Shown one piece after another: positions 1 to 64,000 of a stretch of 64,000 bases of DNA. Made by a program: the position numbers and the translations under genes. This DNA comes from Salipiger mangrovisoli (GTDB lineage: Bacteria > Pseudomonadota > Alphaproteobacteria > Rhodobacterales > Rhodobacteraceae), in contig NZ_JADFFK010000001.1 of NCBI RefSeq assembly GCF_015223355.1, positions 186,001 through 250,000 of the forward strand, given 5' to 3'. A model generated the notes under the pieces. It ran no database searches, was not told where the DNA came from, and saw only the letters and a list, made by a program, of their open reading frames with translations. How positions within the stretch are numbered: the first letter of the stretch is position 1; each line of letters begins with the position of its first letter.

Positions 1-1
1 C

Positions 2-436
<435 letters not shown>

Positions 437-453
437 GCGCGGGAGGAGGAGCA

Positions 454-1065
454 ATGACGCAAGCACTGAACGAGCTGGGCGGACACATCGAGGTCAAGCG
501 CCCCGATTGCGTGATCGCCTGGGACGTCACCCATGGCGAGCTGAACGTGGACGTGGCCCCGTCGAACATCGCCGGGATGGTGGAGTTCCTCCGCGCCGAC
601 CCGACCTGCCGCTTCTCGACGCTGGTGGATATCACCGCGGTCGACTACCCGAACCGCCCCAAGCGCTTCGACGTGGTCTACCACTTCCTGTCGATGTACC
701 AGAACCACCGCATCCGGCTGCGCGTCTCGGTGCGCGAGGACGAGATCGTGCCCTCGATCACCGCGCTGCACCCCTCGGCCAACTGGCTCGAGCGCGAGGT
801 CTTCGACATGTTCGGCATCCTGTTCTCGGGCCACCCGGACCTGCGCCGCATCCTCACCGACTACGGCTTCCGCGGCCACCCCCTGCGCAAGGACTTCCCG
901 ACCACGGGCTATGTCGAGGTGCGCTACGACGAAGAGCTGAAGCGCGTCGTCTACGAGCCGGTGAAGCTGGTGCAGGAATACCGCCAGTTCGATTTCATGT
1001 CGCCCTGGGAGGGTGCGCAATACGTGCTGCCCGGCGATGAAAAGGCCGAGGAGGGGACGAAGTGA
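454..1065 (+). CDS. nuoC: NADH-quinone oxidoreductase subunit C
   Basis: NuoC is the 30-kDa hydrophilic subunit of the complex I connecting module and packs against NuoD near the quinone site. The 203-residue product is normal for alphaproteobacteria, where nuoC and nuoD are separate rather than fused. The family signature [13 protein letters not shown] followed by [16 protein letters not shown] is intact, and the C-terminus has the usual FDFMSPWEG segment. The ATG at 454 follows a GGGAGGAGG Shine-Dalgarno. Its TGA overlaps the nuoD ATG by one base, so the two are translationally coupled. Confidence 0.97.
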
Positions 1066-2285
1066 TGGACGGCTCCAAAGGTTTCGAAGACGCCCTGTCG
1101 GGCGAGCAGAAGATCCGCAACTTCAACATCAACTTCGGCCCGCAGCACCCGGCGGCCCACGGCGTGCTGCGCCTCGTGCTCGAGCTTGACGGCGAGATCG
1201 TCGAGCGCTGCGATCCGCACATCGGCCTGCTGCACCGCGGCACCGAGAAGCTGATGGAAAGCCGTACCTATCTGCAGAACCTGCCGTATTTCGACCGGCT
1301 CGACTACGTCGGCACGATGAACCAGGAACACGCCTGGGTGCTGGCGATCGAGAAGCTCTGCAAGGTCGAAGTGCCGCGCCGGGCCCAGCTGATCCGCGTG
1401 CTCTACTGCGAGATCGGGCGCATCCTGAACCACCTGCTGAACGTGACCACGCAGGCCATGGACGTGGGCGCGCTGACGCCGCCGCTCTGGGGCTTCGAGG
1501 AACGCGAGAAGCTGATGGTCTTCTACGAGCGGGCCTGCGGCGCGCGCCTGCACGCGGCCTACTTCCGGCCCGGCGGCGTCCACCAGGATCTGCCGCCCGA
1601 GTTGATCGACGACATCATCGAATGGTGCGCGCAGTTCCCGGCCCGCCTGCAGGACATCGACGACCTGCTGACCGAGAACCGCATCTTCAAGCAGCGCAAC
1701 GCCGACATCGGCGTGGTGACCGAGCAGGACATCCAGGAGCACGGCTTCTCTGGCGTCATGGTGCGCGGCTCCGGCCTTGCCTGGGACCTGCGCCGCGCGC
1801 AGCCCTACGAGTGCTACGACGAGTTCGACTTCAAGATTCCCGTCGGCAAGAACGGCGACTGCTACGACCGCTACCTCGTCCGCATGGCCGAGATGCGCGA
1901 GAGCGTGAAGATCATGGTTCAGGCCTGCGAGAAGCTGAAGCTGCCCGAGAACCAGGGTGAAGTGCTGTCGCGCGGCAAGATCGCGCCGCCGAAGCGCTCC
2001 GAGATGAAGACCTCGATGGAGGCGCTCATCCACCACTTCAAGCTCTACACCGAGGGCTTCCACGTCCCCGCGGGCGAGGTCTACGTGTCCGTCGAGGCGC
2101 CCAAGGGCGAGTTCGGCGTCTATCTCGTCGCCGACGGCAGCAACAAGCCCTATCGCGCCAAGCTGCGCGCGCCGGGCTTCCTGCACCTTCAGGCGATGGA
2201 CTATCTTTGCAAGGGCCACCAGCTGGCCGACGTCGCGGCGATCCTCGGATCGCTCGATATCGTGTTCGGGGAGGTTGACCGATGA
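1065..2285 (+). CDS. nuoD: NADH-quinone oxidoreductase subunit D
   Basis: NuoD is the 49-kDa subunit that forms the ubiquinone pocket together with NuoB. The quinone-site motif [13 protein letters not shown] is near the N-terminus, and the C-terminus ends in the conserved [12 protein letters not shown]. The 406-residue length is standard. I chose the ATG at 1065, which shares one base with the nuoC stop; an in-frame GTG at 1062 would add one residue. The final TGA overlaps the start of the next small gene (ATGA). Catalytic-pocket residues visible in the family motif are unchanged, so this should be a working subunit. Confidence 0.97.
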
Positions 2286-2629
2286 TGATGATCCGTATTT
2301 CCGCCGCGCTTTCCGCGCTTGGACTTCTGTCCGCCTGCGCCATGCCGCCGAAGGGCACCGACGAGCAGGACCTGATGGCCTGGGACAGCGCCGTCGCCTC
2401 GATCGGCTGCGAGCTGGTGTCCGAGAGCGATTACCAGCCCGTCGAACTGCAGAGCGGGCTGAACCGCGCGCAGGTGCAGGAGATTGCCTCGTACAAGGTC
2501 AAGACCGAAGAGGCCGTGCCCACCGACACCGGCGGTGTGCGCCTGGTCACCGGCAGCTGCGCGCCCGCCACGGACATGACGGCAGAGCCGATGGCTGACG
2601 CCGAGGCCGCCGGGACAGCCGCGGGCTGA
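2282..2629 (+). CDS. small predicted lipoprotein inserted between nuoD and nuoE
   Basis: The 115-residue product starts with a short basic segment and a hydrophobic stretch ending in the lipobox LSAC, with the lipidated cysteine at residue 19. It should be an envelope-anchored lipoprotein. The mature part is acidic and has two more cysteines (IGCEL and GSCAP) that could form a disulfide. It overlaps the nuoD stop by four bases (ATGA) and is therefore expressed with complex I. I do not recognise the family. Unrelated ORFs are known to interrupt nuo clusters of Paracoccus and Rhodobacter, and this is one of that kind. Codon use matches its neighbours. Confidence 0.8.
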
Positions 2630-2722
2630 CAGGATAGAGAGCGGCGGGGCACCGGCCCCGTCCCAATGCCGCGGCGGCGTCCTGCCCCCGGCCAACGACA
2701 TGAACCGAAGGTCCGTTTGCCC

Positions 2723-3871
2723 ATGCTGCGCCGTCTTCATCACGACCAACCTGAGAGCTTCGCTTTCACGCCTGCCAACATGGAGTGGGCCGAGGCGCAG
2801 ATCAGCAAGTATCCCGCGGGCCGCCAGGCCAGCGCCATCATTCCGCTTCTCTGGCGCGCGCAGGAGCAGGAGGGCTGGCTGACCCGGCCGGCCATCGAAC
2901 ATGTCGCCGACATGCTGGGCATGGCCCACATCCGGGCGCTCGAGGTGGCGACCTTCTATTTCATGTTCCAGCTCCAGCCGGTGGGCACCGTGGCCCACGT
3001 GCAGATCTGCGGCACCACGTCCTGCATGATCTGCGGCGCTGGCGAACTGATGGAGGTCTGCAAGGCCAAGATCGCCGCCAAGCCGCATGAGGTCTCGGCG
3101 GACGGCAAGTTCTCCTGGGAAGAGGTCGAGTGCCTCGGCGCCTGCTCGAACGCGCCCATGGCGCAGATCGGCAAGGACTATTACGAGGATCTGACCGGCG
3201 AGAAGCTGGCCGAGATCCTCGACACCATGGCGGCAGGCAACGTGCCCACACCCGGCCCGCAGAACGGCCGCTTCGGCGCCGAGCCGCTGGGCGGTCCGGT
3301 GGTGCTGACCGAGGGCGCGGGCGAGGGCGAGAGGCTCAACGCCTCTGTCGCGCTGGCGACCGAGATCGGCGACACCATCAAGCGCATTGACGGAACCGAG
3401 GTGCCGCTGCGCGCGCCCTGGCGCGACCGCTCGGACGAGAAGGGCGATGCGACGCCCGACACCCACGCGCCGAAGCTGTCCGGGGGCGCGCCCGCCGACG
3501 AGACTGGCATCGACAAGCGCGAGGCGCCGGTCAAGTCGGCCGCCGCGGTCAAATCCGAACCCGCCGCCACCGAAGGCCGCAAGCCCGAGACGCTGGCGGC
3601 CCCGCTTGAGGGCGGCGCGGACAACCTCAAGATGATCAAAGGCGTTGGCCCCAAGCTCGAAGCGCTGCTGCACAGCCTCGGTTTCTTCCACTTCGCGCAG
3701 ATCGGCTCCTGGACCGAGGAAGAACTCGCCTGGGTGGATGCCAACCTCGAAGGGTTCAAGGGGCGCGCGTCGCGTGACGCATGGGTTGCTCAGGCCAGGA
3801 CGCTGGCCGAAGGTGGCGAAACGGAATTCTCTGCCCGCGTGGAGAAGGGCGAGGTTTACGACGACGACTGA
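2723..3871 (+). CDS. nuoE: NADH-quinone oxidoreductase subunit E with long C-terminal extension
   Basis: NuoE is the 24-kDa thioredoxin-fold subunit of the NADH-oxidising module and binds [2Fe-2S] cluster N1a. The four ligands are visible: Cys96 and Cys101 (CGTTSC) and Cys137 and Cys141 (CLGAC). The start is taken at the ATG in 2723 because [10 protein letters not shown] is the usual alphaproteobacterial N-terminus. At 382 residues it is more than twice the length of the core family. Residues 180-298 are a low-complexity acidic/proline linker. Residues about 300-382 form a second domain ([11 protein letters not shown]) resembling a helix-hairpin-helix fold. The same domain recurs in the next gene. 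Confidence 0.95.
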
Positions 3872-3898
3872 TCCAATGACATAGCCAGGGAGTGAGAG

Positions 3899-4621
3899 AT
3901 GACCGACGTGACGATGCAGGACGGATGCACACGCAAGTGCTGGATATCAGCGGCCTTGATCGGCCTCGTCGTCGCGCTCTTCGCGCTGAGTGGGCACAAG
4001 GGGATCGTGGCGGCGCTGCTGCTGGGTCTGCTTGCAACCGGATTGCTCGGCGCGCTCTTTACCTGGATGGCCTGCGCACCGGTCCCCAGGCTCGGTGAAC
4101 GGTCACCGACCTCGCGGCTGACCCCGGTGGTCGAAGGGGAGGTGCCCTCGGTTCCGGAGCATGCGCCGTCCGCGCCGGCCCCGCTGATGGCAGCCCCGGC
4201 TGCGTCAGAGGCGGCCAGGCCGGCAGCCTCCGAGGCACCGAAGCCCGAGCCGGTCGCGGCGAAGGTCGAGACACCGGCCGCGGAAAGGGCCAAGGAACCG
4301 GCCGTCGCACCCGCGGCGGCAGAGGAAACGGGGGGCTCGCAGCCCGTGGCGCTGGCACAGCCGCGCTCGGGAGCAGCGGACAACCTGAAGGAAATCAAGG
4401 GCGTGGGTCCCAAGCTCGAACAGCTGCTGCACGAGTTGGGCATCTACCATTTCGACCAGATCGCGGGCTGGAATGCCGCCGAGGTCGGCTGGATGGATGA
4501 AAACCTGAAAGGGTTCCGCGGCCGCGTCTCGCGCGACGACTGGGTCGGGCAGGCAAGGATACTCGCGGCGGGCGGGGAGACGGAGTTCTCCAAGCGCGTC
4601 GAGGATGGCGAAGTCTACTGA
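3899..4621 (+). CDS. membrane protein sharing the NuoE C-terminal domain
   Basis: The 240-residue product has two adjacent hydrophobic helices at about residues 13-60. A long Ala/Pro/Glu-rich linker follows (about 70-158), then a C-terminal domain at about 161-240. That domain is clearly homologous to the NuoE extension: [15 protein letters not shown] against [15 protein letters not shown], with closely matching tails ending in GETEF and GEVY. The gene follows nuoE by 27 bases with a GGGAGTGAG ribosome site. The KGVGPK core is typical of helix-hairpin-helix modules that often contact nucleic acid, but in this setting a protein-docking role at the membrane arm is as likely. Function is unknown. 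Confidence 0.85.
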   Translation: MTDVTMQDGCTRKCWISAALIGLVVALFALSGHKGIVAALLLGLLATGLLGALFTWMACAPVPRLGERSPTSRLTPVVEGEVPSVPEHAPSAPAPLMAAPAASEAARPAASEAPKPEPVAAKVETPAAERAKEPAVAPAAAEETGGSQPVALAQPRSGAADNLKEIKGVGPKLEQLLHELGIYHFDQIAGWNAAEVGWMDENLKGFRGRVSRDDWVGQARILAAGGETEFSKRVEDGEVY

Positions 4622-4688
4622 CCCGCCGAGGGAATGATGCCGCCGCCGGTTGCGACCGGCGGTGCGCGAACGAGGGACCGGACCGAGG

Positions 4689-4907
4689 ATGAGCGGACAG
4701 GATCAGCAGGGGCGGCAGGGGCGCATCATCGCGCTTGTCATCGCCGGAACCGGGCTGGCCTGGATCGCCGTCACGGTCGCGGGCGAGATGCTGGGGTGGA
4801 CCCAGCGCACGAGGGCCCTTTTCGACCTGGCCGCGCTGGCCGGGTTCGGATGGGCGATGTGGATGATTTACGGGCTCTGGCGGTCACGCCGGACAGACAA
4901 GGACTGA
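4689..4907 (+). CDS. two-helix small membrane protein, DUF5337-like
   Basis: This 72-residue protein has a polar N-terminus (SGQDQQGRQGR), two predicted transmembrane helices at about 13-32 and 43-62, and a basic tail (RSRRTDKD). It resembles the DUF5337 family, which I recall from Rhodobacterales nuo clusters; the number is from memory and should be checked. The ATG at 4689 is preceded by GAGG. nuoF begins three bases after its stop codon, so it is tightly embedded in the complex I operon. A structural or assembly role in complex I is plausible from position only. Confidence 0.75.
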   Translation: MSGQDQQGRQGRIIALVIAGTGLAWIAVTVAGEMLGWTQRTRALFDLAALAGFGWAMWMIYGLWRSRRTDKD

Positions 4908-4910
4908 GCG

Positions 4911-6206
<1,296 letters not shown>

Positions 6207-6210
6207 TCCG

Positions 6211-6639
6211 GTGCGGGGTGTGACATTGCGTGGTTTGGTCGGTGTGACTGCGGCGCTCGCGGTGGCGGGCTGCTCGGCGACCGTGCCGGGGGCGATCTCC
6301 GGCGGCTCGACGGCCGCGCGCTGGGAACAGCGCGTGGTGACCATCTCGATGGCCGAACGCATCGCCGACGCCTGCCACGACGACGGCATCAACCTTGCGC
6401 CGTCGCCGTATGGCGGCGCGGTGCACCGCGCGACCGAGGAACTGGTGAGCCAGGGTGCCGATCGCGCCGAGCTCGAAGCCGCCTACCAGGCGCAGGATTT
6501 CGCGGCGCTGTCGGTGCAGATCGACGAGGCGCTGGCCCGCAAGGGTGCCGACAGAGCCCGCCCCGGCAGCCTGTGCCGCGTCGGGGCTGAAGAGATCGCG
6601 GCGGGATCCGACCTGGGCCTGACGCTGAAGAAGGGATGA
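6211..6639 (+). CDS. predicted lipoprotein, DUF5333-like (first of two paralogues)
   Basis: The 142-residue product begins at a GTG and has a signal segment with the lipobox VAGC (cysteine at residue 21). The mature part contains the pattern AERIADACHDDG and ends with LCRVGAEEIAAGSDLG. Both are shared with the protein encoded at 7123 ([11 protein letters not shown] and [16 protein letters not shown]). The two are therefore paralogues separated by one gene, with two equivalent conserved cysteines that could form a disulfide. This copy is lipidated while the other has a cleavable-type signal peptide. Location and operon placement suggest an envelope partner of complex I; the function is unknown. 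Confidence 0.78.
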   Translation: MRGVTLRGLVGVTAALAVAGCSATVPGAISGGSTAARWEQRVVTISMAERIADACHDDGINLAPSPYGGAVHRATEELVSQGADRAELEAAYQAQDFAALSVQIDEALARKGADRARPGSLCRVGAEEIAAGSDLGLTLKKG

Positions 6640-6643
6640 ACGA

Positions 6644-6994
6644 GTGAGGGATCTGGCAAAGAGAAGGCTGTTGCGCGCGGGACCCGTGCTGGCGCTGGCC
6701 GCGCTCGTCGCGAGCTGCGGACCGGGCAAGGACGACCCGGAGTTCGGCGGCATGCAGTTCCGCGGCTCGGCCAAGCCGGTCGGCGACGACCGCGCCAATT
6801 TCGTGGCCACGGTGAACAACGCGGCACGCGCGCCTTATTCGGCGGTGGATGCAGGGCTCTACGAGGGCACCAAGTATTGCGTCAACTACCTTGGCACGTC
6901 CGACATTGCCTGGGCGGTTGACCCCGAGGCACTGCGCGCGCAGCCGCGCCTGTCCGGAAGCGACCTTGTTCTGCGCGGGCGCTGCGTGGAATGA
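6644..6994 (+). CDS. small predicted lipoprotein in nuo operon
   Basis: A 116-residue product with a GTG start at 6644. It has a basic N-terminus (RDLAKRRLLR), a hydrophobic helix, and the lipobox VASC with the cysteine near residue 25. The mature chain has two further cysteines, one near the middle (KYCVNYLG) and one three residues from the end (GRCVE). It lies four bases after the preceding lipoprotein stop. I do not recognise the family. Compared with the other small genes here it looks like an ordinary translated gene with normal codon use; its role is open. Confidence 0.7.
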   Translation: MRDLAKRRLLRAGPVLALAALVASCGPGKDDPEFGGMQFRGSAKPVGDDRANFVATVNNAARAPYSAVDAGLYEGTKYCVNYLGTSDIAWAVDPEALRAQPRLSGSDLVLRGRCVE

Positions 6995-7026
6995 GAGAGA
7001 CCGCGCTCATATCGGCGGGTTTTGCG

Positions 7027-7047
7027 GGCGGTTATTGCATAGCCGCC
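7027..7047 (+). other. intra-operon stem-loop upstream of DUF5333-like gene
   Basis: Eight base pairs (one G-T wobble) with a five-base TTGCA loop, in the 128-base gap between two small operon genes. No T-run follows, so it is more likely an mRNA processing or stability element than a terminator. Confidence 0.4.
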
Positions 7048-7122
7048 GGTCGCGCCCCCACATCCCTTGGCGAGGGAGTCCGTCTTTTGGCGGTCTCCGT
7101 CCTGCGTCAATGGAGTGAAGAT

Positions 7123-7536
7123 ATGAGCAAGTTCAGAACCACCGTCCTCGCCGCTGCACTGGGTATGGCCGCGCTGCCTGGCACCGCCATGGCCAAGCCG
7201 CCGCTCGGCGAGGTGCGCGAGATCCACGATGGTCTGATGGCCGTCGGCATCGCCGACGAGATCCGCAACCGTTGCGACGGGATCAGTGCCCGGATGCTGA
7301 CGGCGATGGGCTATCTCAACACGCTGAAGAACCGGGCGCGCGCGCTCGGCTACAGCAACGAGGAAATCGAGGATTACGTGACCTCGAAGGCCGAGAAAAA
7401 GAAGATGCGCGCCGATGGCGAGGCCTATCTGGCCGCGCGCGGCGTCTCCGCGAAAGACACGGCGGCCCTGTGCCGCGTCGGCCGCGAGGAAATTGCACGG
7501 GGCAGCGCCATCGGCGCGCTCCTGAGGGAGAAATGA
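7123..7536 (+). CDS. periplasmic DUF5333-like protein (second paralogue)
   Basis: The 137-residue product has a classical signal peptide (about residues 1-25, with AMA before the likely cleavage) and a helical mature domain. It shares the spaced motifs RNRCDGI and [13 protein letters not shown] with the lipoprotein encoded at 6211, giving two conserved cysteines. The start at 7123 follows a GGAGTGAAG ribosome site. This looks like the DUF5333 family of Rhodobacterales (recalled, not searched). It sits 85 bases before nuoG in the complex I operon. A periplasmic helper or supernumerary role for complex I is an inference from context alone. Confidence 0.78.
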
Positions 7537-7621
7537 TGCGACACGCGACGTGCATATCCCCCAGCGCCCTGCCGCAGGCGGCGGGAGCGTCGCGTGTGTC
7601 ACCAGTCATGGGAAGATGCCA

Positions 7622-9610
7622 ATGACCAACCTTCGTAAGATCATCATCGACGGCACCGAGCTTGAGGTGGACGGGGCGATGACCCTGATCCAGGCCTGTG
7701 AGGAAGCCGGCATCGAGGTGCCGCGCTTCTGCTATCACGAGCGCCTGTCGATCGCCGGCAACTGCCGCATGTGCCTTGTCGAGGTGGTCGGCGGCCCGCC
7801 CAAGCCTGCGGCCTCCTGCGCCATGCAGGTGCGCGACCTGCGGCCCGGGCCGGAAGGCCAGCCGCCGGTCGTCAAGACCAACTCGCCGATGGTCAAGAAG
7901 GCCCGCGAGGGGGTGATGGAGTTCCTGCTCATCAACCACCCGCTCGACTGCCCGATCTGCGACCAGGGCGGCGAATGCGACCTGCAGGACCAGGCCATGG
8001 CCTATGGCGTCGACTTCTCGCGCTTCCGCGAGCCGAAGCGCGCCGTCGAGGACCTGGACCTCGGGCCGCTGGTCGAGACGCACATGACCCGCTGCATCTC
8101 CTGCACCCGCTGCGTGCGCTTCACCACCGAGGTGGCGGGCATCACCCAGATGGGCCAGACCGGGCGCGGCGAGGATGCCGAGATCACCTCGTACCTGAAC
8201 CAGACGCTCGATTCGAACCTGCAGGGCAACATCATCGACCTCTGCCCGGTGGGTGCGCTGGTCTCGAAACCCTACGCCTTCACCGCCCGTCCGTGGGAGC
8301 TGACCAAGACCGAATCCATCGACGTGATGGATGCGCTCGGTTCGAACATCCGCGTCGACACCAAGGGCCGCGAAGTCATGCGCTTCCTGCCGCGGAACAA
8401 CGACGGCGTGAACGAGGAATGGCTGTCGGACAAGAGCCGCTTCGTCTGGGACGGCCTGCGCCGCCAGCGTCTCGACCGCCCGTACATCCGCACCAATGGC
8501 AAGCTGAAGCCCGCCACCTGGCCCGAGGCGCTTGCCGCCGTGGGCGCGGCGCTGAAGGGTGCCAAGAAGGTGGCCGGTCTTGTCGGGGACCTGGTTCCTG
8601 TCGAGGCGGCCTTCTCGCTCAAGCAGCTGGTCGAAGGGCTCGGCGGCTCGGTCGAATGCCGCACCGATGGCGCGCGCCTGCCGGTCGGCAACCGCTCGGC
8701 CTATGTGGGCAACGTGGCGGTGGAAGACATCGACACGGCGAAAGAGATCGTGCTGATCGGCACCAACCCGCGCGACGAGGCGCCGGTGCTGAACGCGCGC
8801 ATCCGCAAGGCATGGATCGCCGGCGCCGAGGTCAAGCTGATCGGCGAGGCCGCCGACCTGACCTATGACGTGACCCATCTCGGCGGCGATCGCGCGGCTC
8901 TGGCCGATGCGAAGGTTTCCGAAGATGCCATCGTGATCGTGGGGCAGGGCGCCCTGCGCGAAGCGGACGGTCTGGCGGTTCTGGCCGCGGCCCAGGCGCT
9001 CACCGGCAAGCTGCTGGTGCTGCACACTGCCGCGTCCCGCGTCGGCGCGCTCGACGTGGGCGCGGTGACCGAGGGCGGTCTGGAAGCGGCGACCAAGGAC
9101 GCCGATGTGATCTTCAACCTCGGCGCCGACGAGATCGAAATCGAGGCGGGTGCCTTCGTGATCTACCAGGGCTCGCACGGCGACCGCGGCGCACACCGCG
9201 CCGATGTCATCCTGCCGGGTGCCGCCTACACCGAGGAAAACGGCCTTTTCGTCAACACCGAGGGCCGGCCGCAGCTGGCCTTCCGTGCCGGGTTTGCGCC
9301 GGGCGAGGCGAAGGAGAACTGGGCGATCCTGCGGGCGCTCTCGGCCGAGGTCGGCAAGACCCTGCCGTGGGACAGCCTCGCGCAGCTCCGCCAGGCGCTG
9401 GTCGCCGCGGTGCCGCACCTGGCGCAGATCGACCTGGTGCCGGAGAACGAGTGGGTGGCGCTGGAGACCGACAAGCTGGGCGATGCGTCGTTCCGCAACG
9501 CGGTCAAGGACTTCTGGCTGAGCAACCCGATCGCCCGCGCCTCGGTGCTGATGGCCGAGCTTTCGGCAAACGCAAAGGCGCGCCGGACCGCGCCGCTGGC
9601 CGCCGAGTGA
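7622..9610 (+). CDS. nuoG: NADH-quinone oxidoreductase subunit G
   Basis: NuoG is the 75-kDa iron-sulfur subunit that wires electrons from NuoE/F to the connecting arm. The N-terminal plant-type [2Fe-2S] ligands lie in [17 protein letters not shown] His-Cys3 cluster region ([18 protein letters not shown]) and a further [4Fe-4S] site (SCTRCVRF and CPVGAL) follow. The remainder is the molybdopterin-oxidoreductase-like domain, which holds no cofactor in complex I. I use the ATG at 7622 ([10 protein letters not shown]); an ATG six bases upstream (7616) is also in frame. The 662-residue length fits alphaproteobacterial NuoG, shorter than the E. coli form. The next lipoprotein gene begins four bases after the stop. 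Confidence 0.96.
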
Positions 9611-9613
9611 TCC

Positions 9614-10006
9614 ATGCGCGCGCGGATATCCCTTTCACTGGCGGCACTGGCCGCGCTCTGTGCCTGCGAGCAAGACTCGCAGGACCGGGCGCCGTTCGTG
9701 CCGTCCTACGAGGGGATCGAAACGCGGCTGCTGGACGGCGATCTGGTGAACTTCTTCGTGGCCATGCGCGGTGCGCGCGGCTCGGAGGATGTCGAGAACT
9801 ACGCAGATTGCGCCGCGGCGCAATATGCGCTGATCCGGGGCTACGGATTTGCGCGACATCTGCGGACGAATGTATCGGAAGAGGGTGGCCTCTGGCGCGG
9901 AGATGCTGTTTACACCATCTCGGCGGCGCTGCCCCGCGGGCTCAAGACGATCGACGCGGAAGTCGTCGCGTCAGCCTGCACCGAGAACGGAATACCGATG
10001 GTGTGA
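9614..10006 (+). CDS. small predicted lipoprotein between nuoG and nuoH
   Basis: The 130-residue product has a short signal segment ending in the lipobox LCAC, with the lipid-accepting cysteine near residue 18. The mature part contains [17 protein letters not shown] and ends with [12 protein letters not shown], again giving two conserved-looking cysteines. It lies three bases after nuoG and ends ten bases before nuoH. The family is not recognised. It is the fourth lipoprotein in this operon, and all four share a small size and a pair of extra cysteines. Confidence 0.75.
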
Positions 10007-10016
10007 GGGACACTTG

Positions 10017-11054
10017 ATGGCAGACTTCTTCGCAACCCCCTTCGGCATCTTCATCCTTGTGCTCGCGCAAACCCTTGCGGTCGTGGCCTTCGTGATGATC
10101 TCGCTGTTGTTCCTGGTCTATGGCGACCGCAAGATCTGGGCCGCCGTCCAGATGCGGCGCGGCCCCAACGTCGTGGGGGTGTTCGGCATTCTCCAGTCGG
10201 TGGCGGACGCGTTCAAGTACATTCTCAAGGAAGTGGTGATCCCGGCGGGCTCTGACAAGAGCGTCTTCCTGCTCGCGCCGCTGATTTCCTTCGTCTGCGC
10301 GATGATCGCCTGGGCGGCCATCCCGTTCAACGACGGCTGGGTGCTGGCGGACATCAACGTGGCGATCCTCTACGTGATGGCGATCAGCTCGCTGGAAGTC
10401 TACGGCGTGATCATGGGGGGCTGGGCGTCGAACTCGAAGTACCCGTTCCTCGGCTCGCTCCGCTCGGCGGCGCAGATGATCTCCTACGAGGTGTCGATCG
10501 GTCTGATCATCATCGGCGTGATCATCTCCACCGGCTCGATGAACTTCGGCGACATCGTGCGCGCCCAGGACGGCAGCTTCGGCTTCTTCAACTGGTACTG
10601 GCTGCCGCACTTCCCGATGGTCTTCCTGTTCTTCATCTCGGCCCTGGCCGAGACCAACCGCCCGCCGTTCGACCTTCCCGAAGCGGAATCCGAACTGGTG
10701 GCCGGCTACCAGGTGGAATATTCCTCGACGCCCTTCCTGCTGTTCATGGCAGGTGAATACATCGCGATCTTCCTGATGTGCGCGCTGACCTCGCTGCTGT
10801 TCTTCGGCGGCTGGCTGTCGCCGATCCCCGGCCTGCCCGACGGCGTGCTGTGGATGGTCGCGAAGATGGCGTTCTTCTTCTTCATCTTCGCGATGGTGAA
10901 GGCGATCACCCCGCGCTACCGCTACGACCAGCTGATGCGCCTGGGCTGGAAGGTGTTCCTGCCGTTCAGCCTGTTCTGGGTGGTCTTCGTGTCCTTCGCG
11001 GCGAAATTCGGATGGTTCTGGGGCGTCTTCGCCCGCTGGACCACGGGAGGTTAA
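10017..11054 (+). CDS. nuoH: NADH-quinone oxidoreductase subunit H
   Basis: NuoH is the membrane subunit at the heel of complex I that forms the ubiquinone entry channel. The 345-residue product has about eight transmembrane helices and the family signatures [37 protein letters not shown] and the late [14 protein letters not shown] loop. I use the ATG at 10017 ([10 protein letters not shown]); the frame extends upstream but overlaps the lipoprotein gene. The glutamates and arginines lining the quinone chamber in the family are present in the motifs cited. Confidence 0.97.
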
Positions 11055-11060
11055 GCAACC

Positions 11061-11555
11061 ATGGCATCGATCGATTACGGCCGGGCAGCCAAGTATTTCC
11101 TGCTGGCAGACTTCATCAAGGGCTTCCAGCTGGGCCTGCGCTACTTCTTCGCGCCCAAGCCCACGCTGAACTACCCGCATGAAAAGGGCTACCTGTCTCC
11201 GCGCTTCCGCGGCGAACACGCACTGCGCCGCTATCCCAACGGCGAAGAGCGCTGCATCGCCTGCAAGCTCTGCGAAGCGATCTGCCCGGCGCAGGCCATC
11301 ACCATCGACGCCGAGCCGCGCGACGACGGCAGCCGCCGCACCACGCGCTACGACATCGACATGACGAAATGCATCTACTGCGGCTTCTGCCAAGAGGCGT
11401 GCCCTGTGGACGCGATCGTCGAGGGGCCGAACTTCGAGTTCTCGACCGAGACCCGCGAGGAGCTTTTCTACGACAAGGAGAAGCTGCTGGCGAACGGCGA
11501 GCGCTGGGAGGCCGAGATCGCCCGCAACCTGGAACTCGACGCCCCCTACCGCTGA
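11061..11555 (+). CDS. nuoI: NADH-quinone oxidoreductase subunit I
   Basis: NuoI is the 23-kDa subunit with two [4Fe-4S] clusters (N6a and N6b) that hand electrons to N2 in NuoB. Both ferredoxin motifs are perfect: Cys65, 68, 71 and 75 ([11 protein letters not shown]) and Cys104, 107, 110 and 114 ([11 protein letters not shown]). The 164-residue length and the N-terminal amphipathic helix ([16 protein letters not shown]) are typical of the alphaproteobacterial and mitochondrial form. It follows nuoH after six bases. Confidence 0.97.
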
Positions 11556-11667
11556 CACCCGACGCCTCGAAGGAAGCCATGACCGCCACCGCCGCCAGAC
11601 CACTCCGCCAAGCCCTCCGCGCCGCCGCGCGGGGCCGGGCAGGGTGCGCGCAGACAGGAGCGCGGTC

Positions 11668-12090
11668 ATGACCGATCCGAAGATGCCCTTCGACAAGACG
11701 CCCTTCGAGCTGATGATGACCCAGGCGCAGGAGATGGCGAAAGCCTTCAACCCCGCGCTGGAGAGCTTCGCGCCGAAGGAGTTCGAGAAGCTCTGGCCGA
11801 CCATGCCCAAGGACATCATGGAGTTCTGGTTCGGCAAGGGCATGTCGAAGGACGGGCTCGACGCCAAGACCCGGCTGCTGCTGACGCTGGCCGGGCTGAC
11901 CATGCAGGGCGCACAGGCCGACACGCCGGTGCGCATGACCGTGCGCCACCTCATGGAGGCCGGCGCCACGAAAGACGAGATCGCCGAGACCATCGCCCAT
12001 ATGTCGATGTTCGCCGGCATACCCGCCATGACCCGCGCCATGGAGCTTGCGCGCGAGGTGATGGAAGACAACAAGGATGACGCAAAATGA
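11668..12090 (+). CDS. carboxymuconolactone decarboxylase-like (AhpD-type fold) protein
   Basis: The 140-residue helical protein resembles the carboxymuconolactone decarboxylase/AhpD superfamily. It contains [16 protein letters not shown], a histidine-bearing helix ([18 protein letters not shown]) and a C-terminal [13 protein letters not shown] helix. It has no cysteine at all, so it lacks the CxxC needed for AhpD-type peroxidase activity and cannot be assigned that reaction. It ends with an ATGA overlap into nuoJ, so its expression is tied to complex I. A role as a structural or chaperone-like partner is possible but unsupported. Confidence 0.8.
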
Positions 12091-12695
12091 CCGTGTTCGC
12101 CTTCTACCTCTTTTCGCTCTGCGCCATCGTGGGCGGGCTGTTCACGGTGATCGCCCGCAACCCGGTGCACTCGGTGCTCTGGCTGATCCTCGCCTTCCTC
12201 AGCTCGGCGGGGCTCTTCGTCCTGCTGGGTGCGGAATTCGTCGCGATGCTGCTGGTCATCGTCTACGTCGGTGCCGTGGCGGTGCTGTTCCTTTTCGTGG
12301 TGATGATGCTCGACGTCGATTTTGCCGAGCTGCGCGCGGGGATGGCGAAATACATGCCGCTGGCGCTGCTGATCGGCATCGTCATCCTGATGCAGCTCGG
12401 CATGGCCTTCGGCGGCTGGCAGGCTTCCGAACTGGCGTCGAGCCAGCTCTCGGCCCCGACGCCCGCGCCCGACGAGATGCAGAACACCGTCGCGCTCGGC
12501 GTGCTGCTCTATGACCGTTACTTCCTGCTGTTCCAGCTGGCGGGGCTGATCCTGCTGGTCGCGATGATCGGGGCGATCGTGCTGACGCTGCGCCACCGCA
12601 CCAACGTCAAGCGCCAGAACGTGCTGGCGCAGATGTGGCGCGATCCGGCCAAGGCGATGGAGCTGAAGGACGTGAAGCCCGGACAGGGGCTCTGA
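12087..12695 (+). CDS. nuoJ: NADH-quinone oxidoreductase subunit J
   Basis: NuoJ is a small membrane subunit (mitochondrial ND6 counterpart) next to NuoK and NuoA that contains the pi-bulge helix important for coupling. The 202-residue product has five predicted helices. The signature [18 protein letters not shown] is near the N-terminus and [16 protein letters not shown] is in the middle. The ATG overlaps the upstream stop. The C-terminal cytoplasmic tail (about 30 residues, basic) is somewhat longer than the E. coli form but normal for this group. Confidence 0.96.
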
Positions 12696-12843
12696 CGCCG
12701 CCGCGGCGTTGAATTCCGGGCCGGGTTTTCCCGGTCCCACCGCCGCCCCGATCCGTATCCGGGGCGCGTGACCGAACAAGGGCTCGAGGGAGAGCCCGTG
12801 AAGAACCAGGGCCCCGGCGAGAGGGGCAGGAAGAGGGACAGAG
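12696..12843 (+). other. hairpin-rich leader between nuoJ and the microprotein gene
   Basis: This 148-base gap is long for this operon. It holds at least two clear stem-loops: a six-pair GC stem at 12745-12765 (GCCCCG/CGGGGC) and another at 12780-12797 (GGGCTC/GAGCCC). A run of GGCAGGAAGAGGGA just before the next start supplies the Shine-Dalgarno. No T-run follows either stem, so transcription probably reads through; mRNA processing or translational control is possible. Confidence 0.4.
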
Positions 12844-12942
12844 ATGAGCATTGCCAGTTGGATAGCCATCTTCTCAGCGGGCATCCTCGTGCCCGTGCTG
12901 CTTGGGGTGCGTGAATCCGCCCGCCGGAAGGGAGATCGCTGA
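12844..12942 (+). CDS. 32-residue single-helix membrane microprotein upstream of nuoK
   Basis: A 32-codon frame starts with ATG at 12844 behind a good AAGAGGGA ribosome site. It encodes one hydrophobic helix ([17 protein letters not shown], residues 6-22) and a strongly basic tail ([10 protein letters not shown]). That arrangement fits an N-out, C-in single-pass membrane peptide by the positive-inside rule. Its TGA shares one base with the nuoK ATG (TGATG), so it is translationally coupled to a core complex I subunit. I do not know a named family. The size, hydrophobicity and coupling argue for a real gene, possibly a supernumerary subunit or assembly aid. Confidence 0.6.
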
Positions 12943-13247
12943 TGATCGGACTTGAACATTACCTGACGGTGGCCGCCGTGCTGTTCGTCATCGGGATTTT
13001 CGGGATTTTCCTGAACCGGAAGAACGTGATCATCCTGCTGATGTCGATCGAACTCATCCTGCTTTCGGTGAACATCAACTTCGTCGCCTTCTCGTCCTTC
13101 CTGGGCGATCTCGCGGGGCAGGTCTTCACGCTCTTCGTGCTGACCGTGGCCGCCGCCGAGGCGGCGATCGGCCTGGCGATCCTCGTCTGCTTCTTCCGCA
13201 ACCGCGGCTCCATCGCCGTGGAAGACGTCAACGTGATGAAAGGCTGA
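12942..13247 (+). CDS. nuoK: NADH-quinone oxidoreductase subunit K
   Basis: NuoK (ND4L counterpart) is a three-helix membrane subunit whose buried glutamates take part in the proton path. The 101-residue product carries both, in [17 protein letters not shown] and in [15 protein letters not shown]. It starts with an ATG overlapping the microprotein stop and ends six bases before nuoL. Length and sequence are standard. Confidence 0.97.
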
Positions 13248-13253
13248 CCGCCC

Positions 13254-15422
13254 ATGGAGACGATCATTCTCTTCGCCCCGCTGCTGGGCGCGGTGCTGGC
13301 CGGGTTCGGCTGGCGCTTCATCGGCGAGAAGGGGGCCATGTGGGTGACCACCGGCCTGCTGTTCCTGGCCTGTCTGCTGTCGTGGATCGTGTTCCTCTTC
13401 CTCGGCGAGGCAGAGACCATCCCGCTGTTCCGCTTCATCGAGTCCGGCTCGCTGAGCACCGAATGGGCGATCCGTTCGGACCGGCTGACGGCGATCATGC
13501 TGATCGTGGTCACCACGGTCTCGGCGCTCGTGCACCTCTACAGCTTCGGCTACATGGCGCATGACCCGCAGTTCAAGCACGGCGAGAGCTACAAGCCGCG
13601 CTTCTTCGCCTACCTGTCGTTCTTCACCTTCGCGATGCTCGCGCTGGTGACCTCGGACAACCTGGTGCAGATGTTCTTCGGCTGGGAAGGCGTGGGCGTC
13701 GCGTCCTATCTGCTGATCGGCTTCTACTACAAGAAACCCTCGGCGGGCGCGGCGGCAATGAAGGCCTTCATCGTCAACCGGGTGGGTGACTTCGGTTTCC
13801 TGCTGGGCATCCTGGGCCTGTTCTTCCTGACGGATTCGATCCGCTTCGACGATATCTTCGCGGCGGCACCGCAGCTGGCGGAAACGCAGCTCACCTTCCT
13901 CTGGACCGACTGGAATGCCGCGAACCTGCTGGCCTTCCTGCTGTTCGTCGGCGCGATGGGCAAATCGGCGCAGCTCTTGCTGCACACCTGGCTGCCCGAC
14001 GCGATGGAAGGTCCGACCCCGGTGTCGGCGCTGATCCACGCCGCGACCATGGTGACCGCCGGCGTCTTCCTTGTCTGCCGCATGTCGCCGCTGATGGAAT
14101 ACGCGCCCGAGGCGATGGCCTTTGTCACCTTCCTTGGTGCCACCACCGCCTTCTTCGCGGCGACGGTCGGCCTCGTGCAGAACGACATCAAGCGCGTGAT
14201 CGCCTATTCGACCTGTTCGCAGCTCGGCTACATGTTCGTGGCGGCGGGCGTCGGCGTCTACTCGGCGGCGATGTTCCACCTGCTGACCCACGCCTTCTTC
14301 AAGGCGATGCTGTTCCTCGGCGCCGGCTCGGTCATCCACGCGATGCACCACGAGCAGGACATGCGGAACTACGGCGGGTTGCGCGGCAAGATCCCCTATA
14401 CCTTCTGGGCGATGATGATCGGCACGCTGGCAATCACCGGCGTCGGCATCCCGCTGACCCACATCGGCTTTGCCGGTTTCCTGTCGAAGGACGCGATCAT
14501 AGAGAGCGCCTGGGCAGGCACCGCGGGCGGCTATGCCTTCTGGATGCTGGTCATCGCGGCGCTTTTCACCTCGTTCTACTCGTGGCGCCTGATCTTCCTG
14601 ACCTTCTACGGCCGTCCGCGCGGCGACAAGCACACGCATGAGCACGCGCATGAAAGCCCCAAGGTGATGACCATTCCGCTGGCGGTGCTCGCCGTGGGCG
14701 CGGTCTTTGCCGGTATGGTGTTCTACGGCCCGTTCTTCGGTGACCATGACAAGGTGAACCGCTTCTTCGGCATCCCCGCGCATCACGCGGAAGCCTCGGA
14801 AGCGGGGCATGGCGAAGCCGGGGGCGGCGAAGCGGCGACCGAAGAGCACGCGGCTGCCACCGAGGAGCACGGCGCGGAAACCGCCGTCGCGACCGAGGAG
14901 CATGGCACCGAGGCTGCCGCCGAGGAAGGCCACGCCGAGGCAGCGACGCATGTCGCGACCGGCATGGCCCCCGAGGGCGCGATCTTCATGGGCCCCGACA
15001 ACCACGTCATGGACGAGGCGCACCACGCGCCGGTCTGGGTCAAGGTCTCGCCGTTCTTCGCCATGCTGATCGGCTTCGGGGTCGCGTATCTGTTCTACAT
15101 CGTGAACCCGGCGCTGCCGAAGCGCCTCGCCGAGAACCAGCGTCCGCTCTACCTCTTCCTGCTGAACAAGTGGTATTTCGACGAGATTTACGACTTCATC
15201 TTCGTGCAGCCGGCCAAGGCGATCGGGCGCTTCTTCTGGAAGCGCGGTGACGGCAAGGTCATCGACGGCTCGATCAACGGCGTGGCGATGGGGATCATCC
15301 CCTTCTTCACCAAGCTCGCGGGCCGCGCGCAGTCCGGCTACATCTTCACCTACGCCTTCGCCATGGTGATCGGCATCGCCGTTCTCGTCACCTGGATGTC
15401 GATCCTCGGAGGGGCTCACTGA
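13254..15422 (+). CDS. nuoL: NADH-quinone oxidoreductase subunit L
   Basis: NuoL (ND5) is the distal antiporter-like proton-pumping subunit with the long lateral helix. The 722-residue product contains the Mrp-type core ([50 protein letters not shown]). A hydrophilic insertion at about residues 508-570 is extraordinarily rich in Glu, Ala and His, with repeated EEHG/EEHA units, before the lateral-helix segment resumes at [14 protein letters not shown]. The insert is nearly free of other residues and is probably a disordered loop. The stop overlaps the nuoM ATG by one base. Confidence 0.96.
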
Positions 15423-16972
15423 TGGCCAACCTTCTTTCCATCGTCACCTTCCTGCCCGCGCTGGCGGCGCTGATCCTCGCGCTCTTCCTGCGCGGCGGCG
15501 ACGCGGCCGCGGACCGGAACGCCAAGTGGCTCGCGATGATCGCCACCACGGCGACCTTCGTGATCTCGCTCTTCATCCTGTTCCAGTTCGACCCGGCCAA
15601 CACCGGCTTCCAGATGCTGGAAGAGGGCAGCTGGATCATGGGGCTCAAGTACAAGATGGGCGTCGACGGCATCTCGGTGCTGTTCGTCATGCTCACCACC
15701 TTCATGATGCCGCTGACCATCCTCGCCTCCTGGGGCGTGAAGACCCGCGTCAAGGAGTACATGATCGCCTTCCTGCTGCTGGAAACGCTGATGCTCGGCG
15801 TGTTCATGGCGCTGGACCTGGTGCTCTTCTACCTGTTCTTCGAGGCGGGCCTCATTCCGATGTTCCTGATCATCGGCATCTGGGGCGGCAAGGAGCGCAT
15901 CTACGCCTCCTTCAAGTTCTTCCTCTACACCTTCCTCGGCTCGGTGCTGATGCTGGTGGCGATCGTCGCGATGTATGCCGATGCCGGCACGCTCGATATC
16001 CCGACGCTGCTGACGCATGAGTTCTCGACGGCGGGCTTCTCGGTGCTCGGCATCCATATCGTCGGCGGCTTGCAGACGATGCTCTGGCTGGCCTTCTTCG
16101 CCTCCTTCGCGGTGAAGATGCCGATGTGGCCGGTGCACACCTGGCTGCCCGACGCGCACGTGCAGGCCCCCACCGCGGGCTCGGTGGTGCTGGCGGCGAT
16201 CCTGCTGAAGATGGGCGGCTACGGCTTCCTGCGCTTCAGCCTGCCGATGTTCCCCGTGGGCTCTGAAGTTCTGGCGCCGCTGGTCTTCTGGATGTCGGCC
16301 ATCGCCATCGTCTACACCTCGCTCGTCGCGCTGGTGCAGGAGGACATGAAGAAGCTGATCGCCTATTCGTCCGTCGCCCACATGGGCTACGTGACGCTGG
16401 GCATCTTCTCGGCCAACCAGCAGGGCGTCGATGGCGCGATCTTCCAGATGATCAGCCACGGCTTCGTCTCGGGCGCGCTCTTCCTCTGCGTCGGCGTGAT
16501 CTACGACCGCATGCACACCCGCGAGATTGACGCCTACGGCGGCCTTGTGAACCGCATGCCGGCCTATGCGCTGATCTTCATGTTCTTCACCATGGCCAAC
16601 GTCGGCTTGCCGGGCACCTCGGGCTTCATCGGTGAATTCCTGACGATGATGGGCATCTTCCAGGTCAACACCTGGGTCGCCGCCGTGGCCGCGACCGGTG
16701 TGATCCTCTCGGCGGGCTACGCGCTCTGGCTCTACCGCCGCGTGGTCTTCGGCGATCTCATCAAGGAAAGCCTGAAGACCATCCAGGACATGAACACCCG
16801 TGAACGCTGGACCTTCGCGCCGCTGGTCGTGATGACCCTGTGGCTCGGGGTCTACCCCGCCGCCGCGCTGGACATCATCGGCCCGTCGGTCGAGGCGCTG
16901 GTCAACCACTATGATACGGCCGTGGCGGCCGCCGATCTCGGCGGCAGCACCGTGGCCGAAGCGAACCACTGA
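15422..16972 (+). CDS. nuoM: NADH-quinone oxidoreductase subunit M
   Basis: NuoM (ND4) is the middle antiporter-like proton-pumping subunit. The 516-residue, 14-helix product includes [20 protein letters not shown] with the key glutamate of helix 5. It also has [31 protein letters not shown], and the late [16 protein letters not shown] loop. The start shares a base with the nuoL stop, giving strict coupling. nuoN begins eleven bases downstream. No irregularities seen. Confidence 0.97.
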
Positions 16973-16983
16973 GGGGGCGAGGC

Positions 16984-18426
16984 ATGATCTCGGCTGATCT
17001 GAACACCATCCTTCCGGAGATCCTGCTGTCGGTCTACGCCATGCTGGCGTTGATCGGCGCGGTCTACACCGGCAAGGACAAGCTCGCCCCGGCACTGGTC
17101 TGGCTCACCGCCGCGGTGATGGCGATCCTCGCGCTGTGGATCGGCAGCGCCGGCGGCGGCACCAACCCGGCCTTCCACGGCATGTTCGTCGACGACGCCT
17201 TCTCGCGCTTCGCCAAGGTGGTGATCCTGATCGCCGCGGCCTGCGTGCTGGTGATGGGTCTCGGCTTCATGCAGAAGACCAAGATGCTGAAGTTCGAGTA
17301 CCCGGTGCTGGTCGCGCTCTCGACCGTCGGCATGATGGTCATGGTCTCGGCGGGCGACCTGATGACGCTCTACATGGGGCTCGAGCTGATGTCGCTGGCG
17401 CTCTACGTGGTCGCTTCGCTGCGCCGCGACAGCGAGATGTCGACCGAGGCGGGCCTGAAGTACTTCGTGCTCGGCGCGCTCTCGTCGGGGATGCTGCTCT
17501 ACGGTGCCTCGCTGACCTACGGCTTTGCCGGCACGACGCTGTTCTCGGGCATCATCAACGCCGCCTCCGAGGGTCACCTGTCGATCGGCCTGCTGATCGG
17601 CCTCGTGCTGATGATCTCGGGCTTCTCGTTCAAGGTTTCGGCGGTGCCGTTCCACATGTGGACGCCCGACGTCTACCAGGGCGCGCCGACCCCGGTCACC
17701 GCCTTCTTCGCCACCGCGCCGAAGGTTGCCGCCATGGCGCTCTTCGCCCGCGTGATGCATGACGCCTTCGGCGGGGCCGTCGCGGACTGGAGCCAGGTGG
17801 TCGCGCTCATCGCGGTGCTGTCGATGTTCCTCGGCTCGATCGCCGCCATCGGCCAGACCAACATCAAGCGCCTGATGGCCTATTCCTCGATCGCCCACAT
17901 GGGCTACGCGCTGATCGGCCTTGCCGCCGGCACCGAGGCGGGCGTGCAGGCGATGCTGATCTACATGGTCATCTACGTGACGATGAACGTCGGCACCTTC
18001 GCCTTCATCATGTCGATGAGCAAGGACGGCCAGCCGGTCACCGACATCCGCGCGCTCGGCATGTACTCCAAGCGCGAGCCCGCCCGTGCGCTGGCCATGC
18101 TGGTGCTGCTGTTCAGCCTTGCCGGTGTGCCGCCGCTGCTGGGCTTCTTCGCCAAGCTGGGCGTCTGGCAGGCAGCCATCGCGCAGGACATGGTCTGGCT
18201 CGTCGTGGCCTCGGCCATCGCCTCGGCCATCGGTGCCTTCTACTATCTGCGGATCGTCTTCTACATGTACTTCGGTGAAGACCGCGAAGATGCGCTCGAC
18301 GCCGGAGGCTCGCCGATCCTCTGGGGCTTCCTGGCGGTCTCGGCGCTGATCATGGTCGTGGGGGTGGTGAACCTCTTCGGCATCGAGGGGGCGGCTGCCG
18401 CCGCCGCGGCGACGCTTGTCAACTGA
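16984..18426 (+). CDS. nuoN: NADH-quinone oxidoreductase subunit N
   Basis: NuoN (ND2) is the third antiporter-like proton-pumping subunit, closest to NuoK. The 480-residue product has the typical [18 protein letters not shown], a lysine-bearing [20 protein letters not shown] and [16 protein letters not shown]. It is the last nuo gene. The stop is followed within 30 bases by a strong intrinsic terminator, so most complex I transcripts should end here. Confidence 0.97.
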
Positions 18427-18452
18427 GGCCCGCCTCGGGTAGGAGCCTGCAT

Positions 18453-18482
18453 GTGACGCGCCCCTGGCGCGTCACTTTTTTT
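18453..18482 (+). terminator. intrinsic terminator of the nuo operon
   Basis: A perfect ten-pair GC-rich stem (GTGACGCGCC with GGCGCGTCAC) around a three-base CCT loop is followed by seven T residues. It lies 26 bases after the nuoN stop. Confidence 0.92.
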
Positions 18483-18496
18483 CGCCCTCGGCGAAA

Positions 18497-18533
18497 CCGC
18501 CTCCGGCGGGCGTATTTTCGGAACAATGAAAGG
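18497..18533 (+). repeat. REP-like intergenic repeat (CCTCCGGCGG-GCGTATTT type)
   Basis: The sequence has the short palindrome CCGCCTCCGGCGG followed by GCGTATTTTCGGAACAATGA. The same module recurs at 29624 and, in variant form, at 37707 and 42773. It ends seven bases before the birA start, so it forms most of that gene's leader. Confidence 0.65.
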
Positions 18534-18540
18534 GTAGGGC

Positions 18541-19284
18541 ATGTGGCCTGAAGGCTATGGGCGGCGCGTGTTGGCGGAGGTGGACAGCACCAATGCCGAG
18601 GCGGCGCGGATCGTGCCGGGCCTGACCGGCCCCGAGTGGATCCTTGGCCTGACCCAGGTGGCCGGGCGCGGCCGGCGCGGACGGCCCTGGACCATGCCCG
18701 CGGGGAATTTCGCCGGGACGCTGGTGCTGCCGGTCTCCGAGCCGCCGCAGGTGGTTGCGCTGCGCAGCTTCGTCGCCTCGCTGGCGCTCTACGAGGCGTT
18801 TGTCGCCGTCACTGGCCGGTCCGACATGCTGGCGCTGAAATGGCCCAACGACGTGCTGGTCAACGGCGGCAAGGTGGCGGGCATCCTGCTCGAGAGCCTC
18901 GGCCGCCACGCCGGGCGCGACTGGCTGGCGATCGGCATGGGGGTGAACCTTGCCGGGGCGCCGGACGTGGGCGAGGTCGAACCCGGCGCGCTGCGCCCGG
19001 TGTCGCTGCGGTCCGAGGCCGGGGTGCGGGTGACGCCCGAGGAGTTCCTGACCGTGCTCGCCGCCGCCTATGCCCGCGAGGAGGCGCGCTTCGTCGCGCT
19101 CGGCTTCGCCGGCCTGCGCGACGCCTGGCTGTCGCGCGCCGCGCGGCTTGGTGCGGTGATCACCGCGCGCACCGGCCGGCATGAGTTCACCGGCACCTTC
19201 GAAACGGTGGACGATGCCGGCAATCTTGTCCTAAGGACAGCCAGCGGCCGGCAGGCGATCGCCGCGGCAGACGTGTTTTTCTGA
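18541..19284 (+). CDS. birA: biotin--[acetyl-CoA-carboxylase] ligase
   Basis: BirA attaches biotin to the carboxyl carrier protein of acetyl-CoA carboxylase through biotinyl-AMP. The 247-residue product contains the adenylate-binding GRGRRGRPW and the KWPNDVLV and GGKVAGILLES motifs of the catalytic domain, plus the small C-terminal beta domain. There is no N-terminal winged helix, so this is a class I enzyme that does not repress biotin genes. It sits between nuoN and coaX, an order I recall as conserved in Rhodobacterales. Confidence 0.93.
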   Translation: MWPEGYGRRVLAEVDSTNAEAARIVPGLTGPEWILGLTQVAGRGRRGRPWTMPAGNFAGTLVLPVSEPPQVVALRSFVASLALYEAFVAVTGRSDMLALKWPNDVLVNGGKVAGILLESLGRHAGRDWLAIGMGVNLAGAPDVGEVEPGALRPVSLRSEAGVRVTPEEFLTVLAAAYAREEARFVALGFAGLRDAWLSRAARLGAVITARTGRHEFTGTFETVDDAGNLVLRTASGRQAIAAADVFF

Positions 19285-19295
19285 GGGGGCGGCCC

Positions 19296-20078
19296 ATGCT
19301 TCTGGCCATCGACTGCGGCAATACCAACACCGTGTTCTCGATCTGGGACGGGGAGCGTTTCCTGGCGACCTGGCGCACCTCGACCGAGCACCAGCGCACC
19401 GCCGACCAGTATTACGTCTGGCTCTCGACGCTGATGGCCTTCCAGAAGATCGAGGCCGAGATCACCGACGTGATCGTCTCCTCGACCGTCCCGCGCGTGG
19501 TCTTCAACCTGCGTGTGCTGGCGGATCGCTATTTCAACACCCGAGCCATGGTGGTAGGCAAGCCCGAATGCGCGCTTCCCGTGGACGTGCGGGTGGACCT
19601 CGGCACCAATGTCGGGCCGGACCGCCTGGTGAACACGGTGGCGGGCTATGATCTTTACGGCGGCGATCTCATCGTCGTCGATTTCGGCACCGCGACAACC
19701 TTCGACGTGGTGGCGCAGGACGGCGCCTACGAGGGCGGGGTGATCGCACCGGGCGTGAACCTCAGCCTCGAGGCGCTGCACCAGGCCGCCGCCGCGCTGC
19801 CGCATGTGGACATCACCAAGCCACAGCGCGTGGTCGGAACAAACACCGTCGCCTGCATGCAGTCAGGCGTTTTCTGGGGCTATGTCGGCCTCGTCCGTGA
19901 AATCTGCGCGCGCATCAAGGCCGAACGTGACCGGCCGATGCGCGTCATCTCAACCGGCGGGCTGGCGCCGCTCTTCCAGCAATCCGAAGACCTCTTCGAC
20001 GACTGGCGGGAGGATTTGACCATGCATGGTCTCACCGTCATCCACGCATACAATCTTGGCAGGAGCCAAAGTACATGA
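19296..20078 (+). CDS. coaX: type III pantothenate kinase
   Basis: CoaX phosphorylates pantothenate in the first step of coenzyme A synthesis. The 260-residue product has the ASKHA-fold phosphate motif DCGNTNTVFSIW at the N-terminus, GPDRLVNTVAGYDLYGG in the pantothenate site, and DFGTATTFDVV with the catalytic aspartate. A late STGGLAPLF loop is also present. It starts 11 bases after birA and overlaps the rnj start by four bases (ATGA). No other pantothenate kinase is seen in the window. Confidence 0.95.
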   Translation: MLLAIDCGNTNTVFSIWDGERFLATWRTSTEHQRTADQYYVWLSTLMAFQKIEAEITDVIVSSTVPRVVFNLRVLADRYFNTRAMVVGKPECALPVDVRVDLGTNVGPDRLVNTVAGYDLYGGDLIVVDFGTATTFDVVAQDGAYEGGVIAPGVNLSLEALHQAAAALPHVDITKPQRVVGTNTVACMQSGVFWGYVGLVREICARIKAERDRPMRVISTGGLAPLFQQSEDLFDDWREDLTMHGLTVIHAYNLGRSQST

Positions 20079-21742
20079 GCAGTGAACGCATCATCTATCT
20101 TCCCCTCGGGGGTGCCGGCGAGATCGGCATGAACGCCTATGTCTACGGCTACGGCAAGCCGGGCGAGGAGCGCCTGATCCTCGTCGACATCGGCGTCGCC
20201 TTCCCCGACATGGACACGACGCCCGGCGTCGACATCATCTTCGCCGACATCAGCTGGCTGAAGGAGAACCGCGATCGGCTGGAGGCGATCTTCATCACCC
20301 ACGCCCACGAGGACCACGTCGGCGCCATCGGCCATACCTGGGAAAGCCTCGGCGTGCCGATCTTCGCGCGCGCCTTCACCGCCAACATCGCCCGCGGCAA
20401 GCTGGCGGAATACGGCCATTCGCCCGAGACCGTGACCACCGTCTCGCCCTGGCCCGAGACCACCAAGGCGGGTCCCTTCACCGTCGGCTTCCTGCCGATC
20501 TCGCACTCGATCCCGGAAAGCTCGGGGCTGGTCATCGACACGCCCGGCGGGCGGCTGGTGCACACCGGCGACTTCAAGCTCGACGCGAACCCGGTGGTGG
20601 GCGAGGCCTTCGATCCCGAGCTCTGGGCCGAGGTCTCGAAGGATGGCGTCAAGGCGCTGATCTGCGACTCGACCAACGTCTTCTCGCCCAACCCCGGCCG
20701 CAGCGAGATCACCGTCGGCCCCGAGATCGAGACGCTTGTGGCCAGTGCGCCGCAGATGGTCATTGCCACCACCTTCGCCTCGAACGTGGCGCGGGTGAAG
20801 ACCCTGGCCGAGGCCGGCGAGCGCGCCGGGCGCTCGATCTGCCTGCTGGGGCGCGCCATGCGCCGGATGATCGAGGCGGCGGTCGAGACCGGCGTCATCG
20901 GCTCCTTCCCCAAGGTGATCTCGCCCGAGGACGCGACACAGATCCCGCGCGAGAACGTCATGCTGATCGTCACCGGCTCGCAGGGCGAGCGCCGGGCGGC
21001 CTCGGCGCAGCTGGCGCGCGGCAAGTACAACGGCATCGAGCTGAAGGAGGGCGACCTGTTCCTTTTCTCCTCGAAGACCATTCCGGGCAACGAGAAGGGC
21101 GTGATCCAGATCATGAACTCGCTGTCGGAGAAGGGCGTGGACATCGTCGATGACGATGGCGGCAAGTACCACGTCTCGGGCCATGCCAACCGCCCGGACC
21201 TCGAACGGATGCAGGACATCGTGAACCCGCAGATCGTCGTGCCGATGCACGGCGAGCACCGCCACCTGCGCGAGCACATGAAGCTGGCCGAGGGCCGGGG
21301 CCGCGCCGGGGTGCTGGCGATCAACGGCACGATGGTGGACCTGTCGGGGAACCAGCCCACGGTGGCGGGCTACGTCGAGACCGGCCGCACCTACCTTGAC
21401 GGCTCGGTGCAGATCGGCGCGCTCGACGGCATCGTCCGCGACCGGATCCGGATGGCGCTGAACGGCCACGTGGTGGTGACGGTGATCCTCGACGAGGAAG
21501 ACGAGCCGCTCGGCGAGCCCTGGTGCGAGCTGATGGGCCTGCCGGAGATCGGCCGCTCGAATGCGCCGCTGGTGGATATCCTGGAAGAAGACCTGAGCCA
21601 GTTCCTCGGGCGTGCCGGGGAGAAGACGCTGGGCGATGACGACAAGCTCGAGGAAGGCATGCGCCGCATCGTGCGCAACTCCTCGGTCAACGAGATCGGC
21701 AAGAAGCCCGAGGTGACGGTGGTGATCAGCCGCCTGTCGTGA
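20075..21742 (+). CDS. rnj: ribonuclease J
   Basis: RNase J is a metallo-beta-lactamase-fold nuclease with 5' exonuclease and endonuclease activity in mRNA decay and rRNA maturation. The metal-binding HAHEDH motif is at residues 76-81. The later HTGDFKLD, ICDSTN and SGHANRPDLERM elements place it in the beta-CASP RNase J group. At 555 residues the length is normal for alphaproteobacteria. It is translationally coupled to coaX. A bidirectional terminator follows. Confidence 0.94.
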   Translation: MSSERIIYLPLGGAGEIGMNAYVYGYGKPGEERLILVDIGVAFPDMDTTPGVDIIFADISWLKENRDRLEAIFITHAHEDHVGAIGHTWESLGVPIFARAFTANIARGKLAEYGHSPETVTTVSPWPETTKAGPFTVGFLPISHSIPESSGLVIDTPGGRLVHTGDFKLDANPVVGEAFDPELWAEVSKDGVKALICDSTNVFSPNPGRSEITVGPEIETLVASAPQMVIATTFASNVARVKTLAEAGERAGRSICLLGRAMRRMIEAAVETGVIGSFPKVISPEDATQIPRENVMLIVTGSQGERRAASAQLARGKYNGIELKEGDLFLFSSKTIPGNEKGVIQIMNSLSEKGVDIVDDDGGKYHVSGHANRPDLERMQDIVNPQIVVPMHGEHRHLREHMKLAEGRGRAGVLAINGTMVDLSGNQPTVAGYVETGRTYLDGSVQIGALDGIVRDRIRMALNGHVVVTVILDEEDEPLGEPWCELMGLPEIGRSNAPLVDILEEDLSQFLGRAGEKTLGDDDKLEEGMRRIVRNSSVNEIGKKPEVTVVISRLS

Positions 21743-21764
21743 TCCTTCGAGGCCGGGACAAGAA

Positions 21765-21795
21765 AGGCGCGCCGCGAGAGCGGCGCGCCTGTTTC
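21765..21795. terminator. bidirectional terminator between rnj and the P450 gene
   Basis: A ten-pair stem (AGGCGCGCCG with CGGCGCGCCT) and a six-base loop lie between two convergent genes. A short T-rich tract follows on the plus strand. Confidence 0.75.
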
Positions 21796-21820
21796 GTTGT
21801 CCGGCACGGGGGCGTCAGCG

Positions 21821-23014
21821 TCAGCGCGTGACGCGCAGTGCCTCGAGCCCGTGGAAGTGGTAGAGGTCCGCGTATTTCGGCGTGCCTGCCAGTGTCATTC
21901 CGGCCAGGCGCTCGAAAAGAATAGGGAGCGCGGTCACCAGTTCCAGCCGCGCCAGCGGCGCGCCGACGCAGAAGTGCAGACCGCCGCCGAAGCTGGTGTT
22001 CGTCACCGTGGCACGCGCCGGGTCGAAGCGTGCGGGCTCGGCCCAGACCGCCGGATCGCGGTTCGCCGCGCCGAGCATCAGTGCCACCTGTTCGCCGCGA
22101 CGGAAGGTGTGGCCATAGGCCTCGACCTCCTCGTAGGCGTAGCGGGTGAACATGTGCAGCGGCGGATCGAAGCGCAGCACCTCCTCGACCGTGGCCGCGG
22201 CATTGCCGTCGGTGATGGTCACGCCTTGTTCCAGCAGCGTCTTGATGCCGTTGCCCATGGTGTGCACCGTCGCCTCGTGCCCGGCGTTGAGCAGCAGGAT
22301 GCAGGTGGTGATCAGCTCGTCGGTCGAGAGCTTCTCGCCGCCTTCCTCGGCGGCGATGAGATGCGACAGGAGATCATCGCCGGGGCTCTTGCGGCGCTGG
22401 TTCACGTAGCCACGCAGGAAGTCCGAGAATTCCGTGGCGGCCGTGGCGGCGGCGAGTTCCATCGCCCTGTCGCGCCGCGCCTGGTACATGCCAACCATGT
22501 CCGCCGACCAGCGCAGCAACTGCGGGGCCATCTCCTCTGGCACGCCGAGCAGCCGCGCGATGACGATCACCGGGATCGGCTGGCAGAAGGCCGGGAGCAG
22601 GTCGATCTCGCCCTGCGCGGGCATCTCGTCGATCAGCCGCTGCGCCAGCGCGGCGATCTCCGGGCCAAGCGCGGCGATGCGGCGCGAGGTGAAGGCGCGC
22701 AGGACAAGGCCGCGCAGACGGGTGTGCCGGGGCGGTTCCAGCTCCAGCATGGAATGCGCTTCGACCGCGTAGAAGGGCACCTGGTGCGCAGGGATCTCGG
22801 GGGCCATCTCGGGCGGCACCTCGCGGCCGAAGCGACGGTCCTTCAGCAGGGCCGAAACCGCGCGGTGCGACACCGCGCAGGGCAGGGCGTAGTCTTCCCA
22901 GTAGGCGAGGTCACCGGCGGCGCGCATCTCGTCGTAGAACGGGTAGGGATCCTGCACGAAGGCGGGGTCGGTCGGGGAGCGGGAAAAGCGTTGCATGTGT
23001 CTCACTTCGGTCAT
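21821..23014 (-). CDS. cytochrome P450
   Basis: A soluble bacterial P450 of 397 residues. The oxygen-activation helix is LLLNAGHEATVHTMG, the ExxR motif is EEVLRFDPP, and the heme loop is FGGGLHFCVGAPLAR with the thiolate ligand at Cys349. The I-helix has H-E in place of the more usual acid-threonine order but keeps the threonine. Substrate cannot be told from sequence. No ferredoxin or reductase gene is adjacent, so redox partners must lie elsewhere. The start is the ATG at 23014, with AGGGGG upstream. It is divergent from dctB with a 60-base shared promoter region. Confidence 0.93.
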   Translation of the reverse strand: MTEVRHMQRFSRSPTDPAFVQDPYPFYDEMRAAGDLAYWEDYALPCAVSHRAVSALLKDRRFGREVPPEMAPEIPAHQVPFYAVEAHSMLELEPPRHTRLRGLVLRAFTSRRIAALGPEIAALAQRLIDEMPAQGEIDLLPAFCQPIPVIVIARLLGVPEEMAPQLLRWSADMVGMYQARRDRAMELAAATAATEFSDFLRGYVNQRRKSPGDDLLSHLIAAEEGGEKLSTDELITTCILLLNAGHEATVHTMGNGIKTLLEQGVTITDGNAAATVEEVLRFDPPLHMFTRYAYEEVEAYGHTFRRGEQVALMLGAANRDPAVWAEPARFDPARATVTNTSFGGGLHFCVGAPLARLELVTALPILFERLAGMTLAGTPKYADLYHFHGLEALRVTR

Positions 23015-23074
23015 CGCGTCCCCCTAGGCCACGCGCGCGCTTTCTTGGCAAGGGCGCTCTTGCTATGACAGGCC

Positions 23075-24853
23075 ATGAGCTGGGACCTGCTGACCCGGAG
23101 CCGCGCCCTCTGGCTGGCGCTGACGCTCGCCTTCGTGGCCGCGCTGTCGGGCAGCGTGTGGCACTACGGCTACCTGCAGGCATTGGGACCTCTGGCAGCG
23201 CGCGGGCAGAGCGACCTTGACCTCGCTTCCGACCGCCTTGTCACCCAGTTGCAGCGGTTCCGCGAGTTTGCCGTGCTCACCGCGAGCCATCCCGCTCTGG
23301 AGGCGCTGCTCGAGGGTGCGCCGCGCGGCCCTGCGGACCAGATGCTGCAACGCGCGGCGGACCGCACCGGCGCGGTGAGCGCCTTCTACGTGGCGGGCTC
23401 GGGCGAGGTGTTGGCAAGCTCCGGCGCGCTGCTGCCCGAAGGGGTGGCCGGAAGCGCCTATTTCCGCCGCGCACTGACCGGCGCGCTCGGGGTGGCGCAC
23501 GGCGAGGGACCGGGCGACGCCAAGCGCGCGTTCTTCTTTGCCGCGCCGAATTTCGCGCCCTCCGGCGAGGTGCGCGGGGCACTCGTCGTGATCGTCGATG
23601 CCGCGGTGCTGGAACGCGACTGGCGGGGCTCGCTGCCGGCGGTATTCTTCCTTGATGAAAGCGGTACGGTCTTCGTCACCAACCGCACCGAGCTTCTCGG
23701 TTGGCGGCGCGAGGGGGACTGGGCGATGGTGTCGCCGACAGGGCAGCTTCGCAGCACCGAGACCATGCTTCTTGGCGAGCACACCATCCTGTCGCAGAAC
23801 TGGTCGCCCTACATTCCCGCGCGCGCCCTGCGCCGCAGCGTCGAACTGCCGGTGATCGGCATGACCGGAGTGTTGCTGATCGACGTGCGCCCGGCGCGGC
23901 GCTACGCGCTTCTGCAGGCGGCGACGGTTGCGGCGGGCGTGCTGTTTTTCATCGCCCTGCTGTGGTTCGCGCTGGAGCGGCGGCGGGCACTGGCGGCGAT
24001 CAACCTCGCACTGGAAGAGCGGGTCACCGCCCGGACCCGCGATCTCGAAGAGGCGAATTTCGCGCTGCGGCGCGAGGTGGTCGAGCGGCAGGAGGCCGAG
24101 GCGGCGCTGAAACGGGCGCAGGCCGAGCTGGTGCAGGCCTCGAAGCTTACGGCGCTTGGCAAGATGAGCGCGGGGATCAGCCACGAGCTGAACCAGCCCT
24201 TGATGGCGATCCGCTCCTTTGCCGAGAACGGCACGGCCTTCCTCGAACGGGGCAGGCCCGAGCGGGCGGCAGAGAACTTCGGGCGAATCTCCGACATGGC
24301 GGGGCGCATGGGGCGGATCATCAAGAACCTTCGGGCCTTCGCCAAGTCCGAGCCGGGTCCGGCTCACCGGGTCGGGCTGGCCGCCGTCGTCGAGCAGGCG
24401 CTGGAGCTGATGCAGCGGCGGATCGAGAAAACCGGTGCCACCGTGGACTGGCAGCGCCCCGACCGCCCGGCCATCGTCCTGGGTGGCGAGGTGCGGCTGA
24501 GTCAGGTCGCGGTGAACCTGATCTCCAACGCGCTCGACGCGATGGAGGGACAGGACGTTCGCCGCCTGACGCTGCGGATGAGCCATGACGACGTGGCGGG
24601 CACGGTGCGCCTCACCGTCCGCGACACCGGTGCCGGCATCCGCGAGCCGGACCGCATCTTCGACCCCTTCTACTCGACCAAGGAGGTCGGCCCCGAGGAG
24701 GGGATGGGCCTTGGACTGTCGATCTCCTACGGGATCGTCGAAGGCTTCGGCGGCAAGCTGCGGGGCGAGAACCTGCCCGGCGGCGGGGCGCAGTTCACGC
24801 TCGACCTGCGGCAGGCCGGGGAGGACATCACACAGATGGAGAAACGCGCATGA
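23075..24853 (+). CDS. dctB: C4-dicarboxylate-sensing histidine kinase, DctB type
   Basis: The 592-residue sensor kinase has a transmembrane helix at about 8-30, a periplasmic double-PAS/Cache-like region to about 275 and a second helix at about 279-300. A coiled coil leads to the kinase core. The H box is SHELNQPLMAIRSFAENG with the phospho-histidine near residue 369. N (LISNALDAM), G1 (RDTGAGI), F (FDPFYSTK) and G2 (GMGLGLSISYG) boxes are all present. The LNQPLMAIR pattern is characteristic of DctB. The stop overlaps the regulator start, and a TRAP C4-dicarboxylate transporter follows, supporting the assignment. Confidence 0.9.
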   Translation: MSWDLLTRSRALWLALTLAFVAALSGSVWHYGYLQALGPLAARGQSDLDLASDRLVTQLQRFREFAVLTASHPALEALLEGAPRGPADQMLQRAADRTGAVSAFYVAGSGEVLASSGALLPEGVAGSAYFRRALTGALGVAHGEGPGDAKRAFFFAAPNFAPSGEVRGALVVIVDAAVLERDWRGSLPAVFFLDESGTVFVTNRTELLGWRREGDWAMVSPTGQLRSTETMLLGEHTILSQNWSPYIPARALRRSVELPVIGMTGVLLIDVRPARRYALLQAATVAAGVLFFIALLWFALERRRALAAINLALEERVTARTRDLEEANFALRREVVERQEAEAALKRAQAELVQASKLTALGKMSAGISHELNQPLMAIRSFAENGTAFLERGRPERAAENFGRISDMAGRMGRIIKNLRAFAKSEPGPAHRVGLAAVVEQALELMQRRIEKTGATVDWQRPDRPAIVLGGEVRLSQVAVNLISNALDAMEGQDVRRLTLRMSHDDVAGTVRLTVRDTGAGIREPDRIFDPFYSTKEVGPEEGMGLGLSISYGIVEGFGGKLRGENLPGGGAQFTLDLRQAGEDITQMEKRA

Positions 24854-26073
24854 CGCGGCGAGTGCTTCTGGTGGACGATGATGCGGCGGTGCGCGAGGCG
24901 CTTGGCCAGACGCTGGAACTTGCCGATCTCGATGCGGTTACGGCGGGCAGCTTCGTCGAGTGCAAGGAGCTGATCGAGCCCGGCTTCGAGGGGGTCGTGG
25001 TCTCGGACATCCGGATGCCGGGACGGGATGGCTTCCACCTGCTCGACTACGCCCACCGGCAGGACCCCGAACTGCCTGTCATCCTGCTGACCGGCGAGGG
25101 CGACATCCCGATGGCGGTGCGGGCGATGGCGGCAGGGGCCTTCGACTTCCTCGAGAAGCCCTGCGCGCCCGGCGACCTGACGGCGGTGGTCGAGCGCGCG
25201 CTGCGCACCCGCACGCTGGTGCTCGAGAACCGGCGGCTGAAGGCACAGCTGGAGACCGGCGATGCGGCGGCGCGCATGCTCTTCGGCATCTCGCGCAAGG
25301 CCGACGGGCTGCGCGCGCGCTGCCGGGTCGCTGCGCGGGCGGGCACCGACGTGCTGATCAGCGGGGCGCCGGGCTCGGGCATCTCGAAAGTGGCCGAGGT
25401 GGTGCACCTGTGTTCGAACCGCTCTAAGGCGGCCTTCGAGAAGCGTTCGGCGGCAGGGCTGGGCCGCGCCACGCTCGCGGAGTTCTGGCGTGGCTGCGCC
25501 GGGGGCACGCTGTTTCTCGACGAGATCTGCCAGCTTCCCAAGGACAGCCAGCTGGCGCTGATCGACCTGCTCGACGAGGGCGGTGCGCGTCTCGTTGCAG
25601 GCACGGTGCGCGATCTGGCGCGCGAGGTCGAGAGCGGTGCTTTCTCGGCCGAGCTGTTCTATCGGCTCGAGGTCATGCAGATCCACATCCCGGCGCTGGC
25701 CGAGAGGCCCGAGGATATTCCCGTGCTGTTCCGGCACTACGTGGCGCAGGCCGCCGAACAGGCCGGGCTGGAGCCGCCGGAGATCACCGACGAGGTGGTT
25801 TCGGGGCTGATCGCCCGTGACTGGCCCGGCAACACCCGCGCGCTGATGTCGGCGGCGATGCGCTTCGCGCTGGGGCTGGGCGAGAGCGAGGACGCGGGCG
25901 AAGGGTTGGGTCTGGCCGAGCGGCTGGCACAGGTCGAGTGTTCGCTGCTGGTCGAGGCGCTGCGCCGCACGAACGGACAGGCCAGCGCTGCCGCGCAGGT
26001 GCTGAAACTGCCGCGCAAGACCTTTTACGACAAGCTGGCGAAATACGGCATTCGCGCAGAGGACTATCGCTGA
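24850..26073 (+). CDS. dctD: DctD-family response regulator with degenerate AAA+ domain
   Basis: The 407-residue regulator has a normal receiver domain (phospho-acceptor Asp53, conserved Lys103). A central domain clearly derived from sigma-54 activators follows, then a Fis-type helix-turn-helix at the end (GQASAAAQVLKLPRKTFYDKL). The central domain is degenerate. Walker A reads GAPGSGIS (172-179) with isoleucine where the catalytic lysine should be, and the GAFTGA loop is missing along with about 25 surrounding residues. Walker B (GTLFLDEI) and the arginine-finger region (ELFYRL) remain. It probably cannot hydrolyse ATP or activate sigma-54, and may act with sigma-70, as NtrC of Rhodobacter capsulatus does. 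It overlaps dctB by four bases. Confidence 0.88.
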   Translation: MTRRVLLVDDDAAVREALGQTLELADLDAVTAGSFVECKELIEPGFEGVVVSDIRMPGRDGFHLLDYAHRQDPELPVILLTGEGDIPMAVRAMAAGAFDFLEKPCAPGDLTAVVERALRTRTLVLENRRLKAQLETGDAAARMLFGISRKADGLRARCRVAARAGTDVLISGAPGSGISKVAEVVHLCSNRSKAAFEKRSAAGLGRATLAEFWRGCAGGTLFLDEICQLPKDSQLALIDLLDEGGARLVAGTVRDLAREVESGAFSAELFYRLEVMQIHIPALAERPEDIPVLFRHYVAQAAEQAGLEPPEITDEVVSGLIARDWPGNTRALMSAAMRFALGLGESEDAGEGLGLAERLAQVECSLLVEALRRTNGQASAAAQVLKLPRKTFYDKLAKYGIRAEDYR

Positions 26074-26117
26074 GCACCCGAAACCGGCCCTTGCCGGGAA
26101 ATTGGGCGGGACAAAAA

Positions 26118-26137
26118 CTGTGCGGATTTCCGCACAG
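26118..26137. promoter_or_regulatory. palindromic operator 1 upstream of dctP
   Basis: A perfect 20-base palindrome: CTGTGCGGA, TT, TCCGCACAG. The core GTGCG-N6-CGCAC recurs in a second site whose centre is 33 bases downstream, about three helical turns. It probably binds the Fis-type regulator encoded immediately upstream. Confidence 0.65.
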
Positions 26138-26152
26138 ATTGCCCGCCCCGCC

Positions 26153-26168
26153 GTGCGAAAACTCGCAC
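26153..26168. promoter_or_regulatory. palindromic operator 2 upstream of dctP
   Basis: Second copy of GTGCG-N6-CGCAC, with AAAACT in the centre. Both sites lie between the regulator stop and the dctP leader. Confidence 0.6.
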
Positions 26169-26217
26169 AGCGTCTGCCTGCGCCTTCTCAAGTGTTTCGG
26201 GAATTTTCAACAAGATA

Positions 26218-26246
26218 TTGAAAATAAACAAAATATAAAAGTATCT
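26218..26246 (+). promoter_or_regulatory. possible sigma-70 promoter of dctPQM
   Basis: TTGAAA at 26218-26223 and GTATCT at 26241-26246 are separated by 17 bases inside a conspicuously AT-rich tract. I find no TGGCAC-N5-TTGC sigma-54 element in this gap. The -10 match is weak, so this is tentative. Confidence 0.35.
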
Positions 26247-26367
26247 CGGTAATCTAACAAAATCGTTGCGCGATTTTATGCCGGCCTGTCTCTTGATCCC
26301 CGGAGTGGCCGCGATGGGGAGCACCGGGGCCGCCAAGGACGGAAAACGGAAGTTCCGGGAGGATACC

Positions 26368-27372
26368 ATGAAAAAGTTTCTGATGACCGCAGCCGCGGTG
26401 ACCGCACTCGTGTCCGGCACCCAGGCCGCAACCGCTGCCTGCGATGCGGGCGAGATCGTCGTCAAGTTCAGCCATGTCACCAATACCGACAAGCACCCCA
26501 AGGGGATCGCGGCGCAGCTGTTCGCAGACCGCGTGAACGAGGAGATGGACGGCAAGGCCTGCGTCGAGGTCTTCCCGAACTCGACGCTCTACAACGATGA
26601 CCAGGTGCTCGAGGCGATGCTGAACGGCGACGTCCAGATGGCCGCGCCCTCGCTGTCGAAGTTCGAGCAGTTCACCAAGGTGTTCCGCATCTTCGACCTG
26701 CCCTTCATGTTCGTGAACATGGAAGCGGTCGATGCGTTCCAGAACAGCGACACCGGCCAGGCGATGAAGGAATCCATGGTCCGCCGCGGCCTGCTGGGCC
26801 TTGGCTTCTGGCACAATGGCCTGACGCAATTCTCGGCCAACAAGCCGCTGATCTCGCCCGAGGACGCCAAGGGCCTGAAATTCCGCGTGCAGCCGTCGGA
26901 AGTGCTGAAGGCGAACATGGAACAGCTCGGCGCCTCGCCGCAGCCGATGGCCTTCTCGGAAGTCTACGGCGCGCTGCAGACCGGCGTGGTCGATGGTCAG
27001 GACAACACCTGGTCGAACATCTACGGCCAGAAGTTCTTCGAAGTGCAGGACGGCATCACCGAAACCAACCACGGCGTGCTTGACTACATGGTCGTGACCT
27101 CGGTCGACTGGTGGGAAAGCCTGCCCGAGGACGTGCGCACCCAGATGGGCCAGATCCTCGACGAGGTGACCTCCACCCGCAACGCCGCGATCGCCGAGGT
27201 CGATGCCGACAACCGTCAGGCGATCCTCGATGCCGGCGGCGTGATCCGCGAGCTGACCCCCGAGCAGCGCCAGGCCTGGGTCGACGCGATGAAGCCGGTC
27301 TGGGAGCGCTTCGAGGACGAGGTCGGCGCTGACAACATCGCCGCTGCGCAGGAGCTCAACGCGCAGTTCTGA
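26368..27372 (+). CDS. dctP: TRAP transporter substrate-binding protein, DctP family
   Basis: The 334-residue periplasmic receptor has a Sec signal peptide (about 1-23, ending ATA-A) and a DctP-fold mature domain. The conserved arginine-containing strand is LKFRVQPSEVLKANMEQLGASP, and FSEVYGALQTGVVDGQDNTWSNIY follows. Both closely match C4-dicarboxylate receptors. The start at 26368 follows a strong GGGAGGA. It is the first gene of the transporter operon and is separated from dctQ by a hairpin, which would favour receptor excess. Substrate is probably succinate, malate or fumarate, by family and by the adjacent DctB. Confidence 0.93.
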   Translation: MKKFLMTAAAVTALVSGTQAATAACDAGEIVVKFSHVTNTDKHPKGIAAQLFADRVNEEMDGKACVEVFPNSTLYNDDQVLEAMLNGDVQMAAPSLSKFEQFTKVFRIFDLPFMFVNMEAVDAFQNSDTGQAMKESMVRRGLLGLGFWHNGLTQFSANKPLISPEDAKGLKFRVQPSEVLKANMEQLGASPQPMAFSEVYGALQTGVVDGQDNTWSNIYGQKFFEVQDGITETNHGVLDYMVVTSVDWWESLPEDVRTQMGQILDEVTSTRNAAIAEVDADNRQAILDAGGVIRELTPEQRQAWVDAMKPVWERFEDEVGADNIAAAQELNAQF

Positions 27373-27390
27373 TCCGGCGCTGATGCCTTC

Positions 27391-27425
27391 GGCCCGGTCC
27401 TGCGCAGCGCGGGGCCGGGCCTTTT
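27391..27425 (+). terminator. intercistronic hairpin/attenuator between dctP and dctQ
   Basis: A GC-rich inverted repeat (GGCCCGG with CCGGGCC, extended by weaker pairs) is followed by TTTT in the 105-base gap. It would stabilise dctP mRNA and reduce read-through into dctQM. Confidence 0.6.
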
Positions 27426-27477
27426 CACACCCGAATTCTCATCTTGGGGCAACCCATCCGGCATAGCGGGGGACAAG

Positions 27478-28167
27478 ATGTCCAACACCACCCACGGCGG
27501 CTCGGCAGTCGGCCGCTTCGTCAACGAGCTGGAGGAAACGGCCATCGCCGTGATCCTCGGGCTGATGACGCTCCTCACCTTCGTCAACGTCGTCCTGCGC
27601 TACGGGTTCAACACCGGGGTGATCTGGGGGCTCGAGGCAGTCACCTTCCTCTTCGCCTGGCTGGTTCTCTTCGGGGTAAGCTACGCGGTCAAGGTCACCG
27701 CGCATCTCGGCGTCGATGCGGTCACCAGCCTGCTGCCGCCGACCCTTCGCCGCGTGCTGGCGCTGGTCGCCGCCGCCCTGTGCATCTTCTACGCCTTCCT
27801 GCTGATGAAGGGCGCCTGGGACTATTGGGCCAACTTCGCCAACCTGCCGCAGACCACCGGGCGTTGGCTGCCCACCGGCTTCGAGGAGATGAAACGCACC
27901 TCCTACCGCTCGTGGTACGAGGTCGTCGATATCCCGATGCCCGATTGGCTGCGCTTCATCGAGCCCTGGATCAACGAGGGCGAGCACTACGAGAAGCTGC
28001 CGCGCTTCATCCCCTATTTCATCCTGCCCTTCGGCATGGCGCTGCTGCTCTTCCGCTTCGTCCAGGCCGGGGTGCGCATCTGGACCGGCAAGCAGGACAG
28101 CCTGATCGTCAGCCACGAAGCCGAAGACGCCGTCGATGACGTCGCCCACCTGAACCGCGAGGACTGA
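27478..28167 (+). CDS. dctQ: TRAP transporter small permease subunit, DctQ
   Basis: DctQ is the four-helix small membrane subunit of TRAP transporters. The 229-residue product has helices near residues 20-40, 48-68, 90-110 and 176-196. The family pattern RYGFNTGVIWGLEAVTFLF is present. A long hydrophilic loop (about 115-170) between helices three and four is typical of the larger DctP-type systems. It is followed by dctM after five bases. Confidence 0.92.
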   Translation: MSNTTHGGSAVGRFVNELEETAIAVILGLMTLLTFVNVVLRYGFNTGVIWGLEAVTFLFAWLVLFGVSYAVKVTAHLGVDAVTSLLPPTLRRVLALVAAALCIFYAFLLMKGAWDYWANFANLPQTTGRWLPTGFEEMKRTSYRSWYEVVDIPMPDWLRFIEPWINEGEHYEKLPRFIPYFILPFGMALLLFRFVQAGVRIWTGKQDSLIVSHEAEDAVDDVAHLNRED

Positions 28168-28172
28168 GTCCG

Positions 28173-29549
28173 ATGGAAGTGTTTCTGCTCTTTATCTGCA
28201 TCATCGGACTGATGCTCGTCGGCCTGCCGATCGCGGTCTCGCTCGGCCTGTCGTCGATCATCTTCCTGCTGGCGCTCTCCGACACCTCGCTGGCCTCGGT
28301 GGCGCAGTCGATGTTCCAGGCCATGGCGGGCCATTACACGCTGCTGGCCATTCCCTTCTTCATCCTCGCGTCGTCCTTCATGTCGACCGGCGGCGTCGCG
28401 CGGCGGATCATCCGCTTCTCGATCTCGCTCGTGGGCCATTTCCACGGTGGCCTCGCCATCGCCGGGGTCTTCGCCTGCATGCTCTTCGCCGCGCTCTCGG
28501 GCTCGTCGCCCGCAACCGTGGTGGCGATCGGCTCGATCGTCATCGCCGGGATGCGGCAGGTGGGCTACTCCAAGGACTTCGCTGCGGGGGTGATCGCCAA
28601 CGCGGGCACGCTCGGCATCCTCATCCCGCCGTCGATCGTGATGGTGGTCTATGCCTCGGCGACCGATGTCTCGGTTGGCCGGATGTTCCTCGCCGGCGTC
28701 ATCCCCGGCCTGCTCGCGGGCACCATGCTGATGATCACCATCTATGCCATCGCCCGCGTGCGCGGCCTGCCCAAGGGCGAGTGGCACGGCTGGGGCGAGG
28801 TGCTGCGCTCGGGGCGTGACGCGATGTGGGGGCTCTTCCTCATCGTGATCATCCTCGGCGGCATCTACGGCGGCATCTTCACCCCGACCGAGGCGGCGGC
28901 GGTGGCAGCGGTCTACGCCTTCCTCATCGCCAACTTCGTCTACCGCGACATGGGCCCGCTCGCCGGCAAGGACGGCGCGCCGAACCTGCCGCTGATCCGC
29001 AAGCCGATCGCGCTGGTCACCGCCTTCTTCCACCGCGACACCCGCGACACGCTGTTCGAGGCGGGCAAGCTGACCATCACGCTGATGTTCATCATCGCCA
29101 ACGCGCTGATCCTCAAGCACGTGCTGACCGACGAGCAGATCCCCCAGCGCATCGCTGGCATGATGCTCGATGCGGGCTTCGGGCCGATCATGTTCCTGGT
29201 GATCGTCAACGTGATCCTGCTGATCGGCGGCCAGTTCATGGAGCCCTCGGGCCTCATCGTGATCGTCGCGCCGCTGGTCTTCCCCATCGCCATCGAGCTG
29301 GGCATCGACCCCATCCACCTCGGCATCATCATGGTGGTGAACATGGAAATCGGCATGATCACCCCGCCTGTGGGCCTGAACCTCTTCGTCACCTCGGGCG
29401 TGGCAGGCATGTCGATGATGCGCGTGGTGAAGGCGGCGTTGCCCTTCCTCGCGGTGCTTTTCGTCTTCCTGATCATGGTGACCTACATCCCGTGGCTGTC
29501 TACATGGCTGCCGACCACCTTCATGGGGCCCGAGATCATCACCAACTGA
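28173..29549 (+). CDS. dctM: TRAP transporter large permease subunit, DctM
   Basis: DctM is the sodium-coupled transport subunit of the TRAP system. The 458-residue product has about 12-13 helices with the family motifs LFAALSGSSPATVVAIGSI, NAGTLGILIPPSIVMVVYA and MEIGMITPPVGLNLFV. A cytoplasmic loop around residues 260-290 is slightly extended. The operon ends with a terminator 30 bases downstream. Confidence 0.95.
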   Translation: MEVFLLFICIIGLMLVGLPIAVSLGLSSIIFLLALSDTSLASVAQSMFQAMAGHYTLLAIPFFILASSFMSTGGVARRIIRFSISLVGHFHGGLAIAGVFACMLFAALSGSSPATVVAIGSIVIAGMRQVGYSKDFAAGVIANAGTLGILIPPSIVMVVYASATDVSVGRMFLAGVIPGLLAGTMLMITIYAIARVRGLPKGEWHGWGEVLRSGRDAMWGLFLIVIILGGIYGGIFTPTEAAAVAAVYAFLIANFVYRDMGPLAGKDGAPNLPLIRKPIALVTAFFHRDTRDTLFEAGKLTITLMFIIANALILKHVLTDEQIPQRIAGMMLDAGFGPIMFLVIVNVILLIGGQFMEPSGLIVIVAPLVFPIAIELGIDPIHLGIIMVVNMEIGMITPPVGLNLFVTSGVAGMSMMRVVKAALPFLAVLFVFLIMVTYIPWLSTWLPTTFMGPEIITN

Positions 29550-29578
29550 TCCGCCACGCACTCATGGACAAACAAAAG

Positions 29579-29612
29579 CGCGGCGCCCTCACATGGGGCG
29601 CCGCGTTTGCTT
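29579..29612 (+). terminator. terminator of dctPQM
   Basis: A perfect ten-pair stem (CGCGGCGCCC with GGGCGCCGCG) with a seven-base loop is followed by TTTGCTTT. Confidence 0.8.
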
Positions 29613-29623
29613 TGCAGGCAGGA

Positions 29624-29706
29624 CCGCCTCCGGCGGGCGTATTTATCAAAGAGAAGAAGCAGGGGACGGTGCGCCACCCCCTGCTTCTTCTCTTTTCAAA
29701 TACGCC
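29624..29706. repeat. REP-like element with long inverted repeat
   Basis: The CCGCCTCCGGCGGGCGTATTT module is followed by an inverted repeat of about 30 bases per arm (29636-29665 and 29677-29706). The arms contain GAGAAGAAGCAGGGG and its complement. Transcribed from either side it forms a long hairpin between the convergent dctM and tpiA. It is closely related to the element at 37707. Confidence 0.75.
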
Positions 29707-29719
29707 GTGTCGCGCCGGT

Positions 29720-30460
29720 TCAGCTTGCGCTCAGCGCCTCTATGATCGGCACGAAATCCGCCGCCTTCAGGCTGGCGCCGCCGACCAGCGCGCCGTCGAC
29801 GTTCGACACGGCGAAGATCTCGGCGGCATTTCCAGGCTTCACCGAGCCGCCGTAAAGCAGCCGGACCGAGCGGCCCACGCCTTCGCCGAAACGCTTTTCC
29901 AGACGCGCGCGCATGAAGTCATGCACCTCGCCGATCTGATCGGTGGTCGGCACCTTGCCGGTGCCGATTGCCCAGATCGGCTCGTAGGCGACCACGAGGT
30001 TGTGGCCGGTGGCGCCGTCGGGGATCGAACCCGCCAGCTGGCCGCCGATGATGTCGAGCGTGTTTGACGCCTCGCGCTCGGCGAGGCTCTCGCCGACGCA
30101 GACCACGGCGGTCAGCCCGGCATCCCAGGCGGCGCGGGTCTTGGCGCGGATCTCGTCGTCATGTTCGTCGTGGTCGGTGCGGCGCTCGGAATGGCCGAGG
30201 ATCACGTAGCTCGCGCCCGCATCCTTCAACATCGGGGCGGAGATGTCACCGGTGTGGGCGCCCGACGCGTTGGCGTGGCAGTCCTGTCCGCCGATGGCGA
30301 TGTCGCCCTTCAACGCAGCGGCCTGCGCCAGCAGCGTGGCAGGCGGGCAGATCAGCACCTCGGTGTCGCCACTGGCGGCGGGGGCCATCGCCTCGATTTG
30401 CTCGAGGGCGGCGGCCAGCCCGTTCATCTTCCAGTTTCCGGCGGCAAGTTTCCTGCGCAT
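29720..30460 (-). CDS. tpiA: triosephosphate isomerase
   Basis: TpiA interconverts dihydroxyacetone phosphate and glyceraldehyde 3-phosphate. The 246-residue product has the catalytic lysine in AAGNWKMNG, the histidine in [10 protein letters not shown] and the catalytic glutamate in [13 protein letters not shown]. The phosphate-binding [12 protein letters not shown] and GALVGGASL are also present. The convergent dctM operon is separated by the hairpin repeat. A sigma-70-like promoter lies just upstream. Confidence 0.97.
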
Positions 30461-30488
30461 GGTCGCTCCTATCTTCGCATTCCGCGGG

Positions 30489-30517
30489 TATCATCGCGGC
30501 GCAGACCGTGGCGTCAA
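30489..30517 (-). promoter_or_regulatory. probable sigma-70 promoter of tpiA
   Basis: On the minus strand TTGACG (30517-30512) and ATGATA (30494-30489) are separated by 17 bases, about 30 bases before the tpiA start. Confidence 0.55.
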
Positions 30518-30602
30518 GCTCGGTTGCGCAATCAATGATCTAGGGGACTTACATAGGGCGCGCCTTCGCGAAGGGGAGCCGTGGCGCCGCGCGCTCCGGA
30601 AC

Positions 30603-30986
30603 CTACTCGGCAGCGCGGCGCTCGGCCTCGAGTTCCTCGATGTCCTTGAACTTGATCGACTCGCCGCAGCCGCAGGCGTCGGCAACATTGGGGTTGTTGA
30701 ACTTGAACCCCGATTCGAGCAGCGAGCTGTGGTAGTCGATCTCGGTGCCGAAGAGGAACATCTGCGCCATGGGAGCGATCAGCACCCGCGCCCCGTCCTG
30801 CTCGACCACCTCGTCATTGGCCTCGGGCGCGTCGACGAAGTCCATGGTGTATTCCATGCCCGCGCAGCCGCCCTTCTTCACGCCGATGCGCAGGCCGGCG
30901 CGGCCGTCGCGTTCCATCAGCTTGCGCACCTGGGTCACCGCCGCCGGGGTGATGGTGACCGCCTGTTTTCCGGGAATGCCGAACAT
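30603..30986 (-). CDS. A-type iron-sulfur carrier (IscA/SufA/ErpA family)
   Basis: The 127-residue protein belongs to the HesB/IscA family that carries iron-sulfur clusters to apoproteins. The three invariant cysteines are Cys41 (KKGGCAGM) and Cys105 and Cys107 (DACGCGES). The C-terminal tail is about 15 residues longer than E. coli IscA. A SufT-like gene two genes upstream on the same strand suggests a link to SUF assembly, though suf genes proper are not in the window. Which A-type subclass it belongs to cannot be decided here. Confidence 0.92.
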   Translation of the reverse strand: MFGIPGKQAVTITPAAVTQVRKLMERDGRAGLRIGVKKGGCAGMEYTMDFVDAPEANDEVVEQDGARVLIAPMAQMFLFGTEIDYHSSLLESGFKFNNPNVADACGCGESIKFKDIEELEAERRAAE

Positions 30987-31051
30987 CCGCGTCTCCTATG
31001 AGCTTTGTCCAGAATTTAAGGCCCGGAGGCGCGGGAAACAAGGGTGGCCGC

Positions 31052-32713
31052 TCAGGCGGCCTCGGCGGGGCGCGCATCGGGGAAGATCGGGGCTGCCGTG
31101 CTGTCCAGCTCCTGCGCCGCCGCCAGCAGGCGCTCGCGCGCCTCGCATTCCAGCGACCAGGCGATATTGGGATCGGGGCAGGGGATGAGAAACAGCACTT
31201 CCTGTCCGAAGACGTCGTGCCGCGCCACGTAGACGCCGCGCGATTCGGGGCGGTCGGCGATGCCTTCCATTTCGTCGAGAATCGCCTCGTAGCGGCTGCG
31301 CAGTTCATCCACCCGCGCACCATGCGACAGGCGAAGAACCACCTCCCGGATGAGGAAGTGCTCTTGCATGGTCCAATTTTCGAAGGGTTCGGCGACGAAA
31401 TCCACCACCGGCACCACCAGCCGCTGCCCGGTCCAGACCCGCAGCTGCACATAGGTGAAATGGATGCGCTCGACCGAGCACAGGTGCCCGCGGAACAGCA
31501 CCTTGTCGCCGATCCGCGCCGATTGGTTCAGCGCGATCTGCAGCGAGGCCATGATGTTGGTCAGCACGTTGCGCCCGGCGTAGGCGAGGATGATCGTGGC
31601 CGTCCCCGCCGAGGCCAGAAGCGAGATGCCGAGCGAGCGCATCACGCTGGCCTCGGAGATGACGATCCCGGCACCGACGAGCACCACCAGCACGATCACC
31701 GCGCGCCGCGCCGCCGAGACCCGGGTGGCAATGTTGCGGCGCTGCTCCTGGCCCTCGCCCATCTCGGCCAGTTCATCGCCGTCGAACTTGACCAGGCGGT
31801 TGAGGAACACGTCGGCGACGTTGATCACCAGCCAGAGCACGGTTGCAACGAAACCGAGGATGATCAGCGGCGAGAGAATCGTGTCGATCCGGCCCGAGAA
31901 GACGAACACATGGCGGGTCAGCAGCGACATGGTCAGGGTGACGACCGCCAGGGTGACCGGCCCGCGCAGCGCCACCAGCATGGAATAGGGCGCATCGCGC
32001 AGCGTGCGGTTCAGGCCGCGCGACATCAGGCCGTTGACGAAGACCCCGATCGCGCCGGTCAGAAGCAGGACCAGCGGCAGCGCCACCACCTCCCACCAGC
32101 GCAGCCCCCAGATGGCCCGCTCGCGCAGCGGGGCCGGCAGAAGTTGTTCCAGCTCGGTCGGTCCGTAGGCCTCGGCCAGCGCGGGGAGGGCCTGCACCGT
32201 CTGCCGCGAGACCAGCCAGACGGGCTCGCCGGTGGCGGGCTTCACCCGGTTGATGCGGATCGGCACCGGGCGGTCGCCGAGCTTGACGTACCACAGCAGC
32301 AGCGAGCGGCGCGGCTGGCCGGCCATCGGCGAATCCTTGGTGCGGGCGTCGACGCCGTCGGGCCGGTCGCGCAGGTCGTACCAGTCGACCATGATCTTGC
32401 GGTCCATCAGCGTGGCAAACTGCTGCGCCCGCTCGGGGCCGAGCTCGGCCTGTTCTCCGGGCTCTATGCTGGACAGGTCGAGCAGATGCGCCGCGCTTTC
32501 CCAGTCCTCGTCATCGGCGCGGAAGAGAAAGCTCTCGAGCGCCGAGCGCGGCGTGGTCCTGTCGATGTTCTGCGGGGCAGGGCCGAGGCCGGGGTTGACC
32601 ATATCGACCTCGTACCAGCGGTCCAGCGCCTCGTCCTGCGCGCGGCCGGCGCCGGGAAGAACGAGCAGCAGCGCAAGCAGCGCAAGCGCGAGGAGGCGGG
32701 GCAGCGGGGTCAT
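31052..32713 (-). CDS. MscS-family mechanosensitive channel with periplasmic N-terminal domain
   Basis: The product is 553 residues from the ATG at 32713, which gives a proper signal peptide (PLPRLLALALLALLLVLPG). An N-terminal extracytoplasmic domain (about 25-200) precedes several transmembrane helices and the MscS pore and beta domain. The pore helix is recognisable in LLASAGTATIILAYAGRNVLTNIMASLQIAL, and RIGDKVLFRGHLCSVERI follows. The family releases solutes on osmotic downshift; larger members with extra domains may serve other roles. The function of the N-terminal domain is unknown. Confidence 0.88.
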   Translation of the reverse strand: MTPLPRLLALALLALLLVLPGAGRAQDEALDRWYEVDMVNPGLGPAPQNIDRTTPRSALESFLFRADDEDWESAAHLLDLSSIEPGEQAELGPERAQQFATLMDRKIMVDWYDLRDRPDGVDARTKDSPMAGQPRRSLLLWYVKLGDRPVPIRINRVKPATGEPVWLVSRQTVQALPALAEAYGPTELEQLLPAPLRERAIWGLRWWEVVALPLVLLLTGAIGVFVNGLMSRGLNRTLRDAPYSMLVALRGPVTLAVVTLTMSLLTRHVFVFSGRIDTILSPLIILGFVATVLWLVINVADVFLNRLVKFDGDELAEMGEGQEQRRNIATRVSAARRAVIVLVVLVGAGIVISEASVMRSLGISLLASAGTATIILAYAGRNVLTNIMASLQIALNQSARIGDKVLFRGHLCSVERIHFTYVQLRVWTGQRLVVPVVDFVAEPFENWTMQEHFLIREVVLRLSHGARVDELRSRYEAILDEMEGIADRPESRGVYVARHDVFGQEVLFLIPCPDPNIAWSLECEARERLLAAAQELDSTAAPIFPDARPAEAA

Positions 32714-32825
32714 CGCCTGCCCAACGGGCGCGGCTGCGGATTGGTTCCGCGCGCCACGCGCGGGCAAAGAAAAAGCGCGCCACGGGGGGCGCGCTTCGCT
32801 TTGCGGGTTTCGGCCTGGCCGGGCC

Positions 32826-33182
32826 TTACATGAAGCCCAGTTCGAGCCGGGCCTCGTCGGACATCATGTCCATGCCCCAGGGCGGATCGAAGACCATGTC
32901 CACATCGACGTCCTTGACCCCCGGCACAGAGGCCACGGCGTCCTGCACCCAGCCCGGCATTTCGCCGGCCACCGGGCAGCCCGGCGCGGTCAGGGTCATG
33001 ATCACCTTCACCTCGCCTTCGCCGGAAATCTCCACCGTGTAAATCAGGCCGAGATCGTAGATGTTCACCGGGATCTCCGGGTCGAACACCGTGCGGCAGG
33101 CGTCGACCACCGAGTCGTAAAGCGGATGGTCGGTGCTGGAGGGCGCGATCAGCGGGGCGCCTTCGAGCGGAGCGTCGGTCAT
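32826..33182 (-). CDS. sufT: SufT-like DUF59 iron-sulfur assembly protein
   Basis: The 118-residue protein is of the MIP18/DUF59 family. It has DPEIPVNIYDLGLIYTVEI and TLTAPGCPVAGEMPGWVQDAV with the single conserved cysteine, and ends with a DPPWGMDMMSDEARLELG tail. Bacterial SufT members help maturation of iron-sulfur proteins. The start at 33182 follows a GGAAGGACC. It lies upstream of mscS and the A-type carrier on the same strand, with a 112-base gap before mscS. Confidence 0.88.
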   Translation of the reverse strand: MTDAPLEGAPLIAPSSTDHPLYDSVVDACRTVFDPEIPVNIYDLGLIYTVEISGEGEVKVIMTLTAPGCPVAGEMPGWVQDAVASVPGVKDVDVDMVFDPPWGMDMMSDEARLELGFM

Positions 33183-33267
33183 GGCAGGTCCTTCCTCGGG
33201 GTTCCTGACCGAAGATATAGGAAAAGCGCGCGCCGGGGTAAAGGGCAGCGCAGCGTCCGGCCGAAGG

Positions 33268-34155
33268 TCAGTTGGCCGGTTCGGGGCCATGTGTCGCAAG
33301 CCAGCGCTCCACCTCGGCAAGGCGGCTGCGCGCTACTGGAACCGAGGCGCCGTTGCGCAGACGGATGATCGGCTTGCCGTCCCAGCTCTCCAGCCCTGCG
33401 ACGGCCTGGCGCGCCACCCACCACGACCGGTGGGTCTGCACGCCATCCTCAGGGGTGGTCTGCGCCAGAACATCGGCGAGTCGCGTGCGAAGCGTGAGAT
33501 TTCCGCCGGTCAGCGCCGCGCAGACGTGATGCTGGCGCGCTTCAAGGTAGATGATCTCGGCCAGCGGCACCGGCTGGGCCGCAAGCAGCAGCATCCGACC
33601 GCGGTCAGGTGCCTCGGCGGCGGCGGGCTGGGGGCCGGTGACTGGCGGTCCATCCCCTTGGGGCGACTCGGCGGCGGCCTCGCTTGGGGCGGGCGAGAAG
33701 ACGAATCGCATGAAGATCGTCTCGAACATCCCGATGACCACGAGCAGGTAGAGCATCTTGGACAGCAGCAAGGGCCAGAGACAGACATCGAGCAGACTCT
33801 CCAGCCCGCGGTCCAGAAGCGACAGCGTTGGCGCCAGGGCCAGCAGAGAGACGATTGGCCAGTAGACGGGCCAGGGGGGCAGAGAGCGGCGCAACACGGC
33901 AATCCCCAGCATCAGCACAGTCTGGCTGACGAAATAGCAGGAGATTCCGAACAGCCAGGCCAGGACGTAGGCGGTCGGCGGTAGGCGGTCGCCAACCGCC
34001 GCGGGGTCGGCGGCCAGAAGCACGCCGAACACCATGACCAGATAGCGCCAGGTCCGCGGCAAGCGGAAGAGAAAGAGAAACTCCGCCGCGCAGAGCCGGA
34101 TTGGCCTGCCCGCGACATCGATCAACCCGAGATCCTGAGCCAGAACTGTCTTCAA
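33268..34155 (-). CDS. membrane-anchored LytTR transcriptional regulator
   Basis: The 295-residue product has about four hydrophobic helices in residues 35-155, a proline/alanine linker, and a C-terminal LytTR DNA-binding domain (about 190-290). The domain is marked by IIYLEARQHHV, GVQTHRSWWVARQAV and LRNGASVPVARSRLAEV. LytTR domains bind direct repeats of about 9-10 bp. No kinase or receiver domain is present, so signal input would come through the membrane part. Targets are not evident; the 478-base gap upstream could hold an autoregulatory site. Confidence 0.88.
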   Translation of the reverse strand: MKTVLAQDLGLIDVAGRPIRLCAAEFLFLFRLPRTWRYLVMVFGVLLAADPAAVGDRLPPTAYVLAWLFGISCYFVSQTVLMLGIAVLRRSLPPWPVYWPIVSLLALAPTLSLLDRGLESLLDVCLWPLLLSKMLYLLVVIGMFETIFMRFVFSPAPSEAAAESPQGDGPPVTGPQPAAAEAPDRGRMLLLAAQPVPLAEIIYLEARQHHVCAALTGGNLTLRTRLADVLAQTTPEDGVQTHRSWWVARQAVAGLESWDGKPIIRLRNGASVPVARSRLAEVERWLATHGPEPAN

Positions 34156-34633
34156 ACCGTACCGCGTGCCTATCTATCTGCAAGAACGAGCCATTTCTGC
34201 CTTTGTCACACTCGGGACACAAGGCCGGGCCGGGCGCCGCAAGAGACCTGAAGCCGTGCTGCGCAAGGCACAGGGTGGAAGCCTCCGAAAAAATGGCTTT
34301 TTCTGGGCGCGACTCGTGGTACTCTGATGCTGGTCGGCGTCAGTTTCGCCTGCATTGGGCGTGGCAGCGCTTCGTCACACCGACGTTCGGGCGAGTCCGG
34401 GCAAGAGATGACAACTTTGGTGCCTGCCCGACAGCAGGCGCCTGCAAGTCCGGCGCGGCGGGCAGGGGGTGCCCGCTCCGGGAGATTCGACACAGCCGGG
34501 GAGCGCTCTGGCAGAGACGTCGCCGAATCGCCGCATGGCCGGGTTCCATGGCACAGGCGCGGCGGCCTATCTTGGCCGCGTGCCGTATTGGTTTCGATCG
34601 CGCCATGGGAGTGAGTGACAGGGGGATTGGGTA
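34156..34633. other. 478-base intergenic region between divergent genes
   Basis: Short frames here have biased, arginine/alanine-rich translations with no support, so I see no gene. The region contains a perfect 12-base palindrome (GCAGGCGCCTGC at 34434-34445) and a possible weak stem (AGCC/GGCT) followed by a T-run near 34280-34310. It should include the promoter of the LytTR gene and that of the small gene at 34634; I cannot place either securely. Confidence 0.4.
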
Positions 34634-34870
34634 ATGATTCATCAGGTTGAAGACAGCATTGTAGAAGATGGGGCAATGCAGGACGTGATCGCGATGGCGC
34701 ATCAGATGCAGGGCAGCGGAGCGGTTTCCGAACTGCTGCGCCTGTCGGCCGCGCTGCTCGAGCATTGCGCCTATGAGCTTGCGCGAAGCGACCGGCGGGG
34801 CCAGGTCTCGCGGATCATCCTGATCTCGGCGGAGCTCGAGCGCATGGCGCGGGATGCCGCGATGCAGTAG
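34634..34870 (+). CDS. small helical protein of unknown function
   Basis: A 78-residue, probably all-helical, acidic-to-neutral protein with heptad-like leucines (SELLRLSAALLEHCAYELA) and methionine-rich N- and C-terminal stretches. Codon use matches the genome (third positions mostly G/C after the first 15 codons). It stands alone, with about 160 bases before the tRNA promoter. I do not recognise the family. A small regulatory or partner protein is conceivable, but nothing in the context indicates a function. Confidence 0.6.
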   Translation: MIHQVEDSIVEDGAMQDVIAMAHQMQGSGAVSELLRLSAALLEHCAYELARSDRRGQVSRIILISAELERMARDAAMQ

Positions 34871-35030
34871 CGCCCGTCCGGGCGCTGCCACTGCGGCTGC
34901 ACTTTCCGTAAGGTCATGAAAAGCGTTTAGAAAACCTGAAAAATAAGGGCCACCGCGGCGGCCCGCGACCGCGTCCCGGCGCTTTTTTCGGGTGTGGCGG
35001 AAAAATCCGCGACTGCCCCTAGGAAAGCGC

Positions 35031-35059
35031 TTGACGCTGTCCGGCCCCCCGCCTAAAAG
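35031..35059 (+). promoter_or_regulatory. sigma-70 promoter of the tRNA-Asp genes
   Basis: TTGACG (35031-35036) and TAAAAG (35054-35059) are separated by exactly 17 bases, about 37 bases before the first tRNA. Confidence 0.7.
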
Positions 35060-35095
35060 CGCCCCACGTTCGGGACACAGTCCAGACGGTAGCGA

Positions 35096-35172
35096 GCGGT
35101 TGTAGCTCAGTTGGTTAGAGTACCGGCCTGTCACGCCGGGGGTCGCGGGTTCGAGCCCCGTCAACCGCGCCA
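35096..35172 (+). tRNA. tRNA-Asp (GTC), copy 1
   Basis: A 77-base cloverleaf with a seven-pair acceptor (GCGGTTG/CAACCGC), D arm, and anticodon stem CCGGC/GCCGG enclosing CTGTCAC with anticodon GTC. The T arm has GTTCGAG, and the CCA end is encoded. Confidence 0.97.
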
Positions 35173-35206
35173 CCGCTACCTTGGATTGATGACCGGCAGA
35201 AAAAGC

Positions 35207-35283
35207 GCGGTTGTAGCTCAGTTGGTTAGAGTACCGGCCTGTCACGCCGGGGGTCGCGGGTTCGAGCCCCGTCAACCGCGCCA
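35207..35283 (+). tRNA. tRNA-Asp (GTC), copy 2
   Basis: An identical copy of the tRNA at 35096, including the encoded CCA, 34 bases downstream. It is probably co-transcribed with copy 1. Confidence 0.97.
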
Positions 35284-35296
35284 CTTTCTTCGGAAC

Positions 35297-35340
35297 GCAG
35301 ACGCCTCGCAGCCTCCGGGCCGCGCGGCGTTTCTGCTTTT
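35297..35340 (+). terminator. possible terminator after tRNA-Asp pair
   Basis: GCAGACGCC pairs with GGCGTTTCTGC (two-base bulge) and is followed by TTTT. A moderate candidate. Confidence 0.45.
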
Positions 35341-35497
35341 GGGGTGTCCGTTTTTCGGCTGCCCGCGCCGGGAGGGCGGAACCGATGTCCGTGCCGTCCA
35401 GGTGAAGATAACTCTGGGGAGTCGCGCCGCGCGCGACGGGGGCAGCGCCCCTGTGACGCCCCGCCTGCAACTTGAGCCGCGCGCCGAGTCGCGCTAA

Positions 35498-37671
<2,174 letters not shown>

Positions 37672-37706
37672 TCCCGGCTCGGCGCTGCCTGGGGCGTCGG
37701 TCAAGC

Positions 37707-37758
37707 GCGTATTTGAGAAGAGAAGAAGGGCAGCTGCTTCTTCTCTTTCAAAATACGC
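37707..37758. repeat. REP-like inverted repeat between proB and proA
   Basis: An imperfect inverted repeat with arms GCGTATTT-GAGAAGAGAAGAAG and CTTCTTCTCTTT-AAATACGC around a short GGGCAGCTG centre. It matches the arms of the element at 29636-29706. It should form a hairpin in the mRNA. Confidence 0.7.
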
Positions 37759-37874
37759 CGGGCGCGGCGCGCGCCCGAGGGCAGGACGTCCGAACGGGGC
37801 GCAATCCGCTCTGTATCCCCGCCGGACCCGGCGCTATAAGAAGGCTCCAAACCCCAAACCTAGGGTAAAGAGCG

Positions 37875-39140
37875 ATGAAAGACCTGACAGACATCCACGC
37901 GACAATGATCGACCTCGGCCAGCGCGCCAAGGCCGCCGCCGCGGAGCTCGCCTTTACCCCACCAGAGCGCAAGACAGAGGCGCTGGAGGCCGCAGCCGAT
38001 GCCGTCTGGGCGCGCCGCGCCGAGATCCTCGCCTCCAATGAAAAGGACATGCAGTTCGGCCGCGACAAGGGGCTCTCCGACGCGATGATGGACCGGCTGC
38101 TGCTCACCGAGGAGCGGCTCGCGGCGGTTGTGGAGGGCCTGCGTGCCATTGCGGCGCAGGAAGATCCGGTTGGCAAGGTGATCACCGAATGGGACCGGCC
38201 GAGCGGGCTGAAGATCAAGCGCGTGCGCACGCCGCTCGGTGTCATCGGGGTGATCTACGAATCCCGCCCCAATGTCACCGCCGATGCCGGGGCGCTCTGC
38301 CTCAAGGCGGGCAATGCGGTGATCCTGCGCGGCGGCTCGGAGAGCTTCCACAGCTCTGCGGCGATCCATGCCTGCCTCGTCGACGGGCTGCGCAAGGCCG
38401 GCCTTCCCGAGGATGCGGTCCAGCTTGTGCCGACGCGCGACCGCGCCGCGGTGCAGGAGCTGCTGACCATGACCGACTACGTCGACGTGATCGTGCCGCG
38501 CGGCGGCAAGGGGCTGGTCGGCCTCGTGCAGCGAGAGGCGCGGGTGCCGGTCTTCGCGCACCTCGAGGGCATCGTGCACATCTACATCGACAAGGCCGCG
38601 GACCCGGTCACCGCGCTCAAGGTGGTGCTCAACGCCAAGACCCGCCGCACCGGCATCTGCGGCGCGGCCGAATGCCTGCTGATCCACCGCGAGGCGGTGG
38701 ACACCATCGGGCAGGGGGTCATCCGTGCGCTTCTCGACGCCGGCGTCGAGGTGCGCGGCGATGCGGGCCTGCAGCAGATTGCGGGCGTGGTGCCGGCCAA
38801 GGAGGACGACTGGGGGCGCGAATATCTCGACAAGATCATCGCCGCCAAGGTGGTCGCCGACGAGGAGGATGCCATTGCCCACATCCGGCGTCATGGCTCG
38901 CAGCACACCGATTGCATCCTGTCGCAGGACGAGGCGGCGGTCGAGACGTTCATCCAGCGCGTCGACAGCGCCATCGTGATGGTGAACTCCTCGACGCAGT
39001 TCGCCGATGGTGGCGAATTCGGCATGGGGGCGGAGATCGGCATCGCCACCGGCAAGATGCACGCCCGCGGACCGGTCGGGGCCGAGCAGCTCACCAGCTT
39101 CAAATACGTGGTGCGCTCGGATGGCGCGGTGCGCGGCTGA
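37875..39140 (+). CDS. proA: glutamate-5-semialdehyde dehydrogenase (gamma-glutamyl phosphate reductase)
   Basis: ProA reduces gamma-glutamyl phosphate with NADPH, the second step of proline synthesis. The 421-residue product contains [21 protein letters not shown], the catalytic-cysteine loop [16 protein letters not shown], and a [15 protein letters not shown] tail that is typical of the family. The ATG at 37875 is preceded by GGGTAAAGAG. It is convergent with chpT with only three bases between stop codons. Confidence 0.95.
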
Positions 39141-39150
39141 GGTTCAGCCG
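39134..39150. other. palindrome overlapping both stop codons of proA and chpT
   Basis: CGGCTGA, GGT, TCAGCCG: a seven-pair stem whose arms contain the two convergent TGA codons. There is no T-run on either side, so it is at most a weak bidirectional stop. Confidence 0.4.
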
Positions 39151-39749
39151 AGCTCGATGGTAACCGCGGCCTCGCCCGCGGTCACCGCAATGCCGCGGCC
39201 GCGGTCCTGGGCGAGCGCGGCCAGCAGCGGGAAATGCACCTGAGCGCCGGAAAGGGCCGGCAGCTTGCCGGGCCGGTCGAGCAGGGCCCAGAGCGCCGGC
39301 TCGCGGCTGACCCGTTTGCCGGTGCCGGTGATCCGCCAGCCCTGGTCCAGTTCCTCGATCTCGATCCGGCCGCCCATCGGAAGGGCGCTTTCGCAGCAGA
39401 GCGCCGAGAGCAGGGCCAGTTGCACCTCGGGGCGGGGCGCGTCGCTCTGGCGACGCCACTCGCAGCTGAGCCGGCCGCCCGCGCAATAGTCGCGCAGAAG
39501 CCGCGCGGCTTCGGACGGGCCGATCATCTGCTCCCCCTCGGCCAGGCCGAAGGCGACGCGGAACAGGCTGATCCGGGCGCGGGCGGCGCGGCAGCTGTCG
39601 TTGATCAACGCGAGCTCGGGTGTGTCGAGCGCCGACCCTGCGAGCGCCAGAAGCTCGAGCCCGTTGGCGATCGCCCCGACCGGGCTGACCAGATCGTGGC
39701 AGAGGCGCGAGGCTACCAGCGTTGCGAGTTTGGCGTTAAGCTGCTGCAT
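39144..39749 (-). CDS. chpT: ChpT-type histidine phosphotransferase
   Basis: ChpT relays phosphate from the CckA kinase to CtrA (and CpdR) in the alphaproteobacterial cell-cycle/CtrA pathway. The 201-residue product carries the dimerisation/phosphoacceptor helix SRLCHDLVSPVGAIANGLEL with the histidine at residue 18. A degenerate kinase-like ATPase fold without nucleotide-binding motifs follows, as in Caulobacter ChpT. In Rhodobacterales this pathway controls motility and gene-transfer agents. A DUF3553 gene starts 19 bases away on the other strand. Confidence 0.9.
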   Translation of the reverse strand: MQQLNAKLATLVASRLCHDLVSPVGAIANGLELLALAGSALDTPELALINDSCRAARARISLFRVAFGLAEGEQMIGPSEAARLLRDYCAGGRLSCEWRRQSDAPRPEVQLALLSALCCESALPMGGRIEIEELDQGWRITGTGKRVSREPALWALLDRPGKLPALSGAQVHFPLLAALAQDRGRGIAVTAGEAAVTIELG

Positions 39750-39768
39750 CTAGGTCTCTTGGAAGGGG

Positions 39769-39957
39769 ATGGACATGAACGATCTCAACGCTTTGCTGGA
39801 GCCTGGTATGCTTGTACAGCACCCCGACAAACCCGATTGGGGGATCGGGCAGGTGCAATCCAATATCGGCGGCCGCGTCACTGTCAACTTTCGGGAGCAG
39901 GGGAAAGTCGTGCTCGATGGGGAACGTGTGACCCTCCTGCCGGTGTTCGAGACATAG
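39769..39957 (+). CDS. DUF3553 small protein
   Basis: The 62-residue product has the DUF3553 core PGMLVQHPDKPDWGIGQVQS with a following beta-rich VTVNFREQGKVVL, resembling the small CarD-like/Tudor-type beta barrel. ATG codons at 39769 and 39775 are both possible; GGAAGGGG precedes the first. It is divergent from chpT. The molecular role is unknown, although similar folds bind nucleic acid or RNA polymerase partners. Confidence 0.85.
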   Translation: MDMNDLNALLEPGMLVQHPDKPDWGIGQVQSNIGGRVTVNFREQGKVVLDGERVTLLPVFET

Positions 39958-39973
39958 GGTTAGGGCGCAGACG

Positions 39974-39988
39974 TTTACGAATGGTTAA
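39974..39988. promoter_or_regulatory. CtrA-like box upstream of olsB
   Basis: TTTA-N7-TTAA, one mismatch from the CtrA consensus TTAA-N7-TTAA, lies 100 bases before olsB and close to chpT, whose product phosphorylates CtrA. The outer context GTTTAC-N5-GTTAACC also fits the Rhodobacterales form of the motif. Confidence 0.5.
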
Positions 39989-40088
39989 CCAAGCTCTTGA
40001 AGCTCACACCGGGTGCCGGTTGTGGGTAAAAGCTGTTTTCCTTTGTGCCGTGCGGCATTAGAACCTCGGCAAGCAGCAGAGGACGGCC

Positions 40089-40847
40089 ATGGCGCTGGAC
40101 GACAGGAACTTGACGGTGCGGCTGGCGCGCACTGCCGACGAGATCGCGGCGGCGCAGCGGTTGCGCTACGAGGTGTTCATCGAGGAGCTCGGCGGGGGCG
40201 GCGTGCTGGTCGACCACGAGAACCGGCTGGAGCGGGACCGTTTCGATCCCTTCTTCGATCACCTGTTGCTGACCGATGCGCGCCGGGAGGGCGCGGTGGT
40301 CGGGGTCTACCGGCTGCTGCGCGACGACCAGGCCGAGGCGGCGGGCCAGTTCTACTCCGAGGATGAATACGACCTCGCGCCGCTGCGGGCCACGGGCCGG
40401 AGGCTGCTGGAACTGGGTCGGTCCTGCCTGCATCGCGACTATCGCGGCGGGCCGGGCGTGATGCTGATGTGGCAGGCGCTGTCCGAATATGTGGCCGAAC
40501 ACGGGATCGATATCCTCTTCGGCACGGCCTCGTTCCACGGCACCGACGTGCAGGCGCTGGCGCATCCGCTGTCGTTGCTGCACGAGCGCCACCTTGCGCC
40601 CGAGGAGCTGCGGGTGCGCAGCCGTGCCTTCCAGCCGATGGACCTGCTGCCCGAAGCCGAGATCGACCGGCGCCGTGCCGTGGTCGAGACCCCCTCGCTG
40701 ATCAAGGGCTACCTTCGGCTCGGCGGCATGGTGGGTGAGGGTGCCTTCGTGGACCATGCCTTCAATACCACCGATGTCTGCCTTGTCATGGATACGCAAA
40801 GGCTGAATGAGCAAGCCGCGGCGCGGGTCCGGAGGGGGCGCGGGTGA
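40089..40847 (+). CDS. olsB: ornithine N-acyltransferase (lyso-ornithine lipid synthase)
   Basis: OlsB transfers a 3-hydroxyacyl group from acyl carrier protein to ornithine, the first step of ornithine-lipid synthesis. The 252-residue product is a GNAT-fold member with RLARTADEIAAAQRLRYEVF at the start. It also has VGVYRLLR, ELGRSCLHRDYRGGPGVMLMW and an ATFHGTDV-like SFHGTDVQALAHPLSLLH block, all typical of the hemolysin-like OlsB group. It is coupled to olsA by a GTGA overlap. Ornithine lipids replace phospholipids under phosphate limitation in many marine alphaproteobacteria. Confidence 0.88.
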   Translation: MALDDRNLTVRLARTADEIAAAQRLRYEVFIEELGGGGVLVDHENRLERDRFDPFFDHLLLTDARREGAVVGVYRLLRDDQAEAAGQFYSEDEYDLAPLRATGRRLLELGRSCLHRDYRGGPGVMLMWQALSEYVAEHGIDILFGTASFHGTDVQALAHPLSLLHERHLAPEELRVRSRAFQPMDLLPEAEIDRRRAVVETPSLIKGYLRLGGMVGEGAFVDHAFNTTDVCLVMDTQRLNEQAAARVRRGRG

Positions 40848-41683
40848 GCGATCGCTCGGGGCCGACGTGGCGCGGCGCAGAGCCTCCGGCGGTGGCTCTG
40901 GAATGGGGCGACTACGTGCGCGCGGCGCTGCGCGGCCTGCCGATCGTCGTGCTTCTGCTGTGCGGAATCGTGGTGAAGCTGGCAGTGCTGCTGGTCGAGC
41001 GGCTGCTGCGGGGCGGGCGGCGGGTCTGGTCGCCTGCGGTGACGCAGGCGGTCTGCCGTCTGGTCTTCGTGATCCTCGGCATGCGCCACGTGGCGCGCGG
41101 CCCGCGGATGTCCGGGCCGGGGGCCTATGTGGCAAACCACTCGTCGTGGCTGGACATCTTCGCGCTCAACGCGCGGCGCAACGTGCTGTTCGTCTCGAAG
41201 GCGGAAGTGGCGGGCTGGCCGGGCATCGGATTGCTGGCGAAGCTCACGGGCACGGTCTTCATCAATCGCGACCGTCTCGAGGCGCGGGCCCAGCCGAAAG
41301 TCATCGAGGAGCGGTTGCTGGCCGGGGACAGGCTGCTGTTCTTCCCCGAAGGTACCTCGACGGATGGCGTTCGGGTTCTTCCTTTCAAAACAACGCTCTT
41401 TGAGGCGTTCCTATCGGAGGATCTAAGGTTCGAGATGCAGGTCCAGCCGGTGACGGTGATCTACCACGCGCCGCTGGGAGCAGCGCCCGCCTTCTATGGC
41501 TGGTGGGGGGACATGGCGCTGGGGCCGCATCTTGTGAAAGTGCTCGGCGCGCGGCGTCAGGGTCATGTGGAAGTGGTCTATCACGCGCCGCTGCGCGTCG
41601 CGGAGTTCGCCGATCGCAAGGCCCTGGCGCGGGCGGCGGAAGCGCGGCTCAGGTCCGCGCATCCGTCTGCAGGTGATGTCTGA
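40844..41683 (+). CDS. olsA: lyso-ornithine lipid O-acyltransferase
   Basis: OlsA adds the second acyl chain to lyso-ornithine lipid at the inner membrane. The 279-residue product starts with GTG at 40844, inside the olsB stop. It has one N-terminal transmembrane segment (about 27-50) and the PlsC acyltransferase motifs: NHSSWLD (His99, Asp104), FINRDRLEA and FPEGTSTDG. Pairing with olsB separates it from the general lysophosphatidate acyltransferases, though dual activity is possible. Confidence 0.88.
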   Translation: MSDRSGPTWRGAEPPAVALEWGDYVRAALRGLPIVVLLLCGIVVKLAVLLVERLLRGGRRVWSPAVTQAVCRLVFVILGMRHVARGPRMSGPGAYVANHSSWLDIFALNARRNVLFVSKAEVAGWPGIGLLAKLTGTVFINRDRLEARAQPKVIEERLLAGDRLLFFPEGTSTDGVRVLPFKTTLFEAFLSEDLRFEMQVQPVTVIYHAPLGAAPAFYGWWGDMALGPHLVKVLGARRQGHVEVVYHAPLRVAEFADRKALARAAEARLRSAHPSAGDV

Positions 41684-41709
41684 AAAAGCCGTCGTAACGT
41701 GCTGAAAAA

Positions 41710-42330
41710 TCAGCGCATTGCGTCGGTGAGCGCTTTCAGGGTAGCGGCCGGATCCTCGGTGTTCCAGATCTCTTCGCCGATGCTTATGAAGTCGGTCACC
41801 GGCGCGAGTTTGGCCACGAGTTCCGGGGTCAGGCCGCCTTCGGCGACGATCGGCACCTCGATCATTTGCGACCACCATTCGAAAAGCTCGAAATCGGCCA
41901 GCGTGCCATCCCCGAGGGCCTCGCCGCTGAGCGGGCCGAAGGCGACGTAATCCGCGCCTGCCTCGCCGGCGACCATGCCGTCATGGCGCGAGCTGCCGCA
42001 GAAGGTGCCGACGATGGCATCGGGGCCGAGGTCCTTGCGGGCCGCGCGCACCGAGCGCGAGCCGTCGGTCAGGTGCACGCCATCGAGCCCGAGGCGCTGC
42101 GCCAGCACCACGTGGGTGTCGATCACCAGTGCGATGTCGTAGCGATGCGCCAGGTCGCGCACCACGTCGGCGGCGCGCAGCAGCCGGTCCTCGTCGCGGG
42201 TGGCGAGCGAGAGCCGCATGCAGGCGATCTCGGCGGCATCGAGCACCGAGGAGAGCTTGTCCGGGAAGCTCGACAGGTCGAACTCCGGCGGGGTGACGAG
42301 ATAGAGCTGAGGCTGGTCTGCTTCGGCCAT
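41710..42330 (-). CDS. thiamine phosphate synthase/TenI-like protein
   Basis: The 206-residue TIM-barrel protein resembles ThiE, which joins HMP-PP and thiazole phosphate. GVHLTDGSRSVRAARKDLG, GTFCGSSRHDGMVAGEAGADYVAFGPL and VPIVAEGGLTPELV follow the family's phosphate-site layout. The N-terminal pyrimidine-binding Q-R-K pattern of ThiE is not obvious (LYLVTPPEF then MRLSLATRDED). It may therefore be a TenI-type or divergent member. No TPP riboswitch or other thiamine gene is nearby. Confidence 0.75.
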   Translation of the reverse strand: MAEADQPQLYLVTPPEFDLSSFPDKLSSVLDAAEIACMRLSLATRDEDRLLRAADVVRDLAHRYDIALVIDTHVVLAQRLGLDGVHLTDGSRSVRAARKDLGPDAIVGTFCGSSRHDGMVAGEAGADYVAFGPLSGEALGDGTLADFELFEWWSQMIEVPIVAEGGLTPELVAKLAPVTDFISIGEEIWNTEDPAATLKALTDAMR

Positions 42331-42398
42331 GGCGCGGCTCCTGACTTGCGAATTGCGCTCCTATATCGTGCCTTTAGCGCGCACGGAAGGGGGCAGCG

Positions 42399-42728
42399 TC
42401 ATTTCGGTGGCAGGCTGCGGACGAAGGTCAGGGCACGTTCGGTGAGCTGGGCGCGGATGACATCGTCGGCCATGGCCTCGGGCGCGGCTTCGACATAGCC
42501 GCCCATCCTTCGCTCGCCCATGATCGCGGGCGCGACGCCCGCCAGCGTCATGACCTCGTGCTGCGCCTGCTTGCCGACGCGGTAGAGCCCGCCCTCGGCG
42601 CGGAGGCCGCAAATCATGTTGCCGTCGAGCAGGAAGCACAGGGCCCCGAACATCCGCCGCTCGCTGAGGCCGGGCAGAGGGCCGATGTCGTTTCGGACGG
42701 TTTCGGCAAGGCCTTCGTCGTAGCTCAT
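42399..42728 (-). CDS. TfoX N-terminal domain protein
   Basis: The 109-residue product is a stand-alone TfoX N-domain. SERRMFGALCFLLDGNMICGL and the following LYRVGKQ match the family; the C-terminal TfoX domain is absent. Despite the name, single-domain members are of unknown function and not proven competence regulators. Start at 42728. It lies between a ThiE-like gene and a GNAT gene on the same strand. Confidence 0.8.
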   Translation of the reverse strand: MSYDEGLAETVRNDIGPLPGLSERRMFGALCFLLDGNMICGLRAEGGLYRVGKQAQHEVMTLAGVAPAIMGERRMGGYVEAAPEAMADDVIRAQLTERALTFVRSLPPK

Positions 42729-42772
42729 GCGCGGCGCTCCCCTGAGATGCTGCGCCAGCATATCCTTCGGAT

Positions 42773-42807
42773 GCCTCCGGCGGGGATATTTTTGCCCAGA
42801 AGAAGCC
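42773..42807 (-). repeat. REP-like intergenic repeat variant
   Basis: GCCTCCGGCGGGGATATTT then GCCCAGAAGAAGCCT. It shares the CCTCCGGCGG palindrome with the 18497 and 29624 copies, and the GATATTT-AGAAGAA tail with those at 56555 and 57631. Confidence 0.6.
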
Positions 42808-42814
42808 TGAGCGG

Positions 42815-43330
42815 TCAGTGCCGGGGGAAGGCGAAGCGGAACACCTCGTTGGGATAGGCTTCTTCGCCGATGCGAAAATAGGTCCGGCCGATCCGCTCGA
42901 AGCCCTGGGCCTGGTAGAAGGCGGCGGCCGGGGTGTTCTCGGAGTTCGTCGCCAGCCAGACGGAGGGCGCGCCGAGCGCCAGCGCCGCGCCGAGACCGGC
43001 CTGCAGCAGATCGCGGCCGATGCCGTGACCCTGGTGGCGGGGCTGGACGTAGAGCGTGGAGATTTCCGTGTCCGAGCAGCCGGGGATCGGGCCGGGGGCG
43101 CCCTGCGTGAGGCGCAGGAACCCGTCGATGCCGTCCTCGTTCTGGTTGACGATGAAGCGCTCGTTGGGCTGGGTCATCCAATGCGCGAAATGCGCCCTGG
43201 TGAAGGTCTCGAGCGCGAAATCGGCGAACTGGGCGCTCACTCCGCGGCGGATATAGGTGCCGAGCCAGACCTCGATCGACAGGGCTGCGAGGGCGGAAGC
43301 ATCGTCTGGTCTGGCGTCTCTGAGGGTCAT
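42815..43330 (-). CDS. GNAT family N-acetyltransferase
   Basis: A 171-residue GNAT-fold protein starting at 43330. The acetyl-CoA site is LYVQPRHQGHGIGRDLLQ and the later ENTPAAAFYQAQGFERIGRTYF is the usual motif B. The substrate is unknown. It is convergent with neither neighbour; the trmJ-like gene diverges from it across a 156-base region. Confidence 0.88.
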   Translation of the reverse strand: MTLRDARPDDASALAALSIEVWLGTYIRRGVSAQFADFALETFTRAHFAHWMTQPNERFIVNQNEDGIDGFLRLTQGAPGPIPGCSDTEISTLYVQPRHQGHGIGRDLLQAGLGAALALGAPSVWLATNSENTPAAAFYQAQGFERIGRTYFRIGEEAYPNEVFRFAFPRH

Positions 43331-43486
43331 GCGGGCTCCGCGTTCGGGGGTGCCCCCTCTTGGCAGCGCAGGCCGCGGGCGGCAAGTCCCGAGGGCCGGA
43401 GACGAGAAATCCGGGTCCATGGGTGTCGCTTTCTTGCTCTTCGGCCCGTGCGGGACTATGCGGGAGCCGGATTTACGGAGTTTGTC

Positions 43487-44230
43487 ATGCCGAGCGAGAC
43501 GAGGCAGCCCGCATTCGTGCTGGTGCGGCCGCAGATGGGCGAGAATATCGGGGCCGCGTCGCGGGCCATGTGGAATTTCGGGCTGGACCGGATGCGTCTG
43601 GTGAGCCCGCGCGACGGCTGGCCGAACCCTTCGGCCGTGGCCATGGCCTCGGGCGCGGGGCGGCTGCTTGACGAGGCGCATCTGGTCGAGACCACGGCAC
43701 AGGCGGTCGAGGATTGCGATCTGGTGCTGGCCACCACCGCGCGGATGCGCGGGTTGACCAAGCCGGTCTATTCGCCCGAGCAGGCGATGAAGGTGGCACA
43801 GGAGCGCATCGCCGCGGGCGGCAAGGTCGCGGTGATGTTCGGCCCCGAGCGTGCCGGGCTGGAAAACTCCGACGTGGCTCTGGCCAATGCGCTGATCAAC
43901 GTGCCGGTGAACCCCGAGTTTCCCTCGCTCAACCTCGCCCAATGCGTGCTGCTCTGCGCCTATGAATGGCAGCGGGCCTCGTCGCAGATCGAGGCGCTGC
44001 GGGTCGAGATGGCAGGGGCCGAATGGGCCAGCGGCATCGAGGTCGAGAAGCTGGCCGAGCACTACGAGGAGCGGCTGACCGAGGCGGGGTTCTTCTTCCC
44101 CGAGCACAAGGCCGAGAGCATGAAGCTCACGCTGCGCAACCTCTGGAGCCGCATGCCGCTGACCCGCGAGGACGTGAAGACCCTGCACGGGGTGATGCGC
44201 CAGATGGTGCGTTGGAAAGACCGCGGCTGA
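43487..44230 (+). CDS. trmJ: TrmJ-type tRNA/rRNA 2'-O-methyltransferase (SPOUT family)
   Basis: The 247-residue product has the SpoU/TrmH knot motifs: VLVRPQMGENIGAASRAMWNFG, VMFGPERAGLENSDV and NPEFPSLNLAQCVLLCAYEW. The extra C-terminal helical region (about 165-247) places it with TrmJ, which methylates the ribose of nucleotide 32 in tRNAs. I chose the ATG at 43487. ctaA follows after 80 bases on the same strand. Confidence 0.85.
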   Translation: MPSETRQPAFVLVRPQMGENIGAASRAMWNFGLDRMRLVSPRDGWPNPSAVAMASGAGRLLDEAHLVETTAQAVEDCDLVLATTARMRGLTKPVYSPEQAMKVAQERIAAGGKVAVMFGPERAGLENSDVALANALINVPVNPEFPSLNLAQCVLLCAYEWQRASSQIEALRVEMAGAEWASGIEVEKLAEHYEERLTEAGFFFPEHKAESMKLTLRNLWSRMPLTREDVKTLHGVMRQMVRWKDRG

Positions 44231-44310
44231 CCCGCGCAGGTGGCTTGATGGCGGCTTGAAGGGGGGCGGGCGCGCCCCTATCGTCGCCGCGACGGATGTA
44301 GGAGAAGACC

Positions 44311-45453
44311 ATGGCCGGAAACCGCAAGCTCTTCGAGGAGGTTGGGGCCGAGACCCCGAAGGCGGCCCCCACGGGCGGCATGATCGACAAGGGGCGCGGC
44401 GGCGCGCGCGGCGCGATCCGGGTCTGGCTGATGCTGCTCTTCGCGCTGGTGATGGCGATGATCGTGGTCGGCGGGCTGACCCGGCTGACCGACAGTGGCC
44501 TGTCGATCACCGAGTGGAAGCCGCTGCACGGGGCCATCCCGCCGCTGAGCGAGGCCGAATGGCAGGAAGAGTTCACCCTCTACCAGCAGATCCCGCAATA
44601 CGAGCTGCTCAACAAGGGCATGACCCTGTCGGAGTTCAAGGGCATCTACTGGTGGGAATGGGGCCACCGGCAGCTTGGCCGGGTGATCGGCCTCGTCTGG
44701 GCGCTTGGCTTCCTCGTCTTCCTCGTGGCGCGGCAGATTCCCACCGGCTGGACCGGGCGGCTGCTGCTGCTCGGCGGGCTTGGCGGGCTGCAGGGCGCGG
44801 TGGGCTGGTGGATGGTGTCCTCGGGGCTGGTCGGCGAGATGACCGCCGTGGCCTCCTACCGGCTGGCGACGCATCTTGGCCTTGCCTTCATCATCCTCGG
44901 CTTCATCGCCTGGGACATCTTCCTCCTGGGGCGGCAGGAGCGCGAGCTGATGCAGGCGCGCCGCCTGCGCGAGCCGAAGCTCTTCTCCATGTCGACCGGC
45001 CTGCTGCACGCCGCCTTCCTGCAGATCCTGCTGGGCGCGTTGGTGGCCGGGATCGACGCGGGCCGCTCGTTCACCGACTGGCCGCTGATGGCGGGTGGCT
45101 TCTTCCCGCCGCAGCCTTTCGACCTGGTGCCGGTCTGGCGCAACTTCTTCGAGGATCCGGGGCTCGTGCAGTTCATGCACCGCATGATGGGCTATCTGGT
45201 GTTCATCTTCGGCGTGGTGGTCTGGCTGCGCGGCCGCAAGTCGGCCAATGCCGACACCCGCTTCCGCTTCAACGCGGTGATGGCCATGCTCTGCGTGCAG
45301 GTGGTTCTGGGCATCGCCACGGTGCTCTACATCGCGCCTTGGCACATCGCGATCACCCACCAGCTCGGGGCGGTGGTGCTCTGGGTGCTGATCCTGCGCG
45401 CGCGCTTCGGCGCGCAGTTCCCGAAACCGCAATCGATCCGCGAGGCCCGCTGA
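44311..45453 (+). CDS. ctaA: heme A synthase (COX15/CtaA)
   Basis: CtaA hydroxylates the C8 methyl group of heme O to make heme A for cytochrome aa3 oxidase. The 380-residue membrane protein has eight helices. The family motifs are GGLTRLTDSGLSITEWKP, FKGIYWWEWGHRQLGR with a heme-binding histidine, LATHLGLAFI, MHRMMGYLVF and HQLGAVVLW. This is the type 2 (alphaproteobacterial/mitochondrial) form without the disulfide pair. The M32 carboxypeptidase gene starts one base after its stop. Confidence 0.94.
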   Translation: MAGNRKLFEEVGAETPKAAPTGGMIDKGRGGARGAIRVWLMLLFALVMAMIVVGGLTRLTDSGLSITEWKPLHGAIPPLSEAEWQEEFTLYQQIPQYELLNKGMTLSEFKGIYWWEWGHRQLGRVIGLVWALGFLVFLVARQIPTGWTGRLLLLGGLGGLQGAVGWWMVSSGLVGEMTAVASYRLATHLGLAFIILGFIAWDIFLLGRQERELMQARRLREPKLFSMSTGLLHAAFLQILLGALVAGIDAGRSFTDWPLMAGGFFPPQPFDLVPVWRNFFEDPGLVQFMHRMMGYLVFIFGVVVWLRGRKSANADTRFRFNAVMAMLCVQVVLGIATVLYIAPWHIAITHQLGAVVLWVLILRARFGAQFPKPQSIREAR

Positions 45454-45454
45454 G

Positions 45455-46927
45455 ATGAGCGCATTTGACGAGTTGATGGCGTTCCAGCGCGAGACCGGTG
45501 CGCTGGCGCAGGTGGCCGGGCGCCTTGGCTGGGACCAGGAAGCCGTCATGCCGCATGGTGCGGCAGAGCAGAGATCGGAAGAAATCGCGGCTCTGGAAGG
45601 CGTGCTGCACGCGCGGCGCACCGATCCGCGAGTCGGCGACTGGCTGGCGGCGATCGACACTGCCACGCTTGACGAGGTCGGGCAGGCGCAGCTGCGGCAC
45701 ATCACGCGCAGTTTCACCCGCGCTGGCCGAGTGCCGGGCAAGCTGGCGGCGGACTTGGCGCGGCTCACCAGCCGGGCGCACCGCATCTGGGCAGAGGCGC
45801 GGGCGGATGACAATTTCGCCGCCTTTGCCCCGGTGCTGAAGGAGGTCGTCGCGCTGAAGCGCGAGGAGGGGGCCGCGCTGGCCGATGGGGGGGATGTCTA
45901 CGACGCGCTGCTCGACGACTACGAGCCCGGAGCGACTGCGCAGCAGCTCGCGGACATGTTCGGCGCGCTGCGTCCGAGGCTCGTTGCGCTGCGGCAGGCG
46001 ATCCTCGAACGGCCGGCACCGAAGGCGCTCAAGGGCACTTTCGATGACGCGGCACAGATGCGGCTTGCGCAGACGCTGGCCGAGACCTTCGGTTACGACA
46101 TGATGCGCGGCCGCATCGACAAGGCCGTGCACCCGTTCAGTTCGGGCAGCGGCGACGATGTGCGGATCACCACGCGCACCAACCCGCTCGACCCGTTCAA
46201 CTGCATCTATTCGACCATCCACGAGACCGGCCATGCCGCCTACGAGCAGGCGATCGCTCCGGCCTACCGCTTCACGCCGCTCGGCGAGGGCGTGTCGATG
46301 GGCGTGCATGAGAGCCAAAGCCGGATCTACGAGAACCAGCTCGGCCGCTCACGCGCCTTCACCGGCTGGCTGCACGGGCAGATGGTGGCGCAATTCGGCG
46401 ATCTGGGGCTGAGTGCCGAGGAGTTCTACGCAAGCGTCAACTCCGTGCAGAACAATTACATTCGTACGGAATCCGATGAGGTGCAGTACAACCTGCACGT
46501 TCTCCTGCGCTTCGATCTCGAGCGGGCGCTGATTTCGGGCGATTTGCCGGTGGACGAGCTTGAGGCCGCCTGGAACGAGCGCTTCGCGGCCGATTTCGGC
46601 TTCGCCGTGGACAAGCCCTCGGACGGGGTGCTGCAAGACGTGCATTGGTCGGCAGGGCTCTTCGGCTATTTCCCCACCTACAGCCTTGGAAACGTTTATG
46701 CGGGCTGCCTGCACAAGGCGCTGCGCCAGGCGGTCCCGGATCTCGACGCGCAGATGGCGGCGGGCGATCTCGGCGGCGCGACGGGCTGGCTGCGGGACAA
46801 TGTGCAGCAGCACGGCGGGCTTTACGCGCCGCGCGATGTGATCGAGCGCGCCTGCGGGTTTGCGCCTTCGGAAGCGCCGCTGCTGGAGTATCTCGAAGCC
46901 AAGTTCGCCGCCCTCTACGGGCTCTGA
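45455..46927 (+). CDS. M32 family metallocarboxypeptidase
   Basis: A 490-residue zinc carboxypeptidase of the Taq/BsuCP family. The HExxH motif is HETGH at residues 256-260 and the third ligand lies in GVHESQSRIYENQLGRS. The conserved PTYSLGNVYAGCL and IRTESDEVQYNLHVLLRF blocks are present. It is a cytoplasmic enzyme that removes C-terminal residues from peptides. It lies one base after ctaA and is probably co-transcribed with it; a strong terminator follows. Confidence 0.93.
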   Translation: MSAFDELMAFQRETGALAQVAGRLGWDQEAVMPHGAAEQRSEEIAALEGVLHARRTDPRVGDWLAAIDTATLDEVGQAQLRHITRSFTRAGRVPGKLAADLARLTSRAHRIWAEARADDNFAAFAPVLKEVVALKREEGAALADGGDVYDALLDDYEPGATAQQLADMFGALRPRLVALRQAILERPAPKALKGTFDDAAQMRLAQTLAETFGYDMMRGRIDKAVHPFSSGSGDDVRITTRTNPLDPFNCIYSTIHETGHAAYEQAIAPAYRFTPLGEGVSMGVHESQSRIYENQLGRSRAFTGWLHGQMVAQFGDLGLSAEEFYASVNSVQNNYIRTESDEVQYNLHVLLRFDLERALISGDLPVDELEAAWNERFAADFGFAVDKPSDGVLQDVHWSAGLFGYFPTYSLGNVYAGCLHKALRQAVPDLDAQMAAGDLGGATGWLRDNVQQHGGLYAPRDVIERACGFAPSEAPLLEYLEAKFAALYGL

Positions 46928-46948
46928 TATCCGAAACAGGACAAGATA

Positions 46949-46976
46949 AAAGCGGCCCCCGAGGGGGCCGCTTTTT
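46949..46976 (+). terminator. terminator of ctaA-carboxypeptidase unit
   Basis: AAAGCGGCCCCC and GGGGGCCGCTTT form a perfect twelve-pair stem with a two-base GA gap, followed by further T residues. It is symmetrical, so it can also stop the convergent minus-strand transcript. Confidence 0.92.
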
Positions 46977-47006
46977 GCCTTGTGTCCGTGAGTGATGGAC
47001 GCGCGA

Positions 47007-47396
47007 TCAAACGGGTTCCGGTTGAAGGTCCGCGTTCACGCTGAAGCGCCCTCCGCCGAAAATAATGAGCGGCAGGGCGAGGATGGCAACCAGAAGCGAG
47101 CTCTGGACAATCTGGGGGTCGGGCAGCAACTGGCCGCGCAGGATCACCTCGTGCACCGTGTAGAGCGCAGCGCCGAGCACCGCGAAGCTGCGGGTGCCGA
47201 CGCCGAGGATCAGCCAGATCGCGATCGAGGCCAGGGCGATGCAGAAGAGCGAGGGTATCAGACCGGGCAGGCGCACTTCGAAGGCCCCGATGAGCGCGGG
47301 ATCGTTGACGAAGATATCCAGCGCGATGGTATGGCCGAAAATCAAAGCCAAGGTCACGCGCAGGGCGCACTGAAGAGAAGGGATGATGCCGACCAT
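47007..47396 (-). CDS. four-helix membrane protein, possibly DoxX-like
   Basis: The 129-residue protein has about four hydrophobic helices (near 7-28, 42-62, 66-86 and 96-113). A C-terminal FGGGRFSVNADL resembles the GxGRxSxD ending of DoxX family proteins. The assignment is weak. It lies downstream of a LysR regulator on the same strand with a 119-base gap, so it could be regulated by it. Confidence 0.55.
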   Translation of the reverse strand: MVGIIPSLQCALRVTLALIFGHTIALDIFVNDPALIGAFEVRLPGLIPSLFCIALASIAIWLILGVGTRSFAVLGAALYTVHEVILRGQLLPDPQIVQSSLLVAILALPLIIFGGGRFSVNADLQPEPV

Positions 47397-47515
47397 GCTG
47401 CTGCTCGCTACGTCCGGAATCGAAGGTGTCCGGTTTTTAACATATTCAGAGTGTTACATTTGGTAGGCACAAAACCAAGCTGGAATTTTTCAAGTCTAAC
47501 TTTGCGTAAACTCAC

Positions 47516-48376
47516 CTAGAACTGCTCTTCCTTTTGCGGGGATAAGTTTTCAAGCTGCTCGAAACACTGGATAATCCAGTCGACTGCGCGCCGCATGCCG
47601 CTGTCCGAGCGGCGGCTCTCATGATAGAACAGCCAACATTCCAGCGTCTCTGGTGCGGCTTCGGGACGCAGCGGAACAAGCTCGGATGTCCTGCGCGCGA
47701 GAAGGTCTGGCAGCGGCCCGGCCATGCGCGTGCTTTGCATCAGCGCGTGAAGGCCGATGAAGTTGTCGACTGTGATCTTCGGCTCCTTGCCGAAGAGCGC
47801 GTGGGCCTGCCGGAGGATACGCGACCGGTTCAGGCTGGTGTTCAGCCCGGCCCAGTCGCCATCCGCGTCGGACTCCCTGAAGCGGTAGGGCCGGAAGCTC
47901 ATCTCGCCGGCCTTGCGTGCAACGATGCGGCCCTGGTCGGGGCGTCCGAACTGCACCACAAGATCGTTCTCGCCAAGCCCCTCGCGTTGCTGCCGCTCCG
48001 TTACCGTGAGTTGCACGCCCGGCAGCATGTCAGCCTGCCGCCCGAGGCCCGGAAACAGCACAAGCGAGGCGATGATCGGCGAGGCCCCGAGGCTCAACGA
48101 CACGGTGTCCACGTCGAGGCCGACGCCGTGGTTGTTCAAGGTGGACTTGAGCTGCCCGTCGAAGTTCTGCGCGACATTGATCAGCTCGCGCACGGCTTCG
48201 GACGGCCGCCAGCCATCCGAGGTTTTCACGAAAGCGGGCACACCCAAGGTCTCGGACAGGCGTTCGATCCTGCGCGAAACGGTCGCGGTATTGGTCCCGA
48301 GGAGCTTTGCCGCGGCTGTCATCGTGCCAGTTTTTGAAAGCGCGACGAGGAACCGGAGGTCGTCCCAATTGTTCAT
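47516..48376 (-). CDS. LysR family transcriptional regulator
   Basis: A 286-residue LysR-type regulator. The N-terminal winged helix is LRFLVALSKTGTMTAAAKLLGTNTATVSRRIERLSE. It is followed by a linker helix and an effector domain from about residue 90 that is shorter than usual. The WDDLRFLVAL and TVSRRI pattern is typical of the subgroup often found next to a single target gene. The DoxX-like gene downstream is one possible target. The ligand is unknown. Confidence 0.88.
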   Translation of the reverse strand: MNNWDDLRFLVALSKTGTMTAAAKLLGTNTATVSRRIERLSETLGVPAFVKTSDGWRPSEAVRELINVAQNFDGQLKSTLNNHGVGLDVDTVSLSLGASPIIASLVLFPGLGRQADMLPGVQLTVTERQQREGLGENDLVVQFGRPDQGRIVARKAGEMSFRPYRFRESDADGDWAGLNTSLNRSRILRQAHALFGKEPKITVDNFIGLHALMQSTRMAGPLPDLLARRTSELVPLRPEAAPETLECWLFYHESRRSDSGMRRAVDWIIQCFEQLENLSPQKEEQF

Positions 48377-48563
48377 GGTATTCTATGTAACTCGGAATTC
48401 TGGGGCGTCGGATAAATCGGGCGTTTGCTGCCTGTGGTTGTATCGACGGTGGCTGACGCTCTTAATGGTGGTGTAATCTAATCTAGGACTTTGCCCGAGG
48501 CAGACAAGGTCCGGGGGAGCGCCGTTCCGAGGTGTTTTGTGTCAACATGACGCTGGGGAAGGG

Positions 48564-48596
48564 AAAACCGCCGCATCTGGCGAAGATGCGGCGGTT
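48564..48596 (-). terminator. terminator of purL (minus strand)
   Basis: A twelve-pair stem (AACCGCCGCATC with GATGCGGCGGTT on the plus strand) followed on the minus strand by TTTT. It lies 70-100 bases beyond the purL stop. Confidence 0.8.
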
Positions 48597-48665
48597 GGTC
48601 GGCGGGATGCTGCCGACAATAAGGGGTTTCCTGAGCCGGGTGGCGCCGAAGCGCACCCGGTCGCA

Positions 48666-50825
48666 TCACCCGAAGTAGGAGCCGAAGCTGCCGCGGTAAG
48701 CGGTTGCAAGCTCTGCGAGAGGCGCTTCGCTGCTGCCGAAACGGACCGTCTCGCCGCTGAACTTGCCAACGGTGGCGATCTGCACACCGGCGGCGGAGGC
48801 CGCGGTCATCAGCGCCTCGGCGGCGTCGAAGTTGCAGGCGATCAGGTAGCGGCCCTGATCCTCGCCGAAAAGGGTCGGGGTGTCGGCCGCGTCGATGTGC
48901 ACGCCAACGCCCGAGGCCTCCGCCATCTCGAAGGCGGCCATGGCAAGGCCACCATCCGACAGGTCGCAGCAGCTGCGGATCAGCTCGCGGTTGGCGAGGA
49001 TGAACTCGCCATTGCGGCGCTCGGCCTCGAGATCGACCGCCGGGGCGTCGCCTTCCTCGCGGTTGAACACCTCTGCAAGCAGGGCGGACTGGCCGAGATG
49101 GCCCTTGGTCTCGCCGACGAGCAGCGCGACATGGCCTTCGCGGGCATAGCCGAGGATCGGCTCTTCGCCGGCGGCGATCAGGCCCACGGCGCCGATGGTC
49201 GGGGTTGGCAGGATCGGCTCGCCGTCGGTCTCGTTGTAGAGCGAGACGTTGCCCGAGACGATCGGCGTGTCGAGCGCGATGCAGGCCGCGCCGATGCCGT
49301 CGATGGCGCCGACGAACTGGCCCATGATCTCGGGCTTCTCGGGGTTGCCGAAGTTCATGTTGTCGGTGGTCGCCAGCGGGCGGGCGCCGACGGAGACGAG
49401 GTTGCGATAGGCTTCCGCCACCGCCTGCTTGCCGCCCTCGACCGGGTTGGCGCGCACGTAGCGCGGCGTCACGTCCGAGGTGAAGGCGAGCTTCTTGTCG
49501 GTGCCGTGCACGCGGATCACGCCGGCACCGAAGCCGGGGATGCGCACGGTGTCGGCCATGACCTGGCTGTCGTATTGCTCGTAGACCCATTCGCGCGAGC
49601 AGTAGTTCGGAGAGGAGATCAGCGCCTTCAGCCCGTCGATCGGATCGACGCCCGGCACATCGGCCAGCGGCTCGGCGGCGGGGGTGGCGACCCAGGGGCG
49701 GTCGTACTCGGGCGCGGTGCCCGACAGCGCCTTGAGCGGCAGGTCGGCTTTGACTTCACCGTTCAGCACGATGAGGAAGCGGTCCTCGGCGATGGTCTCG
49801 CCGACGATGGCGAAGTCGAGGTCCCACTTGTCGAAGACGGCCTTCGCCTCGGCTTCCTTCGCCGGGTCGAGCACCATGAGCATGCGCTCCTGGCTCTCCG
49901 AAAGCATCATCTCGTAGGCGGTCATGTTCTTTTCGCGCACCGGCACCTTCTCGAGGTCGAGGCGTACGCCGAGGTTGCCCTTGTCGCCCATTTCCACGGC
50001 CGAGCAGGTCAGACCCGCGGCACCCATGTCCTGGATCGAGATCACCGCGCCGGTCTGCATCAGCTCGAGGCAGGCTTCCATCAGGCGCTTTTCGGTGAAG
50101 GGATCGCCGACCTGAACGGTGGGGCGCTTCTCTTCGATGGTCTCGTCGAATTCCGCCGAGGCCATGGTCGCGCCGCCGACGCCGTCACGGCCGGTCTTGG
50201 CGCCGAGGTACACGACCGGGCGGCCAACGCCCGAGGCGGCGGAGTAGAAGATGCTGTCGGTGTCCGCGAGGCCGGCCGCGAAGGCGTTGACCAGGCAGTT
50301 GCCGTTGTAGGCGGGGTGGAAGCGGACTTCGCCGCCGACCGTCGGCACGCCGAAGCAGTTGCCGTAGCCGCCGACACCCTCGACAACGCCATGCACCAGC
50401 TGACGGGTCTTGGGGTGGTCCTTCTCGCCGAAGGAGAGCGCGTTCATCGCCGCGATGGGGCGGGCGCCCATGGTGAAGACGTCGCGCAGGATGCCGCCCA
50501 CGCCCGTCGCCGCGCCCTGGTAGGGCTCGATGTAGGACGGGTGGTTGTGGCTTTCCATCTTGAAGATGACCGCCTGGCCGTCACCGATGTCCACAACGCC
50601 GGCGTTTTCGCCCGGGCCGCAGATGACCTGCGGACCCTTGGTCGGCAGCTTGCGCAGGTGGATCTTCGAGCTCTTGTAGGAGCAGTGCTCGTTCCACATG
50701 GCCGAGAAGATCCCCAGCTCGGTGAACGTCGGCTCGCGGCCGATGATCTGCAGGATCCGCTCGTATTCATCGGGTTTGATCCCGTGGGCGGCGATGAGCT
50801 CTTCGGTGATGGACGGTTCCTGCAT
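48666..50825 (-). CDS. purL: phosphoribosylformylglycinamidine synthase subunit PurL
   Basis: PurL is the ATP-dependent synthetase subunit that makes FGAM from FGAR in purine synthesis, working with PurQ and PurS. The 719-residue product is the small (Gram-positive/alphaproteobacterial) type. [17 protein letters not shown], the [24 protein letters not shown] core, [18 protein letters not shown] and [15 protein letters not shown] are all conserved. purQ and purS are not in the window. Start at 50825. Confidence 0.96.
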
Positions 50826-50889
50826 CCTGACTCCCCTTAGCGTGGTTGAGGCGCTCTTTAAGGCAAGGGCGGCAAAGGGGGAAGAGGGG

Positions 50890-51750
50890 TCAAGGCCTTC
50901 GGGCTGTCACAAGGTTCATTCTTGCGGGCACTTCGGCCCCTTCGGCCGTCTCATAGGGGGCAAAGGCCGCATGAATGTCATCCTGAATGGCCTGCGCCTG
51001 CGTTTCGGTGGCGCCCTTGTCGCGCATGTGCCGCACCGCGGGGCCGATGCGCGTGGCGAGGACGGCGGCCTTCATGCCCTTGGGCAGCCGCAGCACGGCG
51101 TCCACCGTCTCTATTGATATATCGGAAAACCCCGCGCGGGAGAGAGTGCCGCGCACCCGCTCCGGATCGCGAAAGGCCATGGGGCCGGGCGCATCGGGAT
51201 TGCCAGGGGCGGGCGGGCCGAGGTGATCCACCGCGGCCTTCATCGGCAGGTCGAACCACGGGTTCTCCTCGATTCCGCGCCAGCAGATGAACGCCAGGCG
51301 CCCGCCGGGCTTCAGGAACTGCAGGATATTGGCGAAGGCCGCATCGGGATCGTCAAAGAACATCACGCCCATGCGGGACAGGCACAGGTCCACGGGGGAC
51401 AGGGGCCGCCAGACCTGCGCGTCGGTGTGAATGAAGTCGGGGCGGATGCCGTCAAGCGCCTCGGCCCTCGCTCGGGCCACCTCGAGCAGCGAGGTGGAGA
51501 CATCAAGCCCCGTGACCCGTCCATCGGGTAGGACCGCCGCGGCAAGCGCAAGCGTGGTCGCGCCGGCGCCGCAGCCGATGTCGATGGCGGTTTCGCCCAG
51601 CCGGGGCGCAGCCGCCGCCAGCACAAGCTCGGAAAGGTTGGCGTGCAGCGTGTCGAGCTCGTCACGCATCGCCACCCAGTTGAGACCGGGGCCCTCGGTC
51701 CAGAAGGCCTGCTGGTCCAGGTTACCCGGAGAAATCTCGTCTGCCGCCAT
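50890..51750 (-). CDS. class I SAM-dependent methyltransferase
   Basis: The 286-residue product has Rossmann-fold motif I ([16 protein letters not shown]), the acidic motif II strand ending ([11 protein letters not shown]) and a motif III-like [14 protein letters not shown]. It resembles the UbiE/ubiquinone-type superfamily but the substrate is not evident. I start it at 51750, where [17 protein letters not shown] gives a normal N-terminus. It lies 64 bases upstream of purL on the same strand. Confidence 0.88.
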
Positions 51751-51833
51751 GCGAGGCTCCCTGTCAGCGTCGCTGTCACGGCGGGCAGGGTAGCGCAACA
51801 GGGGGGCGGACCCAAATGCGCAGGGGTTCCGGC

Positions 51834-51916
51834 AAAAAAAAGGCCGAGCACAAAGCTCGGCCGAAGTCCAACAGGGAGGTTGAAGATGATGCGCACGAGG
51901 GCGCTTCAAGCTTCGT
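51834..51916 (-). ncRNA. candidate small RNA with CUCCCU hairpin loop
   Basis: On the minus strand an approximately 83-nt transcript can be drawn. It has a 5' hairpin (CACGA/UCGUG inner stem), a small hairpin CAAC-CUCCCU-GUUG exposing an anti-Shine-Dalgarno loop, and a perfect intrinsic terminator (GGCCGAGC/GCUCGGCC followed by eight U). A promoter-like TTGATC-N16-CATATT lies at 51950-51923. The design resembles the CCUCCUCCC-loop RNAs (CcsR/cuckoo type) of Rhodobacter. The plus strand shows GGGAGG and ATG here only as the complement of that loop. The start site is inferred. Confidence 0.6.
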
Positions 51917-51980
51917 GTGCTGAATATGTGATCAGTCTTGAGTCGATCAAGGGTCGAAACGGTCACAGTCGGACATTGCT

Positions 51981-52017
51981 GCCATGCATTGTTTGCATGG
52001 CGCCCAAATTTTGGGCG
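51981..52017 (-). other. two tandem hairpins behind the LysR gene stop
   Basis: CGCCCAA/TTGGGCG (52001-52017) and GCCATGCA/TGCATGGC (51981-52001) directly follow the minus-strand stop at 52021. There is no long T-run, so termination is uncertain. Confidence 0.4.
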
Positions 52018-52020
52018 AAA

Positions 52021-52926
52021 TCAATCGGCGCCCATCGCCTTCAGCTGCCGCCGATGCGCGAAGATCTCGTCCTGCACGAAGTCGCGGAAGGCTGTTACCC
52101 GCTTGGAATGACGCAATTCTTCGGGATAGGCGAGGAACACGGGCACCTCGTTGGACTCGACGTCGGGCAGCACCCGCACGACATGCGGGAAGTCCTCGAT
52201 GATGTAGTCCGGAAGCACGCCGATGCCGAGATTCGCGATCACTGCCTGCAGCACGCCGAAGTAGTTGTTCACCGTGAGGCCCGTGCGGATGTCGTAGGAG
52301 AGCAGCTTCTGCACCAGCGCCTTGCCCGAAAGCACCTGCGCGGAGTTCGGATTCTGGCAGATCAGCCGGTGCGACGAGAGATCCTCGAGCGACTCGGGCA
52401 GGCCGTTCGCCTCGAGATAGGCGGGCGAGGCGTACATGCGCATGCGGATCGACATCAGCCGCTTGCGGATGAGGTCCGCCTGGCTCGGCTCCTTCATGCG
52501 GATCGCCACGTCGGCCTCGCGCATCGGCAGGTCGAGCACCCGTTCCTCGAGCATGAGGTCGATCTTCAGGTCGGGGTACTTCTCGTAGAGCTTGGTCAGG
52601 CGCGGCGCGAGCCAGAGCACGCCGAAGCCGTGGGTCGTGGTGACCTTCAGCTCGCCGAACACCTCTTCCTCGCTGTCGCGGATGCGCGCGGTGGCGCTGT
52701 CGATGCGTTTCACCATGGCGGCGGTGGCATCGAAGAGCAGCTCACCCTGCTCGGTGAGAATCAGTCCCCGCGCGTGGCGGTGGAACAGCGTCGTATCGAG
52801 CGCCTCTTCCAGCGCCCGGATTTGCCGAGACACGGCGGATTGCGACAGATGCAGCGCATCTCCCGCGTGTGTCAGGCTGCCCGCATCTGCGACAGCGTGA
52901 AAGATCCTGAGCTTATCCCAATCCAT
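52021..52926 (-). CDS. LysR family transcriptional regulator
   Basis: The 301-residue product has a textbook LysR head (LRIFHAVADAGSLTHAGDALHLSQSAVSRQIRALEE) and a full type 2 periplasmic-binding effector domain (FGELKVTTTHGFGVLWLAPRL through GIGVLPDYII). It is divergent from the large indolepyruvate oxidoreductase gene with a 165-base shared region containing two dyads. That layout is typical of a LysR regulator controlling its neighbour and itself. The inducer is unknown. Confidence 0.92.
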   Translation of the reverse strand: MDWDKLRIFHAVADAGSLTHAGDALHLSQSAVSRQIRALEEALDTTLFHRHARGLILTEQGELLFDATAAMVKRIDSATARIRDSEEEVFGELKVTTTHGFGVLWLAPRLTKLYEKYPDLKIDLMLEERVLDLPMREADVAIRMKEPSQADLIRKRLMSIRMRMYASPAYLEANGLPESLEDLSSHRLICQNPNSAQVLSGKALVQKLLSYDIRTGLTVNNYFGVLQAVIANLGIGVLPDYIIEDFPHVVRVLPDVESNEVPVFLAYPEELRHSKRVTAFRDFVQDEIFAHRRQLKAMGAD

Positions 52927-52952
52927 GGCGGCATCTTATTCAACTTTGGCGC

Positions 52953-52967
52953 CCTGTATACGACAGG
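52953..52967. promoter_or_regulatory. dyad CCTGT-N5-ACAGG in the lysR/ior divergent region
   Basis: A perfect five-base inverted repeat; T-N11-A spacing is contained within it, as in LysR sites. It lies 27 bases upstream of the lysR start. Confidence 0.45.
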
Positions 52968-52981
52968 AACGATTAACGGAA

Positions 52982-52998
52982 ACACATCTTACCTGTGT
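52982..52998. promoter_or_regulatory. dyad ACACA-N7-TGTGT in the lysR/ior divergent region
   Basis: A second perfect inverted repeat, centred 30 bases from the first, or about three helical turns. It may be the second LysR half-box. Confidence 0.4.
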
Positions 52999-53091
52999 GG
53001 CGGAAAATCACGAAAATTTCCCTATCCAGGTCAGAATGTGTGACCTATCATGGGGCAGAGCTGCAAGCACGATGAGCGAAGGGAGGCGCGC

Positions 53092-56000
53092 ATGAGCAAG
53101 CAAGCAATTTCCCTGCAGGACAGGTTCGATCTAAACAAGAATTCCGTCCTTTTGAATGGCACACAGGCGCTGGTCCGCCTGATGTTGATGCAAAAAGAGC
53201 GCGATCGCGCCGCCGGGCTGAACACGGCGGGCTATGTGACGGGCTACCGAGGCTCGCCGCTGGGCGCTGTCGACATCCAGATGAAGCGCGCCGGCAAGCT
53301 GCTGGCCGAGAATGACATCCGTTTCCAGGAGGGGCTGAACGAGGATCTGGCGGCCACCGCGCTCTGGGGCAGCCAGCAGGCCGAGCTGCGCGGCGAGGGC
53401 AGGTACGACGGGGTCTTCGGCCTCTGGTACGGCAAGGGCCCCGGCGTCGACCGCTCGGGCGACGTGATGCGCCACGCCAACATGGCGGGCACCTCGCGGC
53501 ACGGCGGCGTGCTCATGGCGATGGGTGACGATCACACCGGCGAAAGCTCGACGGTGCTGCACCAGTCCGAATGGGCGCTGGTCGATGCCTACATGCCCGT
53601 GGTCTCGCCCGCGGGCGTGCAGGAGGTGCTGGACTTCGGCATCTACGGCTTCGCGCTCTCGCGCTTCTCCGGCCTCTGGGTCGGGCTGAAGACGATGAAG
53701 GACACGGTCGAGGCCACCGCCGTGGTCGACGGCCGCCCGGACCGCATGTCGCTGGTCACACCGGAGTTCCTGATGCCCGAGGGCGGGCTCAACATCCGCC
53801 TCGGCGACACGCCGCACGCGCAGGAAGCGCGGATGATCGATTACAAGCGCTTCGCCGCCGAGGCCTTCTCGCGCGCGAACGGCATGGACAAGCGCGTCTG
53901 GGGCAAGCCCGGCGCCAAGATCGGCCTCGTCGCGGCGGGGAAGAACTGGCTCGACCTGCAACACGCCCTGTCGCTCCTAAACATCGACGAGGCTGAGGCC
54001 GAGCGGCTGGGGATCACCACCTACAAGGTGGGCCAGACCTTCCCGCTCGACATGAAGGGCTTCCACGACTGGGCCGAGGGGCTCGAGCTCATCGTCATCG
54101 TCGAGGAGAAGCGCAAGCTGATCGAGGTGCAGGTCAAGGAGGCGATCTTCGACGACCGCCGCGGCCGCCGGGTCTACGGCTGGTACAAGGGCGGGGCGGG
54201 CGGCATGCACCGCGAGGAGCTCTTCCCCACCCGCGGCGCGCTCGATCCTGTGTGGATCGCCCAGAAGCTCGGCGAGATCTTCGTCGAGGAGAGCCGCGGC
54301 ACCGAGGGCATCAAGGCCGGGCTCACCGCGCTCGACGAGGCGCGCAAGGCCGACAACGCCCCCGATCTCGCGGCGCGGCTGCCCTACTTCTGCTCGGGCT
54401 GCCCGCACAATACGTCCACCAAGGTGCCCGAGGGCTCGCGCGCCTACGCCGGGATCGGCTGCCATTACATGGTGCAATGGATGGACCGCAGCACCACCGG
54501 CTTCACCCATATGGGCGGCGAAGGGGTGAACTGGGTCGGCGAGGCGCCCTTCTCCAAGCGCAGCCACGTCTTCCAGAACCTCGGCGACGGCACCTACAAC
54601 CACTCCGGCTCGCTGGCGATCCGCGCCGCGCTCGCCGCGGGCACCAACATCACCTACAAGGTTCTCTACAACGACGCGGTCGCCATGACCGGCGGCCAGC
54701 CGAACGAGGGCGGGCTCACCGCCGACCGCATCGCGCGCGAGCTGAAGGCCATGGGCGTCGAGCATCTCGCCGTGGTCTACGACGAGAAGGAAGAGGTGAA
54801 CTTCGATCTTTTCCCCGGCGGCATCGAGAAGTTCGAGCGCGCCGAGATGGACGCGGTGCAGAAGCGCTTCGAGAAGATCGGCGGCGTTTCGGTGATCCTC
54901 TACATCCAGACCTGCGCGGCCGAGAAGCGCCGCCGCCGCAAGAAGGGCACCTTCCCGGACCCCGACAAGCGGGTGTTCATCAACACCGATGTCTGCGAGG
55001 GCTGCGGCGATTGCGGCGTGCAGTCGAACTGCGTCTCGATCGTCCCCGCCGAGACCGAGCTTGGCCGCAAGCGCGCCATCGACCAGTCGAGCTGCAACAA
55101 GGACTATTCCTGCCTCAAGGGCTTCTGCCCCTCCTTCGTGACCCTTGAAGGCGCGAAGATGCGCAAGGGCGAGACCACCGATCTCGACCTGCCGCACCTG
55201 CCGCAGCCGCAGCTGCCGCAGATCGACAAGACCCACAACGTGGTGATCACCGGCGTCGGCGGCACCGGCGTGGTGACCGTGGGTGCCGTGCTGGCGCAGG
55301 CGGCGCAGATCGCCGGCATGGGCGCGGGCATGATGGAGATGGCCGGCCTCGCGCAGAAGGGCGGCGCGGTGCACATCCACCTGCGGCTGGCCAAGCGCCC
55401 CGAGGACATCTCGGCGGTGCGCGTGGCCACCGGCGAGGCCGATGCGCTGATCGGCGGCGACCTCGTGGTCAGCGCCGGGGCCAAGACACTGGGGCTGACG
55501 CGGCGCGGGCGCACCGGCGCGGTGGTCAACGGGCACGAGATCATCACCGGCGAGTTCACCCGCCAACCTGAGTTCCAGCTGCCCTTCGACCAGCTGCGCG
55601 TGGCGCTCGAGGCGCGGATGCAGGACCGGCTGGCGATCTTCGATGCAACCGAGCTGGCGCGCGTCACCATGGGCGACTCGATCTTCTCGAACATGATGAT
55701 CCTCGGCGCGGCATGGCAGCAGGGTCTCCTTCCGCTGCCCCACGACGCCATCGAGGAGGCGATCCGCCTCAACGGTGCGGCGGTCGAACGCAACCTGCGC
55801 GCCTTCGAGATCGGCCGCTGGGCGGTGCTGCATTCCGCCGAGGCGGCGGCGCTGATCACCCCGAAGGTGACCCCGAAGCCGAAGTCGCTCGACGAGAAGA
55901 TCGCCTTCCGCGCGGAGCATCTCGAGGTCTACCAGAACCGGCGGCTGGCGAAGAAATACCGCACCCTGCTCGACGGCATAGCCAACAAGCGCCTGCGCGA

Positions 56001-56511
56001 GGCGGTGGCCAGGGGCTATCACAAGCTGCTCGCCTACAAGGACGAATACGAGGTGGCGCGGATGCATCTCGAGACGCGCCGGAAGGCCGAGGAAACCTTC
56101 GAGCCCGGCTTCGAGATGAGCTTCCACCTCGCGCCGCCGATGCTGGCGAAAGTGGGTTCGGACGGTCGCCCGCAGAAGAAGACCTACGGCGAGTCCATGC
56201 TCAGGGTCTTCGGCCTGCTGGCGAAGCTGAAATGGCTGCGCGGCACCGCCCTCGACCCCTTCGGCCGCACGGCGGAGCGGAAGATGGAACGCGCGCTCAT
56301 TGCGCAATACGAGCGCGACATGGCGGAGGTGCTGCCCAAGGTGACGCCCGGGACCCTCGAGGCCACCATCGCGCTCGCCGAGCTGCCGCTGCGGATCCGC
56401 GGCTACGGCCCGGTGAAGGAACAGGCCGAGCGCGCCGCCGCCAAGCGCCGCGAGGAGCTGCTCGCGACCATCCGCGCCGGCGGCACGCCCTTCGCCGAAG
56501 CGGCCGAATGA
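53092..56511 (+). CDS. indolepyruvate ferredoxin oxidoreductase, fused chain
   Basis: The 1139-residue enzyme oxidatively decarboxylates aryl or branched 2-oxo acids to acyl-CoA using TPP and ferredoxin. It fuses the IorA-type part (YRGSPLGAVDIQM, the TPP region SGCPHNTSTKVPEGSRAYAGIGCHYM) with a [4Fe-4S] ferredoxin-like segment (CEGCGDCGVQSNC plus CLKGFCPSF). The C-terminal IorB-like gamma domain follows (GVGGTGVVTVGAVLAQA). The start at 53092 has a strong GGGAGG. A LysR gene diverges upstream. The substrate is probably an amino-acid-derived 2-oxo acid, but phenylacetate-type and branched-chain options cannot be separated. Confidence 0.92.
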   Translation: MSKQAISLQDRFDLNKNSVLLNGTQALVRLMLMQKERDRAAGLNTAGYVTGYRGSPLGAVDIQMKRAGKLLAENDIRFQEGLNEDLAATALWGSQQAELRGEGRYDGVFGLWYGKGPGVDRSGDVMRHANMAGTSRHGGVLMAMGDDHTGESSTVLHQSEWALVDAYMPVVSPAGVQEVLDFGIYGFALSRFSGLWVGLKTMKDTVEATAVVDGRPDRMSLVTPEFLMPEGGLNIRLGDTPHAQEARMIDYKRFAAEAFSRANGMDKRVWGKPGAKIGLVAAGKNWLDLQHALSLLNIDEAEAERLGITTYKVGQTFPLDMKGFHDWAEGLELIVIVEEKRKLIEVQVKEAIFDDRRGRRVYGWYKGGAGGMHREELFPTRGALDPVWIAQKLGEIFVEESRGTEGIKAGLTALDEARKADNAPDLAARLPYFCSGCPHNTSTKVPEGSRAYAGIGCHYMVQWMDRSTTGFTHMGGEGVNWVGEAPFSKRSHVFQNLGDGTYNHSGSLAIRAALAAGTNITYKVLYNDAVAMTGGQPNEGGLTADRIARELKAMGVEHLAVVYDEKEEVNFDLFPGGIEKFERAEMDAVQKRFEKIGGVSVILYIQTCAAEKRRRRKKGTFPDPDKRVFINTDVCEGCGDCGVQSNCVSIVPAETELGRKRAIDQSSCNKDYSCLKGFCPSFVTLEGAKMRKGETTDLDLPHLPQPQLPQIDKTHNVVITGVGGTGVVTVGAVLAQAAQIAGMGAGMMEMAGLAQKGGAVHIHLRLAKRPEDISAVRVATGEADALIGGDLVVSAGAKTLGLTRRGRTGAVVNGHEIITGEFTRQPEFQLPFDQLRVALEARMQDRLAIFDATELARVTMGDSIFSNMMILGAAWQQGLLPLPHDAIEEAIRLNGAAVERNLRAFEIGRWAVLHSAEAAALITPKVTPKPKSLDEKIAFRAEHLEVYQNRRLAKKYRTLLDGIANKRLREAVARGYHKLLAYKDEYEVARMHLETRRKAEETFEPGFEMSFHLAPPMLAKVGSDGRPQKKTYGESMLRVFGLLAKLKWLRGTALDPFGRTAERKMERALIAQYERDMAEVLPKVTPGTLEATIALAELPLRIRGYGPVKEQAERAAAKRREELLATIRAGGTPFAEAAE

Positions 56512-56554
56512 CGGCCCCTGCAAGGGGGGGGGCGGACGGGCGCCCTCCCTGCCA

Positions 56555-56604
56555 TTCTTCTAGGCGGAAATATCCCGGGGGTGCGGGGGCAGCGCCCCCG
56601 CGAG
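56555..56604 (-). repeat. REP-like repeat, inverted copy upstream of murI
   Basis: On the minus strand this reads GCGGGGGCGCTGCCCCCGC, CCCCCGGGATATTT and then CGCCTAGAAGAA. It is the mirror image of the copy at 57631, so the pair brackets murI. Confidence 0.7.
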
Positions 56605-56773
56605 CCCGGCTGGTCCGGTGGCGCGCCGGCGCGAACGATGTCGTGACAGGCCCGCAGGGCGCGATGGATCTCGCTGCCAAAGCGCCGTAAGAGCGATGCC
56701 CAAGGCTTCCCCGGCGCGAGTCGGCGCGGAGCGGCACAGCAGGGCGGAACTCGTCCGGCAAGGAGGGCAGAGA

Positions 56774-57586
56774 ATGGCGGTTGGTGTGTTCGATTCCGGG
56801 CTTGGTGGGCTCACGGTTCTCGACGCGGTCGCGAAGCGGCTGCCCGAGGTGCCGCTGGTCTATTACGGTGACAACCGGCACGCGCCCTACGGCGTGCGCG
56901 ACGCGGATGACATCCACAAGCTGACCGTCGACGCGGTGCACCGCCTCTGGGACGCCGGCTGCGACCTGGTGATCCTCGCCTGCAACACCGCCTCGGCGGC
57001 GGCGCTGCGCCGGATGCAGGAAGGCGGGTTGCCGAAGGGCAAGCGCGTGCTCGGCGTCTTCGTGCCGCTGATCGAGGCGCTGACCGAGCGCCAATGGGGC
57101 GACAACTCGCCGCCGCGCGAGGTCGCGGTGCAGCATGTCGCGCTCTTTGCCACCCCCGCCACGGTGCGCAGCCGCGCCTTCCAGCGCGAGCTCGCGTTCC
57201 GCGCCATTGGCGTCGACGTCGAGGCCCAGGCCTGCGGCGGGCTGGTCGATGCGATCGAGGACGGCGACATGATCCTTGCCGAGGCGCTGGTGCGCAGCCA
57301 CGTCGAGGCGCTCAAGCGCAAGATGCCCGAACCCCAGGCGGCGATCCTCGGGTGCACCCATTACCCGCTGATGCTCGAGGTCTTCCAGGAGGCCCTGGGC
57401 GAGGGGGTCGCGGTCTATTCGCAGGCCAACCTCGTGGCGGATTCGCTTGCCGACTACCTCCAGCGCCATCCCGACATGTACGGCAGCGGCACCGAGAGCC
57501 GTTTCCTGACCACCGGCGATCCGCGCAAGGTTTCGGTGCATGCGACGCAGTTCCTGAAGCGACCGCTGAGGTTCGAGAGCGTCTGA
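56774..57586 (+). CDS. murI: glutamate racemase
   Basis: MurI makes D-glutamate for peptidoglycan. The 270-residue product has the two catalytic cysteines, Cys70 ([14 protein letters not shown]) and Cys194 ([12 protein letters not shown]). It also has the [16 protein letters not shown] opening and the [11 protein letters not shown] substrate loop. The ATG at 56774 has AGGAGGGCAG upstream; an upstream in-frame extension lacks family residues. It is bracketed by two inverted copies of a repeat. Confidence 0.95.
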
Positions 57587-57630
57587 GAGACGGCCCAAGA
57601 GGGGCGCTGCCCCCACATGCGGGACAGAGC

Positions 57631-57677
57631 GGGGGCGCTGCCCCCGCGCCCCCGGGATATTTCGGCCCAGAAGAAAG
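57631..57677 (+). repeat. REP-like repeat downstream of murI
   Basis: GGGGGCGCTGCCCCCGCGCC followed by CCCGGGATATTT and CGGCCCAGAAGAAAG. It is the inverted partner of the copy at 56555 and a relative of 42773. The first part is itself a hairpin (GGGGGCG-CTG-CCCCC). Confidence 0.7.
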
Positions 57678-57780
57678 ACCGGGCGGGCGCGACGCGGTGA
57701 CGCAATTTGATTTGGAGCCGTTCTCTCGGCGCCCTAGGGTGCCATATAGAAAGAACGGCATCCTTGCCGAGGAGAAGAAG

Positions 57781-58236
57781 ATGGGTCTCAAATCGCTGAA
57801 GAAGCAGCGGCGCATCCAGATCGTGGCGCTGGCCGCGGTGGCGCTGGTCGTCTCGGCCGCGCTGATCGGCTACGCGATGCGCGACGGCATCAATTTCTTC
57901 CGCTCACCGAGCCAGGTGGTCGAGGCGCCGCCCTCGCCGAACGAGACCTTCCGCATCGGCGGGCTGGTGGAGGCGGGCTCGCTGGTGCGCGGCCAGGGGC
58001 ATGAGATCAGCTTCTCGGTGACCGATGGCGGCGCCTCGGTGCCGGTGGTCTTCGAAGGCGTGCTGCCGGACCTTTTCGACGAGAACCAGGGCATGGTCGG
58101 CACCGGGCGCTACGTCGATGGCGTGTTCCGCGCCACAGAGATCCTCGCCAAGCACGACGAGACCTACATGCCGAAAGAGGTCATCGACGCGCTGAAGGAG
58201 CAGGGCGTCTACGAGGATCCCAACGCCGGGAGCTGA
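57781..58236 (+). CDS. ccmE: cytochrome c maturation heme chaperone CcmE
   Basis: CcmE holds heme covalently in the periplasm before transfer to apocytochrome c. The 151-residue product has an N-terminal anchor helix (about 12-32), a beta-barrel OB domain (FRIGGLVEAGSLVR, VVFEGVLPDLFDENQGMV) and the heme-binding His125 in LAKHDETYMP. Other ccm genes are not in the window. The ATG at 57781 follows a GAGGAGAAGA. Confidence 0.95.
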   Translation: MGLKSLKKQRRIQIVALAAVALVVSAALIGYAMRDGINFFRSPSQVVEAPPSPNETFRIGGLVEAGSLVRGQGHEISFSVTDGGASVPVVFEGVLPDLFDENQGMVGTGRYVDGVFRATEILAKHDETYMPKEVIDALKEQGVYEDPNAGS

Positions 58237-58401
58237 CCGGCAGCGCCCGACTGCCAGCGGCGGCCCCGTTCCGGGCGCTGAGTGCCCATGCGGCGGAGTC
58301 ACGCCCATCATGCGCCCTGCGCAGGGCGGCGCGGCGCGCTCGGCAGGGGACATCCGGCCTGTTCCGGGGTACTCTGCCCCTCCGGAAATCGGGAGTGGCA
58401 G

Positions 58402-59151
58402 ATGACGATCACCGAGATGGAAGACCTCGACGGGCTGAAGGAGATCGGCCGGGTCGTCGCCAACACCCTGCAGGGCATGGTCCGGGCGATGGAGCCGGGC
58501 ATGACGACCCGCGAGCTTGACCAGATCGGTCGCGAGATGCTCGAGCGCGAGGGCGCGGAATCGGCGCCGGAATCGACCTACGGCTTTCCGGGAGCCACTT
58601 GCATCAGCATCAACGAGGAGATTGCCCACGGCATTCCCGGCAGCCGGGTGATCAAGCGGGGCGACCTGGTGAACATCGACGTCTCGGCCTCGAAACTGGG
58701 GTTCTTCGCCGACACCGGGGCCACCTTCCGCGTCGATCCGGTGAAGGCGCCGCTCGACAAGCTTTGCCGCGACGGCAAGAAGGCGATGCAGATCGGCATC
58801 TCGCAGGTCGGCGCCGACCGGCCGCTGGCGGGCATCGGCGATGCCATCGGACGCTTCGCCGGCGAGAAGGGCTATACGCTGATCCGCAATCTCGCCAGCC
58901 ATGGCGTCGGCCATTCGTTGCACGAGTATCCCGAGGAAATTCCCACCTGGCCGGTGCGCGGCGAGCGGCGGCGCATCACCAAGGGTCTGGTGCTGACCGT
59001 CGAGCCCTTCCTGTCGATGGGGGGGCTCTGGGCCAGCGAGGGCGAGGATGGCTGGACGCTCTACAGCGAGCCCTGCGCGCCGGTGGTGCAATACGAGCAT
59101 ACGGTGGTGGCAACCGAAAAGGGTGCCATCGTGGTCACCCAGCCGGGTTGA
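58402..59151 (+). CDS. map: methionine aminopeptidase, type I
   Basis: Map removes the initiator methionine from nascent proteins. The 249-residue product has the five metal ligands in context: two aspartates in NIDVSASKLGFFADTGATF, a histidine in ASHGVGHSLHEYP, and glutamates in LTVEPFLSMG and VVQYEHTVV. The SINEEIAHGIPGSR block lines the substrate pocket. The start at 58402 has a GGGAGTGG ribosome site. The gene is separated from ccmE by a 165-base gap with no recognisable element. Confidence 0.95.
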   Translation: MTITEMEDLDGLKEIGRVVANTLQGMVRAMEPGMTTRELDQIGREMLEREGAESAPESTYGFPGATCISINEEIAHGIPGSRVIKRGDLVNIDVSASKLGFFADTGATFRVDPVKAPLDKLCRDGKKAMQIGISQVGADRPLAGIGDAIGRFAGEKGYTLIRNLASHGVGHSLHEYPEEIPTWPVRGERRRITKGLVLTVEPFLSMGGLWASEGEDGWTLYSEPCAPVVQYEHTVVATEKGAIVVTQPG

Positions 59152-59178
59152 TCCGGCCCGCGGTTCAGCGAAGCCGGC

Positions 59179-59679
59179 TCAGGGACGGCGTTCGAAGAAG
59201 CGCAGGTACGGCAGGGCGATCTCGGGGACCGGCTGGTAGGGGCCGCGCTCGGCAAAGCCCAGCTTGGCGTAGAGATGGCAGGCAGCGTCCAGTGTCTTCA
59301 AGGTGTCGAGCCGGAGCAGGGGCGCGCCGGCGGCGCGGGCGCGCCGTGCCAGCTCTTCGACCAGCAGCCCGGCGAGCCCGTGGCCGCGTGCCTCGGGGGC
59401 CACATAGACCCGCTTGATCTCGCTGCTGCCATCGGGCAGCCGCTGCGACATGGCGCAGCCGACGGGGGCACCTTCGATCCTGGCCAGAAGCACGGCGTCA
59501 TGCTTGCCGGGCAGGGCGTCCAGCAGCTCGGTGTAGGCGGGATCGGGGTAGAACAGAGCCACCAGCGCCGGGGCGGCGGGGTGATGCGCGCGCAGGTCGT
59601 CGCGGTAGGCGAGACAGAGCGCGCGCACGGCGGCGAAATCCTCGGGACTCGCCGCCGTGTGGAGGGTGATCGCTGTCAC
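59179..59679 (-). CDS. GNAT family N-acetyltransferase
   Basis: A 166-residue GNAT-fold protein with the acetyl-CoA loop VYVAPEARGHGLAGLLVEEL and a motif B end ACHLYAKLGFAERGPY. The sequence of the CoA loop and IEGAPVGCAMSQRL strand fit the family. The substrate is unknown. It is convergent with map and is followed on the same strand by nothing before the map stop. Confidence 0.88.
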   Translation of the reverse strand: MTAITLHTAASPEDFAAVRALCLAYRDDLRAHHPAAPALVALFYPDPAYTELLDALPGKHDAVLLARIEGAPVGCAMSQRLPDGSSEIKRVYVAPEARGHGLAGLLVEELARRARAAGAPLLRLDTLKTLDAACHLYAKLGFAERGPYQPVPEIALPYLRFFERRP

Positions 59680-59700
59680 TCGGTCGGATCCGGGGACGGA

Positions 59701-60066
59701 TCAGGCGTTGGCTTCGCGGATCTTGTCGGCGGCATCCTTGTCATAGGTCACGCCGCTCTGCTCGAACAGCGCGTCGAGCTCGCCCGAGAGGGTCATCTCG
59801 GTGACGATGTCGCAGCCGCCGACGAATTCGCCCTTGATGTAGAGCTGCGGGATCGTCGGCCAGTCCGAGTAGTCCTTGATGCCCTGGCGGATGGTGTCAT
59901 CGGCCAGCACGTTCACGTCGAGGTAATCAACGCCCATGTAGTTGAGCACGCCAGCGACGCGGCTGGAGAAGCCGCATTGCGGCATGGTCTTGGTGCCCTT
60001 CATGAAGAGCACCACGTCGTTGGCCTTGACCGTCTCTTCGATCCGGGTGGTTGCGTCGGTGGTCAT
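59701..60066 (-). CDS. grxD: monothiol CGFS glutaredoxin
   Basis: The 121-residue monothiol glutaredoxin has the invariant CGFS active site (Cys31) in [16 protein letters not shown]. The glutathione-binding [20 protein letters not shown] is present. Proteins of this class carry or sense [2Fe-2S] clusters, often as a complex with BolA, whose gene lies immediately upstream here. The order bolA-grxD on one strand supports that partnership. Confidence 0.95.
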
Positions 60067-60144
60067 CTCTGTCTCCTGTCTGCGCGCGCCGGTCGGTCGC
60101 GAGGCGCTGGCGCGCGGCCTGGATGGCTGTCTTTGGTAGGTGTC

Positions 60145-60387
60145 TTAGTCGGGGGCCTTGGTGGTGAGCGCCAGCGCGTGCAGCTCGCCGTGATTGCCGT
60201 CCATCTTGCCCTTCAGCGCCGCATAGACCGCGCGCTGCTGCTGGACGCGGTTCTGGCCGCGGAAACTCTCGTCGATGACCTCTGCGGCGTAGTGATTGCC
60301 GTCGCCTGCGAGGTCGGTGATGGTGATCTTGGCCTCGGGGAAGGCGGCGCGGATGAGCTGTTCGATCTCCGTCGCTTCTATTGCCAT
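60145..60387 (-). CDS. bolA: BolA family protein
   Basis: The 80-residue product has the BolA class II KH-like fold with IEQLIRAAFPEAKITITDLAGDGNHYAAEVI. The conserved SFRGQNRVQQQRAVYAALKGKM helix-turn region and the terminal GELHALALTT are present, including the histidine that coordinates a shared [2Fe-2S] cluster. It lies 78 bases upstream of grxD and is probably transcribed with it. Confidence 0.93.
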   Translation of the reverse strand: MAIEATEIEQLIRAAFPEAKITITDLAGDGNHYAAEVIDESFRGQNRVQQQRAVYAALKGKMDGNHGELHALALTTKAPD

Positions 60388-60520
60388 GTGGGCGGACTCC
60401 GCTGTCAGACTGTTCTACTCAGATGTAAGACGGGCACCGCGCCGGTGCAAGCGGGGCCCGTGGGCTCGGATCGGGGGCGTGGCGTCTCTGGGGCGTCCCT
60501 CGGGCGTCTCGGGCGGCGGC

Positions 60521-61330
60521 TCAGAGCGCCAGCTCGACCCAGACCGGCACGTGGTCCGACGGCTTGTCGCGGCCGCGGATGTCGCGGTCGATGCCGCAAT
60601 CCACCATCAGGTCGGCGCAGGACGGCGTCATCAGCACGTGGTCGATGCGGATGCCGTTGTTCCGCTGCCACGCCCCGGCCTGGTAATCCCAGAAGGAATA
60701 GTGCCCCGGTCCCTGCACGCGGGCCCGGAACGCCTCGGTGAAGCCGAGGTTGAGAATGCGGCGGAAGGCGTCGCGGCTCTGCTGCAGATAGAGCGCGTCT
60801 TTCTCCCAGGCCTGCGGCTTGGCGGCGTCCTCGGCCTGCGGGATGATGTTGTAGTCGCCCGCCATCAGGGCAGGGGTCTCGTCGGCCAGAAGCTGCTGCG
60901 CGCGGGCATGCAGCCGGTCCATCCAATCCAGCTTGTAGCCGTATTTGCCATCGCGGATCGGCTGACCCTCGGCGTCGAACTCCACCGGGTTGCCGTTCGG
61001 CAGGTAGAGCCCGCAGAGGCGCACCGCCGCCGTCTCGCCCACGACCGTCGCCTCGATCCAGCGCGCCTGCTCGTCGCTGTCGTCGCCGGGCAGGCCGCGG
61101 CTGACGTCCTCGAGCGGGTGCTTGGAGAGGATCGCCACGCCATTGAAGCTCTTCATGCCGTGGGTTTCGACGTTGTAGCCGCGCTCCTCGAAAAGCTCGC
61201 GGGGGAAGGCCTCGTCGACCGACTTGATCTCCTGCAGCAGCGCGACATCCGGCTGCGCCTCGTCGAGCCAGTCCGCCAGCGCGCCGACGCGCGCCTTGAT
61301 GCCGTTGATGTTGAAGGTGGCGATCTTCAT
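60521..61330 (-). CDS. xthA: exodeoxyribonuclease III
   Basis: XthA is the main AP endonuclease/3' exonuclease of base-excision repair. The 269-residue product begins KIATFNINGIKARV and carries the metal-site LLQEIKS, the LCGLYLPNGNPV loop, AGDYNIIP and the C-terminal RIDHVLMTP and SDHVPVWVEL. The start at 61330 follows GGAGGG on the minus strand. It diverges from the repeat-peptide cassette across a 328-base AT-rich gap. Confidence 0.94.
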   Translation of the reverse strand: MKIATFNINGIKARVGALADWLDEAQPDVALLQEIKSVDEAFPRELFEERGYNVETHGMKSFNGVAILSKHPLEDVSRGLPGDDSDEQARWIEATVVGETAAVRLCGLYLPNGNPVEFDAEGQPIRDGKYGYKLDWMDRLHARAQQLLADETPALMAGDYNIIPQAEDAAKPQAWEKDALYLQQSRDAFRRILNLGFTEAFRARVQGPGHYSFWDYQAGAWQRNNGIRIDHVLMTPSCADLMVDCGIDRDIRGRDKPSDHVPVWVELAL

Positions 61331-61658
61331 CTGGTGCCCTCCGGAAGTTGCGCCAGCTATCGCGCAAAGCCGGCGGGGGGACAAGGCCGGCTGTTCCGAT
61401 TCGCCGGCGATTCGGCCAGATCGCGGTGCGATTCGAGGTCAATTTCCGAATTTTGGTGACGCTAGGGAAACTATCCCCAGAAAATTATTTTCTGTGGGGA
61501 AGCGTGATTGTCGCGAATTGCGACCATATTGTAACTCATTGTTTCTGTGAAGAACTCCGGTATTAATCTACCTTAACAAGAAACCATATTGCCTGAAGCA
61601 ATCATCGCAAGAAACCCTGAAGCACGTTTCCAGTGCCAATCCAACCAGGAGGTCTTCC
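61331..61658. other. AT-rich 328-base control region upstream of the repeat-peptide cassette
   Basis: No gene is supported here. The stretch 61440-61620 is strikingly AT-rich for this genome. It contains a hairpin at 61475-61499 (CCCCAGAAAAT with ATTTTCTGTGGGG, one bulge), a GTCGC-GAATT-GCGAC dyad at 61510-61524, and a possible -35/-10 pair (TTGTCG near 61508, TGTAAC near 61530). A strong AGGAGG at 61647-61652 serves the next gene. The base composition and dyads suggest a regulated promoter rather than a constitutive one. Confidence 0.45.
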
Positions 61659-62006
61659 ATGACTGCTCAACTCAAGCACACCGTGACCGAGGAAGCTCAA
61701 GCCGCGACCGATTGCGATCTCTTCGGCGGCGAGGGCTGCGCGATGTTCACCTCGGGGGCCGCGCCGGCCGGGGCGCAGGCGCTGCTCGGCGAGGCTGTCG
61801 AGATGTTCACCTCCGGGGCTGCCCCGGCGGGCACCGCGATCGCCTCGGGCGAGGGCGCCGCGCTGTTCACTTCGGGGGCAGGCCCGGTGAGCGCGTCGCG
61901 GATCACCTCGGGCGAGGCGGTCGGGCTTTTCACCTCCGGGGCCGGGCCGCTGCGCTCGGAACTCGCCGCGGGGGAAGCCACCGCGCTCTTCACCTCGGGG
62001 GCCTGA
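61659..62006 (+). CDS. tandem-repeat short protein with five FTSGA units (possible peptide precursor)
   Basis: The 115-residue product has a 24-residue leader (with Cys19) followed by five repeats of about 20 residues. Each contains GE(G/A)xx(M/L)FTSGA. The FTSGA cores start at residues 30, 50, 70, 91 and 111, and the protein ends exactly at the last one. Between cores the linkers are small and neutral (APAGAQALL, GPVSASRITS). Only two cysteines occur (19 and 27), both before the first core. Expression signals are strong: AGGAGG five bases before the ATG, then a hairpin after the stop. I do not recognise a named family with certainty. A multi-core secreted or modified peptide is an inference. 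Confidence 0.8.
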   Translation: MTAQLKHTVTEEAQAATDCDLFGGEGCAMFTSGAAPAGAQALLGEAVEMFTSGAAPAGTAIASGEGAALFTSGAGPVSASRITSGEAVGLFTSGAGPLRSELAAGEATALFTSGA

Positions 62007-62018
62007 CGCCGCCTCGGG

Positions 62019-62041
62019 GCGGGTACCGACAGGGTGCCCGC
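62019..62041 (+). other. strong hairpin between repeat peptide and its neighbour gene
   Basis: GCGGGTACC-GACAG-GGTGCCCGC: a nine-pair stem with one wobble, 13 bases after the peptide stop. It would protect the upstream mRNA and reduce read-through, giving an excess of the peptide over the next protein. Confidence 0.6.
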
Positions 62042-62095
62042 CTGCCGGCTTTACCCTTCGCCCATCCGGGCCCCGCGCAGGAAAGGTCCGTCCGC

Positions 62096-63169
62096 ATGTC
62101 CACTGTCGTCGCTCTCCGTCCGATGCCGCGGCTCGCCGCGCCCGACGTGCGCATCGCCGCGCTGGTTACCTGTTTCGCACGCCACCGCCGCAGCGAGGAG
62201 GACGTGTTCTGGCTGAAGGAGAATGCCGAGCTCCTGAACATCCTCGAATGCACCCGTGCGTCGGGCGGGGGCGGGATCGGTACGCAGGCGCTGCAGCCGC
62301 ATGCGGGGTTCTACGCCACGGCCGAGGCACGGCTGGGCTTCTTTCCGCAGTATTACCGCTTCTTGCTGTCAATGGTGCTCGACCTCGAGGACCTCGGGAT
62401 GGCCGGCGACACCGGGCTGCGCATGGCGCAGAGCATCCGCGACGCGGATCTGCCTGCGGCCGAGCTTTCGGATCTGCAACGCATGGAGGCGCGGCGGCTG
62501 CTGGCGCGGCGCGGCCTTGCCGGCCGCAAGGATACCGGCCTTGAGGACCGGCTGCGTGCCTTCTGCGCCCGCCCCGGCACCTTCGCGCTGCCGAACAAGA
62601 AAGCGGCCTATGAGCTCAGCCATATCGTCTTCTACCTCAGTGAATACGGGCGGCGCGATCCGCAGCTCGACGAGGCGGCGCGGACCAGCCTGCATTTCGC
62701 GGGAAATCTTGCCTATCTTGAACAGAATTCCGACCTGCTGGCTGAAGTCTGCATCGCGCTACGCTACGCGGGGGAGGTCCCGCCCGTGCTCTGGACCGGC
62801 TGGCTGAGCCGCGAGACGCATCTGTTCCGCGTCGCGTCGGGTCCGGATGGCCCGGTGCAGGACGGCTACCACGACTTTCTGGTCTGCAACTGGCAGCGCG
62901 CGGTGGCGGGGGAAGACCCTTTCCGCAAGCCGCTCGAAGCCGGGCACATGCGGTTCGACCGCGCCGCGAGCGAGGCTGCGCCGCTGCGCGAGCTGTCGCG
63001 GGCGCTCTATGCCATGCAGGGCGGTCGCTGCGCCGACTGGGGTGTGATGCGCCGCCGCATGGGCGCGGCGCTGTCGCCGATGGTGCGCGGCCTGCTGGAC
63101 GAAATGGCGCTGGGCTCTGCGCATTTCGACGCCTTCTTCGAGGGCTTCGTCCGGGCCCGGCAGTCATGA
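62096..63169 (+). CDS. uncharacterised helical protein of the repeat-peptide cassette
   Basis: The 357-residue product starts at 62096 (GGAAAGG upstream) and is predicted mostly alpha-helical. Conserved-looking segments include HRRSEEDVFWLKENAELLNI, GFFPQYYRFLLSMVLDLEDL and AYELSHIVFYLSEYGRRDP. Near the C-terminus there is a CADWGVMRRRMG stretch. I see no signal peptide, no transmembrane helix, no radical-SAM CxxxCxxC, no YcaO, lanthionine-synthetase or kinase motif, and no helix-turn-helix. It is coupled to the transporter by an ATGA overlap. It could belong to an existing Rhodobacterales DUF that I cannot name reliably. A partner or modification role for the repeat peptide is a guess from context. 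Confidence 0.7.
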   Translation: MSTVVALRPMPRLAAPDVRIAALVTCFARHRRSEEDVFWLKENAELLNILECTRASGGGGIGTQALQPHAGFYATAEARLGFFPQYYRFLLSMVLDLEDLGMAGDTGLRMAQSIRDADLPAAELSDLQRMEARRLLARRGLAGRKDTGLEDRLRAFCARPGTFALPNKKAAYELSHIVFYLSEYGRRDPQLDEAARTSLHFAGNLAYLEQNSDLLAEVCIALRYAGEVPPVLWTGWLSRETHLFRVASGPDGPVQDGYHDFLVCNWQRAVAGEDPFRKPLEAGHMRFDRAASEAAPLRELSRALYAMQGGRCADWGVMRRRMGAALSPMVRGLLDEMALGSAHFDAFFEGFVRARQS

Positions 63170-64000
63170 GGACGTCGGGCGCGGCGCTGACCGGCGCGGG
63201 GCTCGTCGCGCTCTACACCGCGCTGATCGCCGCGGCGGACGGGATCACCAAGCTGATGTCGGGCGGCTATGCGGCCCCGCAGTTCTTTGCGCTGTCCTCG
63301 GCGCTGGTGCTTTGCCTTTCGGCCTGCGCCGCGGCCGGACAGGGCTCGGTGCGCGAGGGACTGAGCCTGCAAAGCCGGGGCACGATGGTGCTGCGCGCGC
63401 TGCTGACGGTGGTGGCGGCAATCGCCTTCTACATGGCATTCCGGCATCTGCCCTTTGCCGATGTGTTTGTCTTCATCGGGCTCATGCCGATCATCGCCGC
63501 CGCGCTTTCCGGTCCGGTGCTGGGAGAGCCGCTGCGCCCGGCGGCCTGGCTCGCGGTGGCGGCGGGGGCCTGCGGCCTGCTCTTCCTTGTGCCCGAGGGG
63601 CGCGCCGGGCTGGATGCCGGGCATCTCTGGGCGCTGCTCGCGGCGTTCGCCGGGACCGGCGCGATGGTCGCGGCCCGTGCCATCGCGCGGCGCGAGCGCA
63701 AGCCGCTGGCGCAGGTCTTCTGGCCCAATCTCGCGCTGGCGCTGGTCATGGGCGCGGCGCTGCCCTTCGTCTGGCAGCCGATGCCGCCCTCGGACTGGCT
63801 CTGGGTCGCGGGCTACGCGCTTTTGCTTTTCGGCGCGCGGCTCGTCTCGGTCGAGGCGCTGCGGCTGCTTCCGGCCTATGTGGCGACACCGCTGATGAAC
63901 CTGCAATTCGTCTGGATGGTGGGGATCGGCGCGTTCGGCTTCGGCGAGCTGCCAAGCCTCGGCAGCATGCTGGGGGCGGCGCTGGTCATCGGCTCGGGCC
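63166..64000 (+). CDS. EamA/DMT-family transporter (3' truncated by window end)
   Basis: The visible 278 residues start at the ATG in 63166, which overlaps the preceding stop. They contain about nine hydrophobic helices of the ten-helix drug/metabolite transporter superfamily. There are two EamA halves (ALIAADGITKL- and LWALLAAFAGTGAMVAAR- type starts) and the GEPL kink (PVLGEPLRPAAWLAVAAGAC). The C-terminus lies outside. DMT proteins usually export or import small metabolites; its coupling to the repeat-peptide operon suggests it may export a cassette product. Confidence 0.85.
   Translation, partial: MRTSGAALTGAGLVALYTALIAAADGITKLMSGGYAAPQFFALSSALVLCLSACAAAGQGSVREGLSLQSRGTMVLRALLTVVAAIAFYMAFRHLPFADVFVFIGLMPIIAAALSGPVLGEPLRPAAWLAVAAGACGLLFLVPEGRAGLDAGHLWALLAAFAGTGAMVAARAIARRERKPLAQVFWPNLALALVMGAALPFVWQPMPPSDWLWVAGYALLLFGARLVSVEALRLLPAYVATPLMNLQFVWMVGIGAFGFGELPSLGSMLGAALVIGSG

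Follow-up and report, generated by a model that had tools for sequence, protein, structure and literature searches.

The 3' end of the window (the whole 64,000-nucleotide stretch of Salipiger mangrovisoli DNA analysed here) carries a three-gene cassette encoding a 115-aa repeat protein, a 357-aa protein of the DUF6902 family, and an EamA transporter, in this order according to the open reading frames. We propose, with moderate confidence, that the first gene encodes a multi-core RiPP-like precursor, that a DUF6895-type epimerase modifies each of its units, and that the EamA protein exports the product. The cassette is carried by many marine bacteria of the Rhodobacteraceae, many of them named strains, and the precursor gene almost always adjoins that of DUF6902. 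An earlier sequence-only reading had interpreted these genes as a multi-core peptide system; comparison of genomes, from which the support comes, agrees with this interpretation, secretion and modification being putative. The features of the cassette are as follows:

61659..62006, + strand: precursor gene, 115 aa, leader and five units ending in F-TSGA (open reading frame; homologues upstream of DUF6902)
61659..61727, + strand: leader, residues 1–23, with conserved M-x-A-x-x-K start (alignment of 24 precursors)
61749..61760, + strand: core 1, TSGA (sequence and unit comparison)
61809..61820, + strand: core 2, TSGA (sequence and unit comparison)
61869..61880, + strand: core 3, TSGA (sequence and unit comparison)
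61932..61943, + strand: core 4, TSGA (sequence and unit comparison)
61992..62003, + strand: core 5, TSGA, stop codon directly after (sequence and unit comparison)
62017..62043, + strand: intercistronic hairpin, 11-bp stem, not a conserved feature (folding)
62096..63169, + strand: DUF6902 protein (357 aa), a relative of DUF6895 with a helical, toroid-like model and a putative role as peptide epimerase (profiles, model)
63166..64000, + strand: EamA/DMT transporter, 53 bases of the gene lying beyond the window end (open reading frame, profiles)

The precursor frame is preceded by an AGGAGG ribosome site. Its five FTSGA units were located at residues 30, 50, 70, 91, and 111, with the spacing originally described (20, 20, 21, and 20). 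The overlap noted for the DMT-type transporter was also found, its start at 63166 overlapping the DUF6902 stop codon (ATGA). The complete transporter is a 295-aa protein (L003:2167–3054 in the genome). The core, previously equated with the whole FTSGA, was corrected to the tetrapeptide after F by comparison of units. No 5-mer occurred five times in any of 20,000 shuffles of the protein (the maximum was four copies, in 4 shuffles), and these shuffles together with 125 distinct homologous precursors rule out chance repeats. In the leader, M1 was invariant and A3 and K6 were conserved in at least 90% of 24 aligned precursors; no signal peptide was seen by eye. The last core formed the exact C-terminus of the window precursor; it did so in 92 of the 125 precursors. 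Neither Pfam nor NCBIfam held a family that the window precursor or four further precursors matched above cut-off; a weak match to the RiPP FlmA (14.1 bits, cut-off 30) was not accepted as kinship. A 33-bp match on contig C66, considered as a possible second copy in the genome, was attributed to chance and lies inside a long frame read as a polyol-dehydrogenase-like gene.

Neighbouring units of the homologous precursors were separated by 20–21 residues in 756 of 832 steps, and the AlphaFold2 model of the repeat protein had a short strand on each FTSGA. This spacing could also be compatible with a structural role: in a beta-solenoid, an adhesin, or an ice-binding protein, for example, each coil would have one FTSGA strand. 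We regard such a protein as highly improbable: the mean pLDDT was just 58.7, the rarer steps of 8 (39 of 832) and 13 residues (9 of 832) are incompatible with a fixed coil length, and steps of 17 and 19 also occurred, so neither the constant coil length nor the confident model of a beta-solenoid was found. Furthermore, core residues change together in all aligned copies between close relatives, which packing does not need.

Units were initially chosen if at least 3 of the 5 positions matched the modal pentamer, a procedure that favours uniform cores. They were also picked without regard to the core, with only G at position −6 and F/Y at position 1 required. With these core-blind units, 103 of 120 precursors had the same tetrapeptide after F throughout (113 of 125 with the pentamer-based choice). 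Unit pairs within a precursor agreed at 95–98% for core residues 2–5, compared with 43–76% between precursors; the pentamer-based value was 98.1–99.5%. The pN/pS ratio was 0.14 for the core (0.11 with pentamer-based units) and 0.81 for the spacer. The conclusion on uniformity thus holds with core-blind units, and biased unit picking was rejected as its source. By reading the list of the 17 precursors that were not fully uniform, we found a true second form in 11 and only an off-register match in 6. Part of the drop in uniformity came from G-x5-F/Y patterns that arise by chance in leaders or spacers. Most unit pairs sharing a core differed in DNA (2767 of 3179). Since the copies differ at synonymous sites and the core pN/pS is low, selection rather than recent duplication keeps the cores alike.

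Between precursors the tetrapeptide took 34 modal forms, with at least 54 changes on the enzyme tree; for example, loci L058 and L060 differed by Thr/Ser in all six aligned units. Free loss of repeats among relatives had been named beforehand as an argument against a co-evolved system. The outcome is mixed: copy number does vary widely (2–20 units), but the copies stay alike in the tetrapeptide. A tetrapeptide that differs between species and yet matches in nearly all copies points to small peptide products of a family that has yet to be described and that may serve as signals. Cores alike within a species and fast-changing between species are the pattern expected of a recognised signal or ligand, and recognition may depend on the matching of the copies.

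The second protein, initially described as unrecognised, belongs to Pfam DUF6902 (508 bits) and also scored above the cut-off of DUF6895 (75 vs. 23.8 bits). The statement that the cassette holds no known tailoring-enzyme motif does not stand either, because the cassette encodes a member of DUF6895/DUF6902, for which a tailoring enzyme has been reported: by its title, the paper of Shi et al. (ACS Catal. 2026, cited in PMC13352647) describes DUF6895 (PF21836) as a lasso-peptide epimerase. Profile–profile alignment (hhalign) of DUF6902 with four DUF6895 proteins gave a probability of 95 and an E-value of 2.9e-8. The conserved polar motifs of DUF6902, Y172-x3-H176, D213-x3-E217, and Y258-H259, were invariant as Y-x3-H, D-x3-E, and YH in the four DUF6895 proteins and present in at least 119 of 121 DUF6902 rows; the shared Y-x3-H motif has a trailing G (Y-x3-H...G). 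H176, D213, E217, and H259 were lost in L127, the sole homologue without a precursor, and retained in the other 120 rows. L127 offers only one such event, and its sequence is distant (27% identity). At all four DUF6895 loci fetched above cut-off outside the bacterial family, a small open reading frame, chosen by eye, lay directly upstream, and two of the four contained a doubled aromatic motif. In the searches of this analysis, DUF6902 exceeded its cut-off in one bacterial family only.

The predicted structure of the DUF6902 protein was all-helical and toroid-like. In a structure comparison (VIA), many top rows were toroid proteins (about 230 residues aligned, rmsd about 4, Z about 9.6–12, where Z 12 is within the chance range for helical models). 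They include a lanthipeptide synthetase, sugar epimerases such as cellobiose 2-epimerase, prenyltransferases, and class II terpene cyclases. Foldseek against the PDB gave no E-value below 0.001 (best 0.07), and a sequence search of solved structures gave no match up to E 1; the toroid match may reflect just a common helical arrangement. A somewhat unlikely alternative keeps the multi-core precursor and assigns other chemistry to DUF6902 (e.g., dehydration, cyclisation, or isomerisation) or leader-guided processing, its link to DUF6895 extending to fold and substrate type only. Toroid folds serve many chemistries, as the structure matches illustrate; Ser, Thr, and Cys, abundant in many cores, fit several side-chain modifications; and DUF6902 is far from DUF6895 (16% identity across 179 aligned columns). 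Epimerisation is favoured over these by the three polar motifs common to DUF6895, one member of which is titled an epimerase.

The tandem-repeat protein was encoded upstream of DUF6902 at 152 of 153 assessable loci (155 loci in total), with 147 recognised by scan and 5 by eye. These 152 loci show the RiPP-type arrangement of a short precursor with leader and core beside a candidate modifying-enzyme gene. In a survey of 149 genomes of the family, the precursor profile matched in 42 of the 45 with DUF6902 and in none of the 104 without it. DUF6902 without a profile match occurred in three genomes and the precursor alone in none; a repeat protein mostly lacking the second gene had been set beforehand as a refuting outcome, and this test came out in favour of the system. 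The proposed co-occurrence with the transporter was borne out as well: at E up to 1e-40, an EamA homologue was present in 35 of the 45 DUF6902 genomes and in 0 of the 104 others. A point against our reading is that, of 152 loci long enough to include EamA, 39 lack it.

The same data may be viewed differently, with the repeat protein as an unprocessed, disordered scaffold in the cytoplasm that binds one partner many times through its identical motifs. DUF6902 would be this peptide-binding partner, and co-evolution with its single binding pocket would keep the motifs identical. A uniform motif between weakly constrained spacers, together with the lack of a visible signal peptide, is the pattern of multivalent docking, and the low-confidence structure, the dispensable EamA, and the fixed chromosomal address of the locus also fit. 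Nevertheless, we consider the scaffold decidedly unlikely, given the homology of DUF6902 to a family in which a RiPP enzyme has been reported, the precursor-like frames beside other DUF6895 proteins, and the confinement of the close EamA homologue to genomes with the pair. Moreover, four residues near-invariant over up to 20 copies would go beyond usual docking motifs.

Pfam recognised no lasso gene and no dedicated leader peptidase among ten neighbouring proteins, encoded in the window or in the sequence that follows it; the transglutaminase-like B and asparagine-synthetase-like C proteins of a lasso cluster were both missing from this set. A gene for an M24 (methionine-aminopeptidase-type) peptidase, probably a housekeeping one, is located about 2.5 kb upstream of the cassette. 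A plasmid-borne element was also considered and rejected: tblastn of DUF6902 against 72,556 plasmid records gave no match at E up to 1e-5. In the parts of the literature covered by our search, DUF6895 was mentioned in one paper; no mention of DUF6902, PF21843, or PF21836 was found. Titles and abstract beginnings of papers on RiPPs or repeat precursors in roseobacters contained nothing on this system, and passages of PMC11278168 deal with other RiPP enzymes.

The intercistronic hairpin reported earlier is present, but does not hold as a conserved signal. Compared with dinucleotide shuffles, the intergenic stretch of the window showed no clear gain in stability (z −0.8). Across 122 intergenic regions, the window included, the effect was weak and uneven (mean z −0.6; z below −1.5 in 25% and below −2.5 in 9%). 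Upstream of the precursor gene, the window contains 9-mers resembling TTATCCACA/TGTGGATAA, which we take to be the DnaA box:

61471..61554, no strand assigned: three degenerate DnaA-box-like 9-mers before the precursor gene, 2 mismatches each to TTATCCACA/TGTGGATAA
61471–61479: CTATCCCCA, forming an inverted pair with TGTGGGGAA
61493–61501: TGTGGGGAA, the other member of this pair
61546–61554: TGTGAAGAA

Of 120 homologous upstream regions, 91 contained DnaA-like boxes with 0–1 mismatch, most of them near −200 to −160 and −120; among 543 random slices the share was 1.1%. Each region had a mean of 1.76 such boxes, compared with 0.05 in shuffles. A replication origin at the locus, suggested by these boxes, was rejected: GC skew, sampled on two chromosomes, places it in the minus half and not at the minus-to-plus change. 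The locus lies beside the plus-to-minus change in one genome (G055) and 0.3–0.5 Mb away from it in the other (G141). It is conceivable, though unlikely, that the cassette forms a widespread 'pherotype' signal system of roseobacter-type bacteria. In such a system, tens of species-specific D-residue tetrapeptides would each be cut in many identical copies from one polyprotein, epimerised by DUF6902, and exported by a dedicated DMT protein, with their expression tied to DnaA and replication via the conserved boxes.

According to the multi-core model that we prefer, the product would be a small ribosomal peptide. A unit, usually 20–21 residues long, would have a recognition sequence of its own, G-[DE]-x-[VT]-x-[MLA]-F, and a core of four residues (TSGA in the window); after the core would come [AG]-P and a loose linker. 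DUF6902 would modify the core in every unit, most likely by converting one residue to the D form via the conserved His/Asp/Glu. A host protease would then free the peptides, with the last core residue as C-terminus, and the EamA transporter, where present, would probably export them. In this way DUF6902, a domain of unknown function, gains a likely substrate and a candidate chemistry.

The closest known system is that of the DUF6895 epimerase, to which DUF6902 is related by Pfam score and profile comparison, with Y-x3-H, D-x3-E, and YH in common; at the four DUF6895 loci read, a small-peptide gene adjoins the enzyme, as in the cassette. DUF6902 is nevertheless a separate Pfam family, and the cassette differs from a lasso system in having no recognised lasso cyclase or leader peptidase and a repeat polyprotein instead of a single-core lasso precursor. 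MslH is reported to be a metal-dependent lasso-peptide epimerase acting on the C-terminal Trp of a ribosomal precursor (PMC10406935). Compared by description only, it resembles the activity proposed for DUF6902 in that one residue of such a precursor is epimerised, and differs in the metal dependence given in its title. Cyanobactins and plesiocin-type graspetides have multi-core precursors in which each core has its own recognition sequence, as well as a leader and a modifying enzyme. The cassette likewise has repeated cores and recognition sequences behind a leader and adjoins a candidate enzyme gene; its cores, however, are apparently only four residues long, alike within a precursor, and species-specific, and its three genes include no ATP-grasp, YcaO, or protease gene. 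Yeast alpha-factor and molluscan achatin/FMRFamide precursors contain many identical, very short, species-variable peptides, and achatin has a D residue. The cassette is bacterial, shows no secretory signal peptide by eye, and uses other enzymes, its signalling role being putative; it shares with them a precursor of many identical short copies that differ between species.

The Salipiger mangrovisoli cassette consisted of a repeat precursor gene, a DUF6902 gene, and an EamA/DMT transporter gene, arranged as follows:

60521-61324, xthA (family checked), divergent, upstream of the precursor gene
61471-61554, three degenerate DnaA-box-like 9-mers, in places similar to those of homologous loci
61659-62006, precursor gene, 115 residues, five FTSGA units with steps of 20, 20, 21, and 20 residues
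62096-63169, DUF6902 gene, 357-residue product
from 63166, EamA transporter gene, starting inside the DUF6902 stop codon; cut by the window end, complete in the genome (295 aa)

The sequence-only reading had described the five units with this spacing and the overlap of the transporter with the second gene; both were confirmed, the units in the 61659-62006 frame. It had left the second protein unrecognised, but a Pfam family, DUF6902, was matched at 508 bits. A pentamer occurring five times was never obtained in 20,000 shuffles of the 115-aa protein. Elsewhere in the window, two tRNA-Asp(gtc) genes stood in tandem (35096-35283).

A total of 155 DUF6902 loci were compared (the window, 80 named loci that were the best 80 of 337 matches, and the remainder from further genomes), with some species present twice. 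A scan detected a tandem-repeat ORF directly upstream of DUF6902 in 147 loci, giving 125 distinct proteins, and repeats were recognized by eye in five loci missed by the scan (L015, L036, L050, L056, and L155). Two loci were not assessable, L028 being masked upstream and L128 beginning at a contig edge. Overall, a repeat protein preceded DUF6902 in 152 of 153 assessable loci, with locus L127 as the sole exception. Precursors contained 2–20 units (median 8; 957 in total), and the 832 unit steps were mostly of 20 (461) or 21 residues (295), with 8 (39), 19 (14), 13 (9), and 17 (5) among the others. The last core residue was the exact C-terminus in 92 of 125 precursors, and 22 others ended 5 residues further on. 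In the compact units of 8 or 13 residues, the core and a short preceding part were repeated without the usual linker; such precursors were found in Shimia and relatives (L073, L080, L081, L131, L132, L136, and L146), in L072, and in L013. The presence of 8- and 13-residue steps in the family, together with the poor structure model of the precursor, makes a beta-solenoid repeat protein unlikely. One record with a typical Rhodobacterales cassette, L077, is titled Enemella evansiae TN21-6, an actinobacterial name; it is probably misnamed or contaminated.

To describe the units without regard to the core, we required only a G at position −6 and an F/Y at position 1 (120 precursors with at least three such units). 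When two units of one precursor were paired, core residues 2–5, the tetrapeptide following F, agreed in 98, 97, 95, and 96% of cases, vs. 44, 76, 44, and 43% for units of different precursors. Outside the core, agreement within precursors was 46–64% at −5 to −1, 65% at residue 6, 85% at P7, and 30–40% in the linker (8–12). When units were chosen partly by core, core agreement was higher (98.1–99.5%), and position 1 agreed at 90%, with Y, V, M, L, or C in place of F. From this position-wise agreement within and between precursors, the unit reads, on sequence grounds, as a recognition segment (G-[DE]-x-[VT]-x-[MLA]-F), then a core of four residues, [AG]-P, and a variable linker. The same tetrapeptide occupied all units in 103 of 120 precursors (best of 200 permutations, 2), or in 113 of 125 with the core-informed set (best of 200 permutations, 3). 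The modal tetrapeptides numbered from 34 (core-blind set) to 39 (125-precursor set) and included TSGA, TSGS, TSWS, SSGS, TSGL, TSCA, TTSM, ITSC, TNWC, and MCCS. True non-uniform precursors mostly carried two core types (e.g., TSGS and TTSC in L139), and the remaining listed cases were off-register matches (e.g., L052, L085, and L152).

Unit pairs with the same core differed in DNA in 2767 of 3179 cases, and pN/pS of core-blind units was lowest for the core (0.14), intermediate for the part preceding it (0.47), and highest for the linker (0.81), compared with 0.11 (core) and 0.82 (linker) for the first unit set; the window cores had pN 0 and pS 0.43. Since same-core copies differ in DNA and core pN/pS is low, the likeness of copies is, on sequence grounds, due to selection and not to recent copying. 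Core type changed at least 54 times on a quick tree of 114 DUF6902 proteins with many weak branches. Outside the cores, the precursors of L058 and L060 shared 85% identity, whereas each of the six aligned units had Thr vs. Ser, encoded by ACG or ACT and by TCC, TCG, TCT, or TCA, respectively; the copies therefore changed singly or by very short conversion tracts. Such a pattern is expected if all copies must fit one recogniser, and this uniform yet fast-changing tetrapeptide is the surprising part of the system.

The three genes had been proposed to form one system, and their distribution agrees with this. Among 149 Rhodobacteraceae genomes, DUF6902 was present in 45 and the precursor profile in 42, all within these 45, so that no repeat protein occurred without the second gene. 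With no more than 16 candidates scored in any genome, close homologues of EamA (E up to 1e-40) were present in 35 of the 149, always adjacent by coordinates and only in genomes with DUF6902 (35/45 vs. 0/104); the 104 genomes lacking DUF6902 gave no precursor profile match either. Three DUF6902 genomes had no profile match: G099, where two MMCCS units were visible in locus L121 despite this, G139, at a contig edge, and G039, which carries L127. EamA adjoined in 113 of 152 loci with room (105, plus 8 with an open frame beginning inside DUF6902) and was absent in 39, including all 13 loci titled Marivita.

L127 had no upstream repeat ORF and occupied the same chromosomal address, the xthA junction, as other loci. 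Its DUF6902 homologue, the most distant alignment row (27% identity), had V172, Q176, L213, R217, L258, and T259 (window numbering). H176, D213, E217, and H259 were kept in all other 120 rows, and Y172 and Y258 in 119 of 121. This joint loss of substrate and conserved residues, a single event, argues that these residues serve work on the precursor; the L127 protein is a probable pseudoenzyme.

Divergent xthA lay upstream of the cassette in 67/67 of the named loci with full coverage, and erpA-like and dgt-like genes (named from reading) were close by in 54/67 each. Of 20 genomes that lack DUF6902, 18 yielded xthA and 10 a readable junction; in 8 of these 10, an erpA-like frame lay no more than 1.2 kb from xthA. 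None of the 10 junctions contained a frame with more than one core-like match or an exact DnaA-like box in the readable 700 bp. Upstream of the precursor gene, 91 of 120 loci had DnaA-box-like 9-mers (at most one mismatch to TTATCCACA), most of them near −200 to −160 and −120; for 543 random slices taken from these loci the share was 1.1%. There were 1.76 boxes per upstream region vs. 0.05 in shuffles. That DnaA, or another protein with similar specificity, regulates the cassette is our guess. A replication origin at the cassette was also considered but is disfavoured by GC skew sampled along two chromosomes, which places the cassette in the minus half, beside the plus-to-minus change in G055 and 0.3–0.5 Mb from it in G141.

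The window DUF6902 protein also matched DUF6895 (75 bits; Pfam cut-off 23.8), and hhalign of the 121-protein DUF6902 alignment with four DUF6895 proteins, from Proteobacteria other than Rhodobacteraceae, gave probability 95 and E 2.9e-8. Y172-x3-H176 ... G185, D213-x3-E217, and Y258-H259 were common to both families. The AlphaFold2 model (pLDDT 94.5) was mostly helical, and Foldseek against PDB returned no match at E < 0.001. VIA-align on the Foldseek candidates ranked alpha/alpha toroids highest, over residues ~13–276: RabGGTase beta (Z 12.0), CuvL lanthipeptide synthetase (10.2), and cellobiose 2-epimerase (9.6), with class II terpene cyclases and complement C3/C4 fragments also among the top matches. 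All of these presumably have the toroid fold in common. The likeness is supportive rather than proof, as Z 12 for helical models may reflect shared arrangement alone.

In the mechanism we propose, the cores of a multi-core RiPP-like precursor would be modified by DUF6902, a putative epimerase-type enzyme. A host protease would then free the peptides, the last core residue (the exact C-terminus of 92/125 precursors) becoming their C-terminus, and EamA, where present, would be the putative exporter. Among the structural alternatives to a processed peptide, a multivalent scaffold that is disordered is the strongest. No description of DUF6902 or the repeat family was found in the literature covered (mostly outside subscription journals and without bioRxiv).

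In kind, the system is RiPP-like. For DUF6895, the title of a 2026 paper (Shi et al., ACS Catal.), as cited in PMC13352647, names a lasso-peptide epimerase. DUF6902 exceeded the cut-off in 3 of 240 genomes of the class, all Rhodobacteraceae; DUF6895 did so in three genomes outside this family and in a protein of a fourth, G780. ORF lists inspected by eye had a small ORF directly upstream of the enzyme in all four DUF6895 loci:

L175, 8006-8203, 65 aa
L176, 9437-9868, 143 aa
L177, 7769-8185, 138 aa
L178, 7962-8198, 78 aa

Their aromatic motifs were, as listed, GPWFVL, GPWYIY, DWTFVSPNYVYKG, and AWAFIVKGKFVFK, and the motif was doubled in two of the four. These ORFs possibly represent another precursor family. 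Because all four loci have such an ORF, DUF6895-type enzymes next to small peptides may form a wider class.
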